Positions 1 through 64,000 of a DNA stretch of 64,000 nucleotides are shown piece by piece. The DNA lies in assembly GCA_949299565.1 (NCBI GenBank), contig OX437086.1, positions 352,919-416,918 of the forward strand. Reading direction: 5' to 3'. Positions within the stretch are counted from its first letter, which is position 1, and each line of letters starts with the position of its first letter. The notes under the pieces are model-generated. The model had not been told where the DNA came from. It made no database searches and saw nothing but the letters and a program-made list of their open reading frames with translations. The DNA comes from an uncultured Bacillota bacterium. GTDB taxonomy: Bacteria; Bacillota_I; Bacilli_A; RFN20; CAG-826. The position numbers and the translations under genes are program-made.

Positions 1-83
1 CGTTCTCGAAAGAATTGCCGATGGAATACGCTGTTGAACTCAATCAATTGATCAAACTAGATATGGAAGGCTCCGTTGGCTAA
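1..83 (+). CDS. 3' end of an unidentified CDS (possibly DprA-like)
   Basis: Only the last 26 codons are in the window, in the frame starting at base 3 and ending with TAA at 81-83. The stop overlaps the mnmG ATG by one base, so the two are probably translationally coupled. The tail reads ELPMEYAVELNQLIKLDMEG. Its spacing of Leu, Met and Glu-Gly resembles the winged-helix tail of DprA proteins, but this is too short to assign. It does not end in the Cys-x-Gly-Lys expected of MnmE, the usual upstream neighbour of mnmG. Confidence 0.55.
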   Translation, partial: FSKELPMEYAVELNQLIKLDMEGSVG

Positions 84-1960
84 TGGCTTACGAAAAGTAT
101 GACGTTATTGTCGTCGGCGGCGGACATGCCGGAGTTGAAGCTGCGCATGCCTGCGCCAAAATGGGTTTTAGAACTCTTTTATCGTGCCTAAATCCCGAAC
201 TAATAGCTAACACACCTTGCAATCCGCATATCGGAGGGTCGGCAAAAGGCATCGTTGTTCGCGAAATTGATGCTTTAGGCGGAATCATGGGCAAATGTGC
301 GGACATTGCTCCCTTGCAAATTAAAATGCTTAATCGTTCAAAAGGGCCTGGAGTTCAATGTTTACGAGCGCAAGTTGATAAAAAAGAATATCCAAAACAC
401 GTTCAAAACTTTTTAAAAAATACTCCGAACATTTTTATTAAAAAAATAGAAATTAAGGATATTGTCATCAAAGACAAACGCGTAGAAGGCGTCTATGATT
501 CAAACGGAAATTTTTTAGAGGCTAAAGCGGTTATATTGACGACGGGAACTTATCTTGATAGCCGCATTTTTCGTGGATATCATGCTGAGGATGCTGGACC
601 GGATGGCGAGAATGCTTCACACGGGCTTGCAGCCTCTTTAAGAAAACTTGGTTTTCGACTTTTTCGTTTAAAAACCGGAACCCCTCCGCGCTTAGATACC
701 GCGACAATTGATTTTTCAAAAGCAGAGATTGAACCAGGGGAGGATGGTCCTTTGGCTTTCTCTTATTCAACTAAAACCTATACGCCTCTTGATAAACAAA
801 TGCCGTGCTTTTTAATTCGCACGAATGAAGCCCTTCACCAATTGATTCGCGATCATTTAAAGGAAAGCGCGCTTTATAATGGTCTAATAACTGGAGTTGG
901 CCCGCGTTATTGTCCATCAATTGAGGCAAAAATTCTTCGCTTTCCTGATAAAAAAGAACACCAGCTTTTTTTGGAACCAGAATTCCGTGATGATCATTCA
1001 ACATATGTTCAAGGCTTTTCCACCGGTTTTAGCAAGGAATTGCAGGAAAAAATGGTTCATATGTTGCCGGGATGCGAGAATGCCAAGTTCCTTAAATATG
1101 CCTATCAAATCGAATATGAAGCTATTGAACCACAGCAGTTACTTCCTTCATTGGCTCTTCGCGGATATGAAGGTTTATATGCAGCCGGACAAATTATCGG
1201 CACTTCAGGTTATGAAGAAGCGGCAGGTTTGGGACTTCTAGCAGGCATCAACGCTTCGCGCTTCTTAAAGAAAGAAGAACCATTAATTTTAAGGCGTGAC
1301 CAAGCTTATTTAGGGGTGATGGTCGATGATTTGGTAATGAAAGGGACGAAAGAACCGTATCGTTTAATGTCGTCACGTGCAGAATATCGCTTGCTTTTAA
1401 GACACGATAATGCGGATATTCGTTTACGTGAGATCGGTTATGCGAACGGGTTAGTTTCTGAAGTTGAATATCAAGAATTTAATAAGCGCAAAGAACGAAT
1501 TAAAAATGTCATAGAAATCTTAACAAGCAAAACCCCTGATCGTCATGAAATCCTTTTGGATGTTCTTCAAGAAGCAGGCTACGATTCCCCTTTTCAAGGA
1601 CAGCGGGGCATCGCTTTATTAAAACGGCCCGGCATCAGATTTGAAAATTTAAAAAAATCTTATTCAGATTTTGATGATTTTATTTTAGAACCCATCGATG
1701 AACTGACATTGGAAAGCGAAGTGAAATACGAAGGATACATTGCGAGGCAAAAAGAGGAAGCCGAGCGTCTTAAGAAGTTAGAAGACATTGTTTTGCCAAG
1801 GAATTGGAACTATTCTCAGTTAGAAGGGATTTCTCTTGAGGCCCGCGAAAAATTATCACAGTTTGCTCCGCGGACGTTAGGACAAGCATCTCGCTTACCG
1901 GGAGTTGATCCATCCGATATCGCGAATTTACTTTTACTCATAAAAAAGGAGCAGCAATGA
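83..1960 (+). CDS. mnmG: tRNA uridine-5-carboxymethylaminomethyl(34) synthesis enzyme MnmG (GidA)
   Basis: MnmG is the FAD- and NADH-dependent partner of MnmE; together they modify the wobble uridine of several tRNAs in the cytoplasm. The 625-residue protein is the normal family length, which separates it from the shorter TrmFO. The N-terminus carries the FAD dinucleotide motif VVGGGHAGVEAA (about residues 10-21). The family signatures NPHIGGSAKG (about 47-56) and GTSGYEEAAGLGLLAG (about 373-388) are intact, and the C-terminal helical domain used for MnmE/tRNA binding is present. It starts at the ATG overlapping the preceding stop and overlaps rsmG by 4 bp, as expected in a co-translated operon. 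mnmE itself is not visible in this window. Confidence 0.97.
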   Translation: MAYEKYDVIVVGGGHAGVEAAHACAKMGFRTLLSCLNPELIANTPCNPHIGGSAKGIVVREIDALGGIMGKCADIAPLQIKMLNRSKGPGVQCLRAQVDKKEYPKHVQNFLKNTPNIFIKKIEIKDIVIKDKRVEGVYDSNGNFLEAKAVILTTGTYLDSRIFRGYHAEDAGPDGENASHGLAASLRKLGFRLFRLKTGTPPRLDTATIDFSKAEIEPGEDGPLAFSYSTKTYTPLDKQMPCFLIRTNEALHQLIRDHLKESALYNGLITGVGPRYCPSIEAKILRFPDKKEHQLFLEPEFRDDHSTYVQGFSTGFSKELQEKMVHMLPGCENAKFLKYAYQIEYEAIEPQQLLPSLALRGYEGLYAAGQIIGTSGYEEAAGLGLLAGINASRFLKKEEPLILRRDQAYLGVMVDDLVMKGTKEPYRLMSSRAEYRLLLRHDNADIRLREIGYANGLVSEVEYQEFNKRKERIKNVIEILTSKTPDRHEILLDVLQEAGYDSPFQGQRGIALLKRPGIRFENLKKSYSDFDDFILEPIDELTLESEVKYEGYIARQKEEAERLKKLEDIVLPRNWNYSQLEGISLEAREKLSQFAPRTLGQASRLPGVDPSDIANLLLLIKKEQQ

Positions 1961-2649
1961 ACTATCAAGAATTAAGAAATGCACTTGAAAACGTGATAGC
2001 CCTCAGCGATGAACAATTGATGAAGCTCCAAAAATTTGCCACTCTTTTGACTGAGGCTAACGACGTCACTAATTTAACCTCGATTCCTCCTGAAGAATTA
2101 GTCGTCAAACATTTCTATGACAGTCTTTATTTGATTCACCTATTTAATTTTTCGAATGGGAAACGCTTTTTAGATTTAGGAAGTGGAGCGGGTTTTCCGG
2201 GCATTCCTCTTGCTATCGCTCTTCCGAATGTTTCATTCTTGCTTTTAGATTCTAATGGCAAAAAATGTCGCTTCTTAAATTTCGCCCGCGATGTTTTGGC
2301 GTTAAAAAATGTCGAGGTTCTCCAATCTCGCATTGAGGACTTAAAAAATCTTAGTGTTGACGGCGTTACGGCTCGCGCGGTCGCGCCGTTGAACATTCTT
2401 TTGGAATTAGTTTCGGGCATTTTGAAACCTGGATCTTATTTTTTAGCGATGAAAGGCGGAAAAGGAGAAGAGGAACTTGAGCAATCGCTTCATGCTCAAA
2501 AAGTCCTTGGTTTTCAACTTTCGAATGTCGATTCTTTCCTTCTTCCGGAAGCGATGGGCGAACGAATAAATTTCAGTTTTTTGAAAAATAAAAATACGCC
2601 GCATAGTTATCCGCGTTCCTATGCTCTTATTAAACGCAAGCCTCTTTAA
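1957..2649 (+). CDS. rsmG: 16S rRNA (guanine(527)-N7)-methyltransferase RsmG (GidB)
   Basis: RsmG methylates N7 of G527 in 16S rRNA using S-adenosylmethionine; its loss gives low-level streptomycin resistance in other bacteria. The 230-residue protein has the SAM-binding motif FLDLGSGAGFPGIPLA (about residues 70-85) followed by the conserved LLDSNGKKCRFL segment. The ATG lies inside the end of mnmG (4 bp ATGA overlap), so it is probably made by coupled translation. The mnmG-rsmG-parA-parB order is the classical order near oriC in Bacillota, so this part of the window may be origin-proximal, although no dnaA or DnaA-box cluster is visible. Confidence 0.96.
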   Translation: MNYQELRNALENVIALSDEQLMKLQKFATLLTEANDVTNLTSIPPEELVVKHFYDSLYLIHLFNFSNGKRFLDLGSGAGFPGIPLAIALPNVSFLLLDSNGKKCRFLNFARDVLALKNVEVLQSRIEDLKNLSVDGVTARAVAPLNILLELVSGILKPGSYFLAMKGGKGEEELEQSLHAQKVLGFQLSNVDSFLLPEAMGERINFSFLKNKNTPHSYPRSYALIKRKPL

Positions 2650-2657
2650 TAAATATT

Positions 2658-2666
2658 TGTTAGAAT
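2658..2666 (+). promoter_or_regulatory. extended -10 promoter of parA
   Basis: TG-T-TAGAAT ends 11 nt before the parA ATG. With a normal 6-8 nt discriminator the transcript would start about 4-5 nt before the ATG, and no Shine-Dalgarno fits in that space. No good -35 hexamer is seen. This is inference from sequence only. Confidence 0.5.
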
Positions 2667-2677
2667 AGACAACAATT

Positions 2678-3445
2678 ATGGGTCGCATTATCGCAATCGC
2701 TAACCAAAAAGGTGGAGTTGGAAAAACAACAACGGCAATAAATCTTTCTTCTGCCTTAGCGAAAATGAGAAAGACGGTGTTGCTTGTCGATTTCGATCCA
2801 CAAGGAAATGCTGGCCGCGGTTTGGGTTTCGATGTGACGACAATCAGCAACACGATTTATGATGTCATTTTAGAGCGAATCGAATTTCAAAAGGCAATTA
2901 AACCGACTGATAATCCCAACCTTTTTCTTTTACCTAGCAATTTGCGTCTAGCCTCTTTAGACGTAAAAATGCAAGAAAAGGGTGAAAAACAACCTTTTTC
3001 GATTTTGAGAAAATTTTTAGCGTTGCATGAAAAAGAATATGATTTCGTTATCATCGATTGTCCGCCTTCATTGGGTTTATTGAACATAAACGCTCTTGTT
3101 GCTGCGCATGAAGTAATTATCCCAGTTCAATGCGAATATTTTGCGATGGAGGCAATCGCTGCCATTTTGTCTTCCATTTCTAAAATTCAAAAAGACTACA
3201 ATCACGATCTTCACATAACTGGTTTTCTTCTCACGATGTATGATTCGCGGACAGTTCTAGGGACAGAAGTTGCAACACAGGTTCGAGGTCTTTTTAAAGA
3301 GTCAACTTTCTTAACAACAATTCCGCGCAACGTTTCAATTCCTGAAGCCAGCGCGCGAGGAATGGCTGTCACCTCTTTCCGCCCGACTGCCCAAGGGAGT
3401 CTCGCCTATATTTCTTTGGCCAAGGAGGTTTTAGACCGTGGCTAG
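2678..3445 (+). CDS. parA: chromosome partitioning ATPase ParA (Soj)
   Basis: ParA/Soj is a DNA-binding, ATP-dependent dimer that works with ParB and parS sites in chromosome segregation and origin control. The 255-residue protein opens with the deviant Walker A motif KGGVGKTTTAINL (about residues 10-22), then VDFDPQGNAGRGLG (Walker A', about 38-51), and has the Walker B-like VIIDCPPSLGLL (about 124-135). It has no N-terminal helix-turn-helix extension, which matches chromosomal Soj rather than plasmid P1-type ParA. The ATG has no Shine-Dalgarno, and an extended -10 lies just upstream, so the transcript may be nearly leaderless. It overlaps parB by 8 bp. Confidence 0.96.
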   Translation: MGRIIAIANQKGGVGKTTTAINLSSALAKMRKTVLLVDFDPQGNAGRGLGFDVTTISNTIYDVILERIEFQKAIKPTDNPNLFLLPSNLRLASLDVKMQEKGEKQPFSILRKFLALHEKEYDFVIIDCPPSLGLLNINALVAAHEVIIPVQCEYFAMEAIAAILSSISKIQKDYNHDLHITGFLLTMYDSRTVLGTEVATQVRGLFKESTFLTTIPRNVSIPEASARGMAVTSFRPTAQGSLAYISLAKEVLDRG

Positions 3446-4253
3446 AAAAAAAGTCGCTAAAACTGATTTAGAAGATCTCATCCGTAAATTTGCCAAGAAT
3501 GATGTTATTGCTGAGCTAGAAAAAGAATATCAAAACCTCTCAAGGCAAAATATCAATTTAGCGCTTATCGATGACAATTCTTATATCAAAAGAGTGCCTC
3601 TTACGCCTTCTTCGATGGAACGCATTAAAAAATCGATAGAAGAGAAAGGTCTTTTCAATCCGCTTGTTGTTCGTCCATCGGGTAACCATTTTGAACTTAT
3701 TTTGGGCCGGAGACGTTTCTATGGTGCACGTCAAGCCGGACTAAAAGAAGTTCCGGTGGTGGTGGCTAATGTCAGTGATGAAGAAACTTTGCTAATGCTT
3801 TTAGCTGATACGCGCGATCAAAGGGAAATGAATCCGATTGAAATGGCGTATATTTATCAAGCATTAAAAACACAATTTGCCTATACGCCGTCGACGCTAG
3901 CACAACTTTCACACCAATCGCGATCGCAAGTAGTTAATCTTTTGCGTTTATTGTCACTTCCCGATGAAGTTATCGAGGATGTGGCGCTCGGCGTTATTTC
4001 TTATGGACATGCGCGGGCGCTTGTGACGTTACCAGAACAAAAAATTATCAAGTTAGCGAGAACGATCATTCGTGAGCATCTTTCGGTACGCGAAGTTGAA
4101 TCGCTCGTGAAAAACGACAATTTATCGATCGCTTCAAAAGAGGAACAAAAATTTAAAATTGAAGAAAAAAGCCGGGAATTGCACCTATATTTCGTGAGCG
4201 AAGAAGAAAAAGAAGATTTTATAAAGCGCTTAAAAGAAACTGGAATAATTTAA
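3438..4253 (+). CDS. parB: ParB-family partition protein (Spo0J)
   Basis: ParB binds parS sites, spreads as a CTP-dependent clamp and loads SMC. The 271-residue protein has the ParB/Srx domain with ELILGRRRFYGARQAGLKEV (around residue 90), which contains the GxxRxxA-type CTP/phosphate motif. A helix-turn-helix domain (STLAQLSHQSRSQVVNLLRL) follows, then a short C-terminal dimerisation region. It starts at GTG inside the end of parA. An upstream AGGAGGT (3424-3430) gives a good Shine-Dalgarno at suitable spacing. No perfect 16-bp parS was recognised in the window. I cannot tell Spo0J from Noc by sequence alone, but pairing with parA favours Spo0J. Confidence 0.94.
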   Translation: MARKKVAKTDLEDLIRKFAKNDVIAELEKEYQNLSRQNINLALIDDNSYIKRVPLTPSSMERIKKSIEEKGLFNPLVVRPSGNHFELILGRRRFYGARQAGLKEVPVVVANVSDEETLLMLLADTRDQREMNPIEMAYIYQALKTQFAYTPSTLAQLSHQSRSQVVNLLRLLSLPDEVIEDVALGVISYGHARALVTLPEQKIIKLARTIIREHLSVREVESLVKNDNLSIASKEEQKFKIEEKSRELHLYFVSEEEKEDFIKRLKETGII

Positions 4254-4267
4254 ATAAGGACAAATCC

Positions 4268-4295
4268 TTGTATTTTTGAAAAAAAAGAATAAAGT
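4268..4295 (+). promoter_or_regulatory. promoter of the FMN-riboswitch-ribU transcript
   Basis: TTGTAT (4268-4273), 16 bp, then TAAAGT (4290-4295). The predicted start near 4302 falls exactly at the base of the riboswitch P1 stem. The short hairpin AAGGA-CAAA-TCCTT (4257-4270) just after parB, followed by a T-rich stretch, may be a weak terminator that overlaps this promoter. Confidence 0.55.
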
Positions 4296-4302
4296 TTAAG
4301 TG

Positions 4303-4405
4303 CTTCAGGGCGACGAGAATTACGTCGACTGGCGGTTATAGCCCGCGAGCGTCAGCATGAATCGGTGAAATTCCGATGCCAACGGTAAAGTCCGGATGTT
4401 AGAAG
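4303..4405 (+). ncRNA. FMN riboswitch (RFN element)
   Basis: This leader contains the conserved RFN blocks in order: CTTCAGGGCGA (start), GGCGGTTATAGCCCGCGAGC, the GAATCGGTGAAATTCCGATGCC hairpin region (4358-4381), and ACGGTAAAGTCCGGATG, closed by CTTC/GAAG of P1. RFN elements bind flavin mononucleotide and switch off riboflavin synthesis or uptake genes. It sits directly upstream of a RibU-like transporter, which is the expected target. The expression platform is annotated separately. Confidence 0.95.
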
Positions 4406-4413
4406 TGGTTTTC

Positions 4414-4451
4414 TCTCCCCCGGAGTGCGTCTAGGGCGGGGAGGATTTTTT
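4414..4451 (+). promoter_or_regulatory. FMN riboswitch expression platform: hairpin holding the ribU Shine-Dalgarno
   Basis: CTCCCC (4415-4420) can pair with GGGGAG (4438-4443), with an adjacent T-G pair. The 3' arm contains GGGGAGG, the only Shine-Dalgarno for the ribU ATG at 4452. Six T residues follow at 4446-4451. The same hairpin can therefore act as an intrinsic terminator and as a ribosome-site sequestor. Confidence 0.75.
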
Positions 4452-5144
4452 ATGTCTTGGACTGGTTGGTTAGCTATTGCCTTCCTTTTGTTTCTCCTTG
4501 TATTCGCGGTGCGCCTTTATGGTCGCTTTTATCCGCGTCCGGGTTTTAATTGGAATCGTTGGGTGGCGAGAACTGCTATTTTCGCAGCTATTTCCGCTTG
4601 TCTTTATGTAATTCCCGTTTTTTCGCTTCCTTTGCCTTTTTTGCCTGGTTTTTTGTCACTTCATTTCGACGAGATACCGATTTTCATTGCTGGTTTTGCT
4701 TATGGCCCTTTTACCGCCGTTGCAGTCACGCTTATTAAAACAATCATCAAACTTCCATTTACTTCTACGCTTTGTGTTGGCGAACTTGCTGATTTCATCT
4801 TTACCTTAGCTTTTGTTTTGCCAGCGACATTGATCTACAAACGCTGGAGGAATTTAAAAGGTGTTGCTTGTGGATTTATAGTTTCTTTAGTTTCTCAATT
4901 AGCGGTTTCTCTTCTTCTCAATATCTACGTGATGCTTCCTTTTTATATGTTTGTGATGGGTTTATCCTACGAAACGATTCTTGCGATGTGCCAAGCAGTG
5001 AATCCCGCTGTTACTGATCTAGGATGGCCTTATGCTTTAATGTGCGTTCTTCCGTTAAATGTAATCAAGGACTTAATTGTCATTGTTGTAACCTTCGTTG
5101 TTTATCGTTCTCTTCATCTTGTTTTGCGGTTCGCGAAGAAATAA
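4452..5144 (+). CDS. ribU: riboflavin ECF transporter S component RibU
   Basis: RibU is the riboflavin-binding membrane subunit of an energy-coupling factor transporter; it uses shared EcfA/EcfA'/EcfT subunits, which are not in this window. The 230-residue protein is very hydrophobic with about six membrane segments. An N-terminal helix (residues 5-25) precedes the ECF core, and a conserved-looking LSLHFDEIPIFIAGFAYGPF segment follows, typical of ECF S components. I chose the ATG at 4452 because it lies 8 nt after the GGGGAGG site; an in-frame GTG at 4425 lies inside the regulatory hairpin. The assignment as riboflavin-specific rests mainly on the FMN riboswitch. Confidence 0.93.
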   Translation: MSWTGWLAIAFLLFLLVFAVRLYGRFYPRPGFNWNRWVARTAIFAAISACLYVIPVFSLPLPFLPGFLSLHFDEIPIFIAGFAYGPFTAVAVTLIKTIIKLPFTSTLCVGELADFIFTLAFVLPATLIYKRWRNLKGVACGFIVSLVSQLAVSLLLNIYVMLPFYMFVMGLSYETILAMCQAVNPAVTDLGWPYALMCVLPLNVIKDLIVIVVTFVVYRSLHLVLRFAKK

Positions 5145-5167
5145 AAAAGTCACCGAGATGGTGACTT
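5141..5167 (-). terminator. intrinsic terminator of the ferredoxin gene
   Basis: Perfect 8-bp stem AAGTCACC / GGTGACTT with loop GAGAT. On the minus strand it is followed by six T, so it ends the ferredoxin transcript. On the plus strand the following sequence is A-rich, so it is at best a weak terminator for ribU. Confidence 0.85.
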
Positions 5168-5189
5168 AAAAAGAAAGTTTTAGATGTAA

Positions 5190-5378
5190 TTAGGCGTCTT
5201 CTTCGATTGCGCCAACTGGGCAACTAGAAATCAAAGAATCGGCAGTCGCGTCGTCAGCGACTTCACCAATAACGCTGCTTTTCCCTTCATCATCAAAGGC
5301 AAAAACATCGCTTGCCATCGAGACACAAACGCCGCAACCGATGCAAGCATCCGCATTTACTTTCAATTTTTTAGCCAT
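5190..5378 (-). CDS. fer: small [4Fe-4S] ferredoxin
   Basis: A 62-residue electron carrier. It has one cluster motif, CIGCGVC (residues 17-23: C-x2-C-x2-C), and a distant fourth Cys in SSCPVGAI (about residue 53), the arrangement of single-cluster Bacillus-type ferredoxins. The second cluster of clostridial 2[4Fe-4S] ferredoxins is missing. The C-terminus is acidic. A GGAGGA Shine-Dalgarno precedes the ATG. It is a monocistronic unit pointing away from cmk. In this organism it could serve the [FeFe] hydrogenase encoded at 46-47.5 kb, but this is inference. Confidence 0.93.
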   Translation of the reverse strand: MAKKLKVNADACIGCGVCVSMASDVFAFDDEGKSSVIGEVADDATADSLISSCPVGAIEEDA

Positions 5379-5493
5379 AGTTAATCCTCCAACTAACCTA
5401 GGGCGATTATATGACCTTCTTTTTCTTCTTTCAAGGAAGGGCTTTCGCTTTTTCTTATAACGAAGTTGGTCCTCTTAGTGTACAATCAACTAG

Positions 5494-5796
5494 ATGAAAA
5501 CCCGGAAAGAGAAGTGGCAACGTTATCGAGAGAAAATTCTCGCGACACCCGCGGATAAATTTCCGCCTGTCAGCGAAGTGTCTTTGCGTCCACAAACGCA
5601 CGCGGATAAAGAAGAAATTCAAAACAGCGTTGTTTCCTCTTCCTTAGTCATTGAACGTTCTACAAAGCAAAAGCGCGTAACTCCCTATGCACAATGGGTG
5701 AAGCGTCAACGTCTCTTATTAGGTTTTAAATTGTTTCTTTTGCTTCTTGCTGTCGTTCTTTTAATTCTTCTTTATTTATTTTGGGTGAGAGGCTGA
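5494..5796 (+). CDS. small single-pass membrane protein upstream of cmk
   Basis: A 100-residue protein I do not recognise. The first 75 residues are charged and rich in Lys, Arg and Ser, and one membrane helix (FKLFLLLLAVVLLILLYLFW, about residues 78-97) sits at the extreme C-terminus, so the bulk should face the cytoplasm as a tail-anchored protein. It has no Shine-Dalgarno. TACAAT (5481-5486) ends 7 nt before the ATG, so the message is probably leaderless. The stop lies 6 nt before the cmk ATG, so it leads a cmk-der operon. Unrelated small membrane proteins also occur upstream of cmk in Bacillus. Confidence 0.75.
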   Translation: MKTRKEKWQRYREKILATPADKFPPVSEVSLRPQTHADKEEIQNSVVSSSLVIERSTKQKRVTPYAQWVKRQRLLLGFKLFLLLLAVVLLILLYLFWVRG

Positions 5797-5801
5797 TTCT
5801 T

Positions 5802-6485
5802 ATGGAGAAACGCATTGCGATTGCGATTGATGGACCGGCGGCAGCCGGCAAATCAACGGTAGCGAAAAGAGTGGCACAAGTATTGAATTTTACCTATGTT
5901 GATACGGGCGCGATGTATCGCGCTTTTACGTATGCCGTCATTCAAAAAGGATTAGATCCTAAAGATGAAGAACAAGCCGTTAGTCTGATTCCGGGTCTCA
6001 GCATCGATTTGGCAGAAAATGGTCACGTCTATCTTAATTCGCAAGATGTTACTGACGTTATTCGGACACCTTTGGTTTCAGGCAACGTTTCTTACATTGC
6101 CGCGATGAAGCCCGTTCGCTTGGCTCTTGTGGAGATGCAGCGCGCGATTGCAGAAAAAAAGTCAGTTGTCATGGACGGACGCGATATCGGAACATACGTT
6201 TTGCCAAATGCGGAAGTGAAGATTTTTCAAATTGCTTCTGTTGAAACACGTGCGATCAGACGTTATGAGGAAAATTTGGAAAAAGGGTTAAAGACGACGC
6301 TTAAAGAGGTGGAAGAAGATTTAAGAAAGCGTGATTATATCGATTCGCATCGAGAATTTTCACCTTTAAAGCCTGCGCCTGATTCGGTGTTGCTTGATAC
6401 TTCATATATGAGCGTTCTTGAAGTTGTCGAAGCGATTTTGAAGATCATTAAAGAAAAAACAGGAATCGAGATTTTATGTCATTAG
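5802..6485 (+). CDS. cmk: cytidylate kinase
   Basis: Cmk phosphorylates CMP and dCMP with ATP. The 227-residue protein shows the P-loop AIDGPAAAGKSTVAKRVA near the N-terminus, the CMP-binding YVDTGAMYRAFT, and the DGRDIGTYVLPNA motif (about residues 123-135). I place the start at ATG 5802, 9 nt after GAGAGG; the longer in-frame TTG at 5781 lies inside the preceding gene. It overlaps der by 10 bp, and cmk-der linkage is also seen in Bacillus. Confidence 0.96.
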   Translation: MEKRIAIAIDGPAAAGKSTVAKRVAQVLNFTYVDTGAMYRAFTYAVIQKGLDPKDEEQAVSLIPGLSIDLAENGHVYLNSQDVTDVIRTPLVSGNVSYIAAMKPVRLALVEMQRAIAEKKSVVMDGRDIGTYVLPNAEVKIFQIASVETRAIRRYEENLEKGLKTTLKEVEEDLRKRDYIDSHREFSPLKPAPDSVLLDTSYMSVLEVVEAILKIIKEKTGIEILCH

Positions 6486-7780
6486 GTACCGTTGCTTTGA
6501 TCGGAGCTCCGAGCGCTGGCAAATCCACGATTTTTAATCGTTTGATCGGCGAAAGAAAAGCGATCGTGGAAGAAACGCCAGGCATCACGCGTGATCGCTT
6601 GTATGGCAAAGCCGAATGGTTGACTAAAAAGTTCACGCTTATTGACACGGGCGGCATTCAAATCAAGGATGTTCCGTTTCAAGTTGAAATTCGAGCTCAA
6701 GTAGAAATCGCGATAGAAGAAGCGAATCTCCTCATCTTTTTAGTGGACGCCAAGTTGGGCGTTACTTCTAATGACCGCTACATTACATCATTGCTGAAAA
6801 AGTCTCAAAAGCCTGTTATTTTGGCTGTTAATAAGATTGATTCAATAGAAGAAATAGGTCTTTTGTCTCCTTTTTATTCTTTGAATTTAGGTGAACCGAT
6901 TCCTATTTCGGGCGCTCATGGAATCGGAATTGGAGATCTGCTTGATCAAATCGTTCATTTGCTTCCCGAGCGAGAAGACGTTGATTATGGAACGGCGATT
7001 CCTTTCTGTTTAATCGGACGGCCGAATGTTGGCAAATCCTCACTTACCAACACGCTCCTCGGTCATAAGCGTGCGATTGTTTCTCCGATCGCAGGCACTA
7101 CACGTGATTCTTTAGATACTCCATTTCAGGATGAAAACGGGGAATATGTCGCAATTGATACAGCGGGGTTATTAAAACGTGGGAAAATCTTTGAAGCGGT
7201 TGATAAATACGCGGCTTTAAGGGCTTTGAAAGCCATTGAGCGTTCAGAAATTGCTCTTTTAGTGATTGATGCTTCAACGGGAATTGTTGAACAAGATAAG
7301 CACGTTGCTTCCTTTGCTCAAGAAGAAGGGAAAGCCTTTATTATTTTAGTCAATAAATGGGATGCACGCGGGAAAAACATGAACGTTAATTCAATGAAAG
7401 AAACAATCGAAAAAGAATTTAAATTTATTCCTTATGCTCCGGTTCTTTTTGTTTCGGCAAAAACCGGTGAAGGAATTCAGAAAATTTTGCCGACGATTCG
7501 TTTAATTCATAAGGCCTATCACAAAAGAATTCCGACATCGGAACTTAACCGCATTGTTCATGAGGCCCAAGAACTTAATCCGACGCCGTATTTCCATCAT
7601 GATCGTTTGAAAATCAGCTATGCAACGCAGGTTGCAGTTGCGCCTCCGACTTTCGCTTTCTTTTGTAATAATCCGAAGAGCGCGCATTTCAGTTATACGC
7701 GTTATCTCGAAAATCAAATTCGAAGCGCTTATGACTTTTCTGGGACGCCAATCACAATAATTTATCGACAGAAAAAATAA
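6476..7780 (+). CDS. der: ribosome-associated GTPase Der (EngA)
   Basis: Der is an essential 50S assembly factor with two GTPase domains in tandem. In this 434-residue protein the first G domain has GAPSAGKST (about residues 10-18), DTGG and NKID. The second has GRPNVGKSSLTNTLLG (about 180-195), DTAGLLKRGKI and NKWD. A C-terminal KH-like domain follows. The first P-loop reads GAPSAGKS instead of the usual GRPNVGKS, a mild variant that keeps the Lys-Ser needed for nucleotide binding. The start codon lies within cmk. Confidence 0.97.
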   Translation: MSLGTVALIGAPSAGKSTIFNRLIGERKAIVEETPGITRDRLYGKAEWLTKKFTLIDTGGIQIKDVPFQVEIRAQVEIAIEEANLLIFLVDAKLGVTSNDRYITSLLKKSQKPVILAVNKIDSIEEIGLLSPFYSLNLGEPIPISGAHGIGIGDLLDQIVHLLPEREDVDYGTAIPFCLIGRPNVGKSSLTNTLLGHKRAIVSPIAGTTRDSLDTPFQDENGEYVAIDTAGLLKRGKIFEAVDKYAALRALKAIERSEIALLVIDASTGIVEQDKHVASFAQEEGKAFIILVNKWDARGKNMNVNSMKETIEKEFKFIPYAPVLFVSAKTGEGIQKILPTIRLIHKAYHKRIPTSELNRIVHEAQELNPTPYFHHDRLKISYATQVAVAPPTFAFFCNNPKSAHFSYTRYLENQIRSAYDFSGTPITIIYRQKK

Positions 7781-7878
7781 CTTGAGCACTTATCTTTTCT
7801 ATTTATTGCCTATAATTTTTGTAATTTTAATTTATTAGAAAAAAGTCAGTTATTATCTATATTTTTTCTCTTTTTTTC

Positions 7879-7894
7879 TTGAAAGCGCTTTCCA
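7879..7894. promoter_or_regulatory. cre-like palindrome upstream of hup
   Basis: TTGAAAGCGCTTTCCA contains the perfect 12-bp palindrome GAAAGCGCTTTC and fits the catabolite-responsive element consensus bound by CcpA. It lies about 63 bp upstream of the hup -35 box in an otherwise AT-rich 240-bp gap (7781-8020). No ccpA is visible in the window. Confidence 0.5.
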
Positions 7895-7956
7895 TAAAAA
7901 GCATTTTTTAATGAAAAATTGTGAATAAGAATAGATGCCATCTACATTTTTTACTA

Positions 7957-7985
7957 TTGCAAGAAAAAAGTTACGGTGTTAATTT
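7957..7985 (+). promoter_or_regulatory. hup promoter
   Basis: TTGCAA (7957-7962), 17 bp, TAATTT (7980-7985). It is followed by the strong Shine-Dalgarno AAGGAGGT (8005-8012), 8 nt before the hup ATG. Confidence 0.55.
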
Positions 7986-8020
7986 AACTTTAAGCAATCG
8001 GCATAAGGAGGTAAAAACCC

Positions 8021-8296
8021 ATGAATAAAGCTGATTTAATCGATAAAGTTGCTGACCAAGCTGAGCTCTCGCACCGTGATGCAGAGGCGGCGGTTGAAGC
8101 TTTACTCGATATCGTGACGAAGTCTCTTGAACGCGGCGAAGTTGTGAAACTTTCCGGCTTTGGCATTTTTGAGAAGAAGATGCGGGCTGCTCGCGAAGGC
8201 ACAAATCCTGCCACGCAAGCGAAGATTCAAATTCCCGAATCTTATTCAATTTCGTTCAAGGTTTCAAAGACTTTGAAAGAAGCTCTCAATAAATAA
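8021..8296 (+). CDS. hup: HU-family DNA-binding protein
   Basis: A 91-residue histone-like protein that bends and compacts DNA as a dimer. It matches HU over its full length: the N-terminal helix pair MNKADLIDKVADQAELSHRDA, the GEVVKLSGFGIFEKK turn, and the beta-arm region ending in a short basic helix. The arm reads REGTNPATQAKIQIP, the HU pattern (R-x-G-x-NP-x-T) with the intercalating Pro. The gene is monocistronic, with a strong ribosome binding site and its own terminator, as expected for an abundant protein. Confidence 0.97.
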   Translation: MNKADLIDKVADQAELSHRDAEAAVEALLDIVTKSLERGEVVKLSGFGIFEKKMRAAREGTNPATQAKIQIPESYSISFKVSKTLKEALNK

Positions 8297-8317
8297 GAGA
8301 TTTTCTAAGCGATGAAG

Positions 8318-8342
8318 GCTCTCCTTCGGGAGAGCTTTTTTG
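8318..8342 (+). terminator. hup terminator
   Basis: GCTCTCC-TTCG-GGAGAGC followed by six T: a 7-bp stem with a stable UUCG loop. Confidence 0.93.
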
Positions 8343-8354
8343 TAAAATGGTAGT

Positions 8355-8975
8355 ATGAATTTACCATCCCCGTTTTTGAATCTTGCACACATATATGAAG
8401 AACACGGCTTCAATCTTTATTTAGTTGGTGGTTCTACTAGGGATTTCCTTTTGAATCGTCCTTTTCTTGATTTCGATTGTGCAACCGATGCCTTAATAGA
8501 GGAGGAGGAAAAATTTCTCCCGCCTTTTAAATCTCCATTCGCCATTTATGGATCCATCTCTTTGAATCTTGAAGGCTATAAATTCGATATCACAACTTTA
8601 AGAGAAGAAAGCGACTACGATGATTTCCGTCATCCGCGCGTTGTGAGATTCGTGAAGGATCCGTTTCTGGACGCCAAAAGACGCGATTTTACGATCAATG
8701 CTTTATATCTAAAAAGCGATGGGCAAGTTTTGGATTATTATGGAGGTCTGGATGATCTCAAAAACAAGGTCATCCGTTTTATCGGCGATCCTTTTGTTCG
8801 TGTCAAAGAAGATCCGTTAAGGATTTTAAGAGCCGAGCGTTTCGCGGATAATTTGGGCTTTTCTTTCGCTGAAGAAACAAAAATTGCCTTAGAGAAAGGA
8901 CGCTATCTCTTAAAGCACTTAAATCCTGCTAAAATACAGGAGGAAATGAGGAAAAGAAGCGATGAAAAAAACTAG
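8355..8975 (+). CDS. cca: CCA tRNA nucleotidyltransferase head domain (short form)
   Basis: Class II CCA-adding enzymes repair or add the 3' CCA of tRNAs. This 206-residue protein has the catalytic head: LVGGSTRDFLL with the DFDCATDA carboxylates (motif A, about residues 23-47), RRDFTINAL (motif B, about 109-117), FIGDPFVRVKEDPLRILRAE (about 140-159, motif C and after) and a motif-E-like NPAKIQEEM near the end. It stops there, where family members run on to about 350-450 residues with body, tail or HD domains. The stop overlaps dnaD by 14 bp and no continuation is seen in other frames, so the shortness looks real. TAAAAT lies 6 nt before the ATG, which has no Shine-Dalgarno. Confidence 0.85.
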   Translation: MNLPSPFLNLAHIYEEHGFNLYLVGGSTRDFLLNRPFLDFDCATDALIEEEEKFLPPFKSPFAIYGSISLNLEGYKFDITTLREESDYDDFRHPRVVRFVKDPFLDAKRRDFTINALYLKSDGQVLDYYGGLDDLKNKVIRFIGDPFVRVKEDPLRILRAERFADNLGFSFAEETKIALEKGRYLLKHLNPAKIQEEMRKRSDEKN

Positions 8976-9615
8976 TTTAGAAAACGCCATCAGCTTCCGT
9001 TATGCCCTCTTAGATTCTTATAAAAAACTTGGTTTAACTGAAGGCGAGACAATGGTGGCTCTCATGATTGACCATCTTTTAGAGCAAGGGAATAGTTTCA
9101 TCACTCCTGATCTTTTAGCCCTTCGAATGAATTATAGCGTTGAGGAATTAGACGCTATTTTGGTTGAACTATTAAAGAATGGCTATCTTACATACGAGAG
9201 CAAAGACGATAAATTGCGAGTTTCGATTAAGGGGTTGCGTTACGCTGTTTATAAAGAATTGAGAAGGACTTTGGCTCGCGAAGAAAAGGAAAACGAAAAT
9301 GAGCAAAGCAAAAATAACCTTCAGACATTGCTAGCGCTTTTTGAGGATAAATTGGCGCGACCTTTATCGCCTTTAGAGAAAGAAGTCGTGGCAAGTTGGC
9401 TTTCTTCCGGTTATAGCACTGAAGAAATAAAGGATGCTTTGATGGACGTTCTTCGTGAAAATGAGAGAAGTCTCAAGGCCGTTGAACATCAGATGAAAAA
9501 GCGGAGACGTTCTGATGACATCGCTAAAGAAGGCGTCAGCGCCATCGATGATAATTACAACGAAGACATCACAAAAGTTTTAGAGGAGGCCGCCAAGCTA
9601 TTCAATGAAGATTGA
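8962..9615 (+). CDS. dnaD: DnaD-family replication initiation/restart protein
   Basis: DnaD acts with DnaB and DnaI in loading the replicative helicase in Bacillota. The 217-residue protein has an N-terminal winged-helix domain (about residues 18-85, with GETMVALMIDHLL) and a C-terminal DnaD domain (about 120-195, LSPLEKEVVASWLSSGYSTE then a helix with DVLRENE), followed by an acidic tail. It overlaps cca by 14 bp and the next gene is nth, the same dnaD-nth pair as in B. subtilis. The ATG follows an AGGAGGAAATGAGG stretch in the cca tail that can serve as a ribosome site. Confidence 0.92.
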   Translation: MKKTSLENAISFRYALLDSYKKLGLTEGETMVALMIDHLLEQGNSFITPDLLALRMNYSVEELDAILVELLKNGYLTYESKDDKLRVSIKGLRYAVYKELRRTLAREEKENENEQSKNNLQTLLALFEDKLARPLSPLEKEVVASWLSSGYSTEEIKDALMDVLRENERSLKAVEHQMKKRRRSDDIAKEGVSAIDDNYNEDITKVLEEAAKLFNED

Positions 9616-10255
9616 ACCATCTTTCGTCAAAGAAGTGCTTCATGAAAAATATCCCGATAGTCAAGCCTTCCTCTCTTTCCATAATGATTTTGAGTGTTTG
9701 GTGGCTATCGTTTTATCGGCCCAAACCACTGATAAAGCTGTCAATAAGGTAACACCAGAACTTTTTAGATATTTTCCAACGATAGAAGCGATGGCTGTAG
9801 CCCCAGTTTCAGAAATTTATTCTTTAATTTCCTCTTTAGGCTTGGCTTCGAGCAAAGCACGTTACTTGTCGATGCTGAGCAAAATTTTAATGAATCAATA
9901 CGGCTCAACAGTTCCTCATGATTTCAAGACTCTTTGTAGCTTGCCGGGTGTTGGAACAAAAACGGCTGGAGTTTTTCTTTTAGAACGAGATGAGGCTAAA
10001 ACGTTTCCGGTCGATACGCACATTAAGCGTCTCGCTTACCGCTTTGGCTATTCTGCTTTGGAGGATTCGCCATTAAAGGTTACAAAGAAATTAGAAAAAA
10101 TCTTTCCGAAGGAAGAATGGAATTTTCTTCATCATGCTTTCATAAGCTTTGGTCGCAAGATCTGCAAAGCCTTAAATCCTCAATGTGCGGAATGTCCGTT
10201 TTTGGACAAATGTCCTTATTTAGCGAAGAAAAAGCGATCAACCTCTCTTAAATAA
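9605..10255 (+). CDS. nth: endonuclease III (DNA glycosylase/AP lyase)
   Basis: Nth removes oxidised pyrimidines and cleaves abasic sites. The 216-residue protein has the helix-hairpin-helix LPGVGTKTAGVFL with the catalytic Lys (K in GTKTAG), the catalytic Asp in FPVDTHIKRLAYR, and the C-terminal [4Fe-4S] motif CKALNPQCAECPFLDKC (C-x6-C-x2-C-x5-C). It starts inside the end of dnaD (11 bp overlap). Its last 40 bp overlap the end of recU on the opposite strand, so the two converge without a terminator between them. Confidence 0.97.
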   Translation: MKIEPSFVKEVLHEKYPDSQAFLSFHNDFECLVAIVLSAQTTDKAVNKVTPELFRYFPTIEAMAVAPVSEIYSLISSLGLASSKARYLSMLSKILMNQYGSTVPHDFKTLCSLPGVGTKTAGVFLLERDEAKTFPVDTHIKRLAYRFGYSALEDSPLKVTKKLEKIFPKEEWNFLHHAFISFGRKICKALNPQCAECPFLDKCPYLAKKKRSTSLK

Positions 10256-10806
10256 TCGTAGCGGAGTGGGTAGGATTCTTTGACAATAAGCCCATGTTCG
10301 TTCAAAAAAGAAAAAGGAATCGAGCTTCGAGGCTTATTTTCATAAAACTCGATGATATATTGAGCGGGGACAAGAAACGTCTTGTTAATTTGATAACAAT
10401 TGATGAGAAAAAAGGCAATTCCTTGATGTTTTATAACGTTTTTTAAGTGTTCGATTTGCTGCTTCGGAATGTTATGGAGAGGAAACGAAGTTTTTGAATG
10501 GGTGCTTTTGGCTTCGAAATCAATGTAACGACCGCGATAGACGCCGTTATAATCGGTTGTTGACTGTTTCTCAAAATAGGCCTCGACAATCTTGGCTCCT
10601 TTTGAATAATCGACACGCACAACATTGATTGGCGTCGTGCGCTTATAAATTAGAGCACGCCCCGAATTCAGATATATTTCATTTGTCGCGTTGATGTCGT
10701 CTTCAAAACCCATTCCACGATTCGCGGCTCGCGCATCTTTTTTTCGTGGCATTTTATCTGGTTTTTCTTGAGGGAGAAAAACGCCTTTCGGATAGTGGAT
10801 GCTCAT
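10216..10806 (-). CDS. recU: Holliday junction resolvase RecU
   Basis: RecU cleaves Holliday junctions during recombination and repair in Bacillota. The 196-residue protein shows the family start NRGMGFEDDINATNEIY (about residues 29-45) and the nuclease core YNGVYRGRYIDFEAKST (about 90-106, catalytic Asp/Glu/Lys). A LHNIPKQQIEHL helix and ITFFL-like strand follow. Its start overlaps the exonuclease gene by 4 bp, so the two form a minus-strand operon, and its 3' end overlaps nth by 40 bp. In B. subtilis recU is also close to gpsB and rnpB, as here. Confidence 0.95.
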   Translation of the reverse strand: MSIHYPKGVFLPQEKPDKMPRKKDARAANRGMGFEDDINATNEIYLNSGRALIYKRTTPINVVRVDYSKGAKIVEAYFEKQSTTDYNGVYRGRYIDFEAKSTHSKTSFPLHNIPKQQIEHLKNVIKHQGIAFFLINCYQINKTFLVPAQYIIEFYENKPRSSIPFSFLNEHGLIVKESYPLRYDYLREVDRFFFAK

Positions 10807-11525
10807 AACGATTCCTCGATCAAAGTTTTGAATTCAGCAAGCGAAACTGTTTCGTTGCTGGCTAATTCCTTTAGTAAAAGCCTGATCGGCTCTGGACATT
10901 TAGCGCCTCTGAGCAACGTTTTTTGGTATTCAGCGACTAAAATATTTTTCTTTTGAATTGTCGCTTGAAAAAGTTGCCGTAAATTGATTGCATCGTATGC
11001 TCCGTCATGGGCTTTACCGATAGGCTCAATTTCGAAAATTTCCAAGAGTTTTTGAAGCGATAAGGAATTTCCGTTTTCGTTTTGAATATAGTGATGAATA
11101 AAATTTTGGAAATCAAAATAATGCGAAGCGATAAAGTTGAGCCAATGATTAGAGGGAGTGGGATTTAATTCGGCTGAACGTCTAAGCATGAAAAGATCGC
11201 CCTCACCGAAAGCGACAAAAATTGAAGATGACCAATATTTGCCAATATAGGAGCGGAAGCGGGCGATTCCTTCAATAAAAGGAAGACCAAGTTTATTTAA
11301 AGTCGCAGGCGAAATGTTTGTCATTTTTTCGACGAGCGGTCCGATGCGATTTTTGGGTTTTGTATAGAGACGCAGCGGCTTCTTAATTTCAACGAATTCG
11401 AGATCTTTTCCTAGCACTACCAATTGAGCGCCAATCTCGATTACCTCGTGTGACCATTGAGTTCCTTCTAAATCAAGAAAAACAAGCGCTTTAGCATTTT
11501 TAAAACGGCGTCTTAGTTCTTTCAC
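10803..11525 (-). CDS. DEDDh-type 3'-5' exonuclease (DnaQ-like)
   Basis: The 240-residue protein has the three exonuclease motifs of the DnaQ fold: FLDLEGT (Exo I, about residues 17-23), an Exo II region around VAFGEGDLFML, and HDGAYDAINLRQLF (Exo III with the His of the DEDDh group, about 193-206). Enzymes of this type proofread or trim DNA or RNA; the substrate cannot be told from sequence. It starts at GTG 11525, and the extended -10 TG-A-TAAAAT (11533-11541 on the minus strand) ends exactly 7 nt before it, suggesting a leaderless GTG start. Its stop overlaps the recU start. It shares a promoter region with the divergent gpsB. Confidence 0.85.
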   Translation of the reverse strand: MKELRRRFKNAKALVFLDLEGTQWSHEVIEIGAQLVVLGKDLEFVEIKKPLRLYTKPKNRIGPLVEKMTNISPATLNKLGLPFIEGIARFRSYIGKYWSSSIFVAFGEGDLFMLRRSAELNPTPSNHWLNFIASHYFDFQNFIHHYIQNENGNSLSLQKLLEIFEIEPIGKAHDGAYDAINLRQLFQATIQKKNILVAEYQKTLLRGAKCPEPIRLLLKELASNETVSLAEFKTLIEESL

Positions 11526-11532
11526 GAAAGTT

Positions 11533-11582
11533 ATTTTATCACTACTCGCTTTCTTGAAGGTAGTCTCCTATCCCTCTATAAT
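11533..11582. promoter_or_regulatory. divergent promoter pair for gpsB-rnpB (+) and exonuclease-recU (-)
   Basis: Plus strand: TTGAAG (11554-11559), 17 bp, TATAAT (11577-11582), near consensus, 10 nt before the gpsB ATG. Minus strand: TG-A-TAAAAT (11541-11533) 7 nt before the exonuclease GTG. The -35 position for the minus promoter falls on the gpsB -35, so the two polymerases should compete. Confidence 0.7.
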
Positions 11583-11592
11583 TTTAAAGAAC

Positions 11593-12003
11593 ATGGACTA
11601 TCGGTTGGAACTTAACGCAAAAGCGATTCTCGAAAAGAAATTTGCCAAAAACGTCAAAGGTTATGATGCATCTGAAGTTGATGAATTTCTTGATTGCGTG
11701 ATTCGCGATTATCAGAAATTCGCGCTTTATCATCGCGACATGGAAGCCCATGCTCAAGCGCTGGAGGAAAAACTTGCCTCAATTTGTAGTGGCAATGAAG
11801 AAAACGAAAAGAATCGACAGAAAACGTTGGAGCGTCTAAAGGAATTAGAGTTAGAAAATGCCTCCTTGCATAACAAGCTCGATGGGATTAAACCGGGAGA
11901 CAATCCAACAGTCGAAAACTTGGAGTATATTCAGCGAATCAACGCTCTCGAGGACTACCTTTATCGCATCGGTGTAGACCCTCGAACAATTAAGGCTAAA
12001 TAA
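11593..12003 (+). CDS. gpsB: GpsB/DivIVA-family cell-division protein
   Basis: GpsB is a cytoplasmic hexameric adaptor at the division site that links cell-wall synthases and FtsZ-associated factors. The 136-residue protein starts MDYRLELNAKAILEKKF and has the DivIVA N-terminal signature FAKNVKGYDASEVDEFLDCV (about residues 17-36). A long coiled coil (about 40-95) and a C-terminal helical segment follow. I chose ATG 11593 because upstream in-frame codons lie in the promoter. That leaves only about 3-4 nt between the predicted transcript start and the ATG, so the mRNA should be leaderless. The gene is directly followed by rnpB, as in B. subtilis. Confidence 0.92.
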   Translation: MDYRLELNAKAILEKKFAKNVKGYDASEVDEFLDCVIRDYQKFALYHRDMEAHAQALEEKLASICSGNEENEKNRQKTLERLKELELENASLHNKLDGIKPGDNPTVENLEYIQRINALEDYLYRIGVDPRTIKAK

Positions 12004-12333
12004 TCCGGTCCAGGCAGCTGCTCGTTGATGAAAACGAGAGGAAAGTCCATGCTCGCATAGCCTGTGATGGCTATAGTGTTTGCGCCGAACGAATGAATAA
12101 GTTCGGGTACGCGGGAGCGCGTAACGGCGGATGATGTTCTCCCCGAGAACTGATCCTGAAAGTGCCACAGAGACGAGTCCTTTGGCGACAGAGGAATGAA
12201 ACGCGGTAAACCCCACAAGCGAGAAACCCAAATTTGGTAGGGGAAGGAAGCAAAACGAAACGAAGTCGAGCTTTCCTAGCCTAGCTAGAGATTAATTGCT
12301 GCCCTCGACAGAACATGGCTTATCGGGCCGGAT
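12003..12333 (+). ncRNA. rnpB: RNase P RNA (bacterial, type B-like)
   Basis: This is the catalytic RNA of RNase P, which matures tRNA 5' ends. Conserved blocks are in order: GAGGAAAGTCCATGCTCGCA (CR-I), TGAAAGTGCCACAGAGACGA, GAAACGCGGTAAACCCC, GCGAGAAACCCAAATTTGGT, and ACAGAACATGGCTTAT near the 3' end (CR-V). P1 can be formed by ATCCGGTCC (12003-12011) and GGGCCGGAT (12325-12333) with one G-U pair. The block after CCTGAAAGTGCC resembles the Bacillus type B RNA. The first base of P1 is the last base of the gpsB stop codon. Confidence 0.95.
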
Positions 12334-12349
12334 ACTCAAGGAGAAATTT

Positions 12350-12988
12350 ATGAACATTCCGAATCGCATTACTCTTTCAAGAATCATTTTGATGCTTCTC
12401 CTTTTTGTGACGTTGATGATCTTGGACTTTTTGCCAAGCCATTATTTCACTTTGATGCTTGGCGATTCAGGAATCAACGTCGTGTATTTTGTAACCTTTA
12501 TTGTTTTTGTAATCGCGGCTTCTACCGATTATTTTGATGGACATTTAGCGCGGAAATGGCATCAAGTTAGCGATTTAGGGAAATTTCTTGATCCGGTTGC
12601 CGACAAGCTTTTAGTGGACGTGATGCTCATTTATTTGGCCGTTCCGCATTTTGGATTAAGTTCGCAACTTTCGATTCCTCTTTTTGCTGTCATCATCATG
12701 GTGGCTCGTGATTTGGTAATTGACGCCCTTCGGGCAATCGCAGCGAGCAAAGGAAAAGTTTTAGCCGCGAACATGTGGGGCAAAGCCAAAACTGTCTTGC
12801 AAATGATCGCAATCCCGCTTGTCCTTCTTAACGGATGGCCTTTCTCATATTTTGATAGTAGTTGGCCAACATATTTGCACATCACCGATTTCTTTGTTTA
12901 CGCTGCAACGCTTGTTTCTTTGTTGAGCATGATTGTTTATTTATGGCAAAATCGCACAGTGTTCCAGGAGAAAAAAGGCGATGCTTGA
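12350..12988 (+). CDS. pgsA: CDP-diacylglycerol-glycerol-3-phosphate 3-phosphatidyltransferase
   Basis: PgsA makes phosphatidylglycerol phosphate at the membrane, the committed step to phosphatidylglycerol. The 212-residue protein has about six membrane helices and the CDP-alcohol phosphatidyltransferase motif DYFDGHLARKWHQVSDLGKF followed by LDPVADK (D-G-x2-A-R-x8-G-x3-D-x3-D; about residues 61-88). The ATG at 12350 follows AAGGAG with good spacing; the upstream in-frame start at 12296 would lie inside rnpB. It heads pgsA-cinA-recA, the B. subtilis order, and overlaps cinA by 8 bp. Confidence 0.96.
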   Translation: MNIPNRITLSRIILMLLLFVTLMILDFLPSHYFTLMLGDSGINVVYFVTFIVFVIAASTDYFDGHLARKWHQVSDLGKFLDPVADKLLVDVMLIYLAVPHFGLSSQLSIPLFAVIIMVARDLVIDALRAIAASKGKVLAANMWGKAKTVLQMIAIPLVLLNGWPFSYFDSSWPTYLHITDFFVYAATLVSLLSMIVYLWQNRTVFQEKKGDA

Positions 12989-13457
12989 TTTAGCTAAGGC
13001 GCAGAAAGTTCTGAATTTGCTTGCGACTTATCATTTGACGTTAGGCGCTGTTGAATCTTTGACCGGCGGTTTGTTCAGCGCTCTTTTGACGGCAATTCCT
13101 GGAGCCTCACAAGTTTTTAAAGGTTCAATTGTCAGTTATTCTTCCTCTGTTAAAGAAAAGACAGTTTTAGTAGAACCGCGTCTCATTACAAAACACGGAG
13201 TTGTTTCGCAGCCCGTCGCCAATGCTATGGCTTTAAACGGTCGGAAGATTCTCGATGTAAACATTTGTGTTTCTTTCACCGGCAACGCTGGTCCCACTAA
13301 AGAGATTGGAGTTGCTCCCGTCGGGCGTGTGCATATGGCTATTTCAACAAAAAAAGGAATTGTTGAAATCCAACAAGATTTCACCGGCGGGCGCGGTGAA
13401 ATTCGTGAAAAATGCGTCGATATGATGTTTGATGAACTGATTGCGATCTTCGCATAA
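12981..13457 (+). CDS. cinA: CinA C-terminal domain protein (nicotinamide-nucleotide amidase)
   Basis: This 158-residue protein is only the PncC/CinA C-terminal domain, which deamidates nicotinamide mononucleotide to recycle NAD breakdown products. Family marks are the [20 protein letters not shown] segment (about residues 22-41), GSIVSYSS, and SFTGNAGPT (about 95-103). The N-terminal MoaB-like half found in B. subtilis CinA is absent. The ATG at 12981 is preceded by AGGAG; a longer reading from 12933 would run through pgsA. It keeps the conserved position between pgsA and recA. Confidence 0.93.
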
Positions 13458-13504
13458 GGGCATTTCTTTCAAAAAGTTTCTATTTAAAGTTAAAGGAGAG
13501 TTTT

Positions 13505-14521
13505 ATGGCGGAAAAAAAGAAAGAAGAAAATAGTCTTGATAAGAATGAAATTTTAGAAGAGACACTGAAAAATATTCAAAAAACATACGGCAAAGGCTCG
13601 GTTATGCTGATGGGCGAAAAGCCGCATGTCGATGTTGATGCGATTCCTAGCGGATCATTGCTTTTGGATGAAACGCTTGGAGTAGGCGGTTATCCGCGTG
13701 GACGAATCATTGAAATTTATGGTCCAGAATCATCAGGTAAGACTACTTTAGCTTTGCATGCGGTGGCTGAGGCCCAAAAGAAGGGCGGGCGTTGCGCTTA
13801 TGTCGACGCTGAGCACGCTATCGATCCAGAATATAGCGCGCGCTTAGGCGTGGACATCGATGAATTAATTCTTTCGCAACCCGATTCAGGTGAACAAGCG
13901 CTTGAAATTGTTGAGATGTTAGCGACTAGCGGAGCGATTGATTTGATCATCGTTGATTCGGTAGCGGCTTTAGTGCCCCAAGCTGAATTGGATGGAGTTA
14001 TGGGCGATAACCAAGTCGGATTGCAAGCTCGTTTAATGTCGAAGGCAATGCGAAAAATCACGGCGATTCTTTCACGTACGAATTGTACGGTTATCTTCAT
14101 CAACCAGTTGCGTGAAAAGGTCGGGGTAATGTATGGAAATCCTGAAACGACAACCGGTGGTCGGGCTCTTAAATTCTATGCCTCTATTCGTTTGGATTTA
14201 AGAAGGGCTGACGCTCTTAAAAACGGGGCAGACATTATTGGCAATAGCGTCAAGGTTAAAGTCGTTAAAAATAAGGTAGCTCCGCCATTTAAAAGTTGCC
14301 TCATCGATATAACATACGGCAAAGGAATTTCTAAAGAAGGCGAACTTTTAGATTTAGGCGTGGAAGATGGTTACGTCCAAAAGAGCGGCAATTGGTATGA
14401 AATTAATGGCGAGAAAATCGGTAATGGTCGAGAAGCTTCCAAGGGCTTTTTAAAAGATCATCCTGAAGTCGCCGTCGATTTGGAAAACAAAATTCGCGCG
14501 CGTTTCGCTGAAAAAAAGTAA
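13505..14521 (+). CDS. recA: recombinase RecA
   Basis: RecA forms the nucleoprotein filament for homologous recombination and triggers LexA cleavage. The 338-residue protein has Walker [14 protein letters not shown] (about residues 75-87), the [12 protein letters not shown]-like block ([12 protein letters not shown]), Walker [17 protein letters not shown], and the [21 protein letters not shown]1/L2 DNA-binding region. AAAGGAG precedes the ATG at good spacing. No LexA box was recognised upstream, so SOS control is not supported by the sequence. Confidence 0.98.
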
Positions 14522-14534
14522 GAATATAGAAGAG

Positions 14535-14570
14535 AAATCTCCGCAAAAACGCGGGGATTTTTTCTTTTTC
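14535..14570 (+). terminator. recA terminator
   Basis: AAATCTCCGC-AAAAAC-GCGGGGATTT, a 10-bp stem (one G-U) running into a T-rich tail. Confidence 0.93.
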
Positions 14571-14633
14571 TCTCTGTGATTATCAGAATGAAAACAAAAT
14601 AGCAAAAACATGAGAGGCAAGAAGTTATTTTCG

Positions 14634-14757
14634 TGTTACAATCACTATGTGCCGTAAGCACCAAAAAGTTTTCATTGTTTCTCTCTATATAAAATCAATA
14701 GTGACACATGATGTGTTTGGGGCTTTCCGGAATTATTTTCATTAGGAGTTTATATTT
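14634..14757 (+). promoter_or_regulatory. rny leader with extended -10 and palindrome
   Basis: TG-T-TACAAT (14634-14642) is an extended -10. The roughly 110-nt leader then holds the inverted repeat ACACAT-G-ATGTGT (14704-14716) and the Shine-Dalgarno AGGAG just before the rny ATG. Nothing else was recognised in the 236-bp recA-rny gap. Confidence 0.4.
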
Positions 14758-16323
14758 ATGGATTTAGGATTAGCCATCCTCACGGCTGTCTTGGCTGCTC
14801 TTGGTGCGGCCATCGTGACTTTTCTCGTTCTCTTTTTCTTGGTTCCAACTGTTCACAAAAGAATTGTTGGAAAAGACGCTAAACGCATTAAAAAGGACGC
14901 AGAAATCAAAGCTGAACGGATTTTAAAGAACGCGCAACTTGACGCTAAACAGGCGCTTTATGAAGCGAAACAGCAAGCGCAAAACGAGGCGCGCGAAATC
15001 AAACAAGAAGCTTTCAGTTTGCAAAACAAGTTAGAAGCGCGGGAACGGACAATCGATGCGCGCGATAACGCTTTGCTCAACAAAGAAAACGCATTAGAGG
15101 CAAAAAATGATGTCCTCAATCAAAAAATCGCAAATTACGATAAGAAAACTCAAGAACTTGAGTCAAACATTTCAAAAATCATTGCTGAACTTGAAAAGGT
15201 TTCTGGAATGTCGACAAAAGAGGCACATGATGAAATAATGCGCCGAGTTGAGAGCCGCATGTCGCAAGAGATTGCCGCCTACATTAAAAATCAAGAAGAT
15301 GAAGCTGAATCGCAAGCAGAGGCCAAAGCTCGCGATTTATTGGCGATGGCATGTGACAAATACGCTCAAGACGTTGTAACAGAACGGACGGTGGCGGTCA
15401 TTTCTTTGCCCAACGATGAATTAAAAGGTCGGATCATCGGACGCGAGGGACGAAACATTCGTGTTTTGGAACAAACTCTCGGAGTCGATTTAGTGATTGA
15501 CGACACGCCGGAAGTCATCACGATTTCATGCTTTAACCCGATTAGACGCGAAATTGCTCGAAGAACTTTGACCGCGCTTGTTAAAGACGGGCGCATTCAA
15601 CCTGGCCGCATTGAAGAAATGGCCGCTAAATATCAAAAGGAAGTTCAAACCGAAACGCAAAAGGTTGGAGAGGAAGCTGCTAACCGCTTAGGCCTTCCGC
15701 GGATTAATCGTGAATTGCTCGGTTACCTCGGACGCTTAAAATATCGCACTTCATATGGGCAAAACGCTCTTGAACATTCAATAGAAGTCGCGCATTTAAC
15801 AGGTTTAATGGCCGCTGAATTAGGACTCGATCAAAATTTAGCAAAGCGAGCGGGCCTCTTGCACGATATTGGCAAGGCTCTCGACTTTGAAGTTGAAGGT
15901 TCGCACGTGGCTTTAGGAGCGGATTTGGCCCGCAAATACAATGAACCGGAAGTTGTTATCAATGCGATTGAATCGCATCATGGCGAAGTGGAACCGAAGA
16001 GTGTCATCGCTTATTTAGTGAAAGCGGCTGATACGTTGTCTGCTGCCCGTCCGGGAGCTAGAAGCGAAACGATGGATGCTTACATTAAGCGGATTACGCA
16101 GTTGGAAGAAATTGCTAATTCCTTCGATGGTGTCCAACAAGCTTATGCAATGCAGGCAGGGCGAGAAGTGCGCGTGATGGTCATTCCCGAAAAGGTGTCA
16201 GATGCTGAGGCTGTGAAGATGGCGCAAGAGATGCGCGATAAAATCGAAACGACAATGGCATATCCAGGTCAAATCAAAGTTTCGGTCATTCGCGAATATC
16301 GCGCGGTTGAGACTGCTAAATAA
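14758..16323 (+). CDS. rny: ribonuclease Y
   Basis: RNase Y is the membrane-bound endoribonuclease that starts mRNA decay in many Bacillota. The 521-residue protein has an N-terminal membrane helix (about residues 5-30) and a long charged coiled coil (about 40-190). A KH domain follows (VISLPNDELKGRIIGREGRN, about 214-233), then an HD domain with LLHDIGKALD (about 369-378) and the ESHHGE element. All expected catalytic His/Asp residues are visible. It sits between recA and miaB, as in B. subtilis. The neighbouring MiaB has a tail like RicA, a known RNase Y-complex protein. Confidence 0.97.
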   Translation: MDLGLAILTAVLAALGAAIVTFLVLFFLVPTVHKRIVGKDAKRIKKDAEIKAERILKNAQLDAKQALYEAKQQAQNEAREIKQEAFSLQNKLEARERTIDARDNALLNKENALEAKNDVLNQKIANYDKKTQELESNISKIIAELEKVSGMSTKEAHDEIMRRVESRMSQEIAAYIKNQEDEAESQAEAKARDLLAMACDKYAQDVVTERTVAVISLPNDELKGRIIGREGRNIRVLEQTLGVDLVIDDTPEVITISCFNPIRREIARRTLTALVKDGRIQPGRIEEMAAKYQKEVQTETQKVGEEAANRLGLPRINRELLGYLGRLKYRTSYGQNALEHSIEVAHLTGLMAAELGLDQNLAKRAGLLHDIGKALDFEVEGSHVALGADLARKYNEPEVVINAIESHHGEVEPKSVIAYLVKAADTLSAARPGARSETMDAYIKRITQLEEIANSFDGVQQAYAMQAGREVRVMVIPEKVSDAEAVKMAQEMRDKIETTMAYPGQIKVSVIREYRAVETAK

Positions 16324-16335
16324 GATGAGGATAAA

Positions 16336-18024
16336 ATGCTTAAAAACAGCGAAATCAAACGTGAAAAATTAGCGTTAGAAATTCCGACTTTAGTCAAAGA
16401 GAAGTTAAGCGGCAAACTGTTTTATGCTAAGACGTTCGGCTGTCAAGCAAACGTTCGCGACGAGGAAACGCTTGATGGTCTTTTGTTGATGGCAGGTCTT
16501 AAAAAAACCGATGATCCGCGAAAGGCTGATTTAGCGCTTATCAACACTTGCGCTGTCCGCGAAAATGCTGAAGAAAAAATTTATGGAGAAATCGGCTCTT
16601 TTAAGGAGAATTGGGAGAAAAATCGCGATTTCATTTTGATAGTTTCTGGTTGTGTCGTCCAAGAAGAAGGGATTCCGGCTAAACTTTTAAAAAGTTATCC
16701 ATGGCTTTCTCTTTGTTTAGGAACGCACGAGGTGCCGTATTTATTAAAGCATCTTGAGGATTATTTAAAGAGAAAAAAGCCGGTTGTCGCAACGCCTTCC
16801 GTCTCTGGTCTCATTGTTGAGGATTTGCCGTCCCTTCGTTATTCTTCTTTTCAAGCATTCGTCAACATTTCCTATGGATGTGATAAATTCTGCACATATT
16901 GCATCGTCCCTTATCTTCGCGGGCGTGAACGCAGTCGGATGATGGATGATGTTTTGCGCGAATGCCAAAATTTAAAAGAGGAAGGTTTTCTTGAAGTTAC
17001 GCTTCTTGGACAAAACGTTGACGCTTATGGATTGGATTTTAAAGATCCCGCGATTAATTTTGCAGTGCTTCTTAAAAAAGTCGCAGAACTTGGAATTCCG
17101 CGTGTCCGTTTTTTGACTTCTTATCCTTCGCAGCTGAGTGATGAGACAATCGAAGTGATGGCTACTCATAAAAACATCATTCCTTGGCTCCATTTACCAG
17201 TTCAATCCGGCAGCACCTCTTGCCTTAAAAGAATGGGAAGACGTTACACACGCGAAGAGTATCTGGAACTTGTTCAAAAATTAAAAAACAAAATCCCCGA
17301 TTTAGCTATTACGACCGATATCATCGTTGGTTTTCCCGGCGAAACGGAAGAGGAATTTTCTGAGACGCTTTCTTTAGTCGATGAAGTTAAATTCAGCAGC
17401 GCTTTCACCTTTATATATAGTCCTCGCAAAGGGACGCCCGCAGCGAAATGGGAGCAAGTTCCTTCTCCAATTACGCGGGAACGCTTCTCGCGCTTGAAGG
17501 AAGTGGTTGAGAAAGCAACATCTTTCCATAGCGATTCTCTTCTCGGGACTGTTCAAGATGTTTTAGTTGAAGGAATCGCTAAAAAAGGAAGCGGAATGCT
17601 TGTCGGCCATACCGCAAACGGAAAACCAGTCAATTTCATGGGGCCTGAATATCTCATCGGGACAATCGCGCCGGTGAAAATCAACGAATCTCACGTTTAT
17701 TCTCTTTTGGGTGTTTTAAATGAAGATCCGTTAATCATCAAAGCGAAAAAAAGCGCCTATCTTCTCTCGCTTGATCCCCTGTTAAAAGAGCGGATTAACG
17801 ACGAGAAGAAAATAGAAAATTCATCTTTGAAAAAGAAGTTCCTTGAATTAAAAAAATATAAAGAAACAATGCTTGCATCGCCGAACGATCAAGGTTTGAA
17901 GGACGATTATTATCGTTTAATTAGAGAAATTGAAGAAGACCCGCTTTTTAAAAATCGAAATGCCAAATTAGATATGGCTGAGGATGAAATTTCCTTAATC
18001 AGCGAGCTTTTCAAAGATTTATGA
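16336..18024 (+). CDS. miaB: MiaB tRNA methylthiotransferase with a C-terminal RicA/YmcA-like domain
   Basis: MiaB is a radical-SAM [4Fe-4S] enzyme that turns i6A37 of tRNA into ms2i6A. The first ~460 residues are a complete MiaB: the N-terminal cluster Cys in FGCQANVRDEE, NTCAVRE and VSGCVVQE; the radical-SAM motif CDKFCTYCIVPYLRGRERSR; and a TRAM domain ending near residue 455. A further ~100 residues (about 463-562) are helical and contain LKDDYYRLIREIEEDPLFKN, which resembles the YlbF/YmcA family (B. subtilis RicA: EALK...I..L..ELEEIP.I..F). In B. subtilis ymcA is a separate gene directly after miaB (ymcB). The tail has no Cys, unlike RicA. It overlaps miaA by 4 bp. Confidence 0.92.
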   Translation: MLKNSEIKREKLALEIPTLVKEKLSGKLFYAKTFGCQANVRDEETLDGLLLMAGLKKTDDPRKADLALINTCAVRENAEEKIYGEIGSFKENWEKNRDFILIVSGCVVQEEGIPAKLLKSYPWLSLCLGTHEVPYLLKHLEDYLKRKKPVVATPSVSGLIVEDLPSLRYSSFQAFVNISYGCDKFCTYCIVPYLRGRERSRMMDDVLRECQNLKEEGFLEVTLLGQNVDAYGLDFKDPAINFAVLLKKVAELGIPRVRFLTSYPSQLSDETIEVMATHKNIIPWLHLPVQSGSTSCLKRMGRRYTREEYLELVQKLKNKIPDLAITTDIIVGFPGETEEEFSETLSLVDEVKFSSAFTFIYSPRKGTPAAKWEQVPSPITRERFSRLKEVVEKATSFHSDSLLGTVQDVLVEGIAKKGSGMLVGHTANGKPVNFMGPEYLIGTIAPVKINESHVYSLLGVLNEDPLIIKAKKSAYLLSLDPLLKERINDEKKIENSSLKKKFLELKKYKETMLASPNDQGLKDDYYRLIREIEEDPLFKNRNAKLDMAEDEISLISELFKDL

Positions 18025-18902
18025 GAAAAGCAATCGTCGTTTTGTCTGGGCCGACTGCAAGCGGGAAAAGTGCTTTAGCAGACTCTTTATTGACGGAATA
18101 TCCATTCTCTTTATTGAACGGAGATGCCTTTCAAGTCTATAAGGAGATCGGGCGCATCACATCGATGCCGACGAATCTAGAGGGCAGTTTTCTCTACAAT
18201 TTTTTGTCACCAGATACGCCTTTTTCAATCGCGGACTATCAGTGTTTAGGAAGAAAGAGTCTTCATGAAATTTGGGAGCAAGGGCGAATTCCTTTAGTCG
18301 TTGGCGGCAGTGGTCTTTATTTGCGAAGCCTTCTTTTTGATTATGATTTTCAATCAGAACATAAAATTGACATAAGCGATCTTGAAAAATTGGACAACGC
18401 AGAACTCTATCGGCGATTACGAGAAATTGACCCGGAAGATGCAAAGAAAATCCACCCAAACAATCGTGTGCGAGTTCTTCGTGCCCTGACGATATTTCGT
18501 GAAAGAGGCATCAATAAAAGCGAAATCCTCAAACTTCAAAAACAAGATTTCCTTTATCCGACTCTCTTTCTCTTTTTAGATATTGATCACGAACTTCTGA
18601 AAAAGAGAATTCAGGAACGCACCAATCTTATTTTTGAGGAGAATTTTTTAAATGCATTTAAGAATATTTATGAGCGATATCCTCAAAACAGTCCCGCTTT
18701 CCGAGCGATCGGAATCAAAGAATTAAAGGAATATTACGAAGGAATTATTTCGCTTGATCAATTGAAAGATCTCATCAACATTCATACTAATCAATACGTC
18801 AAGCGGCAAAGAACTTTCTTCCGTCATCAGTTCCCGCATCTTATAACTGTTCATGACTTACCGGAGATAAAAGAAAAAATTGATGAATTTTTCCTTGAAT
18901 AG
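18021..18902 (+). CDS. miaA: tRNA dimethylallyltransferase MiaA
   Basis: MiaA transfers the dimethylallyl group to A37 of UNN-reading tRNAs, making the substrate of MiaB. The 293-residue protein has the P-loop LSGPTASGKSALADSLL (about residues 7-23), the NGDAFQVYKEI segment (the DSxQVY position, here with Ala), GGSGLYLRSLLF (about 95-106), and the FRAIGIKELKEY motif. The ATG overlaps the miaB stop (ATGA), so both enzymes of the ms2i6A pathway are translated together. Confidence 0.96.
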   Translation: MRKAIVVLSGPTASGKSALADSLLTEYPFSLLNGDAFQVYKEIGRITSMPTNLEGSFLYNFLSPDTPFSIADYQCLGRKSLHEIWEQGRIPLVVGGSGLYLRSLLFDYDFQSEHKIDISDLEKLDNAELYRRLREIDPEDAKKIHPNNRVRVLRALTIFRERGINKSEILKLQKQDFLYPTLFLFLDIDHELLKKRIQERTNLIFEENFLNAFKNIYERYPQNSPAFRAIGIKELKEYYEGIISLDQLKDLINIHTNQYVKRQRTFFRHQFPHLITVHDLPEIKEKIDEFFLE

Positions 18903-18940
18903 ACTTTCTCTTTTAGTGAGAAAGCGTGCAAAATAAACAA

Positions 18941-19639
18941 ATGGAATCTTTTTTAACGCGAACTGAACAACTATTTGGGGCGGACACTATAAATCTTTTT
19001 AAAAACAAAAGAATTGCGATTATCGGTTTGGGCGGCGTCGGCGGAACTTGTTTAGAAGCTCTTGCTCGAACTGGTTTTCAAAACTTCTTTTTGATGGACG
19101 GAGACGTAGTGCAAGAGAGCAATTTAAACCGCCAAATTCTTTATACACGGGAAGATTTAGGAATAAAAAAGGTGGATGCTGCCACTAAGCATTTGCGCCT
19201 CATCAATAAAGAAATAGAAATATCTTCAGCCGGAGAGTTTTTGAACAAAGAGAATGCGGATAAATATTTATCTGACGATTTTGACTTTATTGTCGATGCA
19301 ATTGATGACTTGGAAGGCAAATTAATTTTAGTAGGTATAAGCGAAAATCGACGGATTCCTTTAATCTCTTCTCTCGGCATGGGCAATCGTTATGATTTGC
19401 GGCAACTAGAAATTACGACTTTAGATAAAACGACAATAGACCCTTTGGCCAAGAAGTTTCGGCATCTTTTGCGCATTAACAATTTTGATTTAAAGAAGGT
19501 TAATGTCGTTTATTCAAAAGAAATGCCTCTTAAAAAAACACCAATTTCTTCTTATATGCTGGTTCCTTCTACTGCAGGGCTTTTTTTGGCGTATCATATT
19601 ATCTTGTCATTAATGAAAGGAGCCGTGAAAAATGATTAA
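18941..19639 (+). CDS. tcdA: tRNA threonylcarbamoyladenosine dehydratase-like E1 protein (TcdA/CsdL)
   Basis: TcdA cyclises t6A37 of tRNA to ct6A using ATP. The 232-residue protein has the E1-like nucleotide motif AIIGLGGVGGTCLEALARTG and the substrate/ATP residues DGDVVQESNLNRQILY typical of ThiF/MoeB/TcdA proteins. DAIDDLEGKL contains the conserved VDAIDD element. The cysteine pairs of MoeB/ThiF zinc sites are absent, which favours TcdA. Next to miaB-miaA it extends a tRNA-A37 modification cluster. The start is uncertain: GTG 18926 is also in frame and neither has a clear Shine-Dalgarno; CAAAAT lies 6 nt before the ATG. Confidence 0.85.
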   Translation: MESFLTRTEQLFGADTINLFKNKRIAIIGLGGVGGTCLEALARTGFQNFFLMDGDVVQESNLNRQILYTREDLGIKKVDAATKHLRLINKEIEISSAGEFLNKENADKYLSDDFDFIVDAIDDLEGKLILVGISENRRIPLISSLGMGNRYDLRQLEITTLDKTTIDPLAKKFRHLLRINNFDLKKVNVVYSKEMPLKKTPISSYMLVPSTAGLFLAYHIILSLMKGAVKND

Positions 19640-21248
19640 AGACATTTTTTCTGTTGGAGAGGAAATCGGGATTCCTCATGAGGCTCTGATACCTTATGGG
19701 CGCGATATCGCAAAAATTTCCCGTAATTTTCAAGAAAGTTTAAAAGATAAGCCTTATGGGAAGCTCGTTTTGGTCACGGCGATTACTCCGACTAAAGCCG
19801 GAGAAGGAAAAACGACGACCTCTATTGCTTTATCAGAGGGACTTGGACGCTTGAAACAAAAGGCGTTGCTCTGTTTAAGAGAACCGGCTTTAGGTCCTGT
19901 TTTCGGTTTGAAAGGCGGAGCGACTGGCGGCGGCTTGGCGTCAATTTATCCTTCTGAAGAAATAAATTTGCATTTTACGGGCGACATCCACGCTTTAACA
20001 AGCGTTGTTGATTTGATTTCAGCAGTCATCGACAATGAAATTTATCGAAATTCAGAACTAAATATCGACCCAGACAAAGTGATTTTAAAACGTGTTTTAG
20101 ACGTTAATGACCGGGCTTTGCGTGAAGTTGAAGTTGCAAGAGGAACAAAAGACGGCCCAGCCCATAATTCAGGTTTTGAAATTACGGTTGCGAGCGAGCC
20201 GATGGCGCTTCTATGTTTAGCAGAATCCGCGGATGACCTTTTAAAGAGGATCGGAGCGATGGTAGTTGCCTATACGCGCGATGATCGTCCCATTACCGTC
20301 AAAGATTTAAAACTCACACATGCTTGCATGCGACTTTTAAAGCACGCTTTAGAAGTAAACTTAGTTCAGACTTTAGAGGGAAACCCGGTTTTAGTTCATG
20401 GCGGGCCTTTCGCTAATATCGCCCACGGGTGTAATTCTTTATTGGCGACGGAGATGGCTCTTCGCTTAGCGCCTATCACGATCACTGAAGCTGGTTTTGG
20501 AAGCGATTTGGGAGCTGAGAAGTTTTTGGATATTGTTGCGCCGCTCGGGAAACTACATCCAGATTTAGTGGTCTTAGTTGCCACAATCCGTGCCTTGAAA
20601 CTTCATGGCGGTGTCCCGTTTTCTGATTTAAGCATTCCGAATACCGAGGCTTTGAAAAGAGGCCTTACAAATTTAGAAGTTCATTATGAGAATATGTCTA
20701 AATACTCTTTGCCGGTGATTTTGAACCTCAACCTCTTTGCAAGCGACAGCGAAGAAGAAATTCAAGTCATGAAAGAATGGGCTAACGCGCATCATCTAGA
20801 AATGGCAGTCACTGATAGTTTTAGAAAGGGCGGAGAAGGCGCGCTTGAACTTGCGAATTTAGTTTTAAAAAATCTAAAAGAGAAGGAGTCTCATTTCAAA
20901 CCGCTTTTTGAAAATGAATTAGGCATTCGTAAACGTTTAGAAATTTTGTCGCGTGAAATTTATCGGGCGGATGGAGTTATATATAGCGAGAAAGCTGAAG
21001 AACAATTGAAGGAAATCGAAGAAAGCGGAGCCAACCATTATTCTTTATGCGTTGCCAAAACTCCAGCATCTTTAAGCGATGATCCGAAGCTTTTAGGAGT
21101 GCCAAAAAATCATTATCTTCATGTTCGTGAATTTATTGTGAAACATGGTGCGCGTTTTGTGGTTCCTTTATCCGGAAATATCGTCACGATGCCCGGCTTA
21201 CCGAAAATTCCGATGGCTAAGAAGATGGAGGATGAACCATGGGAGTGA
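19632..21248 (+). CDS. fhs: formate-tetrahydrofolate ligase
   Basis: Fhs makes 10-formyl-THF from formate, ATP and THF, feeding purine and formyl-Met synthesis in anaerobes. The 538-residue protein is slightly short of the usual ~556. It has the P-loop-like TPTKAGEGKTTTSIALSEGL (about residues 56-75), FGLKGGATGGGLAS, and the THF-site region EAGFGSDLGAEKFLDI. The ATG, preceded by AAAGGAG, overlaps tcdA by 8 bp, and the stop overlaps the DUF951 gene by 10 bp. Confidence 0.97.
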   Translation: MIKDIFSVGEEIGIPHEALIPYGRDIAKISRNFQESLKDKPYGKLVLVTAITPTKAGEGKTTTSIALSEGLGRLKQKALLCLREPALGPVFGLKGGATGGGLASIYPSEEINLHFTGDIHALTSVVDLISAVIDNEIYRNSELNIDPDKVILKRVLDVNDRALREVEVARGTKDGPAHNSGFEITVASEPMALLCLAESADDLLKRIGAMVVAYTRDDRPITVKDLKLTHACMRLLKHALEVNLVQTLEGNPVLVHGGPFANIAHGCNSLLATEMALRLAPITITEAGFGSDLGAEKFLDIVAPLGKLHPDLVVLVATIRALKLHGGVPFSDLSIPNTEALKRGLTNLEVHYENMSKYSLPVILNLNLFASDSEEEIQVMKEWANAHHLEMAVTDSFRKGGEGALELANLVLKNLKEKESHFKPLFENELGIRKRLEILSREIYRADGVIYSEKAEEQLKEIEESGANHYSLCVAKTPASLSDDPKLLGVPKNHYLHVREFIVKHGARFVVPLSGNIVTMPGLPKIPMAKKMEDEPWE

Positions 21249-21451
21249 TCGAATACGCTTTATATGACGAAGTCGAAATGAAAAAACCGCACCCATGCGG
21301 AAGTAAAAATCATCTTTTTCAAATAGTTCGTGTCGGAGCGGACATCAAAATCCGTTGTCTAGCTTGCAAGAATATCATCATGATGGATCGCGGACATTTT
21401 AACGAGAGCATCAAACGCGTTATTTCACATCATCTAGAAGAAATAAAATAA
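21239..21451 (+). CDS. DUF951 (YyzM-like) small protein
   Basis: This 70-residue protein matches the DUF951 family, often encoded near ychF in Bacillota. The start EYALYDEVEMKKPHPCGS and the middle VGADIKIRCLACKNIIMMDR contain three Cys; the CxxC in IRCLACKN and the Cys of HPCGS could bind a metal, but this is inference. It overlaps fhs by 10 bp. ychF lies 5 kb downstream here, so the usual neighbourhood appears split by the ABC exporter genes. Function unknown. Confidence 0.88.
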   Translation: MGVIEYALYDEVEMKKPHPCGSKNHLFQIVRVGADIKIRCLACKNIIMMDRGHFNESIKRVISHHLEEIK

Positions 21452-21496
21452 AGGGCATAAGCGTGTTTTTCTCTCTAATTAAGAAGGGGAGAAAAC

Positions 21497-22171
21497 GTGT
21501 TAAAAGCCTTCAATTTGACGAAAAAATATAAGGATGGATCGCGCGACATTTATGCTTTAAAGAATTTTTCTTATACTTTTCCGAAGCGTGGGATGGTCGC
21601 GGTTCTTGGCGCCTCAGGATCAGGAAAAAGCACATTATTAAATTTATTGTCATTAAATGAAAAGCCGAGCGAGGGTACCATATTTTATAATGGCGTTCCT
21701 TTAAATGAACTGAAAGAGAAGGAAATCGACGAATATCATAATTTAAAGACCGGTTTTCTCTATCAAAAGTTTCATCTTTTAGAGAACGAGAATGTTTTTC
21801 ATAACATCGCCTTGCCGTCTCTTATCGCCGGTAATTCTTATTTTGAAACTGAAAAGAAGGTTAAAAGACTTTTGGAAGAGGTGCAGTTAAAAAATAAAGA
21901 ACGGCAAGTAGTAAGAACTCTTTCAGGGGGCGAGAAGCAGCGTGTAGCTTTTTTAAGGGCGATTATCAATCATCCGCGCGTTCTTTTTTCTGATGAACCT
22001 ACTGGATCTCTCGATCAGAAAAACGGACAGATAATCTTCTCTTATCTTCGAAAAATAAGCCAAAAAATACTCGTGATTTTCGTGACTCACGATCAAAAGA
22101 ATGCCTCTACGTATGGCGATGCCTTGCTATATCTCCAAAACGGGAAGCTAGAAAAGGTCATGCAAAAGTGA
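21497..22171 (+). CDS. ABC transporter ATP-binding protein (MacB/LolD type)
   Basis: This 224-residue ATPase has Walker A GASGSGKSTLLNLL (about residues 37-50), signature LSGGEKQRVAFLRAI (about 139-153), Walker B VLFSDEPTGSLD and the switch His in VTHDQ. The SDEPTGSLD form and short length fit the LolD/MacB/BceA branch that drives mechanotransmission permeases. It starts at GTG 21497 after AGGGGAG. It overlaps the next gene by 4 bp, pairing it with that FtsX-like permease. Substrate unknown; family members export peptides or lipoproteins, or confer peptide-antibiotic resistance. Confidence 0.93.
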   Translation: MLKAFNLTKKYKDGSRDIYALKNFSYTFPKRGMVAVLGASGSGKSTLLNLLSLNEKPSEGTIFYNGVPLNELKEKEIDEYHNLKTGFLYQKFHLLENENVFHNIALPSLIAGNSYFETEKKVKRLLEEVQLKNKERQVVRTLSGGEKQRVAFLRAIINHPRVLFSDEPTGSLDQKNGQIIFSYLRKISQKILVIFVTHDQKNASTYGDALLYLQNGKLEKVMQK

Positions 22172-23496
22172 AAAAAGAAAAAAGTTGGGTCGCTTATTAT
22201 AGAAGAAGAGGAAAACGTTCGCTTTCATCCTTCTTAACTTTTTTAACTTCTTTTTTCACGATTCTTTTCTTCCTTTTGGGCTTTGGCTTTTTGTATTCAA
22301 GTCAAAATCTTGAAAGCGAGGCATGGAAAAATCTCACGAACTTCCGCGTAGAAATCACCGAACAAGAAACGATAAGAAGCGATGAATCTCCGCTTGTGCT
22401 CATTAAAAATCAACGTCCAAATCTCGAAGAAGTAAGGAATTTTTTAGCATCAGTAGCTGAAGTTGACGTCGCTTTGAATTTTACATATTTTTTACCGCAT
22501 GATGTGACGATAAAAGGAGAGGAGATTGTCGATTACGAACTCTTGATGTTCCCTCATTTAGAGAAGGTGATTAATCTTAGCCAATGTCAGGTTTTAAAGA
22601 GAAGCACATCTTTTCACGCTTGGGACGGAGTCTATCTCAATGACTGCTTTCTCAGGCTTTACCCGCATTTAGAAATCGGTCAATGTCTAGATTTTGAATA
22701 TGATGTTGAATTTGAATATGAGGGGCGAATTAGAAAAGTTGAATTATCTTTCTCGCTTTTGATTGAGGGAATCATTGAAGAATTTTCTTTTCTTAATAGT
22801 CCTCGTATTTATGGTGAATATGATTTCTTTTCATCGCTTCTTAAAGAAAGCTTTATTCCTTTTGATGAAGATGAAAATTCTAAGACAACAACGCTTTATG
22901 ATTTTCTTTTAGAAAGCGAAGGAGACAATCCCGTTACCAGTTATAATCTTTGGCTTTTTCCCGATGAAAAAGAAGAGGTTATGCGAATTAAAGAATTAGA
23001 GACTTCTAATTACGCTTTGAGTTCAGAAGGCTGGGAAAAAACGGAAAGTTGCCTCTCTCTTTTAACCGGATTCCAGATTTTTATTTTTCCTTTCCTTCTT
23101 GCTTCTTTTCTTGTGGCGGCTTTTCTCATTTATTCTTTAGCGGCCAGTTATTTTTATCGCGAGAAGAAAGAAAGCGCGATTTTGAGAAGTTTAGGCGCGA
23201 AGAAAAGCTCGCTGTATTTTTTCTATCTTCAGAGAGTTTTCATCCTTTCTTTATCGGCAGCGATCATGGCTCTATTTTGTTCTTATCCATTGTCGCTTCT
23301 TTTTTCTTCCTTGTTGTTCCAAGAATTTCAAATTCATAATTTAGCAACGATTCCTTATTTATCCGCTTTCAACATTCCGTTTTTCCCGATAATTGGCGCG
23401 CTTCTTCTTTCGATCATTTTAAATCTTGGAGGCTATGGCATTCCTCTTTTCTTTTCGCTTAGAAATTCATTGCAAAGGGAACTTCAAGATGAATAA
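22168..23496 (+). CDS. FtsX/MacB-type ABC permease
   Basis: This 442-residue protein has one membrane helix near the N-terminus (about residues 23-45), a ~250-residue extracellular region, and three helices at the C-terminus (about 300-325, 350-380, 400-430), the MacB/FtsX topology. A cytoplasmic EKKESAILRSLGAKKSSLYF segment between the last helices is the typical FtsX coupling helix. It starts at GTG within the end of the ATPase gene and ends 8 bp inside the following fused ABC gene, so all three are co-translated. The extracellular part is not recognised. Confidence 0.88.
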   Translation: MKKEKSWVAYYRRRGKRSLSSFLTFLTSFFTILFFLLGFGFLYSSQNLESEAWKNLTNFRVEITEQETIRSDESPLVLIKNQRPNLEEVRNFLASVAEVDVALNFTYFLPHDVTIKGEEIVDYELLMFPHLEKVINLSQCQVLKRSTSFHAWDGVYLNDCFLRLYPHLEIGQCLDFEYDVEFEYEGRIRKVELSFSLLIEGIIEEFSFLNSPRIYGEYDFFSSLLKESFIPFDEDENSKTTTLYDFLLESEGDNPVTSYNLWLFPDEKEEVMRIKELETSNYALSSEGWEKTESCLSLLTGFQIFIFPFLLASFLVAAFLIYSLAASYFYREKKESAILRSLGAKKSSLYFFYLQRVFILSLSAAIMALFCSYPLSLLFSSLLFQEFQIHNLATIPYLSAFNIPFFPIIGALLLSIILNLGGYGIPLFFSLRNSLQRELQDE

Positions 23497-26272
23497 AGAG
23501 TTTTTAATCCTTGAAAACGTTTATAAGAGTTTTAATGGCGAAACAGTTTTAAACAACGTGTCTTTGAAATTTAAATCTCAAGGTTTTATCGGCATTTATG
23601 GGGCTTCTGGTTCTGGAAAGTCGACCCTTCTAAATTTATTGGCGGGTTTTCTTTCTCCCGATGAAGGAAGAATTGTTCTCGGATTTCAAGATTTTAGCAA
23701 ACTGAAAAAGGAGAACATAACGAAAATTCGTTATAAAAACATCGGTTTTTTGGAGCAGAAAGCCACTCTTTTGGAAGATGAAAACGCTTTAGATAATCTC
23801 CTTTTGCCCTTAAAAGGTTTTAAAGGAAAAACCTTGAAAAAGAAAAAGAGAGCGCAAGATTTTTTAGCCGCTTTTTCTTTGAAAGAAGTGAGCAAAATAC
23901 CTGTAAAAAGATTATCGGGAGGAGAACGTCAACGTTTAGCCTTAGGACGCGCTTTAATGAAAGAACCGACGCTTCTTTTAGCGGACGAACCGACATCCGC
24001 GCTCGACGAGGTCAACGCGCATTTCGTTTTCAAAGTTTTAAGGAATTATAGTAGCAATGCCCTTGTGATTGTCGTTTCCCACGATTTAGAGCTTTTAAAT
24101 CGTTACGCTGACGAGATTTATGTTTTAGAAGAAGGGAAAATCACACTTCAAAGAAAAGAAGAAATCAAAAGCGAACCTCTTCCATACATTTTGCCTCTTG
24201 AATCAAAGAAGGAAAGAAAACCAAGAATTTATCATTTTTTCGATTTTGCCATCGCATATTTCAAAGGGCATCGTTTTCGTTATTTGTTTGTAGGAGCTTT
24301 TCTTTCTTTTTCGCTTTTGACGCTAGGCTTGACTTTTCATGTAGCGACATCGCTTGAAAACTCTCTTTGGTCATCTTTCCATCGTTTGAGCGGCGAAAAT
24401 GAAATCATCATGCAAAAGAAAGTTACGGAGACGTACAGCAAAAAATATTCTTGTCCCCTTGAAGAAGCAGAAAAATTAACAAATTTTCTTCCCGAATTAG
24501 TAAAAGGGTTTGGCGTCGGCTATTTGGCGAATTTCGAAACGTTTTTTCCAGAGGAAAATGGAGCCTATATTTTACTAGAAGGAACAGAAGAACAATTGAT
24601 TCCTTCTTTGAGTTTCCGCAGTTTGAATGATTTCCAATGGTTAGACGATTATTTGGATAAAGAATATTATCCGTCCTTGCCCAGCGTTTTAGAAAGCGAG
24701 CAAATTGTTCTAGGGTTACCGTATGAACAGATGGCGAATCTTTGTTATCATCTAAGGATTCTCAGAAGTTATGAGAACTTAGGGCTGTTTTTAAAAGAGA
24801 AGCCGTTGCCTCTCCTTTTTAAATTTCAGAACTCGAATTGGAAATATCATGATGAACAACTTTTAAAAATTGTCGCTGTTACACGCGCGGAAGTTCCGAC
24901 TATTTATCATTATGATCGACTTTGGAATCAAATGATGATTGAAGAGAAAATGCGTTTTCCAACAAACGATCATGAAGATTTAACCTATCCCTGGATTTTA
25001 TGGAAAGTGCCATATCTAAGGCCAAAGAATAACACCAACGATTTTTTGCAAAAATTAAGAAAGTATTCTGAATACGATCGTTATGTCTTTGATCCGCTTT
25101 CCTATCGTTATTTAGGAACGCTTTTAGAGCCGGGGAAAGAGACGTTATACAAGCGATATTATCTTTATTGGAATTCAGTTCAAAGCGATGAAAAAGAAAT
25201 CCATGATTCTTTAAAAGAGGAGAAGAGTCTTTCTTCTTTTTCTTTTCATTCCATGAATACCTATTCTTTTTATCCGGAGGCGTTATCGCAAGGTTTCAGC
25301 GATCCGTTTTTTATAAGCGATAAGAAAGAGGAACTTGATAAAGTCAAGGATTTCAGCGAGGTCTTTTCTTCGCCTCTCGATGTTCTCTCTTTAGATTTAT
25401 CAAATGATGTCGTACTTGGAAATTATCTTTTGCCGCGTTCTGAAAATCTTCTTTTCTCTTCTGATTTCGAAAGAATCATAAGCGGACGCAAACCATTGAG
25501 CCTCGATGAGATTGCGATTTCCTCTTCTTTAGCCGATAAATTTTCCTCGCCATCGTTCCTTCATCTTTTGTTATTAGAAACGGCCTTTCAAAGCGGCGAA
25601 AAGACTTATTTTTACCAGCATCAAAAAGTTTTAAAAGTCGTAGGCGTTGTTGAAAATGAAGAATATAAAATATATGGCGATCAATATTGGACAATTGACT
25701 TTTTTCGTGAGCATTTGGGAATCTCTTCTTTCGATCTGCCTTTTCAAAGCATTTTATTGAATCTCAAAGAGAACGTTGATTCAGAGAGAACGCTTGCACA
25801 TTTCAAGGAAAAATATCCTTCCTATGATTTCGTAATGCCGTCTTTTGTGCTCGAAGAAGCAATTTCTGATGTCAGCGGTTATTTAACTTTTCTTTTAGGC
25901 GTTGTTTCTTTTTCTTCTTTTATCTTCTCCTCGCTTTTGTTGGTGGTGACGATTTTCCTCTTAGGGAAGGAATTAATTAAGGTGGGATTGGAGCTTTTTC
26001 ATTTAGGTTATCAAAAAAGCGCGATTTTGCGCGCTTATCAAAGCGCAGTCCTTCTTCTTTTGCTTCCGTCTTTTGTTTCTTCTTCCTTCCTTCTTTTGAT
26101 TTTAGAGAATTTGATCAATCGGGGAATCGCTTCTTCTTTCTCGAGCGGGGGAGTTATGGTTTTGGACTTTTCTCCGCTTCTTCTTTCCTTCCTTTTAATG
26201 GTGGTTGCCTTTCTGATCTCTTCTTTCTTCCTCTTCTTAAATTTGAAAAAGGAGGACTTGAGCGGGAAATGA
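23489..26272 (+). CDS. fused ABC ATPase-permease, MacB-like exporter
   Basis: This 927-residue protein joins an N-terminal ATPase to a permease. The ATPase has Walker A GASGSGKSTLLNLLAG (about residues 38-53), signature LSGGERQRLALGRAL, Walker B LLADEPTSALDE and VVSHD. The permease has a first membrane helix around 262-285, an unusually large extracellular region (about 290-830), and three C-terminal helices ending near 922. The ATG at 23489 overlaps the preceding gene; the longer frame from 23426 lies inside it. With the preceding ATPase/permease pair it could form a two-part exporter. Many Phe, Ser and Leu codons (TCT, TTT, CTT) give the coding strand a strong T bias. Confidence 0.88.
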   Translation: MNKEFLILENVYKSFNGETVLNNVSLKFKSQGFIGIYGASGSGKSTLLNLLAGFLSPDEGRIVLGFQDFSKLKKENITKIRYKNIGFLEQKATLLEDENALDNLLLPLKGFKGKTLKKKKRAQDFLAAFSLKEVSKIPVKRLSGGERQRLALGRALMKEPTLLLADEPTSALDEVNAHFVFKVLRNYSSNALVIVVSHDLELLNRYADEIYVLEEGKITLQRKEEIKSEPLPYILPLESKKERKPRIYHFFDFAIAYFKGHRFRYLFVGAFLSFSLLTLGLTFHVATSLENSLWSSFHRLSGENEIIMQKKVTETYSKKYSCPLEEAEKLTNFLPELVKGFGVGYLANFETFFPEENGAYILLEGTEEQLIPSLSFRSLNDFQWLDDYLDKEYYPSLPSVLESEQIVLGLPYEQMANLCYHLRILRSYENLGLFLKEKPLPLLFKFQNSNWKYHDEQLLKIVAVTRAEVPTIYHYDRLWNQMMIEEKMRFPTNDHEDLTYPWILWKVPYLRPKNNTNDFLQKLRKYSEYDRYVFDPLSYRYLGTLLEPGKETLYKRYYLYWNSVQSDEKEIHDSLKEEKSLSSFSFHSMNTYSFYPEALSQGFSDPFFISDKKEELDKVKDFSEVFSSPLDVLSLDLSNDVVLGNYLLPRSENLLFSSDFERIISGRKPLSLDEIAISSSLADKFSSPSFLHLLLLETAFQSGEKTYFYQHQKVLKVVGVVENEEYKIYGDQYWTIDFFREHLGISSFDLPFQSILLNLKENVDSERTLAHFKEKYPSYDFVMPSFVLEEAISDVSGYLTFLLGVVSFSSFIFSSLLLVVTIFLLGKELIKVGLELFHLGYQKSAILRAYQSAVLLLLLPSFVSSSFLLLILENLINRGIASSFSSGGVMVLDFSPLLLSFLLMVVAFLISSFFLFLNLKKEDLSGK

Positions 26273-26313
26273 TTTTAGAAAAGAGAATATTTCCGCCTTT
26301 TTTTGAGTAAATA

Positions 26314-26341
26314 TGCTATATTCTTCGGTGGCATATTGCCA
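26314..26341 (+). promoter_or_regulatory. csp promoter and leader hairpin
   Basis: The extended -10 TG-C-TATATT (26314-26322) is followed by a leader with the small hairpin TGGCA-TAT-TGCCA (26329-26341), which lies directly against the AGGAAGG Shine-Dalgarno (26341-26347). It could tune translation with temperature; this is inference. Confidence 0.45.
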
Positions 26342-26358
26342 GGAAGGTTTTTCGCTCA

Positions 26359-26559
26359 ATGAAAGGTACAGTCAAGATGTTCAACAAGGAGAAAGGGTAT
26401 GGCTTCATTCATGCTGAAGACGGCCGTGACTACTTCTTTCACTTCTCTTCTCTCTTGATGGACTCTTACAAAACTGCTGACGCCGGCGAACATGTCGAAT
26501 TCGAAGTTCAAGAATCCGAAAGAGGTCCACGTGCTCAGAACATCAAAAAATTAGACTGA
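26359..26559 (+). CDS. csp: cold-shock protein
   Basis: A 66-residue single OB-fold nucleic-acid chaperone. RNP1 (KGYGFIH, about residues 12-18) and RNP2 (YFFHFSSL, about 25-32) are clear. RNP2 reads FFHFS where the common form is VFVHFS. The gene stands alone with a leader and terminator. The family stabilises or melts mRNA structure; individual members need not be cold-induced. Confidence 0.96.
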   Translation: MKGTVKMFNKEKGYGFIHAEDGRDYFFHFSSLLMDSYKTADAGEHVEFEVQESERGPRAQNIKKLD

Positions 26560-26573
26560 AAGTTTGAATTTTC

Positions 26574-26597
26574 TGCCCTCGGAAGAGGGCTTTTTTA
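26574..26597 (+). terminator. csp terminator
   Basis: GCCCTC-GGAA-GAGGGC followed by six T. Confidence 0.93.
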
Positions 26598-26643
26598 GTT
26601 TTTCTTTCTTTTTTCGTCTATAATCCCTAGGAAGGGAGAAAAG

Positions 26644-27741
26644 ATGCCCGAGAAAGCTGGAATTGTCGGATTGCCCAATGTTGGAAAATCCACTCTATTT
26701 AATGCCATTACGAATTCGCATGTTTTAGCGGAGAATTATCCGTTTGCAACGATTGATCCTAACACCGGGGTCGTCAATGTTCCCGATGCGCGTCTAGAAT
26801 GGCTCAACGATCACTTTAAGCCGAAGAAAAAAGTTGCGGCTTCTTTTGAATTTTATGATATTGCCGGTCTTGTTAAAGGGGCGAGCAAAGGCGAAGGACT
26901 TGGGAACCGCTTTTTAGCGGCGATTCGCGAGTCAGACGCGATCATCGAGGTTGTCCGTTGTTTCGATGACCCGAATATCGTCCATGTCGACGGGAGCATT
27001 GATCCGCGACGGGACATTGAAACGATCGATTTAGAACTAGCGATGGCTGATTACGAGAGTGTTCAAAATCGCATCGCCAAGCAAGAAATCAAAGCGCGCG
27101 TCGCTCACGACAAAGTTGCTAGTTTTGAAATGCCTATTTTGCGGGCTCTTGAAAAAACGCTCGGAGCGGGCAAAAGCGCGAGAACTTGTCATGAATTAAA
27201 TGCGGAGCAATTGGAATACGCTCGTAAGAATTTTTTCCTCCTCTCTCTGAAACCGATTCTTTACGTTGCTAATGTCGACGATACGCCTTCTAGCGAAGCT
27301 TATTTTCAGACAGTTGAAAAAATCGCGGAACAGGAAGGAACCTACGCTTTGGCGATTTCTTGTCGTCTTGAAGAGGAAATCTCGCAGCTTTCAAGCGAAG
27401 AAAAAAAAGAATTTCTCTCCTCCCTCAATATTAAAGAATCTGGTTTGGATCGCTTGATCAAGGCTGCTTATCGTCTTCTAGGCTTATCGACGTTTTTTAC
27501 GGTCGGGACTGATGAATGTCGCGCTTGGACTTTTAAAGAAGGAATGAAAGCCCCGGAATGCGCAGGCTTAATTCATAGCGATTTTCAAAAAGGCTTCATC
27601 AGAGCTGAAGTCTATAGTTATGAAGATTTAAAGGAGTTAGGAAGCGAAACATTGATTCGCGAGAAAGGCAAACTCCGGCAAGAAGGAAAGGAATATCGGA
27701 TGAAAGATGGCGACGTCGTCTTTTTCCGGTTTAACGTTTGA
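26644..27741 (+). CDS. ychF: redox-regulated ATPase YchF (EngD)
   Basis: YchF is an Obg-family P-loop protein that prefers ATP and binds ribosomes; it is linked to stress responses. The 365-residue protein has [18 protein letters not shown] (about residues 8-25), the [17 protein letters not shown] switch region, and a C-terminal TGS domain ending [12 protein letters not shown]. The G4 motif reads YVANVDD (N-x-D/E) rather than NKxD, the basis of ATP preference in the family. TATAAT lies upstream near 26620, and AGGAAGGGAG precedes the ATG. It is the first gene of a ychF-ispF-argS run. Confidence 0.97.
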
Positions 27742-28238
27742 TGGGCTATCGCATTGGTTATGGAGAGGACATTCATGCCTTTAAGGAAGGGGACTTTTTT
27801 CCTTTGGCAGGCGTCATGATTCCGGGACGCGCCGTGATTGCGCATTCAGATGGCGACGTCATCTATCATGCTTTGATGGACGCGCTTTTAGGCGCTGCAT
27901 CTTTAGGCGATATTGGAGAATTATTTCCTGACGATGATGCGCGTTATGCTGGGATTTCTTCATCTCTCCTTGTCAAAGAAGTTTATCGTCTTGTGAAAGA
28001 GAAAGGCTTCGCGCTTGCGAATGTCGACATTCATCTTCTTCTCGAAAGACCAAAAATCCTTCCTTATAAAGAGAAAATGAAAGAAAATATATGCTCGCTT
28101 CTTTCATTAGAAGCTGACCGCGTTTCCTTAAAAGCCGGCACGAACGAAGGTTTCGACAGTGTCGGAGAAGGACGCGCCGTCAAAGCGATTGTCAGTTTAT
28201 TGTTGGAGGATAAAGATGGAAAACCAGAAAGCCATTGA
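27741..28238 (+). CDS. ispF: 2-C-methyl-D-erythritol 2,4-cyclodiphosphate synthase
   Basis: IspF is the fifth enzyme of the MEP isoprenoid pathway. The 165-residue protein has the metal ligands in GEDIHAF (D-x-H, near the N-terminus) and HSDGDVIYHALMDALLGAA (about residues 34-52), then GDIGELFPD. The substrate-binding end FDSVGEGRAVKA is present. Its ATG shares a base with the ychF stop. ispD is encoded at 53.8-54.5 kb rather than adjacent, so the pathway is used but its genes are scattered. Confidence 0.97.
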   Translation: MGYRIGYGEDIHAFKEGDFFPLAGVMIPGRAVIAHSDGDVIYHALMDALLGAASLGDIGELFPDDDARYAGISSSLLVKEVYRLVKEKGFALANVDIHLLLERPKILPYKEKMKENICSLLSLEADRVSLKAGTNEGFDSVGEGRAVKAIVSLLLEDKDGKPESH

Positions 28239-29844
28239 AGAAGGAATTCTCGCTTCCTATAAGCGCCTTAATCTCTCCTTAGATCCGCGTTTAATTACGC
28301 TCGAAGCCAGCAAAGATCCAAAGCATGGCGACTATGCCTCTAACATTGTTTTAAAAACCGCCAAGATGTATGGCTTTAAACCGTTGGAATTAGCGACAAA
28401 AGTGGCGGATAACTTCTCTTCTGATGTCGTTGAACGTCTTGAAGTAGCGGGTCCGGGGTTTCTCAACTTTTTCTTGAAGAAGTCTTCTCTTGCGGATGTC
28501 ATGAAAAAGATTCTAGAAGAAGGCGAACATTTCGGAGACGGAAAGAAGAAAAACTATACGATAAATGTTGAATTCGTGTCTGCGAATCCGACGGGCGACT
28601 TGCACTTAGGACACACGCGCGGGGCAGTTTTAGGGGATACGATTTCAAATATTTATGAGAAGGCCGGATATCAGGTCATCCGTGAATATTATCTCAATGA
28701 TTGCGGCAATCAAGTTCGTCACTTAGGGCTTTCCTTGCAAGCGCGTTATCGTGAGCTTTTCGGTTATCCTCTCGAGCTGGGAGATGACGATTATCACGGC
28801 GTCGATCTCATCGCGATCGCTGAGAAAATTAAAGAAGAGAAAGGCGACGAATTACTTGAACAAAACGAAGAAAATCTCAAGTGGTTCATGGCGCGCGGCA
28901 TTCAAGAAGAATTTCAGAAAATTCAAAACGATCTCAGTGACTTCGGAGTCCGTTATGATGTTTACAGCCGCGAATCAGAAATTCGCGCTTCAGGACTCAT
29001 TGAGAAAATTCTCGCTGAATTTAAAGTTAAGGGTTATACCTATGAGAAAGACGGGGCACTTTATCTTAAAACGACCTCTTTCTTGGATGATAAGGATCGT
29101 CCGCTTGTCAAAAGCGACGGTGTTTATACCTATTTCTTGCCAGACATTGCCTATCATTATTCAAAGAAGAAACGCGGAGCGGATCTATTGGTTGATTTAT
29201 TGGGTGCAGATCATCATGGCTATATCAATCGTTTGAAATCAGCTTTGATGATGCTAGGAGAAAGCCAAGATTCTTTGGCGGTTGATATCTATCAATTAGT
29301 CCGCGTTTATCGCGATGGTCAAGAAGTAAAAATGTCGAAGCGGACGGGAAAGGCCATCACGCATCGAGAATTGGTGGAAGAAGTCGGGAAAGACGCGGTC
29401 CGTTATTTGTTTGTGGAACGCGCGAGCGGCATTCATGTCGACTTCGATATCGATTTAGCGGTTAAAAAGAGCAAGGACAACCCGCTTTATTATGCTGAAT
29501 ATGCCCACGCCCGCTGCGCATCGTTACTAGAACTTGGAAAAGAATATCAGTTGAATGTCGACGGGAATCTCTTAAATACAGAGAAGGAAGCAAAAATTTT
29601 GAAACATTTAGCTTCTTTCCCGGAAATTATTGAAAATAGCGCGCTTCAAAGAGCTCCTTGGAAACTTGCTTCTTATCTTGATGAATTAGCGCGCTTGATG
29701 CATGAATATTATGCCGCGAACAAGATTATCGATTCCGTTAAAAAGGAGTTGACTGGTGCTCGATTGGCGCTTATAAAAGCTATCAAAATCGTCCTTAAGG
29801 AAGGCTTTAGACTTCTAGGGGTGAATGCTTACGAAAAAATGTAG
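28216..29844 (+). CDS. argS: arginyl-tRNA synthetase
   Basis: A class I synthetase of 542 residues. It has the N-terminal Add-1 domain, the HIGH-type motif NPTGDLHLGHTRGA (about residues 121-134), and KMSKRTGK (about 374-381). The C-terminal helical anticodon-binding domain ends at residue 542. The ATG at 28216 is preceded by GGAGGATAAAG and lies inside ispF; a longer frame from 28159 has no ribosome site. The argS-rpoE order matches Bacillus. Confidence 0.97.
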   Translation: MENQKAIEEGILASYKRLNLSLDPRLITLEASKDPKHGDYASNIVLKTAKMYGFKPLELATKVADNFSSDVVERLEVAGPGFLNFFLKKSSLADVMKKILEEGEHFGDGKKKNYTINVEFVSANPTGDLHLGHTRGAVLGDTISNIYEKAGYQVIREYYLNDCGNQVRHLGLSLQARYRELFGYPLELGDDDYHGVDLIAIAEKIKEEKGDELLEQNEENLKWFMARGIQEEFQKIQNDLSDFGVRYDVYSRESEIRASGLIEKILAEFKVKGYTYEKDGALYLKTTSFLDDKDRPLVKSDGVYTYFLPDIAYHYSKKKRGADLLVDLLGADHHGYINRLKSALMMLGESQDSLAVDIYQLVRVYRDGQEVKMSKRTGKAITHRELVEEVGKDAVRYLFVERASGIHVDFDIDLAVKKSKDNPLYYAEYAHARCASLLELGKEYQLNVDGNLLNTEKEAKILKHLASFPEIIENSALQRAPWKLASYLDELARLMHEYYAANKIIDSVKKELTGARLALIKAIKIVLKEGFRLLGVNAYEKM

Positions 29845-29868
29845 TAGAATAGCAAAGGAGTAAAAATA

Positions 29869-30291
29869 ATGGAACGTAACGTGAGTATGTTGGATGAAGC
29901 CGAGATTTGCTTAAAGGAGGCAAACGGAGCTTTATCGTTTGCCGATCTTTATGAACAAATTACAAAAGCTCTTGCAATGAGCGAAGAAGAAATGAAAGCG
30001 CGAATCGGCAAGTTCTATACAGATTTAACGATGGATGGTCGCTTTGTCGCTTTGACGGATAATCATTGGGATTTAAGAGAGCGCCACACCTATGAAAAAG
30101 TTCACATTGACGTAAATGATGTTTATAGCGATGTGGAGGAAAGCGAATCTGACGCTGAAGATTTGCAAGAAGAGAAGGAATTCGACGCTGAGATTAAAGG
30201 CGAAACCTTGCCAGAGGATGATGAATTAGAAGGCGAGGAAGAAAGCGAGAATAAGGGCATCGATGAAGATGTCGCTTCGCTTGTCGGCTAG
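29869..30291 (+). CDS. rpoE: RNA polymerase delta subunit
   Basis: Delta is a Bacillota-specific RNA polymerase subunit that aids recycling and tunes sensitivity to initiating NTPs. The 140-residue protein has the folded N-terminal domain (MLDEAEICLKEANGALSFAD, DLYEQI, MDGRFVAL, WDLRERH, about residues 7-80). A disordered acidic tail rich in Asp and Glu follows (about 85-135), a hallmark of delta. AAAGGAG precedes the ATG. In B. subtilis pyrG lies between rpoE and fba; here pyrG is missing and fba follows directly. Confidence 0.95.
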   Translation: MERNVSMLDEAEICLKEANGALSFADLYEQITKALAMSEEEMKARIGKFYTDLTMDGRFVALTDNHWDLRERHTYEKVHIDVNDVYSDVEESESDAEDLQEEKEFDAEIKGETLPEDDELEGEEESENKGIDEDVASLVG

Positions 30292-30328
30292 CTATCTAAA
30301 AATAAGATAGATAAAAAAGGAGAAAAAA

Positions 30329-31186
30329 ATGGCATTAGTGAGCATGAAAGAAATGCTTCTAAAAGCACAAAAGGAGCATTACGCGGTCGGACAATTCAAC
30401 ATCAATAACGTTGAATGGGTCGGCGCGATTCTCGACGAGGCCCAAACTTTAAAAACGCCGGTGATTCTCGGAGTTTCAGAAGGCGCGATGCGTTATATGG
30501 GCGGCTGGCACACAATTGTCGGCATGGTGAAAGGCTATATTGAGGACAAAAACATCAGTGTTCCAGTAGCTCTTCATGTCGATCACGGAAGCAGTTTTGA
30601 AGTTTGCAAAAACGCGATTGACGCCGGCTTTACAAGCGTGATGATTGATGGTTCGCATTATCCGTTAGAGGAGAACATCGCCCTTGTCAAAAAGGTTGTT
30701 GAATATGCTCATCCACGCGGAGTTTCCGTTGAAGCTGAACTTGGTCGCGTCGGCGGACAAGAAGATGATGTCGTCGCTGAATCAATGTATGCGATTCCGG
30801 AAGAATGCGTCCGTTTGGTTAAAGAAACGGGCATTGATTGTTTAGCGCCGGCTTTAGGATCAGTCCACGGACCATATCACGGCGAGCCAAAACTCGGATT
30901 CCCTCAAATGGAAGAAATTCATCAGTTGGTCGGGATTCCGCTCGTTCTCCATGGCGGAAGCGGAATTCCAGATTTCCAACTCAAAATGGCCATTGAGCGC
31001 GGAACTTGCAAAATCAACGTCAACACTGAATGCCAGCAATATTGGGCGCGGATTGTGCGCGAAGTGATCGCGAAAGATAAAGACGTCTATGATCCACGAA
31101 AGATTATTGGACCTGGCAAGGCTGGCATCCAAGAAACGATGAGAAAACATTGCGAAGTCTTTGGTTGCATCAATAAAGCTGAATAG
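30329..31186 (+). CDS. fba: class II fructose-bisphosphate aldolase
   Basis: This Zn-dependent glycolytic aldolase has 285 residues. Metal and active-site motifs are [18 protein letters not shown] (His ligands, about residues 80-97), [15 protein letters not shown] (about 134-148), GSVHGPY and the phosphate-binding [10 protein letters not shown] (about 208-217). A strong AAAAGGAG ribosome site precedes the ATG, and a terminator follows the stop. It follows rpoE by 38 bp. Confidence 0.97.
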
Positions 31187-31193
31187 TGGAAGA

Positions 31194-31225
31194 GAAAACT
31201 CGGGAAATCCCGGGTTTTCTTTCTT
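31194..31225 (+). terminator. fba terminator
   Basis: GAAAACTCGGG-AAAT-CCCGGGTTTTC, an 11-bp stem with one G-U pair, followed by TTTCTTT. Confidence 0.9.
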
Positions 31226-31278
31226 TATATAGATGGTGGAGAGCAAATAACGATGAGCAATCATCTATTATCTTTGGG

Positions 31279-31306
31279 CAAAGAGACAAGATAGGGTTTC
31301 TCTTTG
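31279..31306. repeat. inverted repeat in the fba-surface protein gap
   Basis: CAAAGAGA (31279-31286) and TCTCTTTG (31299-31306) form a perfect 8-bp stem with a 12-nt loop and no T-run after it. It lies in the 250-bp gap before the surface-protein gene. It may be an operator or leader structure. A weak TTCTTG-16-TATAAA promoter and a strong AAGGAGGT ribosome site lie further downstream near 31390-31430. Confidence 0.45.
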
Positions 31307-31437
31307 TTACTTATTGCTTTACAATTATTTAGGCAACCAGTTTGCTTTGGATTCATATATGTCGATTAGTGAATTCATTGAGCAATCCCTTCTTGCCAGC
31401 ATCCTGAACCGTATAAAAACTAAGGAGGTATATCGGA

Positions 31438-34050
31438 ATGCGAAAAAGTCGAAAGACGTTTCTAGGGTTAAGTTCAACTTTACTTGCTCTAGGATTAGTT
31501 GGGGGGGGTCTAAGTTCTAGCGCTTTTGATACTCCTTTTGTTGATGCCGCGGCGGGCGATGTCTATACGCTTGTCACGGATGTTGGTGAACTTCAAAGTG
31601 GCGATTCTATTGTAATTGCTAACCAAAATTTCACGTGTGTAATGGGAAGCCACAATACCGGTGGTGATGGTTATCGTAACTCAGTAAACGTTTCTTTTAC
31701 TGAGAATAACACCCAATTTATCGCCACCAGTCAAACAGCCGAGTTAACAATTACAATCACGGAGAATAGCCATTATCTATTACACGTTGATAATTTAGAT
31801 GCAGGTTACCTGTATTGGGATTCTGGCAATTCTTTAAATACAAGCGATTCTGAGTACGAATGGGACATCGCTATTTCTGACAATGTCGCTGTTATTACTT
31901 CTACAGCTACTCCGGCGCGTATCCTTTCTTATAACAACGGCAGTCCTAGGTTTGCTTGCTACGGCAACGCGAATCAGCAAGATCTTGCTATTTTTAAAAA
32001 AGCTGATGTCGCTAAAGCGACCGGAATTTCCATTTCTGGAACTGCTGAAAAGCTCAATTACTATGAAGGAGAGGCGTTTGATGCGACAGGTTTAACTGTT
32101 ACGGCCTCCATGAGCGATAGCACAACTCTCGATGTTACGCAGGACGTTGTATGGACACCTAATCCTTTGACAACAGAAACGACAGAGGTTACTGCTACTT
32201 ACACAAATTTGGACGGAAGCTCTGTTACCGCTACATATAGTGGAATTACAGTAACAAAACGTGAAGCGACATCAATCGCCGTTACGACTTTGCCGTCTGT
32301 GACTGAATATGCCATTGGTGAATCCATCGACTACACCGGAATTGTTGTGACAGCAACTTTTGCTGATGAATCAACCATCGTTGTTACTGATTTCTGCACT
32401 TTCGATCCTGAAGAAGGAACGGTTTTGGAAGCTGCTGGCACTCAAATGGTCACGGTTACCTATGGTTCTGTTTCTACAACATTTAATGTCGAAGTTAGTT
32501 CTACTATTGAAGGCACTTACACTTTAGTTAGCCCGGAATATGGAAGCATCCCAGAAGGTGTGATAGTTGCCACAGGAGGCGGAGCGACAGCATCTTGGGC
32601 GATTCCTAATTACATTACTGCTACATGGGAACAAAATAGCGGCAGTAACCCAATCAATCTCAGTTATTCCCAAATGCGGTTTTATCAAAGACATAGAATT
32701 ACATTTACGCCGACTAGCCCGAGCGTAATTCTAAAGCAAATTGTATTTACTGCTGCTAACTCGTCATATGCTTCTCGTTTGAATAGTGAAGTTACTTGGT
32801 CTTCTGGCGTTAATCATAGTGTTTCAGGAGATGTTGTTACTGCAACCACTGCAACTAGCATGCCTATTGTTCTCACAATGCCATCTAGTGGAGCTCAAAT
32901 TCAAGTAAACACCATCGAAATTACTTACACAGTGAGCACAGAATCTTTCGGAACTCTTGATCACATCGAACTCAACACAAACGGCGTTAAGACTGAATAT
33001 CATGCTTTAGATGCCTTCACAACGGAAGGTTTGATCGTCACTGCTTATGACACGACCGGTGTGACCAAGGTTGTTGATAATTACACGACAAGCATTGAAG
33101 AGGGACACATTTTCGATAGTTACGGTCCTCAAACAGTCGTCGTTACCTATTCTGAAAACGATGTTACTGTCGAAGCCTCCTATGAGATTAATGTCTCTGC
33201 CTCGCCGGCTTATTCTTATACCTTACGTGAGACTGACTATGAAGCTGGCGCTATTCCGCCTGCCGGATTAACAAGTTCTTTAGGTGGGCTCAACTGGAGC
33301 ATTTATAGTGATGCTTCTATTTCAGCATTTGATAATAACAGAGGCTTGCATATTGGAATTAGCAATTCTCAAGCTTCATATTTAGATTTCCGAAGCGAAC
33401 TCTTCCTTGGAACAGAGGCTGGATCTTTGGTCACGAGAGTTGAAGTGGTTTTAGCTGGAAATAGCGGAACTGAAGGAATTGTTTCCTTAAGCGTCGGCGG
33501 CACTGAATTTACTTCAACTGATACAACCTTAGAGGGAAGTTCTCTTCAAACTTTCGTCTTCACGGGCACCCCGTCCTTAGGACACATCAATTTGCATATT
33601 GATAAAGCTGAAACCGGAGACGGTGTCTTCTACATCAATAGCATCAACGTTTATGCGGATATCAATGCTGAAGCTGGCGCAGCTGTAAGAGCAGCGCGAA
33701 CGATCGAAAGCGTTGATGTTTGTGACACAAGTGCTGAAAATATCACGAACCTTCAAAACGCCGCTGATGCCTATAATTCATTAGGCGAGAATAGTTACAT
33801 CGATAGCATTATGATTGATGACTATCAAAATCCAGGTGATGCAAAGCGGAGTTTCAACCTCTTAAATGTTGGCGAGAAGATCGCAGCTATCAATAATGTT
33901 TTGGCCGGTGAAAATGTCGGTAATGCTGGCATTGTTAATGGCAATAATAGCAGCAACGACACAATCTTAATTGTTGCTTGTGCTCTTCTTGGAGTTGCGG
34001 CTCTAGGCGGTGCTTTCTTCTACATGAAGAAACGCAAAGAAGTTCGCTAA
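31438..34050 (+). CDS. large cell-surface protein with bacterial Ig-like domains
   Basis: An 870-residue secreted, membrane-anchored protein. Residues 1-38 are a signal peptide (RKSRKTFLGLSSTLLALGL then AAAG). A beta-rich N-terminal module of unknown family follows (about 40-188). Then come three Ig-like modules of the Big_3 kind (about 190-275, 276-352, 506-585); each has a start like LNYYEGEAFDATGLTVTA or TEYAIGESIDYTGIVVTA and an end in VTVTY. The C-terminus has one membrane helix (about 838-860) and the basic tail KKRKEVR, but no LPxTG. The AAGGAGGT ribosome site is strong. A run of eight G (31501-31508) lies in the signal-peptide codons. Adhesion is plausible but not shown. Confidence 0.9.
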   Translation: MRKSRKTFLGLSSTLLALGLVGGGLSSSAFDTPFVDAAAGDVYTLVTDVGELQSGDSIVIANQNFTCVMGSHNTGGDGYRNSVNVSFTENNTQFIATSQTAELTITITENSHYLLHVDNLDAGYLYWDSGNSLNTSDSEYEWDIAISDNVAVITSTATPARILSYNNGSPRFACYGNANQQDLAIFKKADVAKATGISISGTAEKLNYYEGEAFDATGLTVTASMSDSTTLDVTQDVVWTPNPLTTETTEVTATYTNLDGSSVTATYSGITVTKREATSIAVTTLPSVTEYAIGESIDYTGIVVTATFADESTIVVTDFCTFDPEEGTVLEAAGTQMVTVTYGSVSTTFNVEVSSTIEGTYTLVSPEYGSIPEGVIVATGGGATASWAIPNYITATWEQNSGSNPINLSYSQMRFYQRHRITFTPTSPSVILKQIVFTAANSSYASRLNSEVTWSSGVNHSVSGDVVTATTATSMPIVLTMPSSGAQIQVNTIEITYTVSTESFGTLDHIELNTNGVKTEYHALDAFTTEGLIVTAYDTTGVTKVVDNYTTSIEEGHIFDSYGPQTVVVTYSENDVTVEASYEINVSASPAYSYTLRETDYEAGAIPPAGLTSSLGGLNWSIYSDASISAFDNNRGLHIGISNSQASYLDFRSELFLGTEAGSLVTRVEVVLAGNSGTEGIVSLSVGGTEFTSTDTTLEGSSLQTFVFTGTPSLGHINLHIDKAETGDGVFYINSINVYADINAEAGAAVRAARTIESVDVCDTSAENITNLQNAADAYNSLGENSYIDSIMIDDYQNPGDAKRSFNLLNVGEKIAAINNVLAGENVGNAGIVNGNNSSNDTILIVACALLGVAALGGAFFYMKKRKEVR
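31501..31508 (+). repeat. G8 homopolymer in the surface-protein signal peptide
   Basis: Eight consecutive G encode GTT-GGG-GGG-GGT at codons 21-24. A gain or loss of one G shifts the frame just after the start of the protein, so this is a possible on/off slippage site. It is the only G or C run of this length I noticed in the window. Confidence 0.9.
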
Positions 34051-34073
34051 GTAGTTAAAATTAAAAGAAGAAG

Positions 34074-34101
34074 ACGGAGCCTCAATTGGCTCCGTTTTTT
34101 T
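34074..34101 (+). terminator. surface-protein gene terminator
   Basis: ACGGAGCC-TCAATT-GGCTCCGT followed by a T-run; 8-bp stem. Confidence 0.93.
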
Positions 34102-34180
34102 GATAATCAGTAAAAATGAAGAAAAATTATTGACGTTTGCTGTTTTTACTTAAAGATTGTAACGAAAGCGAGGTTATCTA

Positions 34181-35845
34181 ATGAAAAAAATACCTTTGCT
34201 CATTGCTCTTGCAGCATTGGGCCTGGCTTCCTGCTCAGGAGGCGAATCCTCATCTAGTTCTGTGAGTAGTGCTACCACAGACACTTCTTCTTCCTCTTCT
34301 TCCTCTTCTTTCTCTTCTATTTCTAGCGAAGAATCAAGTTCTTCTGAACTTCCACCTCTTACGGAACTTGATGAAGAAACGGCATTAGTGATTCTTCAAG
34401 AAGCCAGTCAAAAAAGCTATGTTTCCTATACGTATAGCACGCGTGCCTATCTTGATAATTTTATTACTGGAGACGTGATGACCAATGATTTAACAACATT
34501 TGCCATGCGTAATTATGTTGATGGTGCCGAGGCTGATTACACATACGACTCATTAACTGGAATCATGGAACCAGTAGTAGCGGCGAGCAAAACTGGGCGC
34601 TACGCCAGCTATCCGTTGACTGATAAATACTATGCTCATGCTCTTGAAATCGAAAATTCTGAAGGACCAGATTCAGATTCATATTATGAAGTTTTAGAGA
34701 CAAGTCCTTTCTCTAATGCATCGCTGATCAGCGACAATCTAGGAGCTTTGTTTGCCGATGTTTATGCTTGTTTTGCCGATTCTGAATCAGTATGGAATCC
34801 GAGTCTTGGTTTTACAATTGGCGAAATCACTATTGAAAAAGACAGCGATAACTTTGTCGTTAGTATCGAGGCAGTTGCTCCTGCTTACGAATATGGTGGT
34901 GCTGAACTCGGGCATGCTGAAGTTGTAATTTCCCCCAGCCGTGAGATTGTGTCTTTGGAATTCGGTTATTTAATCTACGATTTAGATTATGATGAGACTG
35001 CTGATCCGAACGAACACGCAAATAACATTCGCATTTATCGCGCGGAAAATTTAGTGGTTGGCGACTCGTTTACGGGAACAATTGATTCGATTAATTTAGA
35101 GAATATTCCAGAGAAAAATATTACAGGTGTTATTCCGGAAATTCTTGATATTGCTGATGGAGAAATTGACGAAACTACCGCTCTAGATTTAGCGAAAAAC
35201 ATCATGGCCTATGCTGAAAACACAATTAGAGTTACCTATCATAACGAATATCAAAATTATTACGACCCGATTTATTATGAACCGATGGGAGAAACCGACG
35301 AAGATGGCGTTGTAACTCTTTATCAAGATAGTATCGTCATTGATGAGGGCACTATTGCTAGTGTTGATGGTGCAACAAGTCTCGAAACAATCCGTCAAAT
35401 CAACTACGATGAAGAAGGCATTAAAATTCGTAATTACGTCGGCGAAACCAACATGTCATCGTTATTTGATCCTGTCAGTGCTTTGACTATCACATGGTCC
35501 GATTACTTTATTCCAACACCTATGGGACTTAATTTTATGGTTGACAGCACATTGCAAAGCATTGTCAGCTCCGGGTTTGGCGTCGACGAGGAAATGGGAC
35601 GGACCATCACTTATGTTGGTGGCAATAAAAATGGAACCAATATGCATGTTTCTTATCAAGTAGTTGATTATCAAACAAGCAATTTAACATTGATGTTCAC
35701 TGATGATGCCTTAACTAGCGTCACTTTACAAACCCAAAGCGATTACGATAACACATCATATAGTTACACTTTAGAGGCTGGAACTCCCGAAGTCTTTACC
35801 GGCGAACTTCTTCCTTTCGAACTCCCAACAGGGATCTATTTCTAA
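34181..35845 (+). CDS. Ser-rich-linker lipoprotein, family unknown
   Basis: A 554-residue lipoprotein. The signal peptide ends in the lipobox LASC (Cys at about residue 18), giving a lipid-anchored surface protein. A Ser-rich linker (about 20-58) spaces the body from the membrane. The body seems to hold two related units starting DEETALVILQEASQKSYVSY (about 63) and DETTALDLAKNIM followed by IRVTYHN (about 330), each followed by beta-rich sequence with many Tyr. It has the same layout as the lipoprotein at 60.8-62.7 kb. Function unknown. GCGAGGT upstream may serve as Shine-Dalgarno. Confidence 0.88.
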   Translation: MKKIPLLIALAALGLASCSGGESSSSSVSSATTDTSSSSSSSSFSSISSEESSSSELPPLTELDEETALVILQEASQKSYVSYTYSTRAYLDNFITGDVMTNDLTTFAMRNYVDGAEADYTYDSLTGIMEPVVAASKTGRYASYPLTDKYYAHALEIENSEGPDSDSYYEVLETSPFSNASLISDNLGALFADVYACFADSESVWNPSLGFTIGEITIEKDSDNFVVSIEAVAPAYEYGGAELGHAEVVISPSREIVSLEFGYLIYDLDYDETADPNEHANNIRIYRAENLVVGDSFTGTIDSINLENIPEKNITGVIPEILDIADGEIDETTALDLAKNIMAYAENTIRVTYHNEYQNYYDPIYYEPMGETDEDGVVTLYQDSIVIDEGTIASVDGATSLETIRQINYDEEGIKIRNYVGETNMSSLFDPVSALTITWSDYFIPTPMGLNFMVDSTLQSIVSSGFGVDEEMGRTITYVGGNKNGTNMHVSYQVVDYQTSNLTLMFTDDALTSVTLQTQSDYDNTSYSYTLEAGTPEVFTGELLPFELPTGIYF

Positions 35846-35863
35846 ACAAGAGTTGATGATTAT

Positions 35864-35898
35864 CCCCCTCTTGGCGTGTAAAATAAGCCAAAAGGGGG
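35864..35898 (+). promoter_or_regulatory. hairpin holding the cysQ ribosome site
   Basis: CCCCCTCTTGGC (35864-35875) pairs with GCCAAAAGGGGG (35887-35898), 12 bp with one mismatch. The 3' arm is the cysQ Shine-Dalgarno. There is no T-run, so it is a poor terminator. TAAAAT (35879-35884) in the loop could start a shorter transcript lacking the 5' arm, which would free the site. Confidence 0.55.
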
Positions 35899-35905
35899 AA
35901 AGTCT

Positions 35906-36688
35906 ATGACTTTTCAAAAAGAACTTCAGGCGATGAAAGAAGCAGCGGTTCTCTCTTCTAAAATCATCAAAGAAGTTTATGAAAGTAATTTCGACGTTGA
36001 AATTAAAGACGACAATTCGCCGGTGACGGAAGCCGATAAAAAAGCCGATGCTTTCATCCGTTCCTTTCTTCATGAGCGTTTTCCGACTTATGCTTTCTTA
36101 ACAGAAGAAAGCAAGGATGATTTAGAACGTCTTAAAAATGATTATGTCTTTATTGTCGATCCGGTAGATGGAACTAAAGAATTTGTCGCTAGAAACGGAG
36201 AATTTACGACCAATATCGCGCTTGCCTATAAGCATCAAGTTGTAGCCGCGGTCATCAATGCACCTATTTTAGGCTATATGTACACGGCTCTTAAGGATCG
36301 CGGCGCGTATTTAGAAAAAGCCGACAGCAAACCGATTTTGATTCATGTATCCGATCGAGATGATCAACTCAGAGTCCTTGTTTCTCGCTCATTTAAGAAT
36401 GAAGAAGAAGAGAAGTTGATCAACAAAAACCGCGATCTGATTTCCAGCGTTGCCGAAAGAGGCGCTGCTTTAAAATTCGGAGCAATCGCTGAAGGGACGG
36501 CTGATTTGTCATATCGGATGTCCGCAAGGACTAAAGAATGGGATATTGCGGCCGGTGTCCTTATCGTAAAAGAAGCCGGAGGCGTCGTTGTTAAACCCGA
36601 CATGTCTGAATATCGTTTTAACCGCAAAGATGTTTATAACCACGAAGGCTATATTATTGCGAATAAGTTAAGCAATGTGAAAATTTAA
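35906..36688 (+). CDS. cysQ: 3'(2'),5'-bisphosphate nucleotidase CysQ-like (inositol monophosphatase family)
   Basis: A 260-residue Mg-dependent, Li-sensitive phosphatase. Motifs are the metal-binding Glu in LTEES (about residues 66-70), DPVDGTKEF (about 88-96, the CysQ form of DPIDGT), and EWDIAAGVLIVKEAGG (about 211-226). CysQ removes the 3' phosphate of pAp, the by-product of sulfate assimilation and acyl-carrier-protein loading; nanoRNase overlap is possible. Related phosphatases act on inositol phosphates, so the substrate is inferred from the GTKEF signature. Confidence 0.92.
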   Translation: MTFQKELQAMKEAAVLSSKIIKEVYESNFDVEIKDDNSPVTEADKKADAFIRSFLHERFPTYAFLTEESKDDLERLKNDYVFIVDPVDGTKEFVARNGEFTTNIALAYKHQVVAAVINAPILGYMYTALKDRGAYLEKADSKPILIHVSDRDDQLRVLVSRSFKNEEEEKLINKNRDLISSVAERGAALKFGAIAEGTADLSYRMSARTKEWDIAAGVLIVKEAGGVVVKPDMSEYRFNRKDVYNHEGYIIANKLSNVKI

Positions 36689-36752
36689 AAGTGACATTTT
36701 TTGTTGTTATTTTAGAATAAGAGATAGTTATCATAGATTGGAGGTCAATCTC

Positions 36753-36980
36753 ATGAAATGGTTTAAAAGTCTCAGCCGCGGCGTTCAAATTATTATTTTG
36801 ATTATCCCGCTCATCAACTGGATTATCGAATTGATAATTCGTTGGAGCCAATTTGCGACAAAAGGCAAAACAAAATTCCTTTTAATGGCAATTCTAGCGA
36901 CTCTTCCAACTTCAGTAGCTCTCGGTTGGATCGATGCGATTTGGCTCTTGGCCAATAAGAGAATTACAGTGAATAACTAA
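36753..36980 (+). CDS. small two-helix membrane protein
   Basis: A 75-residue protein with two membrane helices (about residues 9-28 and 41-65) and short charged ends. I do not recognise it. The ATG follows TTGGAGGT at good spacing; a TTG at 36738 is inside that site. The helix-1 pattern (W, K, then IIPLINWIIELIIR) resembles the next gene (IPLLDITWFIYRIIK), so the two may be diverged tandem copies. Confidence 0.72.
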   Translation: MKWFKSLSRGVQIIILIIPLINWIIELIIRWSQFATKGKTKFLLMAILATLPTSVALGWIDAIWLLANKRITVNN

Positions 36981-37007
36981 CGCCGAACATTAAAGAGGAT
37001 TTAAAGC

Positions 37008-37364
37008 ATGGATAGTTATATCAAATGGATGGATGAAAATCCGAAATGGTTGAAGGTTGTTTTAGCGATCCCGCTTTTGGATATTACATGGTTCATCTAC
37101 CGTATCATCAAGGCTTTGAAGGCTAACGATAATGGTGCGCTTCTGATCTCGATTCTTTTATTGATTTTCACATCTTGGAACGTCATGGCGATTGTCGATA
37201 TTGTGACCTTGATTCTTTCAGATAAAATTTTCACTTTCATCGGGGTCGCCGATAAAGCTAAAGAACTTTTAGAAGAACAAGAGAAAGTGACGAAAGAAAA
37301 AGAAGAAGCAGCCAAAAAAGAAGAAAAAGTTGAAGAAACAACTGAAGAGAAGAAAGAAGACTAA
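37008..37364 (+). CDS. small membrane protein with a charged Glu/Lys tail
   Basis: A 118-residue protein with two membrane helices (about residues 17-35 and 42-70) and a hydrophilic tail of about 40 residues made mostly of Glu and Lys, which should be a cytoplasmic helix. It shares the helix-1 pattern with the preceding gene, 27 bp upstream. AGAGGA lies before the ATG. Function unknown. Confidence 0.75.
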   Translation: MDSYIKWMDENPKWLKVVLAIPLLDITWFIYRIIKALKANDNGALLISILLLIFTSWNVMAIVDIVTLILSDKIFTFIGVADKAKELLEEQEKVTKEKEEAAKKEEKVEETTEEKKED

Positions 37365-37378
37365 TTGAAGAAATGAAA

Positions 37379-37412
37379 AGGTCAGTCGTCAATGACTGAC
37401 CTCTTCTTTTTT
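37379..37412. terminator. bidirectional terminator between the membrane protein gene and nfu
   Basis: AGGTCAGTC-GTCAAT-GACTGACCT, a 9-bp stem followed on the plus strand by CTTCTTTTTT. On the minus strand it includes the last codons of nfu. Confidence 0.85.
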
Positions 37413-37687
37413 CTTTCTTGATAAGCTTTTTCAACTTCCGGTGGGAGTTTCATGCTTCCGTCGCATCTAATGACGCCCGGCACTTCCTCCATCAATATAA
37501 TTTCAATGCCGGCTGAGATGTCTTGATCGACATAGATGCAGCCGTCGCAAGCGCCGATCATTCGGATATAAACAACGCCGTCTTGGAAGCCGACGTATTC
37601 CACGTCTCCGCCTTCGCGCCTCAAGAAGGGGCGAATTTTTTCTAAGACGGCTTCAATTTGCTTTTCAATCTCTTCCATTGCCTGCAT
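37382..37687 (-). CDS. nfu: NifU C-terminal-domain (Nfu-type) Fe-S carrier
   Basis: A 101-residue protein with the NifU C-terminal fold: PFLRREGGDVEYVGFQDGVV and the cluster-binding ACDGCIY (C-x2-C; the usual form is CxGCP). Nfu proteins carry [4Fe-4S] clusters to client enzymes, which are plentiful here (hydrogenase subunits, MiaB, Nth, ferredoxins). It is monocistronic and divergent from pepF. Its last codons lie inside the shared terminator stem. The start is ATG at 37687, the first in frame; the ATG one residue group later (MEEIEKQ) is also possible. Confidence 0.9.
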   Translation of the reverse strand: MQAMEEIEKQIEAVLEKIRPFLRREGGDVEYVGFQDGVVYIRMIGACDGCIYVDQDISAGIEIILMEEVPGVIRCDGSMKLPPEVEKAYQERKKKRSVIDD

Positions 37688-37788
37688 ATTTTAATCTCTT
37701 TCTTTTTCATTACAAGTTAGATGCCTTTTGAAGAGGAAAAAGCGATGCGCCTGCTATATAATGGCGATGCTGAAGGAGGTTAGATGAG

Positions 37789-39498
37789 ATGAAGACTCTT
37801 GCAACATTTGAGGAATGGCCTTTTCGTGTCCCTAATTTTGAAAAAGTTCTTGCACAACTAAAAAAGTTCATTGAGGGGTTTAAAGAAGCCGAAAGTCCTG
37901 AGGAAGCCTTGAAAGCTTTTAGAAAGGTCGCTAATTTTTCCGATAAGATCAACGATGACCTCACACATATTTCTGTCCTTTATACCTTAGACACTACGAA
38001 CGAAAAATATCAAAAGGCTAACGCGCTTCTCGATGAACAAAATCCGTATCTAGCTTCAATGATGGTCAGTTTCTCTGAGGCTTTGGTTCATTCGCCTTAT
38101 CGCGCTTATTTAGAAGAGAAACTTGGTTCATTGCTTTTTACGATGCATGAATATTCTTTAAAAAGCTTTGATGAAAAGATTATTGAAGAGGCGCAAGAAG
38201 AAAATAGATTAGTCACTGAATATGGAACAACAATCGCGTCTTTGCGCGTTAATTTCCGCGGTGAGCAATATAACCTCCCTCAGATGGGGAAATTTTTGAC
38301 TGACAATGATCGAATTATCCGGAAAGAGGCGATGGAAGCCTATTACATGACGCTGGAAGCAAGCCGCGAAAAGCTTGAGGATCTTTACGATCAATTGGTT
38401 CACGTTCGCGATCGGATGGCGAAAAAACTCGGTTACAAAAATTATGTTGAACTCGGATATCTTCGAATGTCGCGTTTTGATTATAATCCGGAGATGGTCG
38501 CTAAATATCGCGAAAGCATTCGCGAAGTCGTAACGCCTATCGCTTCAAAAATCGCAAAAAACCAAGCGAAGATGTTAGGGCTAAAGAAACTCGGAACCGA
38601 AGATTTGAATGTTCATTTTTTAAGCGGGAATCCAGTTCCCTTAGGCGATACACAATATAAGGTTCAAATGGCGCAAGAAATGTATGATGCCTTGAGCCCG
38701 GAGACTTCCTTTTTCTTTCGCTTCATGGTCGATCACCATCTTCTTTTCTTGGATGCGAAGCCCGGAAAACAATCGGGCGGCTATATGACTTATTTCCCAG
38801 TTCATAAATGTCCGATTATTTTCTCGAACTTCAATGGCACTTCAGGCGATGTCGATGTTTTAACGCATGAATTCGGCCATTCTTTCCAAGCTTATATGGC
38901 GCGCGGCATCAAGATTGCTGAATATCGAATGCCGACGATGGAATCGTGTGAAATCGATTCGATGTCAATGGAATTTTTCGCTGAACCCTATATGTCCTTG
39001 TTCTTTGAACAACCTGACAAATATCGTTATACGCATTTGGCAGATTCAATTTCCTTTCTGCCGTATGGCGTGACGGTCGATGAATTCCAAGAATGGGTTT
39101 ATGAAAATCCAAACGCGAGCAAAGAAGAAAGGATGGAAAAATGGCATCAATTGGAGGAGAAATATACGCCCTATAAGGTCAAAGCCTACAATGACTGCCC
39201 TTATTTGATGAAAGGGGGACGCTGGCTCACTCAGTCGCATATTTTCGCTTCGCCCTTCTATTACATCGATTACACGTTAGCGCAAGTTGTGGCTTTTGAA
39301 TTCTTCAACCTTGATCGGAAGAATCACGAGAAAGCTTGGAAGAAGTATTTGAAGCTTTGTAAGCTCGGCGGGCAATATCCTTTCCAAACGTTACTTAAGA
39401 AGATCGGCCTCAAGTCTCCTTTCGAAGATGGCGTTTTGAAGAAAACGATGACCCCGTTGGTGAAAGTTTTAAAGAGCTATCATCCGGAGAATTTATAG
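37789..39498 (+). CDS. pepF: oligoendopeptidase F (M3 metallopeptidase)
   Basis: A cytoplasmic zinc peptidase that trims short peptides. The 569-residue protein has HEFGHSFQAYMA (HExxH zinc site, about residues 363-374) and the third ligand Glu in MESCEIDSMSMEFF (about 384-397). The length fits the PepF/M3 family. The ATG is preceded by AAGGAGGT. TG-C-TATATA/TATAAT near 37755-37762 may be the promoter, and a terminator follows. Confidence 0.95.
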   Translation: MKTLATFEEWPFRVPNFEKVLAQLKKFIEGFKEAESPEEALKAFRKVANFSDKINDDLTHISVLYTLDTTNEKYQKANALLDEQNPYLASMMVSFSEALVHSPYRAYLEEKLGSLLFTMHEYSLKSFDEKIIEEAQEENRLVTEYGTTIASLRVNFRGEQYNLPQMGKFLTDNDRIIRKEAMEAYYMTLEASREKLEDLYDQLVHVRDRMAKKLGYKNYVELGYLRMSRFDYNPEMVAKYRESIREVVTPIASKIAKNQAKMLGLKKLGTEDLNVHFLSGNPVPLGDTQYKVQMAQEMYDALSPETSFFFRFMVDHHLLFLDAKPGKQSGGYMTYFPVHKCPIIFSNFNGTSGDVDVLTHEFGHSFQAYMARGIKIAEYRMPTMESCEIDSMSMEFFAEPYMSLFFEQPDKYRYTHLADSISFLPYGVTVDEFQEWVYENPNASKEERMEKWHQLEEKYTPYKVKAYNDCPYLMKGGRWLTQSHIFASPFYYIDYTLAQVVAFEFFNLDRKNHEKAWKKYLKLCKLGGQYPFQTLLKKIGLKSPFEDGVLKKTMTPLVKVLKSYHPENL

Positions 39499-39506
39499 TT
39501 TGGAAG

Positions 39507-39530
39507 AAAGGGCCTTCAGGGCCCTTTTTC
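39507..39530 (+). terminator. pepF terminator
   Basis: AAAGGGCC-TTCAG-GGCCCTTT followed by TTC; 8-bp stem. Confidence 0.9.
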
Positions 39531-39553
39531 TTTTTAGCAAGCAATAAATAATA

Positions 39554-39567
39554 TTTTACCGGTAAAA
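39554..39567. promoter_or_regulatory. perfect palindrome upstream of the rex promoter
   Basis: TTTTACCGGTAAAA, 14 bp, ends 13 bp before the rex -35 box. It does not match the usual Rex operator (TTGTGAAA-N-TTTCACAA or TTGTTAA-N4-TTAACAA), so another regulator, or a diverged Rex, may bind it. Confidence 0.6.
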
Positions 39568-39580
39568 AATAACTGAATAC

Positions 39581-39608
39581 TTGATATCTTCTTTTCTCTA
39601 GATATACT
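39581..39608 (+). promoter_or_regulatory. rex-adhE-hfs operon promoter
   Basis: TTGATA (39581-39586), 16 bp, TATACT (39603-39608). The predicted start near 39615 leaves about 8 nt before the rex ATG, too short for a Shine-Dalgarno. Confidence 0.7.
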
Positions 39609-39622
39609 TTTGATTGGTAACA

Positions 39623-40270
39623 ATGAGCAAGGGAGTCTTTTCAAAAAATCAATTGCAGCGTTACCCGGTCTATCTCAAATATTTAAAGTTATTAGAGAGT
39701 CAGGGTTATCGTTACATCTCTTCGCCCAAGGTAGCGGATTATTTAGGCTATTCTGAGGAGCAAGTCCGAAAGGATTTACAAGCTATTTCTGATAAGCCAG
39801 GTCGTCCGAAAACCGGACGGAGAATCAAAGATGTGATTGACAATTTGGAAACGTTTTTAGGCTATCGTGATGTCACGACGGCGGTGGTCATTGGAGCCGG
39901 ATCACTTGGAGGCGCGCTCCTCAAGTATCCGAATTTTCAAGAGATTGGTTTGACGATTGTTGCGGCCTTCGATAATGATCCGCGAAAATATGATCAGCAC
40001 ATTGGAGGAAAAAGCATTTTCCCTCTGACGCGCCTTGAAAATTTGCTTCCACGACTCAACGCCCATATCGCGATTATCACCGTGCCGCAAGATGTTGCCC
40101 AAGATGTAACTGATCTGGCAATTAAATCGGGTGCTAAAGCCATTTGGAATTTCGCTCCCATCCATCTCAATGTTCCGTCTGGGATTGTGGTGGAAAATGT
40201 GAATCTCGCTTCATCGTTAGCCGTCTTATCTCATCGACTCAATCAGCAGCTTTTAAGGGAGGAGGAATAA
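39623..40270 (+). CDS. rex: redox-sensing transcriptional repressor Rex
   Basis: Rex binds DNA when NAD+ is high and lets go when NADH accumulates, derepressing fermentative genes. The 215-residue protein has an N-terminal winged helix (residues 1-80, YISSPKVADYLGYSEEQVRKDL). A Rossmann domain follows with VVIGAGSLGGALL (GxGxxG, about 88-100) and the FDNDPRKYDQHIGG strand-loop. The ATG at 39623 was chosen over an upstream TTG because it starts the conserved SKNQLQRYPVYLK region. It leads an operon with adhE (2 bp gap) and the hydrogenase genes, which it very likely controls. Confidence 0.95.
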   Translation: MSKGVFSKNQLQRYPVYLKYLKLLESQGYRYISSPKVADYLGYSEEQVRKDLQAISDKPGRPKTGRRIKDVIDNLETFLGYRDVTTAVVIGAGSLGGALLKYPNFQEIGLTIVAAFDNDPRKYDQHIGGKSIFPLTRLENLLPRLNAHIAIITVPQDVAQDVTDLAIKSGAKAIWNFAPIHLNVPSGIVVENVNLASSLAVLSHRLNQQLLREEE

Positions 40271-40272
40271 AG

Positions 40273-42918
40273 ATGCCTGAGAAAAAGAAAGAAAGCGGAG
40301 AACTTACTCCGGAAGAGAAGAAAGAAGCCGCCGAAAAAGAGGTGGACTCTTTAGTCAAAAAGGCTTTGAAGGCTTTAGACGCCTTTGCCGATTTTGACCA
40401 AGCTAAAATCGATTACATCGTTGCAAAAATGTCGGTTGCCGGACTCGATCACCACGGCATTTTAGCGCGTAAAGCGATTGAAGAAACAAAGCGTGGCGCT
40501 TTCGAAGATAAAGCCACGAAGAATCTTTTTGCTTGCGAATACGTCGTCAATAATATGCGTCATTTAAAGACCGTTGGAATTATTGATGAAGATCCAGTTA
40601 CAGGGATTACAAAGATTGCCGAACCCGTCGGCGTTGTTGCTGGCATTACTCCTGTGACGAACCCGACCTCAACCGTTATTTTTAAATCGCTCATTTGCAT
40701 TAAAACCCGCAATCCAATCGTTTTTGCTTTCCATCCGGGTGCCCAAGAATGTTCAAAAGCCGCGGCCATCGTCATGCGCGATGCGGCTGTTGCGGCTGGT
40801 GCTCCAGAAAATTGCATTCAATGGATTGAACATCCATCGATGGATGCCACGACTGCTTTGATGCATCATCCGGGCGTGGCGACGATTTTAGCCACCGGCG
40901 GCAATTCGATGGTGCAAGCTGCTTATAGCTGCGGCAAACCAGCTCTCGGCGTTGGGGCTGGCAACGTTCCTTGCTATATCAATGAGAGTTGCGATAAAGA
41001 GCAAACAGTCAACGACGTCGTTCTCTCCAAGAGCTTCGATAACGGAATGATTTGCGCTTCTGAATCGGCAGTCTTCATCGACGAAAGCATTTATGAAGAA
41101 ATGAAGAAACTCTTCGCGCGCTTCCGAACATATTTTGCGTCGCCAGAGGAAACACGAAAACTCGAACAATATATGTTCGGCGTGACGAAAGGAAGTCCCG
41201 ATGTCGGAAATGCGAGACTCAATTCCAAAGTCGCGGGCATGAAGGCTGTTGAGATTGCGAGAAATGCTGGTTTCGAAATCCCTGAAGATACGATGGTCAT
41301 CGCTGTCGAGTTGAAGGAAGTCGGTCCTTCTGAACCTTTATCGCGGGAAAAACTTTCGCCAGTTCTCGGTTTCTATAAGGTCAAGAATTCTGAAGAAGGA
41401 TTTAAATTAGCTGAAAAAATGTTGGAATTCGGCGGCCTTGGTCATAGCGCGGCCATCCATTGTCACGATCAAAAGATGGCAGATGAATATGGCGATTACG
41501 TCAAAGCAATCCGTGTCATTTGGAATTCGCCTTCGACATTTGGTGGCATCGGCAACGTCTATAACTCCTTCTTGCCGTCTTTGACGCTCGGATGCGGTTC
41601 TTATGGTCACAACTCAGTGGCCGGGAACGTCTCAGCCGTCAACCTCTTAAATATCAAGCAAGTCGGAAAAAGGAGAAATACGATGCAGTGGTTTAAGGTG
41701 CCGCAAAAAATTTATTTTGAACGCAATTCCATTCAATATCTCAAATCCTGCAAGGATGTTGGAAAAGTTTTCATCGTTACAGACCGTTCGATGGTTGAAC
41801 TCGGTTTCTTGAATAAAATTATCGATGAACTCAATCAAAGAAGAAATCCAGTGACTTATCAATTATTCTCGGAAGTCGAGCCGGATCCGGATATTACGAC
41901 GATTCGCCGCGGCGTGGCTTTGATGAATGAATTTAAGCCAGACACGATCATTGCTTTAGGCGGCGGCTCACCGATGGATGCTGCGAAAGGCATGTGGATT
42001 TTCTATGAACATCCGGAAGTCAATTTCGATGATTTGAAACAGAAATTCATGGATATCCGGAAGCGGGCTTTCAAATATCCTGAACTCGGAAGAAAGAGCA
42101 AACTCATCTGCATTCCGACAACTTCCGGTACCGGCAGTGAAGTTACGCCGTTCGCGGTCATTTCCGATAAGGCAAACCTTAAGAAATATCCTTTGACCGA
42201 CTATTCTTTGACTCCGACGATCGCGATTGTCGATCCGGAGTTCACAACAAACTTGCCGCCGCGGAGCACGGCCGAGACCGGCATGGACGTTTTAACCCAT
42301 GCGATTGAAGCCTATGTTTCAGTTATGGCCTCAGATTATACGGATGGTTTAGCTCTCAACGCGATCAAACTCGTCTTCGAATACCTCCCGCGCGCTGTTA
42401 AAGACGGAAAGCACGATCTTAAAGCCCGTGAAAAAATGCACAATGCCGCGACGATTGCCGGTATGGCTTTCGCAAACGCCTTCTTAGGCATTGTCCACTC
42501 TTTGGCACATAAAATCGGAGCTGAATACCATTTAGTTCACGGTCGTTGCTGCGCAATCCTTCTTCCACACGTTATTCGTTATAACGGAACAATGCCGACT
42601 AAACTTTCAGTGTGGCCGAAGTACGAGGAATATCAAGCCGATCGCAAGTATCAAGATATCTTGCGCGTGATTGGCGTTGATTGCCCGGATGCCAGCAAGG
42701 CTGGCGATATCTTAGCCAATAAAGTTCTTGAACTCGGCAAAGAAATCGGCATCGACATGAACTTCAATTCATTAGTGCCGGATGAAGCGACTTGGGAAAA
42801 GAATTTAGAGAGCATTGCCTATCTTGCTTATGAAGATCAGTGCACGCCTCCTAACCCCCGTGTCCCGCTTATTACGGAACTTATGGATATCATGCGCGCT
42901 GCTTATAAAGGAAACTAA
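40273..42918 (+). CDS. adhE: bifunctional acetaldehyde-CoA/alcohol dehydrogenase AdhE
   Basis: AdhE reduces acetyl-CoA to acetaldehyde and then ethanol, re-oxidising two NADH. The 881-residue protein has the aldehyde dehydrogenase half with the catalytic Cys in NGMICASESAVF (about residue 260). A linker leads to an iron-dependent alcohol dehydrogenase half with IALGGGSPMDAAKG (about 560) and the metal His residues in TGMDVLTHAIEAYVS and FLGIVHSLAHKIGA. The ATG at 40273 follows GGAGGAATAAAG. A longer in-frame reading from 40144 lies wholly in rex. It is translationally close to rex and to hfsA (2 bp gaps). Confidence 0.97.
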   Translation: MPEKKKESGELTPEEKKEAAEKEVDSLVKKALKALDAFADFDQAKIDYIVAKMSVAGLDHHGILARKAIEETKRGAFEDKATKNLFACEYVVNNMRHLKTVGIIDEDPVTGITKIAEPVGVVAGITPVTNPTSTVIFKSLICIKTRNPIVFAFHPGAQECSKAAAIVMRDAAVAAGAPENCIQWIEHPSMDATTALMHHPGVATILATGGNSMVQAAYSCGKPALGVGAGNVPCYINESCDKEQTVNDVVLSKSFDNGMICASESAVFIDESIYEEMKKLFARFRTYFASPEETRKLEQYMFGVTKGSPDVGNARLNSKVAGMKAVEIARNAGFEIPEDTMVIAVELKEVGPSEPLSREKLSPVLGFYKVKNSEEGFKLAEKMLEFGGLGHSAAIHCHDQKMADEYGDYVKAIRVIWNSPSTFGGIGNVYNSFLPSLTLGCGSYGHNSVAGNVSAVNLLNIKQVGKRRNTMQWFKVPQKIYFERNSIQYLKSCKDVGKVFIVTDRSMVELGFLNKIIDELNQRRNPVTYQLFSEVEPDPDITTIRRGVALMNEFKPDTIIALGGGSPMDAAKGMWIFYEHPEVNFDDLKQKFMDIRKRAFKYPELGRKSKLICIPTTSGTGSEVTPFAVISDKANLKKYPLTDYSLTPTIAIVDPEFTTNLPPRSTAETGMDVLTHAIEAYVSVMASDYTDGLALNAIKLVFEYLPRAVKDGKHDLKAREKMHNAATIAGMAFANAFLGIVHSLAHKIGAEYHLVHGRCCAILLPHVIRYNGTMPTKLSVWPKYEEYQADRKYQDILRVIGVDCPDASKAGDILANKVLELGKEIGIDMNFNSLVPDEATWEKNLESIAYLAYEDQCTPPNPRVPLITELMDIMRAAYKGN

Positions 42919-42920
42919 TT

Positions 42921-43169
42921 ATGTTATCGGTCGCTATTTGTGTTGGTTCCTCGTGCCACTTAAAAGGTTCGCATGAGGTGATTGAAGCCTTTCGTACAGA
43001 GGTTAAAAAACATCATCTTGAGGAGAAAGTTGAATTAAAAGCAGCTTTTTGCCTAGGCAAATGCGGCTATGACGGTGTCTCTGTCAAGGTCGGTGAGGAA
43101 GTCCTCACCGGCCTCACACCGGAAAAAGTTCCTGCCTTTTTCGAAGAAGTAGTTCTTCCGCGAGTCTAA
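42921..43169 (+). CDS. hfsA: thioredoxin-like [2Fe-2S] ferredoxin, HfsA/NuoE-C type
   Basis: An 82-residue protein like the C-terminal half of NuoE. The cluster Cys are in CVGSSCHLKGS (C-x4-C, about residues 7-12) and FCLGKCGYD (C-x3-C, about 44-48), the spacing of thioredoxin-fold [2Fe-2S] ferredoxins. As the first hydrogenase-linked gene, it corresponds to HfsA of the hfsABCD operons known from Thermoanaerobacterium and related clostridia. It probably passes electrons within the redox module. It starts 2 bp after adhE. Confidence 0.87.
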   Translation: MLSVAICVGSSCHLKGSHEVIEAFRTEVKKHHLEEKVELKAAFCLGKCGYDGVSVKVGEEVLTGLTPEKVPAFFEEVVLPRV

Positions 43170-43172
43170 AAG

Positions 43173-44861
43173 ATGACACACGTTTTAACAAGTCGCGAAA
43201 ACGATTGCCGAAGTTGCTATAAATGTATCCGTTCTTGCCCGACGAAATCGATTTCTTTTCATGATGGACAAGCGCGGATTATTTTTGATGAGTGCGTTCT
43301 TTGCGGCAAATGCTATTTGGTTTGCCCTCAGCACTGCAAAATCATTCGTTCTGATCTAGAGAGGGCTAAAGCTTTGATCGATGAAGGAGAGGAAGTTTAT
43401 GCTTCTTTGGCCCCGTCTTTTCGCCGCGTCTTTCCCGAAAGCGCTTTTCCAGAAGTGCGGAAGGCTCTTTTACAGTTAGGTTTTAAGGATGTCGAAGAGA
43501 CTGCGATCGGGGCGACAATTGTTAAAAAACGATATGATGAGATTGCCTCAACCGGAGAAATGGATGTCATCATTTCAACATGCTGTCATTCGATAAACCT
43601 CTTGGTCGAAAAGCATTATCCGGAATTGACTAAATATTTGGCTCCGGTTCTTTCTCCGATGTTGATGCATGGGGAAGATCTCAAGAAACGTCACCCGAAT
43701 GCAAAGGTGGTTTTCTTAGGTCCTTGTATTTCGAAGAAAAACGAAATTGAGCTATATCCCGGCAAAATCGACGTCGTTTTAACGTTTTTAGAATTGAAGG
43801 AATGGCTTGAGAGCCAAAACATTCAAGTTGAAAAGTCGCGTTCTGAAGACCAAAAAGAAGAATCTAAAGCTCGTTTATTTCCCGTCGAAGGAGGAATTCT
43901 CGCGACGATGGAACGAAAGGCTAAAGATTATCAATATATGGCAATCGGCGGAATGGAAGACGCTTTATCGACGTTGGAGGATTTAAAAAACGGAAAGATT
44001 CATCATGCCTTTTTAGAGATGTCTGCTTGTTCTGGCTCTTGCGTCAACGGTCCCGCGACTGGTGAGGGCAGCTGGGTATCCTCTACGCTTTTAACACGGA
44101 AACAAGCTGGCAAAAAAGATTTTGCCGTCGCTTCTTATAGCGAAGAGGAAGTCAAACAGCGTTTCTTCTCTTTCAGTTTGCCTCATCATGAACATAGTGA
44201 GGAAGAAATTGCTTCTATCTTAAAAAAGATCGGAAAAAGAAGCGCGAAAGATGAACTTAATTGTTCTTCTTGCGGCTATCCAACGTGCCGCGCGAAAGCC
44301 CTTGCTGTTTTGGATGGCAAAGCTTCTTTAGAAATGTGTCTCCCTTATTTGATGGATAAAGCCACTTCGCTCGGAAACACAGTTGTTGAAGGGTCTGACA
44401 ATGCGATTATCGTTCTCAACGAAGAACTAGAAATTCAATTGGCCAACCCGTGCTTAGTCAGTTTAGTGGGCGCGAAGGACGCGAGCGATTTAAAAGGGAA
44501 ACCGGTCAACGCTTTGATGGATCCCGAACCTTTTGCCTTAGCTTTAGCGGGCACTCCGATCCGTTCAAAGAAGATTTATTTGCCAGAATACGAGAAATAT
44601 TTAGAAGCCAGCATTTCTTATGACGAACGTTTCCATGTTATCGTCGCGATAATGCGCGACGTGACCGAAGAAGTGCGAAAAAAAGAGCATCAAAAGGAAA
44701 TCACCTTAAAAACTGCGGAGATTACCTCTGAAGTTATTGAAAAGAACATGCGGGCGGTGCAAGAAATCGCTTCGCTTCTTGGCGAATCAACCGCCGAAAC
44801 GAAATTGGCGCTTACAAAACTTCAAGAAGCTCTTGCAAGGGATAACGACAATGGGGATTGA
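43173..44861 (+). CDS. hfsB: [FeFe]-hydrogenase-like sensory protein with PAS domain (HfsB/HydS type)
   Basis: A 562-residue protein with a ferredoxin domain at the N-terminus (CRSCYKCIRSCP and CVLCGKCYLVCP, two [4Fe-4S], residues 12-52). A hydrogenase H-cluster domain follows (about 70-300) with STCCHSINLL, LGPCISKKNEI and SACSGSCVNGP. Then comes a CSSCGYPTCRAKALAVLDGK Fe-S motif (about 365-385) and a PAS domain (about 400-500), ending in a coiled region. This layout is that of the putative H2-sensing group C proteins (HydS; HfsB in hfs operons). STCCH replaces the TSCCP of catalytic enzymes. It overlaps hfsC by 11 bp, fitting a sensor-phosphatase pair. Confidence 0.9.
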   Translation: MTHVLTSRENDCRSCYKCIRSCPTKSISFHDGQARIIFDECVLCGKCYLVCPQHCKIIRSDLERAKALIDEGEEVYASLAPSFRRVFPESAFPEVRKALLQLGFKDVEETAIGATIVKKRYDEIASTGEMDVIISTCCHSINLLVEKHYPELTKYLAPVLSPMLMHGEDLKKRHPNAKVVFLGPCISKKNEIELYPGKIDVVLTFLELKEWLESQNIQVEKSRSEDQKEESKARLFPVEGGILATMERKAKDYQYMAIGGMEDALSTLEDLKNGKIHHAFLEMSACSGSCVNGPATGEGSWVSSTLLTRKQAGKKDFAVASYSEEEVKQRFFSFSLPHHEHSEEEIASILKKIGKRSAKDELNCSSCGYPTCRAKALAVLDGKASLEMCLPYLMDKATSLGNTVVEGSDNAIIVLNEELEIQLANPCLVSLVGAKDASDLKGKPVNALMDPEPFALALAGTPIRSKKIYLPEYEKYLEASISYDERFHVIVAIMRDVTEEVRKKEHQKEITLKTAEITSEVIEKNMRAVQEIASLLGESTAETKLALTKLQEALARDNDNGD

Positions 44862-46032
44862 AGCCACAGAGTTAGAAATCGGATACCTTTCTCTCAATAA
44901 GAAAGGGGAGGAACTGTGCGGCGATCACGTTGAGACGATTATGGGTAAAAACGGCGATGCGACCGCTGTTTTGGCTGATGGCTTAGGAAGCGGAGTCCAA
45001 GCCAACATCCTTTCAACGCTCACAAGTTCGATGCTTTCGAAAATGATTGAAGGCGGGCTTTCGCTTGAAGAGAGCGTCTCTTCGATTATGCGGACGCTTC
45101 CGGTCGCCAAAAATCGCGGGAACGTCGCCTATTCAACCTTTACGATTGTGAAGGTTAATCCAGACTTTTCCTATGTTCTTTATAATTATGACAATCCCGA
45201 ACCATTATTGATTAGAGATGGGCAAGAAAAGAAACTTCGCTTTCGGAAGATGATGATTGAAGGAAAAAACATCGAAATCGCCGAAGGCGTTCTCCTAAAG
45301 AACGATGCCTTAATCTTGATGTCTGACGGTGTGATTTTTGCGGGCGTTGGTGAAACGCTCAACTTCGGGTGGACACGGAAAGAAGTCGGAGAATACATGT
45401 GCGGGCTCTTCGACAAAAGTGTTTCCGCAAAAAATTTAGCAACTATCTTGGTAGATAGGGCTGATGTTCTGTATAATCATCGCCCGGGGGATGATACAAC
45501 ATCTCTCGTGATTCGTCGTCGTCCGCGCGTGAATGTCAATCTCTTGGTGGGACCGGCTTCTAACCCCGATGATGATGAAAAAATGATGGGTCTTTTTTTC
45601 CGCAAAGAGGGGAAGCATTTGATTTCAGGAGGAACGACCGCTAAAGTCGCTTCGCGTTATCTTGGAAAGAAAATTACCGGAACTCTCAATTACCCTGATC
45701 CAGAGATTCCGCCGATTTCCCACATTGAAGGCGTCGATTTGGTCACCGAGGGCGTCATAACGCTCAATCGCGTGGTCGAATTAGCGAAGAATTATTTGAA
45801 TCGCAATGATGCTTACTTTACGTGGTCTTTTCAAGATGATGGCGCTTCGCTTTTAGCGAAGACGCTCTTTGAAGAAGCGACCGACATTGCTTTCTTTGTT
45901 GGCTGCGCTGTCAATGCCGCCCATCAAGATCCAAAACTCGGGATTTCAATTTCAACGAAAATGCAATTGGTTGACGAATTGACTAAATCCTTAAAAGCCA
46001 TGGGCAAACACATTCGTGTGGCGTATTTCTAG
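44851..46032 (+). CDS. hfsC: SpoIIE-type PP2C serine phosphatase (HfsC)
   Basis: A 393-residue protein with a SpoIIE/RsbU-like PP2C domain (about residues 10-220). It has TAVLADGLGSGVQAN (the ADGxGxG metal motif, about 35-49), LILMSDGV and HRPGDDTTSLVI. The C-terminal ~170 residues are not recognised. The ATG at 44851 was chosen because the upstream frame lies inside hfsB. Its place between the PAS-hydrogenase sensor and the hydrogenase matches HfsC and suggests that H2 or redox signals change phosphorylation of an unknown target; no kinase or anti-sigma partner is nearby. Confidence 0.88.
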   Translation: MGIEATELEIGYLSLNKKGEELCGDHVETIMGKNGDATAVLADGLGSGVQANILSTLTSSMLSKMIEGGLSLEESVSSIMRTLPVAKNRGNVAYSTFTIVKVNPDFSYVLYNYDNPEPLLIRDGQEKKLRFRKMMIEGKNIEIAEGVLLKNDALILMSDGVIFAGVGETLNFGWTRKEVGEYMCGLFDKSVSAKNLATILVDRADVLYNHRPGDDTTSLVIRRRPRVNVNLLVGPASNPDDDEKMMGLFFRKEGKHLISGGTTAKVASRYLGKKITGTLNYPDPEIPPISHIEGVDLVTEGVITLNRVVELAKNYLNRNDAYFTWSFQDDGASLLAKTLFEEATDIAFFVGCAVNAAHQDPKLGISISTKMQLVDELTKSLKAMGKHIRVAYF

Positions 46033-46044
46033 GAGGCTGAACTG

Positions 46045-47490
46045 ATGATTGGAAAATTTGATACAAAAGTTCAAGAACTTAAATACCAGGTTCTGAAAGA
46101 GGTGGCTCGTTCATATGTGAGAGGAACGCTGAACCAAGACATTTTAAAAATTCCTGAGATGATTTCTCCGGGGCCTAAACCGACGATGCGCTGCTGCATT
46201 TATAAGGAGCGAGCCATCGTCATTGATCGCATTCAATTAGCGATGGGCGGCGATAAGCAAAATAAAAACATTCTTGAAGTTTTGCCTTCCGCTTGCGATC
46301 AATGCCCGATTGGAGGCATTCAAGTCACAGATGCTTGCCGCGGCTGCTTGGCGCATCGTTGCGAAAGCGCTTGTCGCTTAAAAGCCATTTCTTTTGATGA
46401 GAATCTTAGAGCACATATCGACAAAAGCAAATGCGTCAATTGCGGACTTTGTCTCAAGGCTTGTCCTTTCGAAGCTATCGTCAATCACAAAAGACCATGT
46501 GAAGCTGCTTGCAAAGTCGGAGCAATTCATATGCGTGAAGATCGAATCAGCGAAATCGATGAGGAAAAGTGCACGCGTTGCGGAGCCTGCTCCTATATGT
46601 GTCCGTTCGGGGCAATCATGGATAAGAGTTTTATTCTTCCGTGCCTTGACCTTTTAAAAGATGCAAAAGAAGGCAAAAGCCATGTTTACATGGTAATCGC
46701 TCCTTCGATTTCTTCGCAGTTCCATTACGCGAAATTAGGGCAGGTTATATCCGGTATCCAAAAACTCGGCTTCCATTCTGTCGTTGAAGCGGCTTTAGGC
46801 GCGGATATGGTGGCTTATGATGAAGCCAAAGAATTAGCAGAAAAGGGTTTCCTCTTCTCTTCTTGCTGTCCGGCATTCGTTGAATACATTAGACATTCTT
46901 TCCCCGATTTAGCGGAGCATATTTCGCATAACCTTTCTCCGATGGCGAGAATTGCAAAATATATCAAAGAGACGGATCCGACAGGCAAAGTCGTTTTCGC
47001 CGGTCCTTGCATCGCTAAAAAGATGGAGATTGATCGCGAAGATTCTTCGCCATATATCGATTGTGTCATCACATTCGAAGAACTTCAAGCTTTGATCGAT
47101 GCGATGGATATCGATTTAGCGTCCCTCGATGAAAAGCCGCTTGATAATGCTTCATATTATGGTCGGATTTTTGCCCGTTCTGGCGGTTTAACCGATGCGG
47201 TCAAAGAAGCTTTGGAAGAACAAAATTCGACTTTTGAAGTTAAGCCATTTTCGGCTTCGGGACTTCAAGATTGCAAAACCGCTTTGATGCAGGCTCGCAA
47301 AAAAACAAATACTTGGAACTTTTTGGAAGGCATGGCTTGCGTTGGCGGTTGTATCGGAGGACCATGTTGCCTCACTCATGAGGTACGCGACGCGGCCTCG
47401 GTTGATAAATATGGCCATGAATCCAAAGAGACGACGATTAAAGGCGCGATCTCTTCAGTGTTAGCGCTTAAAGACTTCAACACCAAATAA
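46045..47490 (+). CDS. hfsD: [FeFe] hydrogenase, HfsD type
   Basis: A 481-residue hydrogenase. The N-terminal part has several Cys groups (MRCCIY, SACDQCP, DACRGCLAHRC) and two clear [4Fe-4S] motifs (CVNCGLCLKACP, about residues 132-143; CTRCGACSYMCP, about 177-188). The H-cluster domain has all four ligand Cys: FSSCCPAFVEY (L1), FAGPCIAKKMEID (L2) and EGMACVGGCIGGP (L3). L1 keeps the double Cys used in catalysis, but L2 has AGPC in place of MPC, as in group B/HfsD-like enzymes. It likely makes or uses H2 with ferredoxin. The maturases HydE, HydF and HydG are not in the window. Confidence 0.93.
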   Translation: MIGKFDTKVQELKYQVLKEVARSYVRGTLNQDILKIPEMISPGPKPTMRCCIYKERAIVIDRIQLAMGGDKQNKNILEVLPSACDQCPIGGIQVTDACRGCLAHRCESACRLKAISFDENLRAHIDKSKCVNCGLCLKACPFEAIVNHKRPCEAACKVGAIHMREDRISEIDEEKCTRCGACSYMCPFGAIMDKSFILPCLDLLKDAKEGKSHVYMVIAPSISSQFHYAKLGQVISGIQKLGFHSVVEAALGADMVAYDEAKELAEKGFLFSSCCPAFVEYIRHSFPDLAEHISHNLSPMARIAKYIKETDPTGKVVFAGPCIAKKMEIDREDSSPYIDCVITFEELQALIDAMDIDLASLDEKPLDNASYYGRIFARSGGLTDAVKEALEEQNSTFEVKPFSASGLQDCKTALMQARKKTNTWNFLEGMACVGGCIGGPCCLTHEVRDAASVDKYGHESKETTIKGAISSVLALKDFNTK

Positions 47491-47506
47491 TCTTGCGCAC
47501 TATTTT

Positions 47507-47544
47507 GACTATTTGCCAATTTAACGGACAAATAGTCTTTTTTT
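47507..47544 (+). terminator. rex-adhE-hfs operon terminator
   Basis: GACTATTTG (47507-47515) and CAAATAGTC (47529-47537), a perfect 9-bp stem, then seven T. It closes the roughly 7.9-kb operon. Confidence 0.93.
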
Positions 47545-47593
47545 GTCGAAAGAGAATACAATCTAGTTACAAGTCCAATAGTAGGAGAATTTT

Positions 47594-48169
47594 ATGAAAA
47601 CAATCAAAGACAAGGAACTTCTCGTCGGCGCGGATTTTGCCGGCTACCCCCTCAAGGAAGCGGTTGTTGCCCATTTAAAGGCCAAGGGTTGGAAAATCAC
47701 CGATGTCGGTGTTAAATCGCCTGACGATAACGACACTGAAAATATGTTCCACCGAGTTGGTTTGAGAGTCGGAGCGATGATTTCTGAAGGTGAATTCGAA
47801 AGAGCGCTTATCTTCTGCGGTACCGGAATGGGCATTCATATCGCTGCTTCTAAGTGCCCACATGTCATGGCTGGCGTTGTTGAATCGGTTCCGGCTGCTT
47901 TAAGAGCGATTACCGGAAACGGCGTCAATGTCTTAGCGATGGGCGCTTTCTATGTGGCTCCTCAAATGGGATGCGATATCGCTGATGCTTATCTTTCTCA
48001 TAATTTAGGCGATGGTTATGAGTGGTGGAAAAACTTCTATGAGTTCCACAAATTAGCGATTGATGAATTAGAAGCGTTCGATTATGAAACCTATAAGAAG
48101 AACGGCTTTAAGATGAAGCACCTCGGCGATTACGATCTCACGTTAGAGACAAAGCCTGACGATAAATAA
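47594..48169 (+). CDS. RpiB/LacAB-family sugar-phosphate isomerase
   Basis: A 191-residue protein of the RpiB/LacA/LacB fold. Marks are LLVGADFAGYPLKEAVVAHL (about residues 9-28), the active-site loop FCGTGMGIHIAASK (about 75-88, with the Cys of RpiB), and NVLAMGAFYVAP. It is longer than typical RpiB (~150) by a C-terminal segment rich in Tyr and Trp, so it may act on another sugar phosphate. It is monocistronic with AGGAG and its own terminator. Confidence 0.85.
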   Translation: MKTIKDKELLVGADFAGYPLKEAVVAHLKAKGWKITDVGVKSPDDNDTENMFHRVGLRVGAMISEGEFERALIFCGTGMGIHIAASKCPHVMAGVVESVPAALRAITGNGVNVLAMGAFYVAPQMGCDIADAYLSHNLGDGYEWWKNFYEFHKLAIDELEAFDYETYKKNGFKMKHLGDYDLTLETKPDDK

Positions 48170-48183
48170 GGAAAGTAAAAAAT

Positions 48184-48212
48184 AAGGAGTGAGCCGTGCC
48201 TCACTCCTTTTT
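48184..48212 (+). terminator. terminator of the RpiB-family gene
   Basis: AAGGAGTGAG-CCGTGC-CTCACTCCTT followed by T; 10-bp stem. Confidence 0.92.
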
Positions 48213-48263
48213 GTTTCAATCTCAATAACCTTGCAAAAAACCAATATATTAAGTGCTTTTAAA

Positions 48264-49364
48264 TTATGAAGCAAAATATTCCGCGATTTTGTGCATTCTC
48301 TCCATTTGTTCGACTTTAAACGGGCATCTTTGATTGCAGTGTCCGCAAGATAAACAATTTTCTGCTTTGATTTTAAGTTTGGAATAATGATTATGCGCCA
48401 TCTTATCGCCCGCTAAAGAGAGGTCGTAATATTTATTGACAAGGCCGATATCAATTCCGGCGGGACATGGCTCGCAGTGGTTGCAATAAACGCAATTTCC
48501 GAGGAGTTTCGGGGCGCTGAATTGACTGATGAGAGAATAGTCTTTTTCACTCTTGCTGGCGTTAAGAAAGTGGAGCAAATCCTTTAAATCATTGAGGCTT
48601 CGTACGCCAGGCACCGCGCTTAAGACCGCCGGACGATCCAAAACATAGGCTAAACATTGTTCTTTGCTTAAAGCTTTTTTGAAAGGTGAGGTTCGTTCGC
48701 TTAATAACTGGCCTCCATTGAAAGGTTTCATGACAGAAATACCGACGCCTTCGGCTTCGCAGCGGCGGAAAAGATTGCTGCGCTCTTCTAAGCTGCCAAT
48801 GCCGTAATCATCGCCTTGCTCGAAGTCATAGGCAGCGTTGATGCTGAACATCATCATGTCCATGATTCCGATATCTAAAAGTTTATGAGCGACCGCAGGC
48901 GTGTGTGAGGAAAAGCCTAGATGTTTGATAAGTCCTTGATTTTTAAGGGAAACAACATATTTGAGGATGCCGTTTTTCTGAATCTCTTCCAAATCATTTT
49001 CATCATCGATGCAGTGCAAGAAGCCGAAAGGAATTGTTTTGACACCCAAAAGTTTATATTCCCAAGCAAAAGTTTCTTGAATCCTTTTAAGATTTCGTGA
49101 CCATTCGTATTCGCCGTTTTTCTTATAGACCGCGCCGAAATGGAGTTGAAAATAAACTTCATTGTTATTCTCTTTAAGTGCTTCTCCGAAAGGTTTATAA
49201 ACGCTAGCGCCGCCCGCGCAAAGATCAAAAAAGTTGATGCCGTTTTTAAGCGCTTCTTTGATAATGGCTTTAATCTCATCTTCATTCGCGTTTTGTAACG
49301 AGGCGCTCCCTAAACCGAGGACGCTCAATTCCTCATTTCCGTGTGGCAGTTTTCGCTTTTCCAT
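48264..49364 (-). CDS. aldo/keto reductase with C-terminal ferredoxin-like domain
   Basis: A 366-residue predicted oxidoreductase. The N-terminal ~290 residues are an aldo/keto reductase barrel (LSVLGLGSASLQNA; GINFFDLCAG with the catalytic Asp; LGFSSHTP). The C-terminus carries CVYCNHCEPCP and CLSCGHCNQRCP, two Fe-S motifs as in the YghZ-unlike Fe-S aldo/keto reductases common in anaerobes. ATG 49364 follows TTGGAGA; the first in-frame codon (TTG at 49376) is part of that site. The substrate is not predictable. Confidence 0.9.
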   Translation of the reverse strand: MEKRKLPHGNEELSVLGLGSASLQNANEDEIKAIIKEALKNGINFFDLCAGGASVYKPFGEALKENNNEVYFQLHFGAVYKKNGEYEWSRNLKRIQETFAWEYKLLGVKTIPFGFLHCIDDENDLEEIQKNGILKYVVSLKNQGLIKHLGFSSHTPAVAHKLLDIGIMDMMMFSINAAYDFEQGDDYGIGSLEERSNLFRRCEAEGVGISVMKPFNGGQLLSERTSPFKKALSKEQCLAYVLDRPAVLSAVPGVRSLNDLKDLLHFLNASKSEKDYSLISQFSAPKLLGNCVYCNHCEPCPAGIDIGLVNKYYDLSLAGDKMAHNHYSKLKIKAENCLSCGHCNQRCPFKVEQMERMHKIAEYFAS

Positions 49365-49376
49365 AAGATTCTCCAA

Positions 49377-49638
49377 TCATAGTTAAGATGATTAACTTTC
49401 TAAGAAAAATCAACATCAAGTAAACTTGAAGGGGCATTAAAAGTGTATCAAAAAGATGAGTTCTAATATTTAAATTAACATGTCTTAAAGATATTTTGAT
49501 TTCTTCATCTCAAATAACAAAAAAATGTCAAACGAGCATATAAATTACTACAAAAAAATGTAAATTTAATTGTTTTATATGTCATAAAAAATGTAAAAAT
49601 GCATTGTATATGATATCAAAAAAATGTAACATTCATTT
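49377..49638. other. AT-rich gap between the aldo/keto reductase and the ATPase gene
   Basis: 262 bp without a gene, clearly richer in A and T than the surrounding chromosome. It holds the four phased A-tract motifs described separately. TATGAT near 49609 could be a -10 for the ATPase gene. No terminator for either neighbour was seen. Confidence 0.7.
49518..49629 (+). repeat. four A-tract/ATGT motifs with an exact 33-bp period
   Basis: The motif CAAAAAAATGTMA occurs at 49518-49530, 49551-49563, 49585-49596 (one A shorter, T in first place) and 49617-49629. Their ATGT cores start at 49525, 49558, 49591 and 49624, so the spacing is 33, 33 and 33 bp. Sequence between motifs is only loosely alike (TATAT-containing). 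The last copy ends 9 nt before the ATPase ATG. A phased A-tract array of this kind can be an iteron-like protein-binding or bent-DNA element. Confidence 0.85.
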
Positions 49639-51000
49639 ATGTTAGGAAGAAAAATTGATTCGTTTTTAAAAGCTTGGAAAGCAGAAAAAGATCATTTGCC
49701 ACTTATCATATATGGAGCGAGACAAATAGGCAAAACTACTTCTATAAGGCTTTTTGGTTCTCGTGAATATGAGAGTCTAGTTGAAATTAATTTTATTTCA
49801 AATCCGGAGTTTAAAAAAGTTTTTGAGACTTTTGACGTAAATGCAATCATTCAAAGAATAAGTTTTATCAATCCTAATTTTAGATTTATACCGCATAAGA
49901 CTCTAATATTCTTCGATGAGATACAAGAAAATATGGAGGCCACAACTTCATTAAAGATGTTCGCGCTCGATAAAAGATATGACGTGATTTGTTCTGGCTC
50001 GGCTTTGGGTGTTAACAACAACCATGTTTCGTCTGTATCCGTTGGTTTTAAAAAAGAATACATTATGAAGCCTCTTGACTTCGAAGAATATCTAATGGCT
50101 TCAGGATACGGAGCAGAGTTTTTTAATGCAATTAAATCCGCTCTTTTTAGGTTATCTCCCTTAGATCCCGTTTTGTTGGATGCACTTAATAAAAAATATG
50201 AAGAGTACATTGTTTTAGGCGGGATGCCTAAAATTGTTGATACTTTTTTGAAAACCGGCAATTATTCTCAACCATATCAACTTCAAAAAGATCTAAGAAG
50301 AGATTACTTAGATGATATTAAGCAATATGTTTTTGGTTTAGATAAAGCAAAAGTTGAGAAAACATACGAAAGCATTCCTTTGCAATTAGCAAAAGACAAT
50401 CATAAATTTATGTTCGCCAAATTATCTCACGGAGCTAGATTTACTTCTTTTTATGGAGCTATAGAATGGCTTAAAGATGCTGGAATAATTTTAGTTGCAA
50501 ACAATGTTAAAAGTATTTCGCGCCCCTTGAAATTGCAGATGAACGACAACAATTTCCGTGTTTATTTTGCTGATACTGGTTTATTCATGGCATTTCTAGA
50601 AAAAAACGAAGAAACTCAATTAAGGGTGAACAATGATTTCAACATTTATAAAGGCGGACTTTATGAAAATATTGTTTTAGAAGATTTAAATAAGGCTAAT
50701 TTTGAAAACATTTATTTTTATAGGTCAGAAGACTCTACTATCGAAATAGATTTTTTAATTGAGACTAACAATCGGATTATACCTATAGAAGTCAAGGCCA
50801 AAAATGGTCGTTCTATCTCGTTAAATAAAGTAATCGAAAGTAATGAAGAAATTGATTTTGGGATTAAATTGAGCAAGCAAAATATTGGATTTGAAAATAA
50901 AATTATAACCATTCCTTATGCAGTCACATTTTTATTGAAAGAATTCCTTTATAAAGAATACGGGAACATTTGCAAAATGGTCGCTTTGAATAATAAATAA
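49639..51000 (+). CDS. AAA ATPase with DUF4143-type C-terminal domain
   Basis: A 453-residue protein of the common but poorly understood AAA/DUF4143 family. It has Walker A IIYGARQIGKTTSIRLFG (about residues 24-41), Walker B TLIFFDEIQE (about 88-97), and the sensor-like DVICSGSALG (about 115-124). The C-terminal part has YFADTGLFMAFL and FLIETNNRIIPIEVKAKNG, a PD-(D/E)xK-like E-x-K strand. The gene is richer in A and T than its neighbours and has no Shine-Dalgarno. It is alone in an accessory patch, suggesting transfer. Family members have been discussed as mobile or defence-related, without a settled role. Confidence 0.88.
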   Translation: MLGRKIDSFLKAWKAEKDHLPLIIYGARQIGKTTSIRLFGSREYESLVEINFISNPEFKKVFETFDVNAIIQRISFINPNFRFIPHKTLIFFDEIQENMEATTSLKMFALDKRYDVICSGSALGVNNNHVSSVSVGFKKEYIMKPLDFEEYLMASGYGAEFFNAIKSALFRLSPLDPVLLDALNKKYEEYIVLGGMPKIVDTFLKTGNYSQPYQLQKDLRRDYLDDIKQYVFGLDKAKVEKTYESIPLQLAKDNHKFMFAKLSHGARFTSFYGAIEWLKDAGIILVANNVKSISRPLKLQMNDNNFRVYFADTGLFMAFLEKNEETQLRVNNDFNIYKGGLYENIVLEDLNKANFENIYFYRSEDSTIEIDFLIETNNRIIPIEVKAKNGRSISLNKVIESNEEIDFGIKLSKQNIGFENKIITIPYAVTFLLKEFLYKEYGNICKMVALNNK

Positions 51001-51052
51001 TGATTATTTTTTGACATTGAAGAAAGAAACGCCTGCACTAATATGCTCAATG

Positions 51053-51066
51053 TAGACGCGCGTCTA
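51053..51066. repeat. perfect palindrome TAGACGCGCGTCTA
   Basis: 14-bp perfect palindrome, GC-rich in the middle of an AT-rich gap between the ATPase gene and the regulator remnant. It could be an operator or a recombination remnant. No T-run follows. Confidence 0.6.
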
Positions 51067-51129
51067 TATTTAGTCAATCAGTTCACAATTAATTACCATA
51101 GCCTTAGCAATATCACTTGAATATATGTA

Positions 51130-51453
51130 CTAACTTTCGTCATCTAAAATCTTCCAATAACCTGCTTTGTTAGAGCCAATTCGCTTGATATAACTTTTGT
51201 CTTTCAAAACTTTGATGATTTGGTCGATAGACATTTTACCTAATTCGCATTTAATCACCAGTTGTGGTTTTGTGATGTCTGGATTGTTTCCAATTTCCGC
51301 TAAAACCTTTATTTGTGAAGAATTAAGCGAGCAAACGTTTGCTTTATCACCCACTTCATTAATTCGATTAAATGGAATAGTAACGATTATGTTATTTTCG
51401 TTTACTTTTATTGACCCCTTCCCATATTTAGAAACGATAGTAGGAATTCTCAT
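51130..51453 (-). pseudogene. C-terminal remnant of an AlbA_2/Schlafen-type transcriptional regulator
   Basis: A 107-residue frame that matches only the end of the AlbA_2 (Schlafen-like) ATP-binding regulators. It has a VTIPFNRI strand, then a winged helix (LNSSQIKVLAEIGNNPDITK ... IDQIIKVLKDKSYIKRIGS) and the typical terminal NKAGYWKIL. The normal proteins are 400-500 residues, with the AlbA_2 and ATPase domains before this part. Nothing resembling those domains lies upstream on the minus strand before the tRNA genes. It is most likely a decayed gene end, though an ATG at 51453 could still give a small winged-helix protein. Confidence 0.72.
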
Positions 51454-51574
51454 CCAGTTTTTCCCTAATTAGCAATCATCTAATTGATCTTAAAATAAAT
51501 AAAACGGCATACTCATCAAAGATATATGCCATTTGGCATATAGCAAAAACATTTTTATGGTAAAACATAGGAAA

Positions 51575-51610
51575 ATAAAAACCCTTTTCAGGCATGAACC
51601 GGAAAGGGTT
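51575..51610 (-). terminator. terminator of the five-tRNA operon
   Basis: On the minus strand AACCCTTT ... AAAGGGTT with a GC-containing loop, followed by TTTATTTT; it lies just downstream of tRNA-Leu. Confidence 0.88.
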
Positions 51611-51622
51611 GATTCTCATAAG

Positions 51623-51708
51623 TGGTGCCCAGAACCGGACTCGAACCGGTATGGTATTGCTACCGAGGGATTTTAAGTCCCTTGCGTCTACCATTTCGCC
51701 ATCCGGGC
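51623..51708 (-). tRNA. tRNA-Leu (TAA)
   Basis: 86 nt. Acceptor GCCCGGA/TCTGGGC (one G-T), discriminator A, CCA encoded. Anticodon stem AGGGA/TCCCT around loop CTTAAAA gives TAA. It has the long variable arm of a class II tRNA. It is last in the operon. Confidence 0.97.
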
Positions 51709-51717
51709 AGTGTGAGG

Positions 51718-51792
51718 TGGTCTCCCGTGACGGTTTCGAACCGTCGACCCCTTGATTAAAAGTCAAGTGCTCTACCACTGAGCTAACGGGAG
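51718..51792 (-). tRNA. tRNA-Lys (TTT)
   Basis: 75 nt. Acceptor CTCCCGT/ACGGGAG perfect, discriminator A, CCA encoded. Anticodon loop CTTTTAA in stem CTTGA/TCAAG gives TTT. Confidence 0.97.
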
Positions 51793-51796
51793 AGAG

Positions 51797-51871
51797 TGGC
51801 TGGGGTGGCTGGGATCGGACCAGCGCATGACAGAGTCAAAGTCTGTTGCCTTACCTCTTGGCTACACCCCA
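51797..51871 (-). tRNA. tRNA-Gln (TTG)
   Basis: 75 nt. Acceptor TGGGGTG/CACCCCA perfect, discriminator G, CCA encoded. Anticodon loop CTTTGAC in stem ACAGA/TCTGT gives TTG. Confidence 0.97.
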
Positions 51872-51875
51872 AGGA

Positions 51876-51959
51876 TGGTGGGCGAAGATGGATTTGAACC
51901 ACCGAACCCGAAGGAGCTGATTTACAGTCAGCCGCGTTTGGCCACTTCGCTATTCGCCC
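51876..51959 (-). tRNA. tRNA-Tyr (GTA)
   Basis: 84 nt. Acceptor GGGCGAA/TTCGCCC perfect, discriminator A, CCA encoded. Anticodon loop CTGTAAA in stem GCTGA/TCAGC gives GTA. Long variable arm, as in bacterial tRNA-Tyr. Confidence 0.97.
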
Positions 51960-51984
51960 AATTCACCGCACGTCGCATCTGGGG

Positions 51985-52059
51985 TGGTGGATGCTACAGG
52001 GTTCGAACCTGTGACCCCCGCCTTGTAAGGGCGATGCTCTCCCGCTGAGCTAAGCATCC
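51985..52059 (-). tRNA. tRNA-Val (TAC)
   Basis: 75 nt. Acceptor GGATGCT/AGCATCC perfect, discriminator A, CCA encoded. Anticodon loop CTTACAA in stem TCGCC/GGCGG gives TAC. First in the operon. Confidence 0.97.
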
Positions 52060-52092
52060 GAGAGGAGGCTTCCCTTTAAACGTGCGGTAAAT

Positions 52093-52121
52093 ACTATATC
52101 ATTCACTATAAAGTGGGTCAA
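52093..52121 (-). promoter_or_regulatory. promoter of the Val-Tyr-Gln-Lys-Leu tRNA operon
   Basis: On the minus strand TTGACC (52121-52116), 17 bp, TATAGT (52098-52093): near-consensus sigma-A spacing, about 34 nt before the tRNA-Val 5' end. Confidence 0.85.
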
Positions 52122-52168
52122 TAAAAGTTTGTTATGGCTTTAAAAGCAGGAAAAATTGAATTTTATAA

Positions 52169-53458
52169 CTATTTGGAACCAGGTTTTCCTAAAAGTTTAA
52201 ACATATTTGCTTTATAAACTTCAACTCCCGGTTGATTAAAGGGATTCACGCCATTTAAATAACCAGACATCGCACAACTTTTTTCAAAGAAGTAGAAAAG
52301 GTATCCAAGGTGATACGCATCAAGAATCTCCACATTTAAGATGATGTTATCGTTATGGGCGCTTTCATAGTGGGCTTGCAAAACGCCTTGGAAGGCCTTC
52401 TCTTGAATATAGGACAAAGATTTGCCCGCTAAATAATTGAGACCATCAAGGTTAGCTTCATCAAATGGCAAAGAAATATCTTGCCGATATTTTTCAAAGT
52501 GGATAATTGTTTCAAAGAAGATTTTGCTGCCTTCTTGAATGAATTGCCCTAATGAATGCAAATCAGTGCTGAAGGTGGCGGAGACCGGTAAAAGAGATTT
52601 ATGATCTTTTCCCTCAGATTCCCCAAATAATTGCTTCCACCATTCGCCGAGCTGCACAAGGAACGGCGAATAACTTATTAAAAATTCAGCCTTGAGATTT
52701 TTCCGAGAGTAGAGATAGTGACGAGCGACGGCGTATTTATAGGCCTCATTTTCCTTGATCGAAGGAGTGGTAGTATCTTTTTCGGCGTCTATTGCCCCAT
52801 TAATTAGTTCGCGAATATTGATTCCTGAAACAGCAATCGGAAGAAGCCCAACGGGCGTTAAGACGCTATAGCGGCCACCTACATCAGAAGGCAAAACAAA
52901 GGAATCGTATCCTTCTTGCTCAACTAGGGTACGCAAGGCTCCGTGCTCTTTGTCAGTCGTGGCGACGATGGCTTTTCGTGCTTTTTCTTTGCCGTCGCGT
53001 TTTTCAAGAAGTTCACGAAGAAGTCGGAAAGCAACGCTTGTTTCGGTGGTCGTGCCACTTTTAGAAATGACATTAACGGCGAATTTTTTATCTTTCAGAT
53101 AGTTGAGTAAGCAAGAAGTGTATTCTGGATCAAAAGTTTGCCCCAAGTAGATAATTTCTGGTTTTTGGTGGGCAGGAACGCCATTTAAAGCTTCAATCGC
53201 GGCCCGGGCGCCAAGATAAGAACCTCCGATTCCCGTGACCACTAAAATTTCATAATTTTCACGGAGATAACTGGCGGTTTTCTCAAGGTGATCAATTTCT
53301 TCTTCAGAAATGTGACTAGGTAAATGCAACCACCCTAAATATTCGTGTCCGGCTCCATCACCATTTTCAATCATTTGGTGAATTTCCTGGACTTTATTCG
53401 CATAAGCGTTCAAATCAAGTTCGTTTACGAGATGTGAGAGATCAGTTGTAATTTTCAT
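52169..53458 (-). CDS. pgi: glucose-6-phosphate isomerase
   Basis: Pgi interconverts glucose-6-P and fructose-6-P. The 429-residue protein is of the short Bacillota/Thermotoga type. Motifs are VVTGIGGSYLGARAAIEAL (about residues 76-94), VISKSGTTTETSVAFRLLRE (about 134-153), PSDVGGRYSVLTPVGLLP (substrate loop), and a C-terminal catalytic Lys region in NPFNQPGVEVYKANMF. AGGAGAA precedes the ATG. It is the last gene of ispD-S1-pgi on the minus strand, 7 bp after the S1 gene. Confidence 0.97.
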   Translation of the reverse strand: MKITTDLSHLVNELDLNAYANKVQEIHQMIENGDGAGHEYLGWLHLPSHISEEEIDHLEKTASYLRENYEILVVTGIGGSYLGARAAIEALNGVPAHQKPEIIYLGQTFDPEYTSCLLNYLKDKKFAVNVISKSGTTTETSVAFRLLRELLEKRDGKEKARKAIVATTDKEHGALRTLVEQEGYDSFVLPSDVGGRYSVLTPVGLLPIAVSGINIRELINGAIDAEKDTTTPSIKENEAYKYAVARHYLYSRKNLKAEFLISYSPFLVQLGEWWKQLFGESEGKDHKSLLPVSATFSTDLHSLGQFIQEGSKIFFETIIHFEKYRQDISLPFDEANLDGLNYLAGKSLSYIQEKAFQGVLQAHYESAHNDNIILNVEILDAYHLGYLFYFFEKSCAMSGYLNGVNPFNQPGVEVYKANMFKLLGKPGSK

Positions 53459-53465
53459 AGTTTTT

Positions 53466-53801
53466 CTATTCTCCTAAGAATTTTGGCATAAGGTGGAGCA
53501 AAAGTGATGAATCATCAGGACCAGGCAAATCGATTTCATGAGGTATATGCTGATTTTTCCCTTTGCAATATGCCTTCTTGAGCGAGAGCTCATAGGTCCC
53601 ATCCTTTTTAAGAGCGAGGATGCGGACGCGATATATGTTACCCACCTTTACGAAGCCCGTGAAGTGGCGAATATAATGATTGGATAATTCAGAAATATGG
53701 AGAGTTCCAAAATCACCATTCCGAAAAGCTAAAAGAGCTAGGTTATGTTTGAGAGCAATTACGATGCCAAAGGCGAGACTGTCGATTTTGAGTTCACTCA
53801 T
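53466..53801 (-). CDS. S1-domain RNA-binding protein (CvfD/GSP13-like)
   Basis: A 111-residue protein with a single S1 domain (residues 8-75: AFRNGDFGTLHISELSNHYI, then VGNIYRVRILALKKDGTYEL and LSLKKA) and a short C-terminal tail. Single-S1 proteins like B. subtilis YugI (GSP13) and pneumococcal CvfD bind RNA and ribosomes. It overlaps ispD by 8 bp and so is translated with it. The link to ispD and pgi is probably only operonic. Confidence 0.87.
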   Translation of the reverse strand: MSELKIDSLAFGIVIALKHNLALLAFRNGDFGTLHISELSNHYIRHFTGFVKVGNIYRVRILALKKDGTYELSLKKAYCKGKNQHIPHEIDLPGPDDSSLLLHLMPKFLGE

Positions 53802-54507
53802 GAGTTTTGTCCTTCAATTTTAAAAAATCTTCGTCCTCATAGTCAGTGATTTTTAAATTGCGGCGATATGAAGTCACGATAAGTGGAGCGACGCCGGTCT
53901 TTCGCAAAACAAGTGAACCTTCGTCACGAAAAGGCGGCTCATCTTCATTTAAAGAGGAGAAAGCATTCTCAAGCAATGAATATTTAAAAGCTTGTGGCGT
54001 TTGAACAAGCATCACCTCTTCACGTGGCAGATATCCATCCACTAGCCCCGGTATTTTCGTGATCGCAACCGCGTCGGTGGCCTGACAAGCCGTGACGCTC
54101 GCGCCTTGTTTACGAGCAGCTTTTAAAGTTTCTTCAACAAGAGAGACTGACACGAACGGCCTTGCAGCATCATGAATGAGGAGAAGAGTGTCGTCATTAA
54201 CAAGCTGTTTAAGAAATGTTAGAGCGTTATGAACAGAATCTTGGCGCGTTTTGCCGCCGGTGATGATGCTATAAGGAGTGCGGAAACCTGCTTCTTCAAT
54301 CGCTTTTTCTGCCAATGAAAAATGATTTTCTGGCACCACGAAGAGAAGAAACGAGAGTGATGATTCATCAAGAGCTCTCGCCGGCGTTAAAAAGAGCGGT
54401 TTACCTTGATAAGGCAAAAATTGCTTCGGCAATTGATGACGGAACCGTTTCCCTTGCCCGGCAAGGAGCAAAACCCCGACTGTCTCATAAAAAGAACCAT
54501 TTCTCAT
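53794..54507 (-). CDS. ispD: 2-C-methyl-D-erythritol 4-phosphate cytidylyltransferase
   Basis: IspD makes CDP-methylerythritol in the MEP pathway. The 237-residue protein has the nucleotide-binding LLLAGQGKRFRHQLPKQFLP (about residues 13-32), IIITGG-like SIITGGKTRQDSVHNAL, LLIHDAARPFVS (about 108-119) and VQTPQAF. The family motif GxGxR reads GQGKRF, acceptable. The TarI cytidylyltransferase is a close relative, but ispF in the window supports IspD. TG-C-TAAACT (54523-54515, minus strand) ends exactly 7 nt before the ATG and there is no Shine-Dalgarno, so the message is probably leaderless. Confidence 0.92.
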   Translation of the reverse strand: MRNGSFYETVGVLLLAGQGKRFRHQLPKQFLPYQGKPLFLTPARALDESSLSFLLFVVPENHFSLAEKAIEEAGFRTPYSIITGGKTRQDSVHNALTFLKQLVNDDTLLLIHDAARPFVSVSLVEETLKAARKQGASVTACQATDAVAITKIPGLVDGYLPREEVMLVQTPQAFKYSLLENAFSSLNEDEPPFRDEGSLVLRKTGVAPLIVTSYRRNLKITDYEDEDFLKLKDKTHE

Positions 54508-54514
54508 GGTTCAT

Positions 54515-54523
54515 AGTTTAGCA
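54515..54523 (-). promoter_or_regulatory. extended -10 promoter of ispD-S1-pgi
   Basis: TG-C-TAAACT, 7 nt before the ispD ATG; no clear -35. Predicted start at or next to the A of the ATG. Confidence 0.5.
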
Positions 54524-54545
54524 CGTTCTTAAAATAAGTTTTTAT

Positions 54546-55379
54546 TTATTCCTTGTGATCGTGTCGTTCTTTTTCACCTAACGTAGCGTTGATCGCTACG
54601 GACTGAATAATTAATTTGATGACGCGATCGAGCATTTTATCCTCGCGATAATCTGCAACGCAGGTGTAGTTTACGCGCCCGTCCTGTGCCAAATTTTGGA
54701 CTTTATCTTCTTTGCCGCGCGGATAGACGGCGATTGATTTTCCGCCGTTATTTTTTGCAATGATCATTGCGGGGATGTCAGTCATTCCATCGCCGATATA
54801 GATGATGTTGCTATAAGGAATACGCCGATCGGGTCGTTTTTCGTTGACGCCTATATCATCATTTTGATCGTAGACGCCCTTTGAAATTCGATAAAAATAT
54901 TGGGTTTTTTGCGTGAAATTGATGGCTAGCTTTGGCCAAACCGGTTCTTTTGTAAGGGGGTCATAAAGATATTCGCAAGCATAGATGACGCGGAATTCTT
55001 TAGCGATTTTTGATCCTTCAACAATTTCGCGGTTTCCCGATGAAACAAGATAATGCTCAACATTGACGCCATTCTCTTTGCCATATTGATTAATTCTTTG
55101 AAACCACTCTAAAACGCCGGGGAAAAATTCAATATTCTCACCTTGCTTGTTGAGCCATTCGCGCGTCATGTGAATTCCTTTGTCGCGCGCCATCTTAATC
55201 ATCATATAAAGGTAAGAAAGCGTGCGTTCGACGCCTGTTTCATTAGAAAATTCAGTAGTTTTCTGCCAAAATTCCGCCGGTGTTAAACCTAAAGAAGGAA
55301 TGAATGAAAAATTTTGCATATCTTCTTTTGCTAACGTCGAATCGAAGTCGTACAAAATTGCTACAATCGGTTTTTTCAT
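54546..55379 (-). CDS. HAD-superfamily phosphatase
   Basis: A 277-residue HAD protein: motif I ILYDFDSTLA (DxDxT, about residues 8-17), motif II LVSSGNRE (about 115-122), a Lys near 135, and motif IV IIYIGDGMTDIPAMI (about 195-209). The inserted cap follows motif I, as in SerB-like C1 members. The substrate is unknown; it could be a phosphoserine-like or nucleotide phosphatase. A good promoter (TTGACC-17-TAAGAT) ends 13 nt before the ATG, leaving a very short leader with no ribosome site. Confidence 0.88.
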   Translation of the reverse strand: MKKPIVAILYDFDSTLAKEDMQNFSFIPSLGLTPAEFWQKTTEFSNETGVERTLSYLYMMIKMARDKGIHMTREWLNKQGENIEFFPGVLEWFQRINQYGKENGVNVEHYLVSSGNREIVEGSKIAKEFRVIYACEYLYDPLTKEPVWPKLAINFTQKTQYFYRISKGVYDQNDDIGVNEKRPDRRIPYSNIIYIGDGMTDIPAMIIAKNNGGKSIAVYPRGKEDKVQNLAQDGRVNYTCVADYREDKMLDRVIKLIIQSVAINATLGEKERHDHKE

Positions 55380-55392
55380 ATTTTATAGTAAA

Positions 55393-55421
55393 ATCTTACT
55401 TCTTTATCGCATAATGGTCAA
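55393..55421 (-). promoter_or_regulatory. promoter of the HAD phosphatase gene
   Basis: Minus strand TTGACC (55421-55416), 17 bp, TAAGAT (55398-55393). The ATG follows 13 nt later. Confidence 0.7.
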
Positions 55422-55463
55422 ATTTTCTACTTTTTAGATAGAGAGAATAGTAAAATCTAAACG

Positions 55464-56012
55464 ATGATTTTCCTTTTTGCGGGTTTTGAAACTTATCAAA
55501 TCGTTCTCATTTGGATAGCCTTCATTATTCTTGCGATTTATTTAATTGGTTTTTTTGTCGCTTTAGCTTGTTTATTGGATTTTAGGCGGAAACTCAAAGC
55601 ACATTTAAAGGCGCTACAAGTTCTTTTCACCCAAAAGAAAGAAGTTCTTCTGGCTTTATTCAAAATTTTTCATGACGAAGTTAAAGACTTAGATCCTGAT
55701 TTAGTTGATCAATATGGAAAAATTCAGTGGCTCGACATCAAGATTGAAAAGCAGGAAGATGTTGTTCATTTTCGAAATATTCTTACGACTTTCCAAAATC
55801 GTTTCGCCTTTTATATTGAAGGGCATAAAGAATTGGAAAATAGCGAAGTGGAGACGTTTCTTTCTTTGTCTCGCGATTTAGATTCTTCATATCATCGCGT
55901 GAGTGCGATTTATAACGCCGATCTAGATGGTTATGAATATTGGCGGAAGGTTGTCTTTTATCGTCCACTTTTTCATTTATTTGGGATTAGAAAAAAAGAA
56001 CGATTGCCTTAA
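55464..56012 (+). CDS. LemA-like membrane protein (tentative)
   Basis: A 182-residue protein with an N-terminal membrane helix (about residues 12-38) followed by a helical cytoplasmic body. The end (SAIYNADLDGYEYWRKVVFY, then LFHLFGIRKKE) resembles the LemA ending (YNxAVxDYNxxI..FP..L....F.F.KK), and the layout of helix plus bundle is the same, so I suggest a diverged LemA-family member. TAAAAT (55451-55456) ends 7 nt before the ATG without a Shine-Dalgarno. Its last 4 bp overlap the end of the ABC-F gene on the other strand. Confidence 0.65.
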   Translation: MIFLFAGFETYQIVLIWIAFIILAIYLIGFFVALACLLDFRRKLKAHLKALQVLFTQKKEVLLALFKIFHDEVKDLDPDLVDQYGKIQWLDIKIEKQEDVVHFRNILTTFQNRFAFYIEGHKELENSEVETFLSLSRDLDSSYHRVSAIYNADLDGYEYWRKVVFYRPLFHLFGIRKKERLP

Positions 56013-57529
56013 AAATCGATTTCGTAATCAGTAAGACCGTCATAGAAATCTTTTTCATGCGAGACGAGAATCACGGAACCCGGATAACGTTCAATTGCCA
56101 TGAAAAGCGCTTCTTTGCTCTTTTGATCAAGATGATTAGTCGGCTCATCAAGGATCAGAAAATCGCTTTTTTCAAGCGACATCAAAGCGAAACGAGTTTT
56201 GCTTTGTTCTCCTCCCGATAAAGCGCTTAAAGGGCGAAGGGCCATCTCCTTTCGAATGCCGACGTTTCCTAAAGCGTTCCTTAAATCGGTGTTAGTGAGT
56301 TCCGGATGTTTTTGCCTTAAAAAATCAAACGGCGAGAGGCTTAAATCGATTTTTTGTTCTTGTTCATAATAGGCAATGCGTAAACCTGGCAAGAACGTGT
56401 AACTTCCGCCAAGCGGCTTAATAATTCCTAAAAGAGTTTTAAGAAATGTTGTTTTCCCGATGCCGTTTTTTCCAACAATCGCGATTTTTTCACCTTTCTT
56501 TAATTCGAATGAAAGAGGGTCAAGAAGAGGTCTCGTATAACCGATTAAAAGTTCTTCAACGCGAAGCGGTTTCTCTCCGACATCATGGCCGAACGGAAAA
56601 TTAAAAAACAAACGTTCATGATCGGGGGCAGGGGCTTCCAAACGTTCTAGATGCGCAAGGCGAGCGCGATGCGATTTAGCAGCGCGACTAGAGGTGGCGC
56701 GCACAATGTGCTTGGCGATAAACAGTTCTTCTTTTTTGATGTAGCGTTGCTGCGCTTCATATTCTTTTTGGTAGTGTTCGTCATCAAGAGTTTTCTGCGT
56801 CAAAAAGTGATCGTAGTCCCCTTTATAACGACTCAAGATTTTATTTTCTAGAAGAAAAACGACATTCGCGACCTTTTTCAAAAAACCGACATCGTGTGAG
56901 ATTAGAAGAAAAGCACCCGGATAGTCACTTAAATAGTTTTCCAACCAATTGACTTGTGCTTGATCTAAAAAGTTAGTTGGCTCGTCAAGAAGGAGGACGT
57001 CTTTTTCCTCTAGAAGCATTTTCGCGAGCATTGCTTTTTCTCTCTGCCCGCCGGAAAGACTCATGATTCTTCTGTCTAATAAATCGTCGCGGAAACCGAT
57101 TCCTTGAAGAATCGTTCCGATTTTCTCTTGGAGAGCATAGAAACCGGATTCTAATAATTGTTCTTGCAGAAGAGCGGCTTTTTCTAAGGCTTTATGATCG
57201 TTTTCTCCTTGTTGATAGAGTTCCAACATTCTTTTTTCTTTTTGGAAGAGCTCTTCATAAACGCCATGAAAATATTCGCGGCAAGTGATCTTTTCATCAT
57301 TGACCAACTGTTGATTCAAATATGAATAGCTGACTTTATTTTCCCAAGATATTGTCCCTTGATCAGGCAATAATTCCCCGATTGCGAGTTTTAAAATCGT
57401 CGTTTTCCCTACGCCGTTTTTTCCAACGATTACCGCGTGTTCTCCTTCGTTGAGTTTGAAGGACAAGTTCCGATATAGTTCCTTTTCTTGATAGGAGAAA
57501 CGAACGTCTTTAAATTCTAGAAGCGACAT
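56009..57529 (-). CDS. ABC-F family ATPase
   Basis: A 506-residue soluble protein with two ABC domains and no membrane part. Domain 1 has VGKNGVGKTTILKLAIGEL (about residues 35-53), signature LSGGQREKAMLAKML and LLLDEPTNFLDQ. Domain 2 has VGKNGIGKTTFLKTLLGI, LSGGEQSKTRFALMS and LILDEPTNHLDQ. The linker between them (about 240-310) is rich in Arg and Lys. ABC-F proteins act on the ribosome, in translation control or antibiotic protection; I cannot assign the subfamily. TTGTAC-16-TAAAAT lies 9 nt before the ATG with no ribosome site. Confidence 0.92.
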   Translation of the reverse strand: MSLLEFKDVRFSYQEKELYRNLSFKLNEGEHAVIVGKNGVGKTTILKLAIGELLPDQGTISWENKVSYSYLNQQLVNDEKITCREYFHGVYEELFQKEKRMLELYQQGENDHKALEKAALLQEQLLESGFYALQEKIGTILQGIGFRDDLLDRRIMSLSGGQREKAMLAKMLLEEKDVLLLDEPTNFLDQAQVNWLENYLSDYPGAFLLISHDVGFLKKVANVVFLLENKILSRYKGDYDHFLTQKTLDDEHYQKEYEAQQRYIKKEELFIAKHIVRATSSRAAKSHRARLAHLERLEAPAPDHERLFFNFPFGHDVGEKPLRVEELLIGYTRPLLDPLSFELKKGEKIAIVGKNGIGKTTFLKTLLGIIKPLGGSYTFLPGLRIAYYEQEQKIDLSLSPFDFLRQKHPELTNTDLRNALGNVGIRKEMALRPLSALSGGEQSKTRFALMSLEKSDFLILDEPTNHLDQKSKEALFMAIERYPGSVILVSHEKDFYDGLTDYEIDF

Positions 57530-57538
57530 AACGTAGGT

Positions 57539-57566
57539 ATTTTAAAAGAAATCACTTTAAGTACAA
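57539..57566 (-). promoter_or_regulatory. promoter of the ABC-F gene
   Basis: Minus strand TTGTAC (57566-57561), 16 bp, TAAAAT (57544-57539). The ATG is 9 nt downstream, so the leader should be about 2 nt. Confidence 0.65.
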
Positions 57567-57595
57567 GAAAAGCCGACTTTTTAGGAGCCGGCTTC
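57566..57595 (-). terminator. feo operon terminator
   Basis: Minus strand AAGCCG ... CGGCTT followed by TTCTT. It overlaps the ABC-F -35 box, so the two units are packed tightly. Confidence 0.75.
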
Positions 57596-57603
57596 ATTAA
57601 TTC

Positions 57604-57816
57604 TTATTTCTTCTTAGAATTTTCAATATCGCTAGAGGAAGGAGAAGTTGGAGGATAGGCCTTGCGATATTCTTTGAGCAAGCGTTTGGCGTTAATCGTG
57701 CAATCTCCACAACCTCCAGATGGAAGGTGCTTGAATTTCCGATATAGATAATTGCCTACTAGTCCTAAGAAGAAAAGAACAACGAGAATGATGAGAATTA
57801 TTTCAAAAGGTCCCAT
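57604..57816 (-). CDS. FeoB-associated Cys-rich membrane protein
   Basis: A 70-residue protein with one N-terminal membrane helix (about residues 5-24) and a short Cys motif GGCGDCTINAKRLL, the mark of the FeoB-associated Cys-rich family found at the ends of feo operons. The ATG at 57816 sits 1 bp after the feoB stop; a longer frame upstream lies inside feoB. Its role in iron uptake is not known; the two Cys could bind or reduce iron. Confidence 0.87.
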   Translation of the reverse strand: MGPFEIILIILVVLFFLGLVGNYLYRKFKHLPSGGCGDCTINAKRLLKEYRKAYPPTSPSSSDIENSKKK

Positions 57817-57817
57817 A

Positions 57818-60103
57818 TTATGAAACCTTTGGAGCAGGGCGTGAATCTCTCCACTTATTGAAGTAGTGGACAGCAACAATAAAGATGAGAGCGATAGCGA
57901 GGACGATAAAGAGCGTCCACCACCAGCTGAAGACGACGTAGATAATCGTTGAAGCGATATAAGAAACGACAAGCCAGAAAATCACGGTATTATGGAATTT
58001 TCCCTTCGGCAGTTCTCCTTTAGCGGTTGCACAGGCAGCAAAACAAGGAATTGTCAAAACGTTAAAAGCGATGAAACTTATGAGTGCAGGCCAAGTCGCT
58101 CCCGTCATTTGCACAAGCTCGGCGATTGCTTCGGCATCGCTGAGGTCGTCGCTGGCGATTCCAGTAACGGCTGCAGCAATGACAGCAAAAGCTCCCATGA
58201 GATTTTCTTTGGCGATAAGTCCAACGAGGATGCCAACCGCAAAAACCCAGCCATAGCTTCCGACTAATTGCGCACCAAATCCTAGAGGCGTGAAAAGCGG
58301 AGAAACAAACATTCCAATTGAAGCTAAGATTGAATCTTGGGTTTGGAAACCGCTGTCCTCGCTGATATAGACCCAACTCCAAGTAAAAGATTGAAGGAAC
58401 CAGATAAGGATTGTCGAGGCTAGGATAATGGTAAAAGCTTTTTTGATAAAGTGTTTAGTTTTATCCCATAAGTGCACCATTAAAGACTTAAATTGCGGGA
58501 GGTGATAAGCAGGAAGTTCCATGATGAAGGGAGCAGTTTTCCCTCTTAAAGTAGTGCTCCTCATCACAAGGAGAGAAATGATGGCCACAGCCATTCCTAG
58601 AAGATAAACGCCAGCGGTGATTAAATCAGCATATCCGATTCCGAATTGAATGGCCAAAGCTCCGGTAACGGCAGCAATCACCGGCATCTTTGCTCCGCAA
58701 GCAAAGAACGGAATTACGCGGATTGTAGCAGTTCTTTCACGATCGTCAACGAGAGTTCGCGTCGCAATCATTGCTGGAACTGAACAACCGAATCCCATGA
58801 TCATCGGCATAAAAGCGCGTCCCGTCACACCGAAACGGCGGAAAATCCGATCAAGAATGAAGGCCACACGCGCCATATAGCCACTATCCTCCATAATAGA
58901 AAAGAAGAGGAAGAGGAGAAGGATTTGTGGAAGGAAGCCGATGACCGCGAACATTCCGGCTAAAATTCCGTCGACTACTAATCCATACGCCCAAGGCTCA
59001 ACGCCTTCCATCCAACTAGCCACCGCTCCGGAAATCAAACCGGTTATTGAATTGACAAAATTTGCCAAAATCATCCCAGGCGATTGAATGCCGCCATTAG
59101 CGAAAAGCCCTTCAAAAGGAGTTCCGGCAAAAGTCACAAGCCCTTCGGGTCCAAAGCAGTTCGCGGCATTTAAGAAGAGAAAATCTTCTGAGAATGTCAA
59201 ATGGAAAATCACAAGAAGGATTACGATGAAAATCGGAATGCCCGCCCATTTATTTGTAAGAACACGATCGATTTTGTCAGAGAGTGTCAGATGTGGTTTT
59301 CCTTCTTCTTTCTTCTTTTCTTTTAAATGTTTGAGGGCGGTGGAGAAGTTTTTCGAAATATATTTATAACGAGCATCCGCGATCAAAGCCTCAAAATCCT
59401 CACCAAAAGTCTCGTCATTAAATGTTGCTTTAAAATCAGCGACTAGCGGCAGCAAATCTTTATGATTTTGTGTCTCTAACTGATCATTTTCTACGAGTTT
59501 AACCGCGTGAAAGAGAGGATTACCCACCTCTTGTTCTTGAAGGGCATCACTTACACGATTAATCAATGATCCTAAGGAAGTGTCTTTTAAAACCGTTGTT
59601 CCTTTTCGCGAAGAAGAAGTGGCTTTTAAGGCAACTTCCATCAACTCATCGAGGCCATTTTCTTTGAGCGCAGAGATTGCAACGCAAGGCGCGCCAATGG
59701 CGGCGCTCAGTTTTTTAAGATCAATATCATCACCGTTTTTTTGCAACAAATCCCACATATTTATTGCGATAACAAGCGGGACATCCATCTCTAATAATTG
59801 AGTTGTTAAATAGAGATTACGTTCTAAGTTTGTGGCGTCGATGATGTTAATTACACAATCAGGCTTTTCATCAATGATAAAATCACGCGAGATGACTTCT
59901 TCTGGAGTATAGGGAGACAGAGAATAAATGCCAGGCAAGTCAACAATGTCGACACGCTCGCCGGTTTTTTTGTTTTTGTAGGTGCCGCTTCGTTTTTCAA
60001 CAGTGACACCGGGCCAGTTGCCGACATGAGCAGTGGAACCTGTCAAAGAATTAAAAAGAGTGGTTTTGCCAGAATTAGGGTTTCCGGCTAGGGCGAATCT
60101 CAT
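57818..60103 (-). CDS. feoB: ferrous iron transporter FeoB
   Basis: FeoB imports Fe2+ across the cytoplasmic membrane, with a GTPase-like N-terminal domain. The 761-residue protein has the G1 motif GNPNSGKTTLFNSLTG (about residues 7-22), G3 DLPGIYSLSPYTPEE and G4 INMWD. A helical S region follows, then the Gate repeats with about eight to ten membrane helices and the conserved FGCSVPAMIATRTLVDDRER core (about 440-460). It overlaps feoA by 4 bp. The GTP-domain spacing is standard. Confidence 0.97.
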   Translation of the reverse strand: MRFALAGNPNSGKTTLFNSLTGSTAHVGNWPGVTVEKRSGTYKNKKTGERVDIVDLPGIYSLSPYTPEEVISRDFIIDEKPDCVINIIDATNLERNLYLTTQLLEMDVPLVIAINMWDLLQKNGDDIDLKKLSAAIGAPCVAISALKENGLDELMEVALKATSSSRKGTTVLKDTSLGSLINRVSDALQEQEVGNPLFHAVKLVENDQLETQNHKDLLPLVADFKATFNDETFGEDFEALIADARYKYISKNFSTALKHLKEKKKEEGKPHLTLSDKIDRVLTNKWAGIPIFIVILLVIFHLTFSEDFLFLNAANCFGPEGLVTFAGTPFEGLFANGGIQSPGMILANFVNSITGLISGAVASWMEGVEPWAYGLVVDGILAGMFAVIGFLPQILLLFLFFSIMEDSGYMARVAFILDRIFRRFGVTGRAFMPMIMGFGCSVPAMIATRTLVDDRERTATIRVIPFFACGAKMPVIAAVTGALAIQFGIGYADLITAGVYLLGMAVAIISLLVMRSTTLRGKTAPFIMELPAYHLPQFKSLMVHLWDKTKHFIKKAFTIILASTILIWFLQSFTWSWVYISEDSGFQTQDSILASIGMFVSPLFTPLGFGAQLVGSYGWVFAVGILVGLIAKENLMGAFAVIAAAVTGIASDDLSDAEAIAELVQMTGATWPALISFIAFNVLTIPCFAACATAKGELPKGKFHNTVIFWLVVSYIASTIIYVVFSWWWTLFIVLAIALIFIVAVHYFNKWRDSRPAPKVS

Positions 60104-60333
60104 TCTGTAACCTCCATTTCAACATAGCTGGCTTCATCCTTTCTTAATGTCAATTCGTATCCACGAACGCTCACTTCTAAAGGATCGCCCAACGGAGCTT
60201 TTTTTCGGAGAAAAATTTCGGCACCGGGCGTCACGCCCATATCAAAAATCCGACGACGAATGATTCCTTCGCCTTTCACGCTTTTGACAATGCCTTTTTC
60301 GCCAATTTTGAAGTCAGAAAGCTTTTTCAACAT
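60100..60333 (-). CDS. feoA: FeoA-domain protein (directly upstream of feoB)
   Basis: A 77-residue SH3-like protein (LSDFKIGEKGIVKSVKGEGI, MGVTPGAEIFLRKKAPLGDP, VRGYELTLRKDEASYVEM). FeoA-like domains assist FeoB. The region MGVTPGAEI followed by GDP is the typical core. The stop overlaps the feoB start by 4 bp. GGAAA lies before the ATG. Confidence 0.95.
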   Translation of the reverse strand: MLKKLSDFKIGEKGIVKSVKGEGIIRRRIFDMGVTPGAEIFLRKKAPLGDPLEVSVRGYELTLRKDEASYVEMEVTE

Positions 60334-60347
60334 TGTGTTTTCCTTTC

Positions 60348-60563
60348 TTAGGCCACAACCAAAATATGTCCGGCTATATTCGAATCTAGAGCCAATCTTC
60401 CATCCTTGATTAAAACGATAACACCCGTTTTGGTTTTCGCTAAAAGTTTGAGATGTGAATCAACCACGATGCCCAATGATTCGAGATGCTTTTTAGTAGC
60501 TCCGTCGACAAGAACTTTCAAAATTCTCAAATCAGTTTCTAAAGGAGCAATCAGAAGCGGCAT
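60348..60563 (-). CDS. feoA: second FeoA-domain protein
   Basis: A 71-residue FeoA-like protein: LIAPLETDLRILKVLVDGAT, a SLGIVVDSHLKLLAKTKTGV core and the end LALDSNIAGHILV. It is the first gene of the feo operon, 14 bp before the other feoA. Tandem feoA genes are common in clostridial operons; the two may form a heteromer with FeoB. Confidence 0.9.
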   Translation of the reverse strand: MPLLIAPLETDLRILKVLVDGATKKHLESLGIVVDSHLKLLAKTKTGVIVLIKDGRLALDSNIAGHILVVA

Positions 60564-60583
60564 AATTGGTTACGACCTTTCTA

Positions 60584-60612
60584 GTTAGGCATACCTAACC
60601 GACCTAAATATA
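60584..60612 (-). promoter_or_regulatory. DtxR-type iron operator and -10 of the feo operon
   Basis: GTTAGG-CATA-CCTAAC (60584-60599) is a perfect inverted repeat matching the DtxR/IdeR core TTAGG-N4-CCTAA. A further CCTAAAT half-site (60603-60609) overlaps the -10 box TATATT (minus strand, 60612-60607). With the -35 TTGCTT (60635-60630, 17 bp spacing), the operator covers the predicted start. Binding there should block transcription when iron is plentiful. Confidence 0.8.
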
Positions 60613-60629
60613 CTGACTGCCTCAAAAAT

Positions 60630-60635
60630 AAGCAA
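60630..60635 (-). promoter_or_regulatory. -35 box of the feo operon promoter
   Basis: TTGCTT on the minus strand, 17 bp before TATATT. Confidence 0.65.
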
Positions 60636-60764
60636 TATTAAAATTTAAGAAGGGATTCTGGCCTTTACAAAAAGATGCTCATAAAAGCGCAGAAGGGCTT
60701 TCTAGACAAAAATAAATATTGAAAGTTTTTTGCAAATCAATATTTTTTTCGTGGAGGTGTCATC

Positions 60765-62726
60765 ATGAAAAAATCATTTTTTGTCTTTTTATTACCGCTT
60801 CTGACGTTAGTTTCATGCAGCGGCGGCGATATCAGCTCTACCACCCCTGTTTCTTCTAGCAGCGATACAAGTAGTGGCGATTCATCTAATTCCTCGAGCC
60901 TCGGAGATGATTCATCTAGTTCTTCCAGCAGTTCTGATTCTTCTTCGAGTTCTAGCGAAGTTCCAGATAATTTGCCTGCTCTTCGTGAGGTGATGAGCAA
61001 TCTAGCCAGCCTAAGGAACTACACGTATACGATTGACGATCAAATCTTAGGCGTCACAACAACCTTTAGATACATTGAGAACGCTTATTATTATGAGCCA
61101 AGTCAGGAAGAACACGGTGGCCAAGCCTATGGCTATGCTCAATCTAATGACAATCAAGTGTTTGAATATGCTATTTCTGATGGCGAAGTAGTTCCTGGTG
61201 AAGTTTCTCGTGACAGCAACGGCACGATAATGACCGATTTATGGAATCAACAAATTATTTCTTTTTATGATTTTCGCATCGACGCTTTTACTGACGTGAA
61301 AGCTGAGGATAACATTTATCAAATAACCGATGAAACCAATAAATTGTTATTTGCCTTATTGGCGGGTTATGGCGATGCCATCGCGATGAACTATATAACG
61401 GTTTCCGTCGAAGTTTTGAGCGAAAACACAATTAAGTCTATCGTTCATTTTGAACCAGATAATCCTTCTTATGTCGGTGATTGTATCGGCATTGTCTCAA
61501 GCATTGGCACAACGACAATTCCAGAGATTGAAGAATATCTAGCAAGCGGTGGTGGACCGCGGCTTGATACCGCCAGCGATTTGTATGCTTTGCTCGAAAC
61601 TTTAAAAGCGAGCAAGAAATATCAAATTTCGGTTGTGGTCACTGATAGCGAAGGCGCAGTAAGTGAGCAATATGAATACATTTATAACGATAATTACTAT
61701 CATCGTGCCGACTTGATAACAGCTTCTAACGAAAGAGGTTATGTTGTCGTTGGCGAGTCTATTTATAACTTCACGCTTGTTAATAGCGAAGTAGTCGTTG
61801 GAAACGAAATCACTTATACAGGCGATGCTCCACATAATGATTTGTGGACGCAGTTAGCGAGCTCGATGAAGAGCTTTGCCAATATTAATTTGGCAGATTT
61901 GACTGTTACTGATAACGGAGACGAAACGTTCACTCTCCGCAATAACACTTCCGTCTTTAATACTTTTGCCGGTATCTGTTTCACCGGCACTTGGGGAATT
62001 GTCAATGTCAATCCCGAAAACGACTACATCATCTTCTCCGCATTAGATGAGAATAGTTTCAGTTTCACGTATCATAGCGCCACTTACGGAGACGCTTCAG
62101 CGACCGTTCAAGGCATCGGAACTTATAGCAACGATATCTTGGATGCTTTCATTGAAGAAAATAAGGATTTTGATTCCAGTGATATTTCTGAACTCAAAGA
62201 ATTCTTGAATGAACTGAAGAATAGCAATAATTACACAATCAGCATTGACAACAACTTCAGTTCTTTTGCTCCCACTTTAGCGACCGGCGATGCGACGATT
62301 TATTTCACTGAGGACAATTATCTTTATAGCTCTACGAATGACGAGGCGAAATCTTTCGGTTATCTTTTAGACGTAGACGGCATTTATTCTTACAAAGTCA
62401 GCAGCGGTTCTTTAACTGAAAAGACGAAGATAGAGGGCACTTCGCTTTATCAATCAGATTTATTTAAGGCCTTCAGCGATTATTCTTACGATGAATTAGA
62501 GGGCAATAAGTCATTCACCGGCACTTATACGCTCAGTGACGATGCGTTCCTTTCTGCAATCGCAAGCGTTTTGTCCTTGGATGCTGATTCATTTGTCACC
62601 AATGTTTCTTCTATTTCCTTCAGCATCATAGACAATGGTGCAACTATAAGTGCTTCGACAGCCTTTTATGGTTCCTTGACCGCGACTATTTCAAACATTG
62701 GAACGACATCTATCGTTTTAGCTTAA
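60765..62726 (+). CDS. Ser-rich-linker lipoprotein with three repeat units
   Basis: A 653-residue lipoprotein. The signal peptide ends in the lipobox LVSC (Cys about residue 19). A Ser-rich linker (about 20-64) follows. The body has three related units of about 180 residues, starting LREVMSNLASLRNYTYTI (about 70), LYALLETLKASKKYQISV (about 270) and LKEFLNELKNSNNYTISI (about 476). Each ends near a GIGTxx or IGTTxI block (SSIGTTTIPEI, GIGTYSNDIL, SNIGTTSIVL). It shares the plan of the lipoprotein at 34.2 kb. GGAGG lies before the ATG. Function unknown; it may be a binding or transport receptor. Confidence 0.88.
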   Translation: MKKSFFVFLLPLLTLVSCSGGDISSTTPVSSSSDTSSGDSSNSSSLGDDSSSSSSSSDSSSSSSEVPDNLPALREVMSNLASLRNYTYTIDDQILGVTTTFRYIENAYYYEPSQEEHGGQAYGYAQSNDNQVFEYAISDGEVVPGEVSRDSNGTIMTDLWNQQIISFYDFRIDAFTDVKAEDNIYQITDETNKLLFALLAGYGDAIAMNYITVSVEVLSENTIKSIVHFEPDNPSYVGDCIGIVSSIGTTTIPEIEEYLASGGGPRLDTASDLYALLETLKASKKYQISVVVTDSEGAVSEQYEYIYNDNYYHRADLITASNERGYVVVGESIYNFTLVNSEVVVGNEITYTGDAPHNDLWTQLASSMKSFANINLADLTVTDNGDETFTLRNNTSVFNTFAGICFTGTWGIVNVNPENDYIIFSALDENSFSFTYHSATYGDASATVQGIGTYSNDILDAFIEENKDFDSSDISELKEFLNELKNSNNYTISIDNNFSSFAPTLATGDATIYFTEDNYLYSSTNDEAKSFGYLLDVDGIYSYKVSSGSLTEKTKIEGTSLYQSDLFKAFSDYSYDELEGNKSFTGTYTLSDDAFLSAIASVLSLDADSFVTNVSSISFSIIDNGATISASTAFYGSLTATISNIGTTSIVLA

Positions 62727-62740
62727 TTCTCAATATCTCC

Positions 62741-62775
62741 AAAAAGATTGCAGTTTCAACGCTTGCAATCTTTTT
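62741..62775. terminator. bidirectional terminator after the lipoprotein gene
   Basis: AAAAAGATTGCA (62741-62752) and TGCAATCTTTTT (62764-62775), a 12-bp perfect stem with an 11-nt loop. Confidence 0.92.
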
Positions 62776-62836
62776 ATTTGGCGGTTTTATAAAAATATCC
62801 TCACCTGAAACTTCTTTGCGTTATATAGTTATACAC

Positions 62837-63223
62837 ATGAAACACGTGGCGACTGACATTTATGAATCCGGTGAGGACTATTTAGAACGGATCTTGATGC
62901 TTCAAATCCGTAATGGAAGCGTCCGTTCGATTGATATTGCAAACGACATGGGTTTCTCAAAGCCCAGCGTTTCAATTGCGATGAAAAAATTAAGAGAGCA
63001 AGGCTATATTCATATTAAAGAAAATGGCGAAATTTCTCTTACAAAAGAAGGCAATACAATCGCTCAGAAAACCTATGAACGGCATCTTTTTTTAACGAGC
63101 CTTTTAGAGAAAATAGGCGTTAATCCTCAACAGGCCGTCATCGATGCATGCAAAATCGAGCATGACTTAAGCGACGAAACCTTCAATGCTTTAAAAAAAT
63201 ATGCAGGGGATAAAAAACTTTAA
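62837..63223 (+). CDS. DtxR/MntR-family metal-dependent repressor
   Basis: A 128-residue regulator with an N-terminal winged helix (residues 7-65: YESGEDYLERILML, VRSIDIANDMGFSKPSVSIAMKKL) and the metal-binding/dimerisation domain (RHLFLTSLLEKIGV, ACKIEHDLSDETFNALKK with the conserved Cys/Glu/His ligands in ACKIEHDLS). It lacks the C-terminal SH3 domain of DtxR. It likely binds the feo operator 2.2 kb away, so it may be an iron- rather than manganese-responsive member; this is inference. TATAGT (62824-62829) ends 7 nt before the ATG and no ribosome site is visible. Confidence 0.9.
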   Translation: MKHVATDIYESGEDYLERILMLQIRNGSVRSIDIANDMGFSKPSVSIAMKKLREQGYIHIKENGEISLTKEGNTIAQKTYERHLFLTSLLEKIGVNPQQAVIDACKIEHDLSDETFNALKKYAGDKKL

Positions 63224-63240
63224 ACCCCTGCATTTTCTTT
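63201..63240. terminator. bidirectional terminator between the DtxR-family gene and the membrane-protein gene
   Basis: ATGCAGGGG (63201-63209) pairs with CCCCTGCAT (63225-63233). The stem contains the end of the repressor gene, including its stop in the loop. The plus strand ends in TTTTCTTT; the minus strand in ATTTTTTT. Confidence 0.88.
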
Positions 63241-63255
63241 GCAAAACTCAATTAT

Positions 63256-63666
63256 TTATTCTTTATCTTTATTGAGAGCCAATAAAATTGCGCTTGAATA
63301 TTTTTCTTTTCTTCTTTTAAGCCAATGCGAATAAATCGGGTAATTGGATGCAACCATGATGATTCCGATAATTCCAACAATGACGCCGATGGCAATCATA
63401 GCGGGAGCGCCGCCTCCAATCACGTTCATTGCAAGACACATTCCAACTCCGAGCAATAACGCTCCAATGATCCCGAATGTATAAGTGAAGATTATGGTTG
63501 GCAATTTGCATTTCCTGTCTAGTCTTTTTGCTTCGTCTAAATTAGTTTTCTTGGCTTTAATCGTATATTCTTCACACAAGGCTTTTTCGCGATTATCAAA
63601 ATGTGGATCAATAATGATTTTCAAGAGACTCCAGAAGAAATAGCGGATATTGTTTCGCGAATTCAT
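63256..63666 (-). CDS. two-helix membrane protein of unknown function
   Basis: A 136-residue protein with a basic N-terminal region (about residues 1-57) and two membrane helices (about 58-82 and 86-108), then a short charged tail. I do not recognise it. The ATG at 63666 follows AGGAAA; a GTG at 63702 lies inside the terminator of the upstream tRNA and is unlikely. It shares the terminator at 63201-63240 with the convergent regulator gene. Confidence 0.75.
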   Translation of the reverse strand: MNSRNNIRYFFWSLLKIIIDPHFDNREKALCEEYTIKAKKTNLDEAKRLDRKCKLPTIIFTYTFGIIGALLLGVGMCLAMNVIGGGAPAMIAIGVIVGIIGIIMVASNYPIYSHWLKRRKEKYSSAILLALNKDKE

Positions 63667-63680
63667 GTGATTTCCTAAAT

Positions 63681-63707
63681 AAAATAAAACCCCTGTTTTC
63701 ACAGGGG
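63681..63707 (-). terminator. tRNA-Leu (GAG) terminator
   Basis: CCCCTGT-TTTC-ACAGGGG, 7-bp stem; on the minus strand it is followed by TTTTATTTT. Confidence 0.9.
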
Positions 63708-63721
63708 AAATTTAATCGCTT

Positions 63722-63806
63722 TGGTGCGGGAAACCAGAATCGAACTGGCATGGATTGCTCCATACGCCCCTCAAACGTACGCGTCTACCAATTCCGCCAT
63801 TCCCGC
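63722..63806 (-). tRNA. tRNA-Leu (GAG)
   Basis: 85 nt. Acceptor GCGGGAA/TTCCCGC perfect, discriminator A, CCA encoded. Anticodon stem TACGT/GCGTA (one T-G) with loop TTGAGGG gives GAG. Long variable arm of a class II tRNA. Confidence 0.95.
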
Positions 63807-63818
63807 AAGCGCCCTATG

Positions 63819-63846
63819 ATTATAACGAAGTAAAAAGAATATTCAA
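63819..63846 (-). promoter_or_regulatory. tRNA-Leu (GAG) promoter
   Basis: Minus strand TTGAAT (63846-63841), 16 bp, TATAAT (63824-63819), 13 nt before the tRNA. Confidence 0.8.
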
Positions 63847-63898
63847 GTTAAGCTACAAGAAAAATGCGGTTTTCAAGAATGAGGACTTTAATGTGAAA

Positions 63899-64000
63899 TC
63901 AGACGAACTGTAAGATCAAGACCTCAGCAATGCCAAAATAAATAAGTAGCGATGCCATATCGACAAGCGTTGTTAACAATGGTTGAGAAATAATGGCTGG
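63899..64000 (-). CDS. mgtE: magnesium transporter MgtE, C-terminal end (partial)
   Basis: The last 33 codons of a minus-strand gene that runs off the window. The peptide PLLTTLVDMASLLIYFGIAE is the last membrane helix of MgtE-type Mg2+ transporters, where the Asp in TTLVD is a conserved pore residue. The stop TGA is at 63899-63901. Only the C-terminus is visible, so cytoplasmic N and CBS domains cannot be checked. Confidence 0.8.
   Translation of the reverse strand, partial: PAIISQPLLTTLVDMASLLIYFGIAEVLILQFV

Follow-up and report, generated by a model that had tools for sequence, protein, structure and literature searches.

The short cca gene and its neighbourhood

The window, by which we mean the whole stretch of 64,000 nucleotides analysed from an uncultured Bacillota bacterium, carries on its forward strand a short cca gene (8355–8975, +), whose product of 206 amino acid residues was assigned as a putative catalytic-core (head and neck) tRNA nucleotidyltransferase on the basis of PF01743, motifs and fold. 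As an earlier note on this DNA had described, the end of this open reading frame (ORF) overlaps a dnaD-like gene (8962–9615, +; PF21984, 1.1e-15; PF07261, 6e-05); the overlap measures 14 nt, and the next gene in the run is that of an nth-like endonuclease III (9605–10255, +; PF00730, 2.5e-23). On the upstream side, a small ORF that is hup-like by eye (8021–8296) stands ahead of a terminator-like hairpin with a T-run (8319–8342, +; one found, against a mean of 0.6 in shuffled sequences), located just upstream of cca. The hexamer TAAAAT, regarded as a possible −10 element on the strength of a genus-wide element count, lies 6 nt before the ATG (8343–8348, +).

In 32 of the 33 short loci of the genus, the next ORF starts −34 to +4 nt from the cca stop and is dnaD-like by eye, the dnaD identity having been tested with Pfam in the window only. 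Terminator-like sequence was also seen, again by eye, upstream of cca in most of the other genus loci. A −10-like element (at least 5/6 positions) is present 4–8 nt before the cca start in 14/22 genus loci, which are not independent, since some of them are close relatives; shuffled sequences gave a mean of 0.7 and a maximum of 4 in 500 shuffles, and none was counted in six search windows further upstream. No Shine-Dalgarno sequence above a 4/6 match was observed before cca in 22 genus loci, and a promoter scan of the window that required a −35 element as well did not list TAAAAT at 8343–8348. Judging from these sequence patterns, the cca mRNA is probably leaderless. In a Bacilli MAG (L122:951-2646), a longer cca of 354 residues has as its immediate next ORF one that looks, by eye, like dnaD, and therefore this gene order also occurs without the short form.

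Domains and conserved residues

PF01743 (PolyA_pol head) matches residues 21–141 of the short protein (6.8e-29, 101.2 bits against a cut-off of 23), and PF12627, which spans neck and body, is matched only at model positions 1–33 of 64, with 15.1 bits, below its cut-off of 22. NF009814 (CCA enzyme) is the top family for the protein, with 181.8 bits versus 115.1 bits for PcnB, a score that does not reach the NF009814 equivalog cut-off of 290. The protein stops after the neck helices (motif E region, residues 168–206; 8856–8972, +; recognised from the partial PF12627 match and the modelled helices), at the point where full enzymes continue into the body.

Alignment with the Geobacillus enzyme 1miv delimits the stretch VGGSTRD...DFD (residues 24–41; 8424–8477, +), which we take to be motif A, with Asp39 and Asp41 as the presumed catalytic carboxylates; RRDF (residues 109–112; 8679–8690, +) is presumably motif B, and EDPLR (residues 152–156; 8808–8822, +) is motif D. 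When 31 short proteins, representing several of the order's families, are aligned, GG25-26, R29, D30, D39, D41, R109-F112, E152, D153, P154, R156, R159 and R162 are invariant in all 31, and they include the class II catalytic DxD and RRD residues (D39, D41, R109, R110 and D111) as well as the EDxxR template of the neck (E152, D153 and R156). The earlier observation that the catalytic motifs of the head are kept thus extends to the relatives. In full enzymes, as far as the accessible parts of the sources describe it, motif D serves as a template made of amino acids, with which the CTP or ATP to be added pairs (PMC8563995, PMC3925840).

Translation of 22 of the 34 short proteins of the genus, with start codons of our own choice, gave 203–214 residues, with 49 invariant positions in common. 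Values of dN/dS lie between 0.03 and 0.11 in the seven of 13 genus pairs with computable dS, the other six, among them the two that involve the protein of the window, being saturated at synonymous sites. Purifying selection, as read from these codon comparisons, acts on the short cca among the relatives. The ORF is a single real gene composed of head and neck, with body and tail absent, and chance is no issue, because the short form recurs across an order.

Fold and relation to known enzymes

AlphaFold2 models the 206-residue protein confidently as a single fold (mean pLDDT 94.4), with neck helices at residues 173–188 and 191–205. Its residues 1–206 superpose on residues 1–207 of Geobacillus 1miv (Z 23.4, rmsd 1.9 Å, 197 residues), so that the description of the protein as "head-only" was right as to the absence of body and tail, but has to be widened to head plus neck. 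In the sequence alignment, residues 10–200 of the short protein pair with residues 11–201 of the 404-residue 1miv, ungapped between motifs A and B. The structural alignment gives 34% identity over 197 aligned residues, and the D39/D41, RRD and EDxxR residues are kept.

Head and neck are thus common to the short protein and the class II CCA-adding enzymes (Geobacillus 1miv; Planococcus 6qxn/7otr), whereas the latter, according to the accessible part of the source, have 377–404 residues with body and tail (PMC8563995), both of which are missing from the 206-residue protein. The parts of the two papers available to us place motifs A–E of full enzymes in head and neck, and the tRNA-binding site in body and tail (PMC8563995, PMC3925840), which hold the acceptor and T-stem, an Asp/Arg pair in the neck reading the incoming base (PMC3925840). 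Because full enzymes bind tRNA via body and tail, the short protein corresponds to a catalytic core without the tRNA-binding half.

We take the entries 1vfg and the 3wfo–3wfs series to be A-adding and CC-adding class II enzymes; they have the head/neck fold in common with the short protein (Z 21.2 for 1vfg_B and 15.9 for 3wfr), but keep body and tail, which the short protein does not have. A- and CC-adding class II enzymes have partial activities, as stated in the accessible part of the source (PMC3925840). The structure 2la3 (NP_344798.1, 191 residues), titled "reveals a CCA-adding enzyme head domain", is also a stand-alone head-like nucleotidyltransferase, but a distant one (Z 9.2, 156 residues aligned, 17% identity). 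In the part of the open-access literature that was searched, no truncated or head-neck-only CCA enzyme is reported.

Search for a second enzyme or detached domains

The possibility that a second nucleotidyltransferase or a detached domain completes the enzyme, raised in the earlier note, was not borne out in the window's genome. The short cca product is the sole PF01743 protein of this single-contig genome of 1.06 Mb (99.98% complete), the profile search finding no second one. PF13735 (tail) has no match there at E values up to 1, with a profile of limited sensitivity that is above its cut-off in only 3/14 control genomes; among 61 genomes it is above cut-off in five, all with full-length enzymes, and in short-enzyme genomes it gave a single chance-level match (G052, E 0.12). 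PF12627 is above cut-off in 15 of the 61 genomes, always inside the cca gene itself, and its only match in the window's genome is also cca (E 0.007).

Distribution of the short form

What was first seen in a single genome is found in 34/37 genomes of the genus and in 153/192 genomes of the order (sampled at a completeness of at least 85): the short enzyme is a trait of the order and not peculiar to the window's genome. The 34 genus genomes each have one short frame with no inner stops, by which a frameshift or assembly error was ruled out; of the other three, G011 has a full-length gene, G031 has two pieces on two contigs, and G024 has no match.

In the order, the short open frames measure 202–317 residues between stops. 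Of those above 290 residues, to which G079 and G087 also belong, five were checked (G002, G018, G095, G099 and G100), and these are due to upstream read-through, with a gene of about 201–211 residues. Longer forms of family f3 (328–574 residues) account for 15 of the 192 genomes and full-length forms, defined by a frame of 362 residues or more, for another 15; G081, where frames of 505 and 222 residues occur together, and G039, where the gene is in three pieces, count as mixed or fragmented, and seven have no PF01743 match. Among these seven, G104 and G131 have a completeness of 96–97%; complete loss of the enzyme is possible in these two and in the other five, and cca may be dispensable, given these seven cases. 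In two f3 loci (L007 and L019), the head is fused to an M19 dipeptidase (Peptidase M19, membrane dipeptidase; Pfam), and ten more f3 genomes have frames of similar length, a likeness in length only. L088 and L091 encode proteins of 325–328 residues that extend more than 100 residues past the neck, a stretch without any further Pfam match at E 0.1. A separate gene scan of 24 loci located no gene in G065, G064, G082 and G138.

Among 149 genomes drawn from the class, 18 with a match belong to the order and 110 with a match lie outside it, only one of which (G249, 226 residues) has a best frame shorter than 300 residues; 21 had no match, and the 20 of these that were identified are all outside the order. 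A wider scan gave at least 594 matches, the 80 best of which were analysed; the closest of these come from Bacilli, Bacillales and Erysipelotrichia MAGs. They comprise 68 frames of 354 residues or longer and 12 that, counted from their first start codon, are below 250 residues (Bacillota contributing 11 and Patescibacteria one). At least four of the 11 Bacillota sequences duplicate order genomes (L111/L118 correspond to G023/G026 and, by identity in the tree, L113/L116 to G021/G010). The Patescibacteria MAG (UBA926; L131:2492-3190) has a head-neck form of 232 residues, which is possibly an independent truncation.

Encoded CCA in tRNA genes

The window contains five tRNA genes for Leu, Lys, Gln, Tyr and Val (51623–52059, −) and a tRNA-Leu(GAG) gene (63722–63806, −). 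All six encode CCA, as already noted, and genome-wide CCA directly follows the discriminator in 47/47 tRNA genes. The same holds for two other short-enzyme genomes, with 38/38 tRNA genes in G152 and 15/15 read genes, of 38 found, in G063; the window's own genome (G000) and G152 are the only short-enzyme genomes read at every tRNA gene found. Among genomes with full-length enzymes, CCA is encoded in 42/42 tRNA genes of G154, in 30/30 of both G041 and G145 (with the partial hits G041:C84 and G145:C108 left out), in 43/44 of G011, in 4/45 of G060 and in 2/15 read genes, of 46 found, of G065.

A count of the T-arm+CCA pattern was run over all 192 genomes, the reversed pattern giving at most 5 per genome. 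The 153 short-enzyme genomes have a minimum of 20 and a median of 40, and the lowest of them (G102, G103, G134 and G184, 20–24 by pattern count only) may have partially lost encoded CCA; the seven genomes with no PF01743 match have 24–45. In the 15 full-length genomes, counts run from 3 to 43, only G060 (3) and G065 (4) falling below 25 and 12 others, G011 aside, reaching 25–43, so that encoded CCA is kept in 12/15 and nearly so in the 13th, G011. By this count, encoded CCA has collapsed in 0/153 short-enzyme versus 2/15 full-length genomes (2/192 overall), and the earlier suggestion of a repair-only role fits these comparative data. The contrast is statistically modest, because the collapse in G060 and G065, which are congeners, is probably one event.

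Within their genus, g19 (family f5), G062, G063 and G066 have short frames of 227–243 residues and counts of 35–37, and full-length enzymes are found in G064, with a count of 43, and in G060 and G065. This fits a sequence of events in which a short enzyme with encoded CCA was followed by gain of a full-length enzyme and then by loss of encoded CCA. The statement that full length permits the loss of encoded CCA is based on this one clear case and on one tRNA of G011, and we regard it as a good experiment of nature, but a single one, which falls short of proof.

Ancestry of the short and full-length forms

A tree of 81 head regions was built from 55 of the 56 order loci, L006 being left out because it has no anchor motif, together with 26 of 29 loci picked from the 80 of the wider scan, where three were dropped for the same reason. 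It placed 51/54 short rows and five f3 rows together, with a support of 82. A second tree, from which four long-branch rows were removed, had 57/57 short and f3 rows on one side of a branch with a support of 83, which is not strong; the removed rows include the short forms L131 and L099, both outside the main group in the 81-row tree. L086, also short, has an unresolved placement in the 81-row tree and falls inside the short group in the second.

The full-length enzyme of G011, a member of the window's own genus, clusters with those of G060, G041 and G042 (support 97), and constraining it to its own genus was rejected (p-AU 3.4e-6, for a group named after the tree had been seen); the neighbours of its gene are not dnaD. 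By the tree, it is not an orthologue of the window's short cca, and a frameshifted full-length orthologue, which the earlier note had considered, was not encountered, the genus orthologues being short too. Taking the trees together with the placement and neighbours of the G011 gene, much of the order probably inherited the short form from a common ancestor, and full-length genes that arose elsewhere were probably acquired by some lineages.

Possible function of the short enzyme

On balance, we favour the reading in which the short cca product mends trimmed CCA ends, performs no de novo CCA synthesis and stands halfway to a loss of the Mollicutes type. The gene would make a working catalytic core of a class II tRNA nucleotidyltransferase whose tRNA-anchoring body and tail have been lost. 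Such an enzyme would take the exposed 3' ends of tRNAs transcribed with CCA and restore A76, and perhaps also C75, after trimming, with the EDxxR residues of the neck selecting CTP or ATP. De novo addition of CCA to immature tRNA, which leans on body and tail, would be unneeded and probably inefficient.

The lineage would then represent a stage between a full cca and the total absence of the gene that has been reported in Mollicutes. In Mollicutes, according to the accessible part of the source, encoded CCA makes de novo addition unnecessary and the enzyme has been lost (PMC4014445). The short-enzyme genome has encoded CCA in common with them, but there, in the same partial account, cca is gone (PMC4014445), whereas here the catalytic half is retained under selection. 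Since Mollicutes with encoded CCA lost the enzyme, the lineage appears to be at an intermediate stage that selection maintains.

A broader form of the same reading, to which we give somewhat less than an even chance, holds that a minimal head-neck core of about 205 residues mends CCA throughout the order, in cells that have no anchoring domain and in which encoded CCA makes de novo synthesis needless. Some lineages would have returned to a full-length enzyme by acquiring one from elsewhere, and in one genus encoded CCA would then have decayed almost to nothing.

A change of trade, by which the protein would act as a general 3'-end nucleotidyltransferase on other RNAs, for example in decay tailing or tRNA quality control, appears improbable to us. 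Losing the tRNA-binding half should loosen substrate choice, and the head of the poly(A) polymerase 3aql is almost as close in fold as 1miv (Z 21.6 versus 23.4); nevertheless, the protein scores higher with NF009814 than with PcnB (181.8 versus 115.1 bits, though below the cut-off of 290), aligns with 1miv free of gaps from motif A to motif B, and keeps EDxxR.

We also see rather little room for a catalytic core that needs a partner, such as a processing enzyme already on the tRNA or an RNA-binding protein of unrelated type, to anchor the substrate in trans. A replacement may be needed for the body and tail by which full enzymes, in the accessible account, hold the acceptor and T-stem (PMC3925840), but the PF13735 tail was not found in the genome with its insensitive profile, and PF12627 always occurs within cca.

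That the protein is a complete CCA-adding enzyme, head and neck sufficing for all three additions and encoded CCA being merely inherited, is unlikely: its catalytic and templating residues are kept, and 12/15 full-length genomes, and nearly also G011, retain encoded CCA too, but the collapse of encoded CCA is seen in none of the 153 short-enzyme genomes versus two of the 15 full-length ones. A decaying pseudogene remnant, which might be suggested by the genomes with no match (7/192 in the order and 21/149 in the class draw), is very hard to reconcile with dN/dS of 0.03–0.11 in seven pairs, invariant residues, and the likeness among relatives in the start region and in the overlap with dnaD.

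If repair of trimmed ends by the short enzyme, the reading favoured here, is true, nature separates CCA repair from de novo synthesis, which raises the question whether body and tail serve de novo synthesis alone. The protein would offer mechanistic work a very small, ready-made catalytic core, and the close relatives that combine a short enzyme with encoded CCA, a full-length enzyme with encoded CCA or a full-length enzyme without it would constitute a testbed for the dependence of tRNA ends on enzyme architecture. The short cca is a plausible intermediate toward the loss of cca described in Mollicutes.

Follow-up and report, generated by a model that had tools for sequence, protein, structure and literature searches.

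The window analysed here, a stretch of 64,000 nt from the genome of an uncultured Bacillota bacterium (a single contig of 1.06 Mb, 99.98% complete), contains an open reading frame for a protein of 562 amino acids in which the enzyme MiaB continues at its C-terminus into a RicA (YmcA) domain (Table 1). RicA assists RNase Y, an mRNA-cutting enzyme, and MiaB completes a tRNA modification for which the product of MiaA, i6A37, is the substrate. The genes are ordered rny, miaB-ricA, miaA and then a ThiF/TcdA-like gene, and rny ends at 16323, 12 nt upstream of the fusion gene. The ThiF-family gene (18926-19639), which is also found after miaA in many relatives, has as its best NCBIfam match TcdA, the ct6A37 synthase, at 126 bits, below the cut-off of 304; since a TcdA-like gene thus adjoins miaA, the locus is a cluster of several A37 modification genes. 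The host group consists of uncultured Bacilli; those of its relatives that have named records derive mostly from animal guts.

Table 1. Coordinates of the fusion gene, its parts and the adjoining genes in the window.
Feature	Position	Strand	Support
miaB-ricA fusion gene, 562 aa	16336..18024	+	full-length AlphaFold2 model, pLDDT 86.5, pTM 0.81
MiaB enzyme part, residues 29-459 (UPF0004, radical SAM, TRAM)	16420..17712	+	
RicA (YmcA) domain, residues 460-562	17713..18021	+	profiles, synteny, predicted fold
rny (RNase Y), directly upstream of the fusion gene	14758..16323	+	TIGR03319, 652 bits
miaA, 4-nt overlap with the fusion gene	18021..18902	+	TIGR00174, 216 bits

The enzyme part of the protein is that of an intact MiaB. 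Residues 29-459 score 461.7 bits against the MiaB equivalog TIGR01574 (cut-off 355.3), the TRAM domain spans residues 402-460, and the cluster-binding cysteines C36, C72 and C106 together with C182, C186 and C189 are invariant among 20 aligned MiaB proteins. In its enzyme part, domain order, six cluster cysteines and adjoining miaA, the protein corresponds to MiaB (YmcB), the tRNA-2-methylthio-N6-dimethylallyladenosine synthase, from which it differs by the additional C-terminal RicA domain. Judging from the intact cysteines and the neighbouring genes, the MiaB part is most likely active and would convert i6A37 to ms2i6A37 after MiaA.

An earlier note on this DNA had observed that the protein runs about 100 residues past the TRAM domain and had likened the tail to the YlbF/YmcA family. 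The extension was confirmed as residues 460-562, and the assignment was borne out once relatives were brought in. Taken alone, the window tail gave only chance matches in Pfam, NCBIfam and the PDB, so that the direct comparison with Com_YlbF which the note had proposed yields no match at E<=1 and succeeds only by way of relatives. In a joint alignment of fused and separate members, however, the Com_YlbF profile PF06133 matches 24 of 25 sequences, at best with an E-value of 2e-10, the window tail being the sole silent one; of ten fused tails scored singly, seven lie above the Pfam cut-off of 23.9 bits, the highest reaching 38.8. When solved structures were searched with a profile of the tail family, RicA/YmcA of B. 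subtilis came first (6prh RicA, 4.8e-7; 2pih YmcA, 1.1e-6), with RicF (6prk) well behind at 0.047.

Genomic position leads to the same assignment. Where relatives within the order are unfused, the fused-tail profile finds a separate open reading frame of about 91-125 amino acids directly 3' of miaB, with E-values down to 1e-24 and usually overlapping the miaB 3' end. In Paenibacillus and Cohnella, profiles built from this order detect a RicA of 150-175 amino acids following miaB (E about 1e-12 to 1e-14). This is the position of ricA in B. subtilis, and the synteny of miaB and ricA has been noted in the literature (PMC6751060). In the tree of these proteins, a branch with a support of 94 (not starred) parts RicF from all fused and separate members and from the RicA of Paenibacillus and Cohnella.

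The predicted fold is also that of RicA. An AlphaFold2 model of the tail, computed with 20 relatives, has a mean pLDDT of 83.7 and five helices (465-479, 481-494, 497-514, 519-534 and 536-561), and five helices are also found in RicA of B. subtilis (PMC6751060); in the full-length model the first RicA helix begins three residues past the last TRAM strand. The tail is thus predicted to be ordered, where disorder would have spoken against the earlier proposal. In a Foldseek search with the tail model, Com_YlbF proteins fill the first six rows and RicA leads (6prk_B, TM 0.69), although the E-values exceed 0.1 and the weight lies on the ranking and the sequence profiles. VIA-align 2 ranks 2pih (Z 10.6 over 104 residues), 6prk_B (10.6) and 6prh (10.5) first, with 2iaz and 2oeq next, before Z falls to 7.7 for unrelated bundles; for helical bundles, Z values of about 10 are modest, and it is again the ranking and the sequence evidence that carry weight. 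Profile, synteny, tree and fold together confirm the window tail as a RicA (YmcA) domain. It shares with B. subtilis RicA (2pih, 6prh, 6prk) the five-helix fold, the Com_YlbF family and the position after miaB, and differs from it in being a domain of MiaB and in lacking the C-terminal extension that bears the Fe-S ligand C141.

In B. subtilis, RicA C141 forms cluster 2 of the Ric complex together with RicF C134 and C146 and RicT C167, and formation of the RicT-RNase Y complex needs this cluster (PMC6751060, PMC10470536). The earlier note was correct that the tail contains no cysteine, so that the C141 ligand is missing along with the extension, but this is not special to the fusion: RicA proteins encoded separately in this order are just as short and are without the ligand-bearing extension, which places the loss of the ligand before the fusion. 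Stray cysteines occur in 8 of 51 fused tails. RicF in the window's genome is likewise devoid of the cysteine-rich tail. Because the cluster 2 ligands of both RicA and RicF are absent, the Ric pathway here cannot match the known mechanism exactly; the missing C141-type cysteine touches the identity of the mechanism rather than homology. The Ric system of this order either runs without cluster 2 or uses another set of ligands. That MiaB's own clusters replace it would be speculation.

The partners of RicA are encoded in the same genome. RicT (268 amino acids, L089 1315-2121) scores 221 bits against NF041131 and shows the pattern CX4CC-X30-CX4CC, as in the six-cysteine pattern described for RicT (PMC6751060); it was detected in 141 of the 146 genomes of our order sample. 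A RicF-like protein of 108 amino acids (L001 1486-1812) lies directly before rsmD-coaD, an order which we take to be that of the B. subtilis ylbF neighbourhood. It is divergent, scoring 21.6 bits against PF06133 (cut-off 23.9), and is syntenic with the clear RicF of relatives. Both partners are retained in the fused genomes. A separate ricA elsewhere, which would have counted against the proposal, was not found in this essentially complete genome: PF06133 matches only RicF, and the family profiles A1 and A3 match only the MiaB tail, a match given by construction since the window tail is a row of both profiles. Compared with the known Ric complex (RicA-RicF-RicT, the Y-complex) acting with RNase Y, the window's genome thus has the six-cysteine RicT and the RicF before rsmD-coaD, whereas its RicA is tethered to MiaB and its RicF is without the cysteine-rich tail, so that the canonical cluster 2 cannot form.

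Within the order sample, all 17 genomes of the window's genus (g1) carry the fusion, as do 15 of the 16 from the sister genus g5 and 2 of the 18 from a third genus (g7); the 95 remaining genomes lack it. Outside the family, no fusion was found among the matches listed for the class sample, or in the phylum and genome_contigs samples; frames longer than 540 amino acids in G142, G266, G222, G325, G295, G054 and G067 proved to be unfused MiaB. A tree of the MiaB core, from which the tail was left out, needs four changes of state, each of them required by starred branches. They are most simply explained by a single fusion that predates g1 and g5, a single split within g5 and two fusions that occurred independently in g7. 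How the join came about can be seen in the fused L049 and its sister L084, in which the genes are separate: the two share 80% DNA identity over the unit, with about 0.1 changes per site in MiaB, and in the fused form the miaB stop codon is gone and the frames are joined. This comparison shows the origin of the fusion: the 3' end of miaB and the start of the overlapping downstream ricA merged into one frame. The split concerns L044 (1414-3178, genome G156), which lies inside the fused clade and has separate miaB and ricA frames, with an ATG 4 nt after the miaB stop; its RicA frame still has the linker motif of the fused form, which is consistent with a secondary split or with an assembly error in a genome that is 88% complete.

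The tail is present in all other genomes of the same genus that have the full gene. Its omega is 0.03-0.19 in every computable close pair except one, and that of the MiaB core is 0.03-0.12; the exception, at 0.43, is the pair whose protein sequences have diverged most. Purifying selection acts on the tail, which evolves faster than the MiaB core. The component families and the adjacency of miaB and ricA were known; the fused domain architecture appears new, in that no report of a MiaB-RicA fusion was found in the literature searched, which takes in few subscription papers.

Taken together, these observations make it probable that the protein is an intact MiaB whose C-terminal RicA domain remains active in the Ric/RNase Y pathway, with a putative functional coupling of the two. 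The MiaB part would continue to make ms2i6A37 from i6A37 after MiaA, and the RicA domain, like RicA of B. subtilis, would still pair with RicF and help to load RicT onto RNase Y, presumably without the usual Fe-S cluster 2. The fusion itself would set the ratio of MiaB to RicA at 1:1 and tether MiaB to the Ric/RNase Y machinery; as a hypothesis, it is plausible that tRNA A37 modification is thereby coordinated with mRNA processing. Two further points that had been put forward for such a coupling fared less well. First, the Ric proteins had been said to be linked to tRNA methylthiolation, for which the literature searched holds no support; only the synteny of miaB and ricA is mentioned there (PMC6751060). 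Second, rny was noted to precede miaB. The adjacency is real, but it is not a new link: in most relatives ymdB (a metallophosphoesterase, TIGR00282) lies between the two genes, and it is absent from the gap (16323-16336) in the window's species, as it is in L003, L006 and L007. From this gene order, the adjacency is ancestral synteny from which ymdB was lost, so RNase Y linkage was rejected as a new feature and, being inherited, adds little to the coupling idea.

The protein could also have come about, and could function, in other ways. First, the fusion may be neutral, co-transcribed overlapping genes having been joined by small mutations while both halves keep their ancestral jobs and the link has no regulatory meaning; we regard this as possible, and as clearly less likely than a working connection. 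Most unfused relatives have overlapping miaB and ricA genes (79, compared with 15 that have a gap), so a fusion needs only small frame changes, the genes in L044 are separate again within a fused clade, and fused and unfused species are closely related in g7. Against a neutral origin, there were three independent gains, and the fusion has been kept across g1 and g5; moreover, the fusion gene and miaA overlap in 53 of 54 loci with no fusion there, a weak control given that it is a single junction. Three fusions of a conserved pair are suggestive, yet a neutral origin keeps its standing because overlapping genes fuse easily.

Second, the RicA domain could have taken on a new role within MiaB, in tRNA handling, Fe-S maturation or dimerisation, and have ceased to serve RNase Y. 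The absent cluster 2 cysteines and the faster evolution of the tail would agree with this, and the domain could dimerise MiaB, considering that B. subtilis RicA forms homodimers (PMC6751060). We nevertheless consider it unlikely: the cysteines were lost before the fusion and are equally absent from the separate RicA of the order, genomes with the fusion retain RicF and RicT, and the fold and the RicA-type sequence are retained. Third, and just as doubtful, MiaB and the Ric complex may form one functional unit that is covalent here, in which RNase Y specificity is set at, or responds to, A37 methylthiolation and the [4Fe-4S] clusters of MiaB act as an iron or redox sensor in place of cluster 2; if so, the ancestral miaB-ricA pair would reflect the same partnership across Bacillota. 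Finally, that the tail is an unrelated helical or disordered extension resembling Com_YlbF by composition, as the silence of the window tail by itself might suggest, is ruled out, with next to no probability left to it, by the homologous profile matches, the free-standing homologues adjoining miaB in the place of ricA, conservation within the genus, purifying selection and a confident five-helix fold with RicA as its top match, none of which would be expected of a chance tail.

The preferred reading, a RicA domain still in service on an active MiaB, bears on why ricA lies beside miaB across much of Bacillota and on the role of the Fe-S clusters of the Ric complex. Elsewhere MiaB and RicA are encoded by separate neighbouring genes; their joining, about three independent times, would connect tRNA modification with mRNA processing in a testable way, and with RicF and RicT kept it constitutes 'Rosetta stone' evidence for a link. 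The fusion provides a single protein with which the link between MiaB and Ric can be tested, and the natural loss of the cluster 2 ligands provides a variant with which to examine whether Ric function requires that cluster.

Some relatives differ in their complement of Ric proteins. Four genomes of the same family, G130 and G143 (L077, L060), G138 (L123) and G142 (L090), have MiaB and RicT and no detectable Com_YlbF protein, whether RicA or RicF. They seem to have lost both while keeping RicT, and such a joint loss fits the action of RicA and RicF as a pair; RicT may act there without them, or the proteins may have diverged past detection. Since these relatives keep MiaB, MiaB has no general need for RicA. 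At four loci of g7 (L106, L107, L109 and L110), the open reading frame after miaB is 125-127 amino acids long and is marginal or unrecognisable as RicA in three of the four, which suggests very fast RicA evolution in part of that genus. In Clostridia (L174, L184, L194, L199, L204, L207, L208 and others), the gene after miaB encodes a Com_YlbF protein of 125-147 amino acids (67-69 bits in the two tested) that ends in a four-cysteine motif such as CTHDCSTCGGCH; there, a cysteine-rich tail of the kind known from RicF belongs to the protein encoded at the RicA position.
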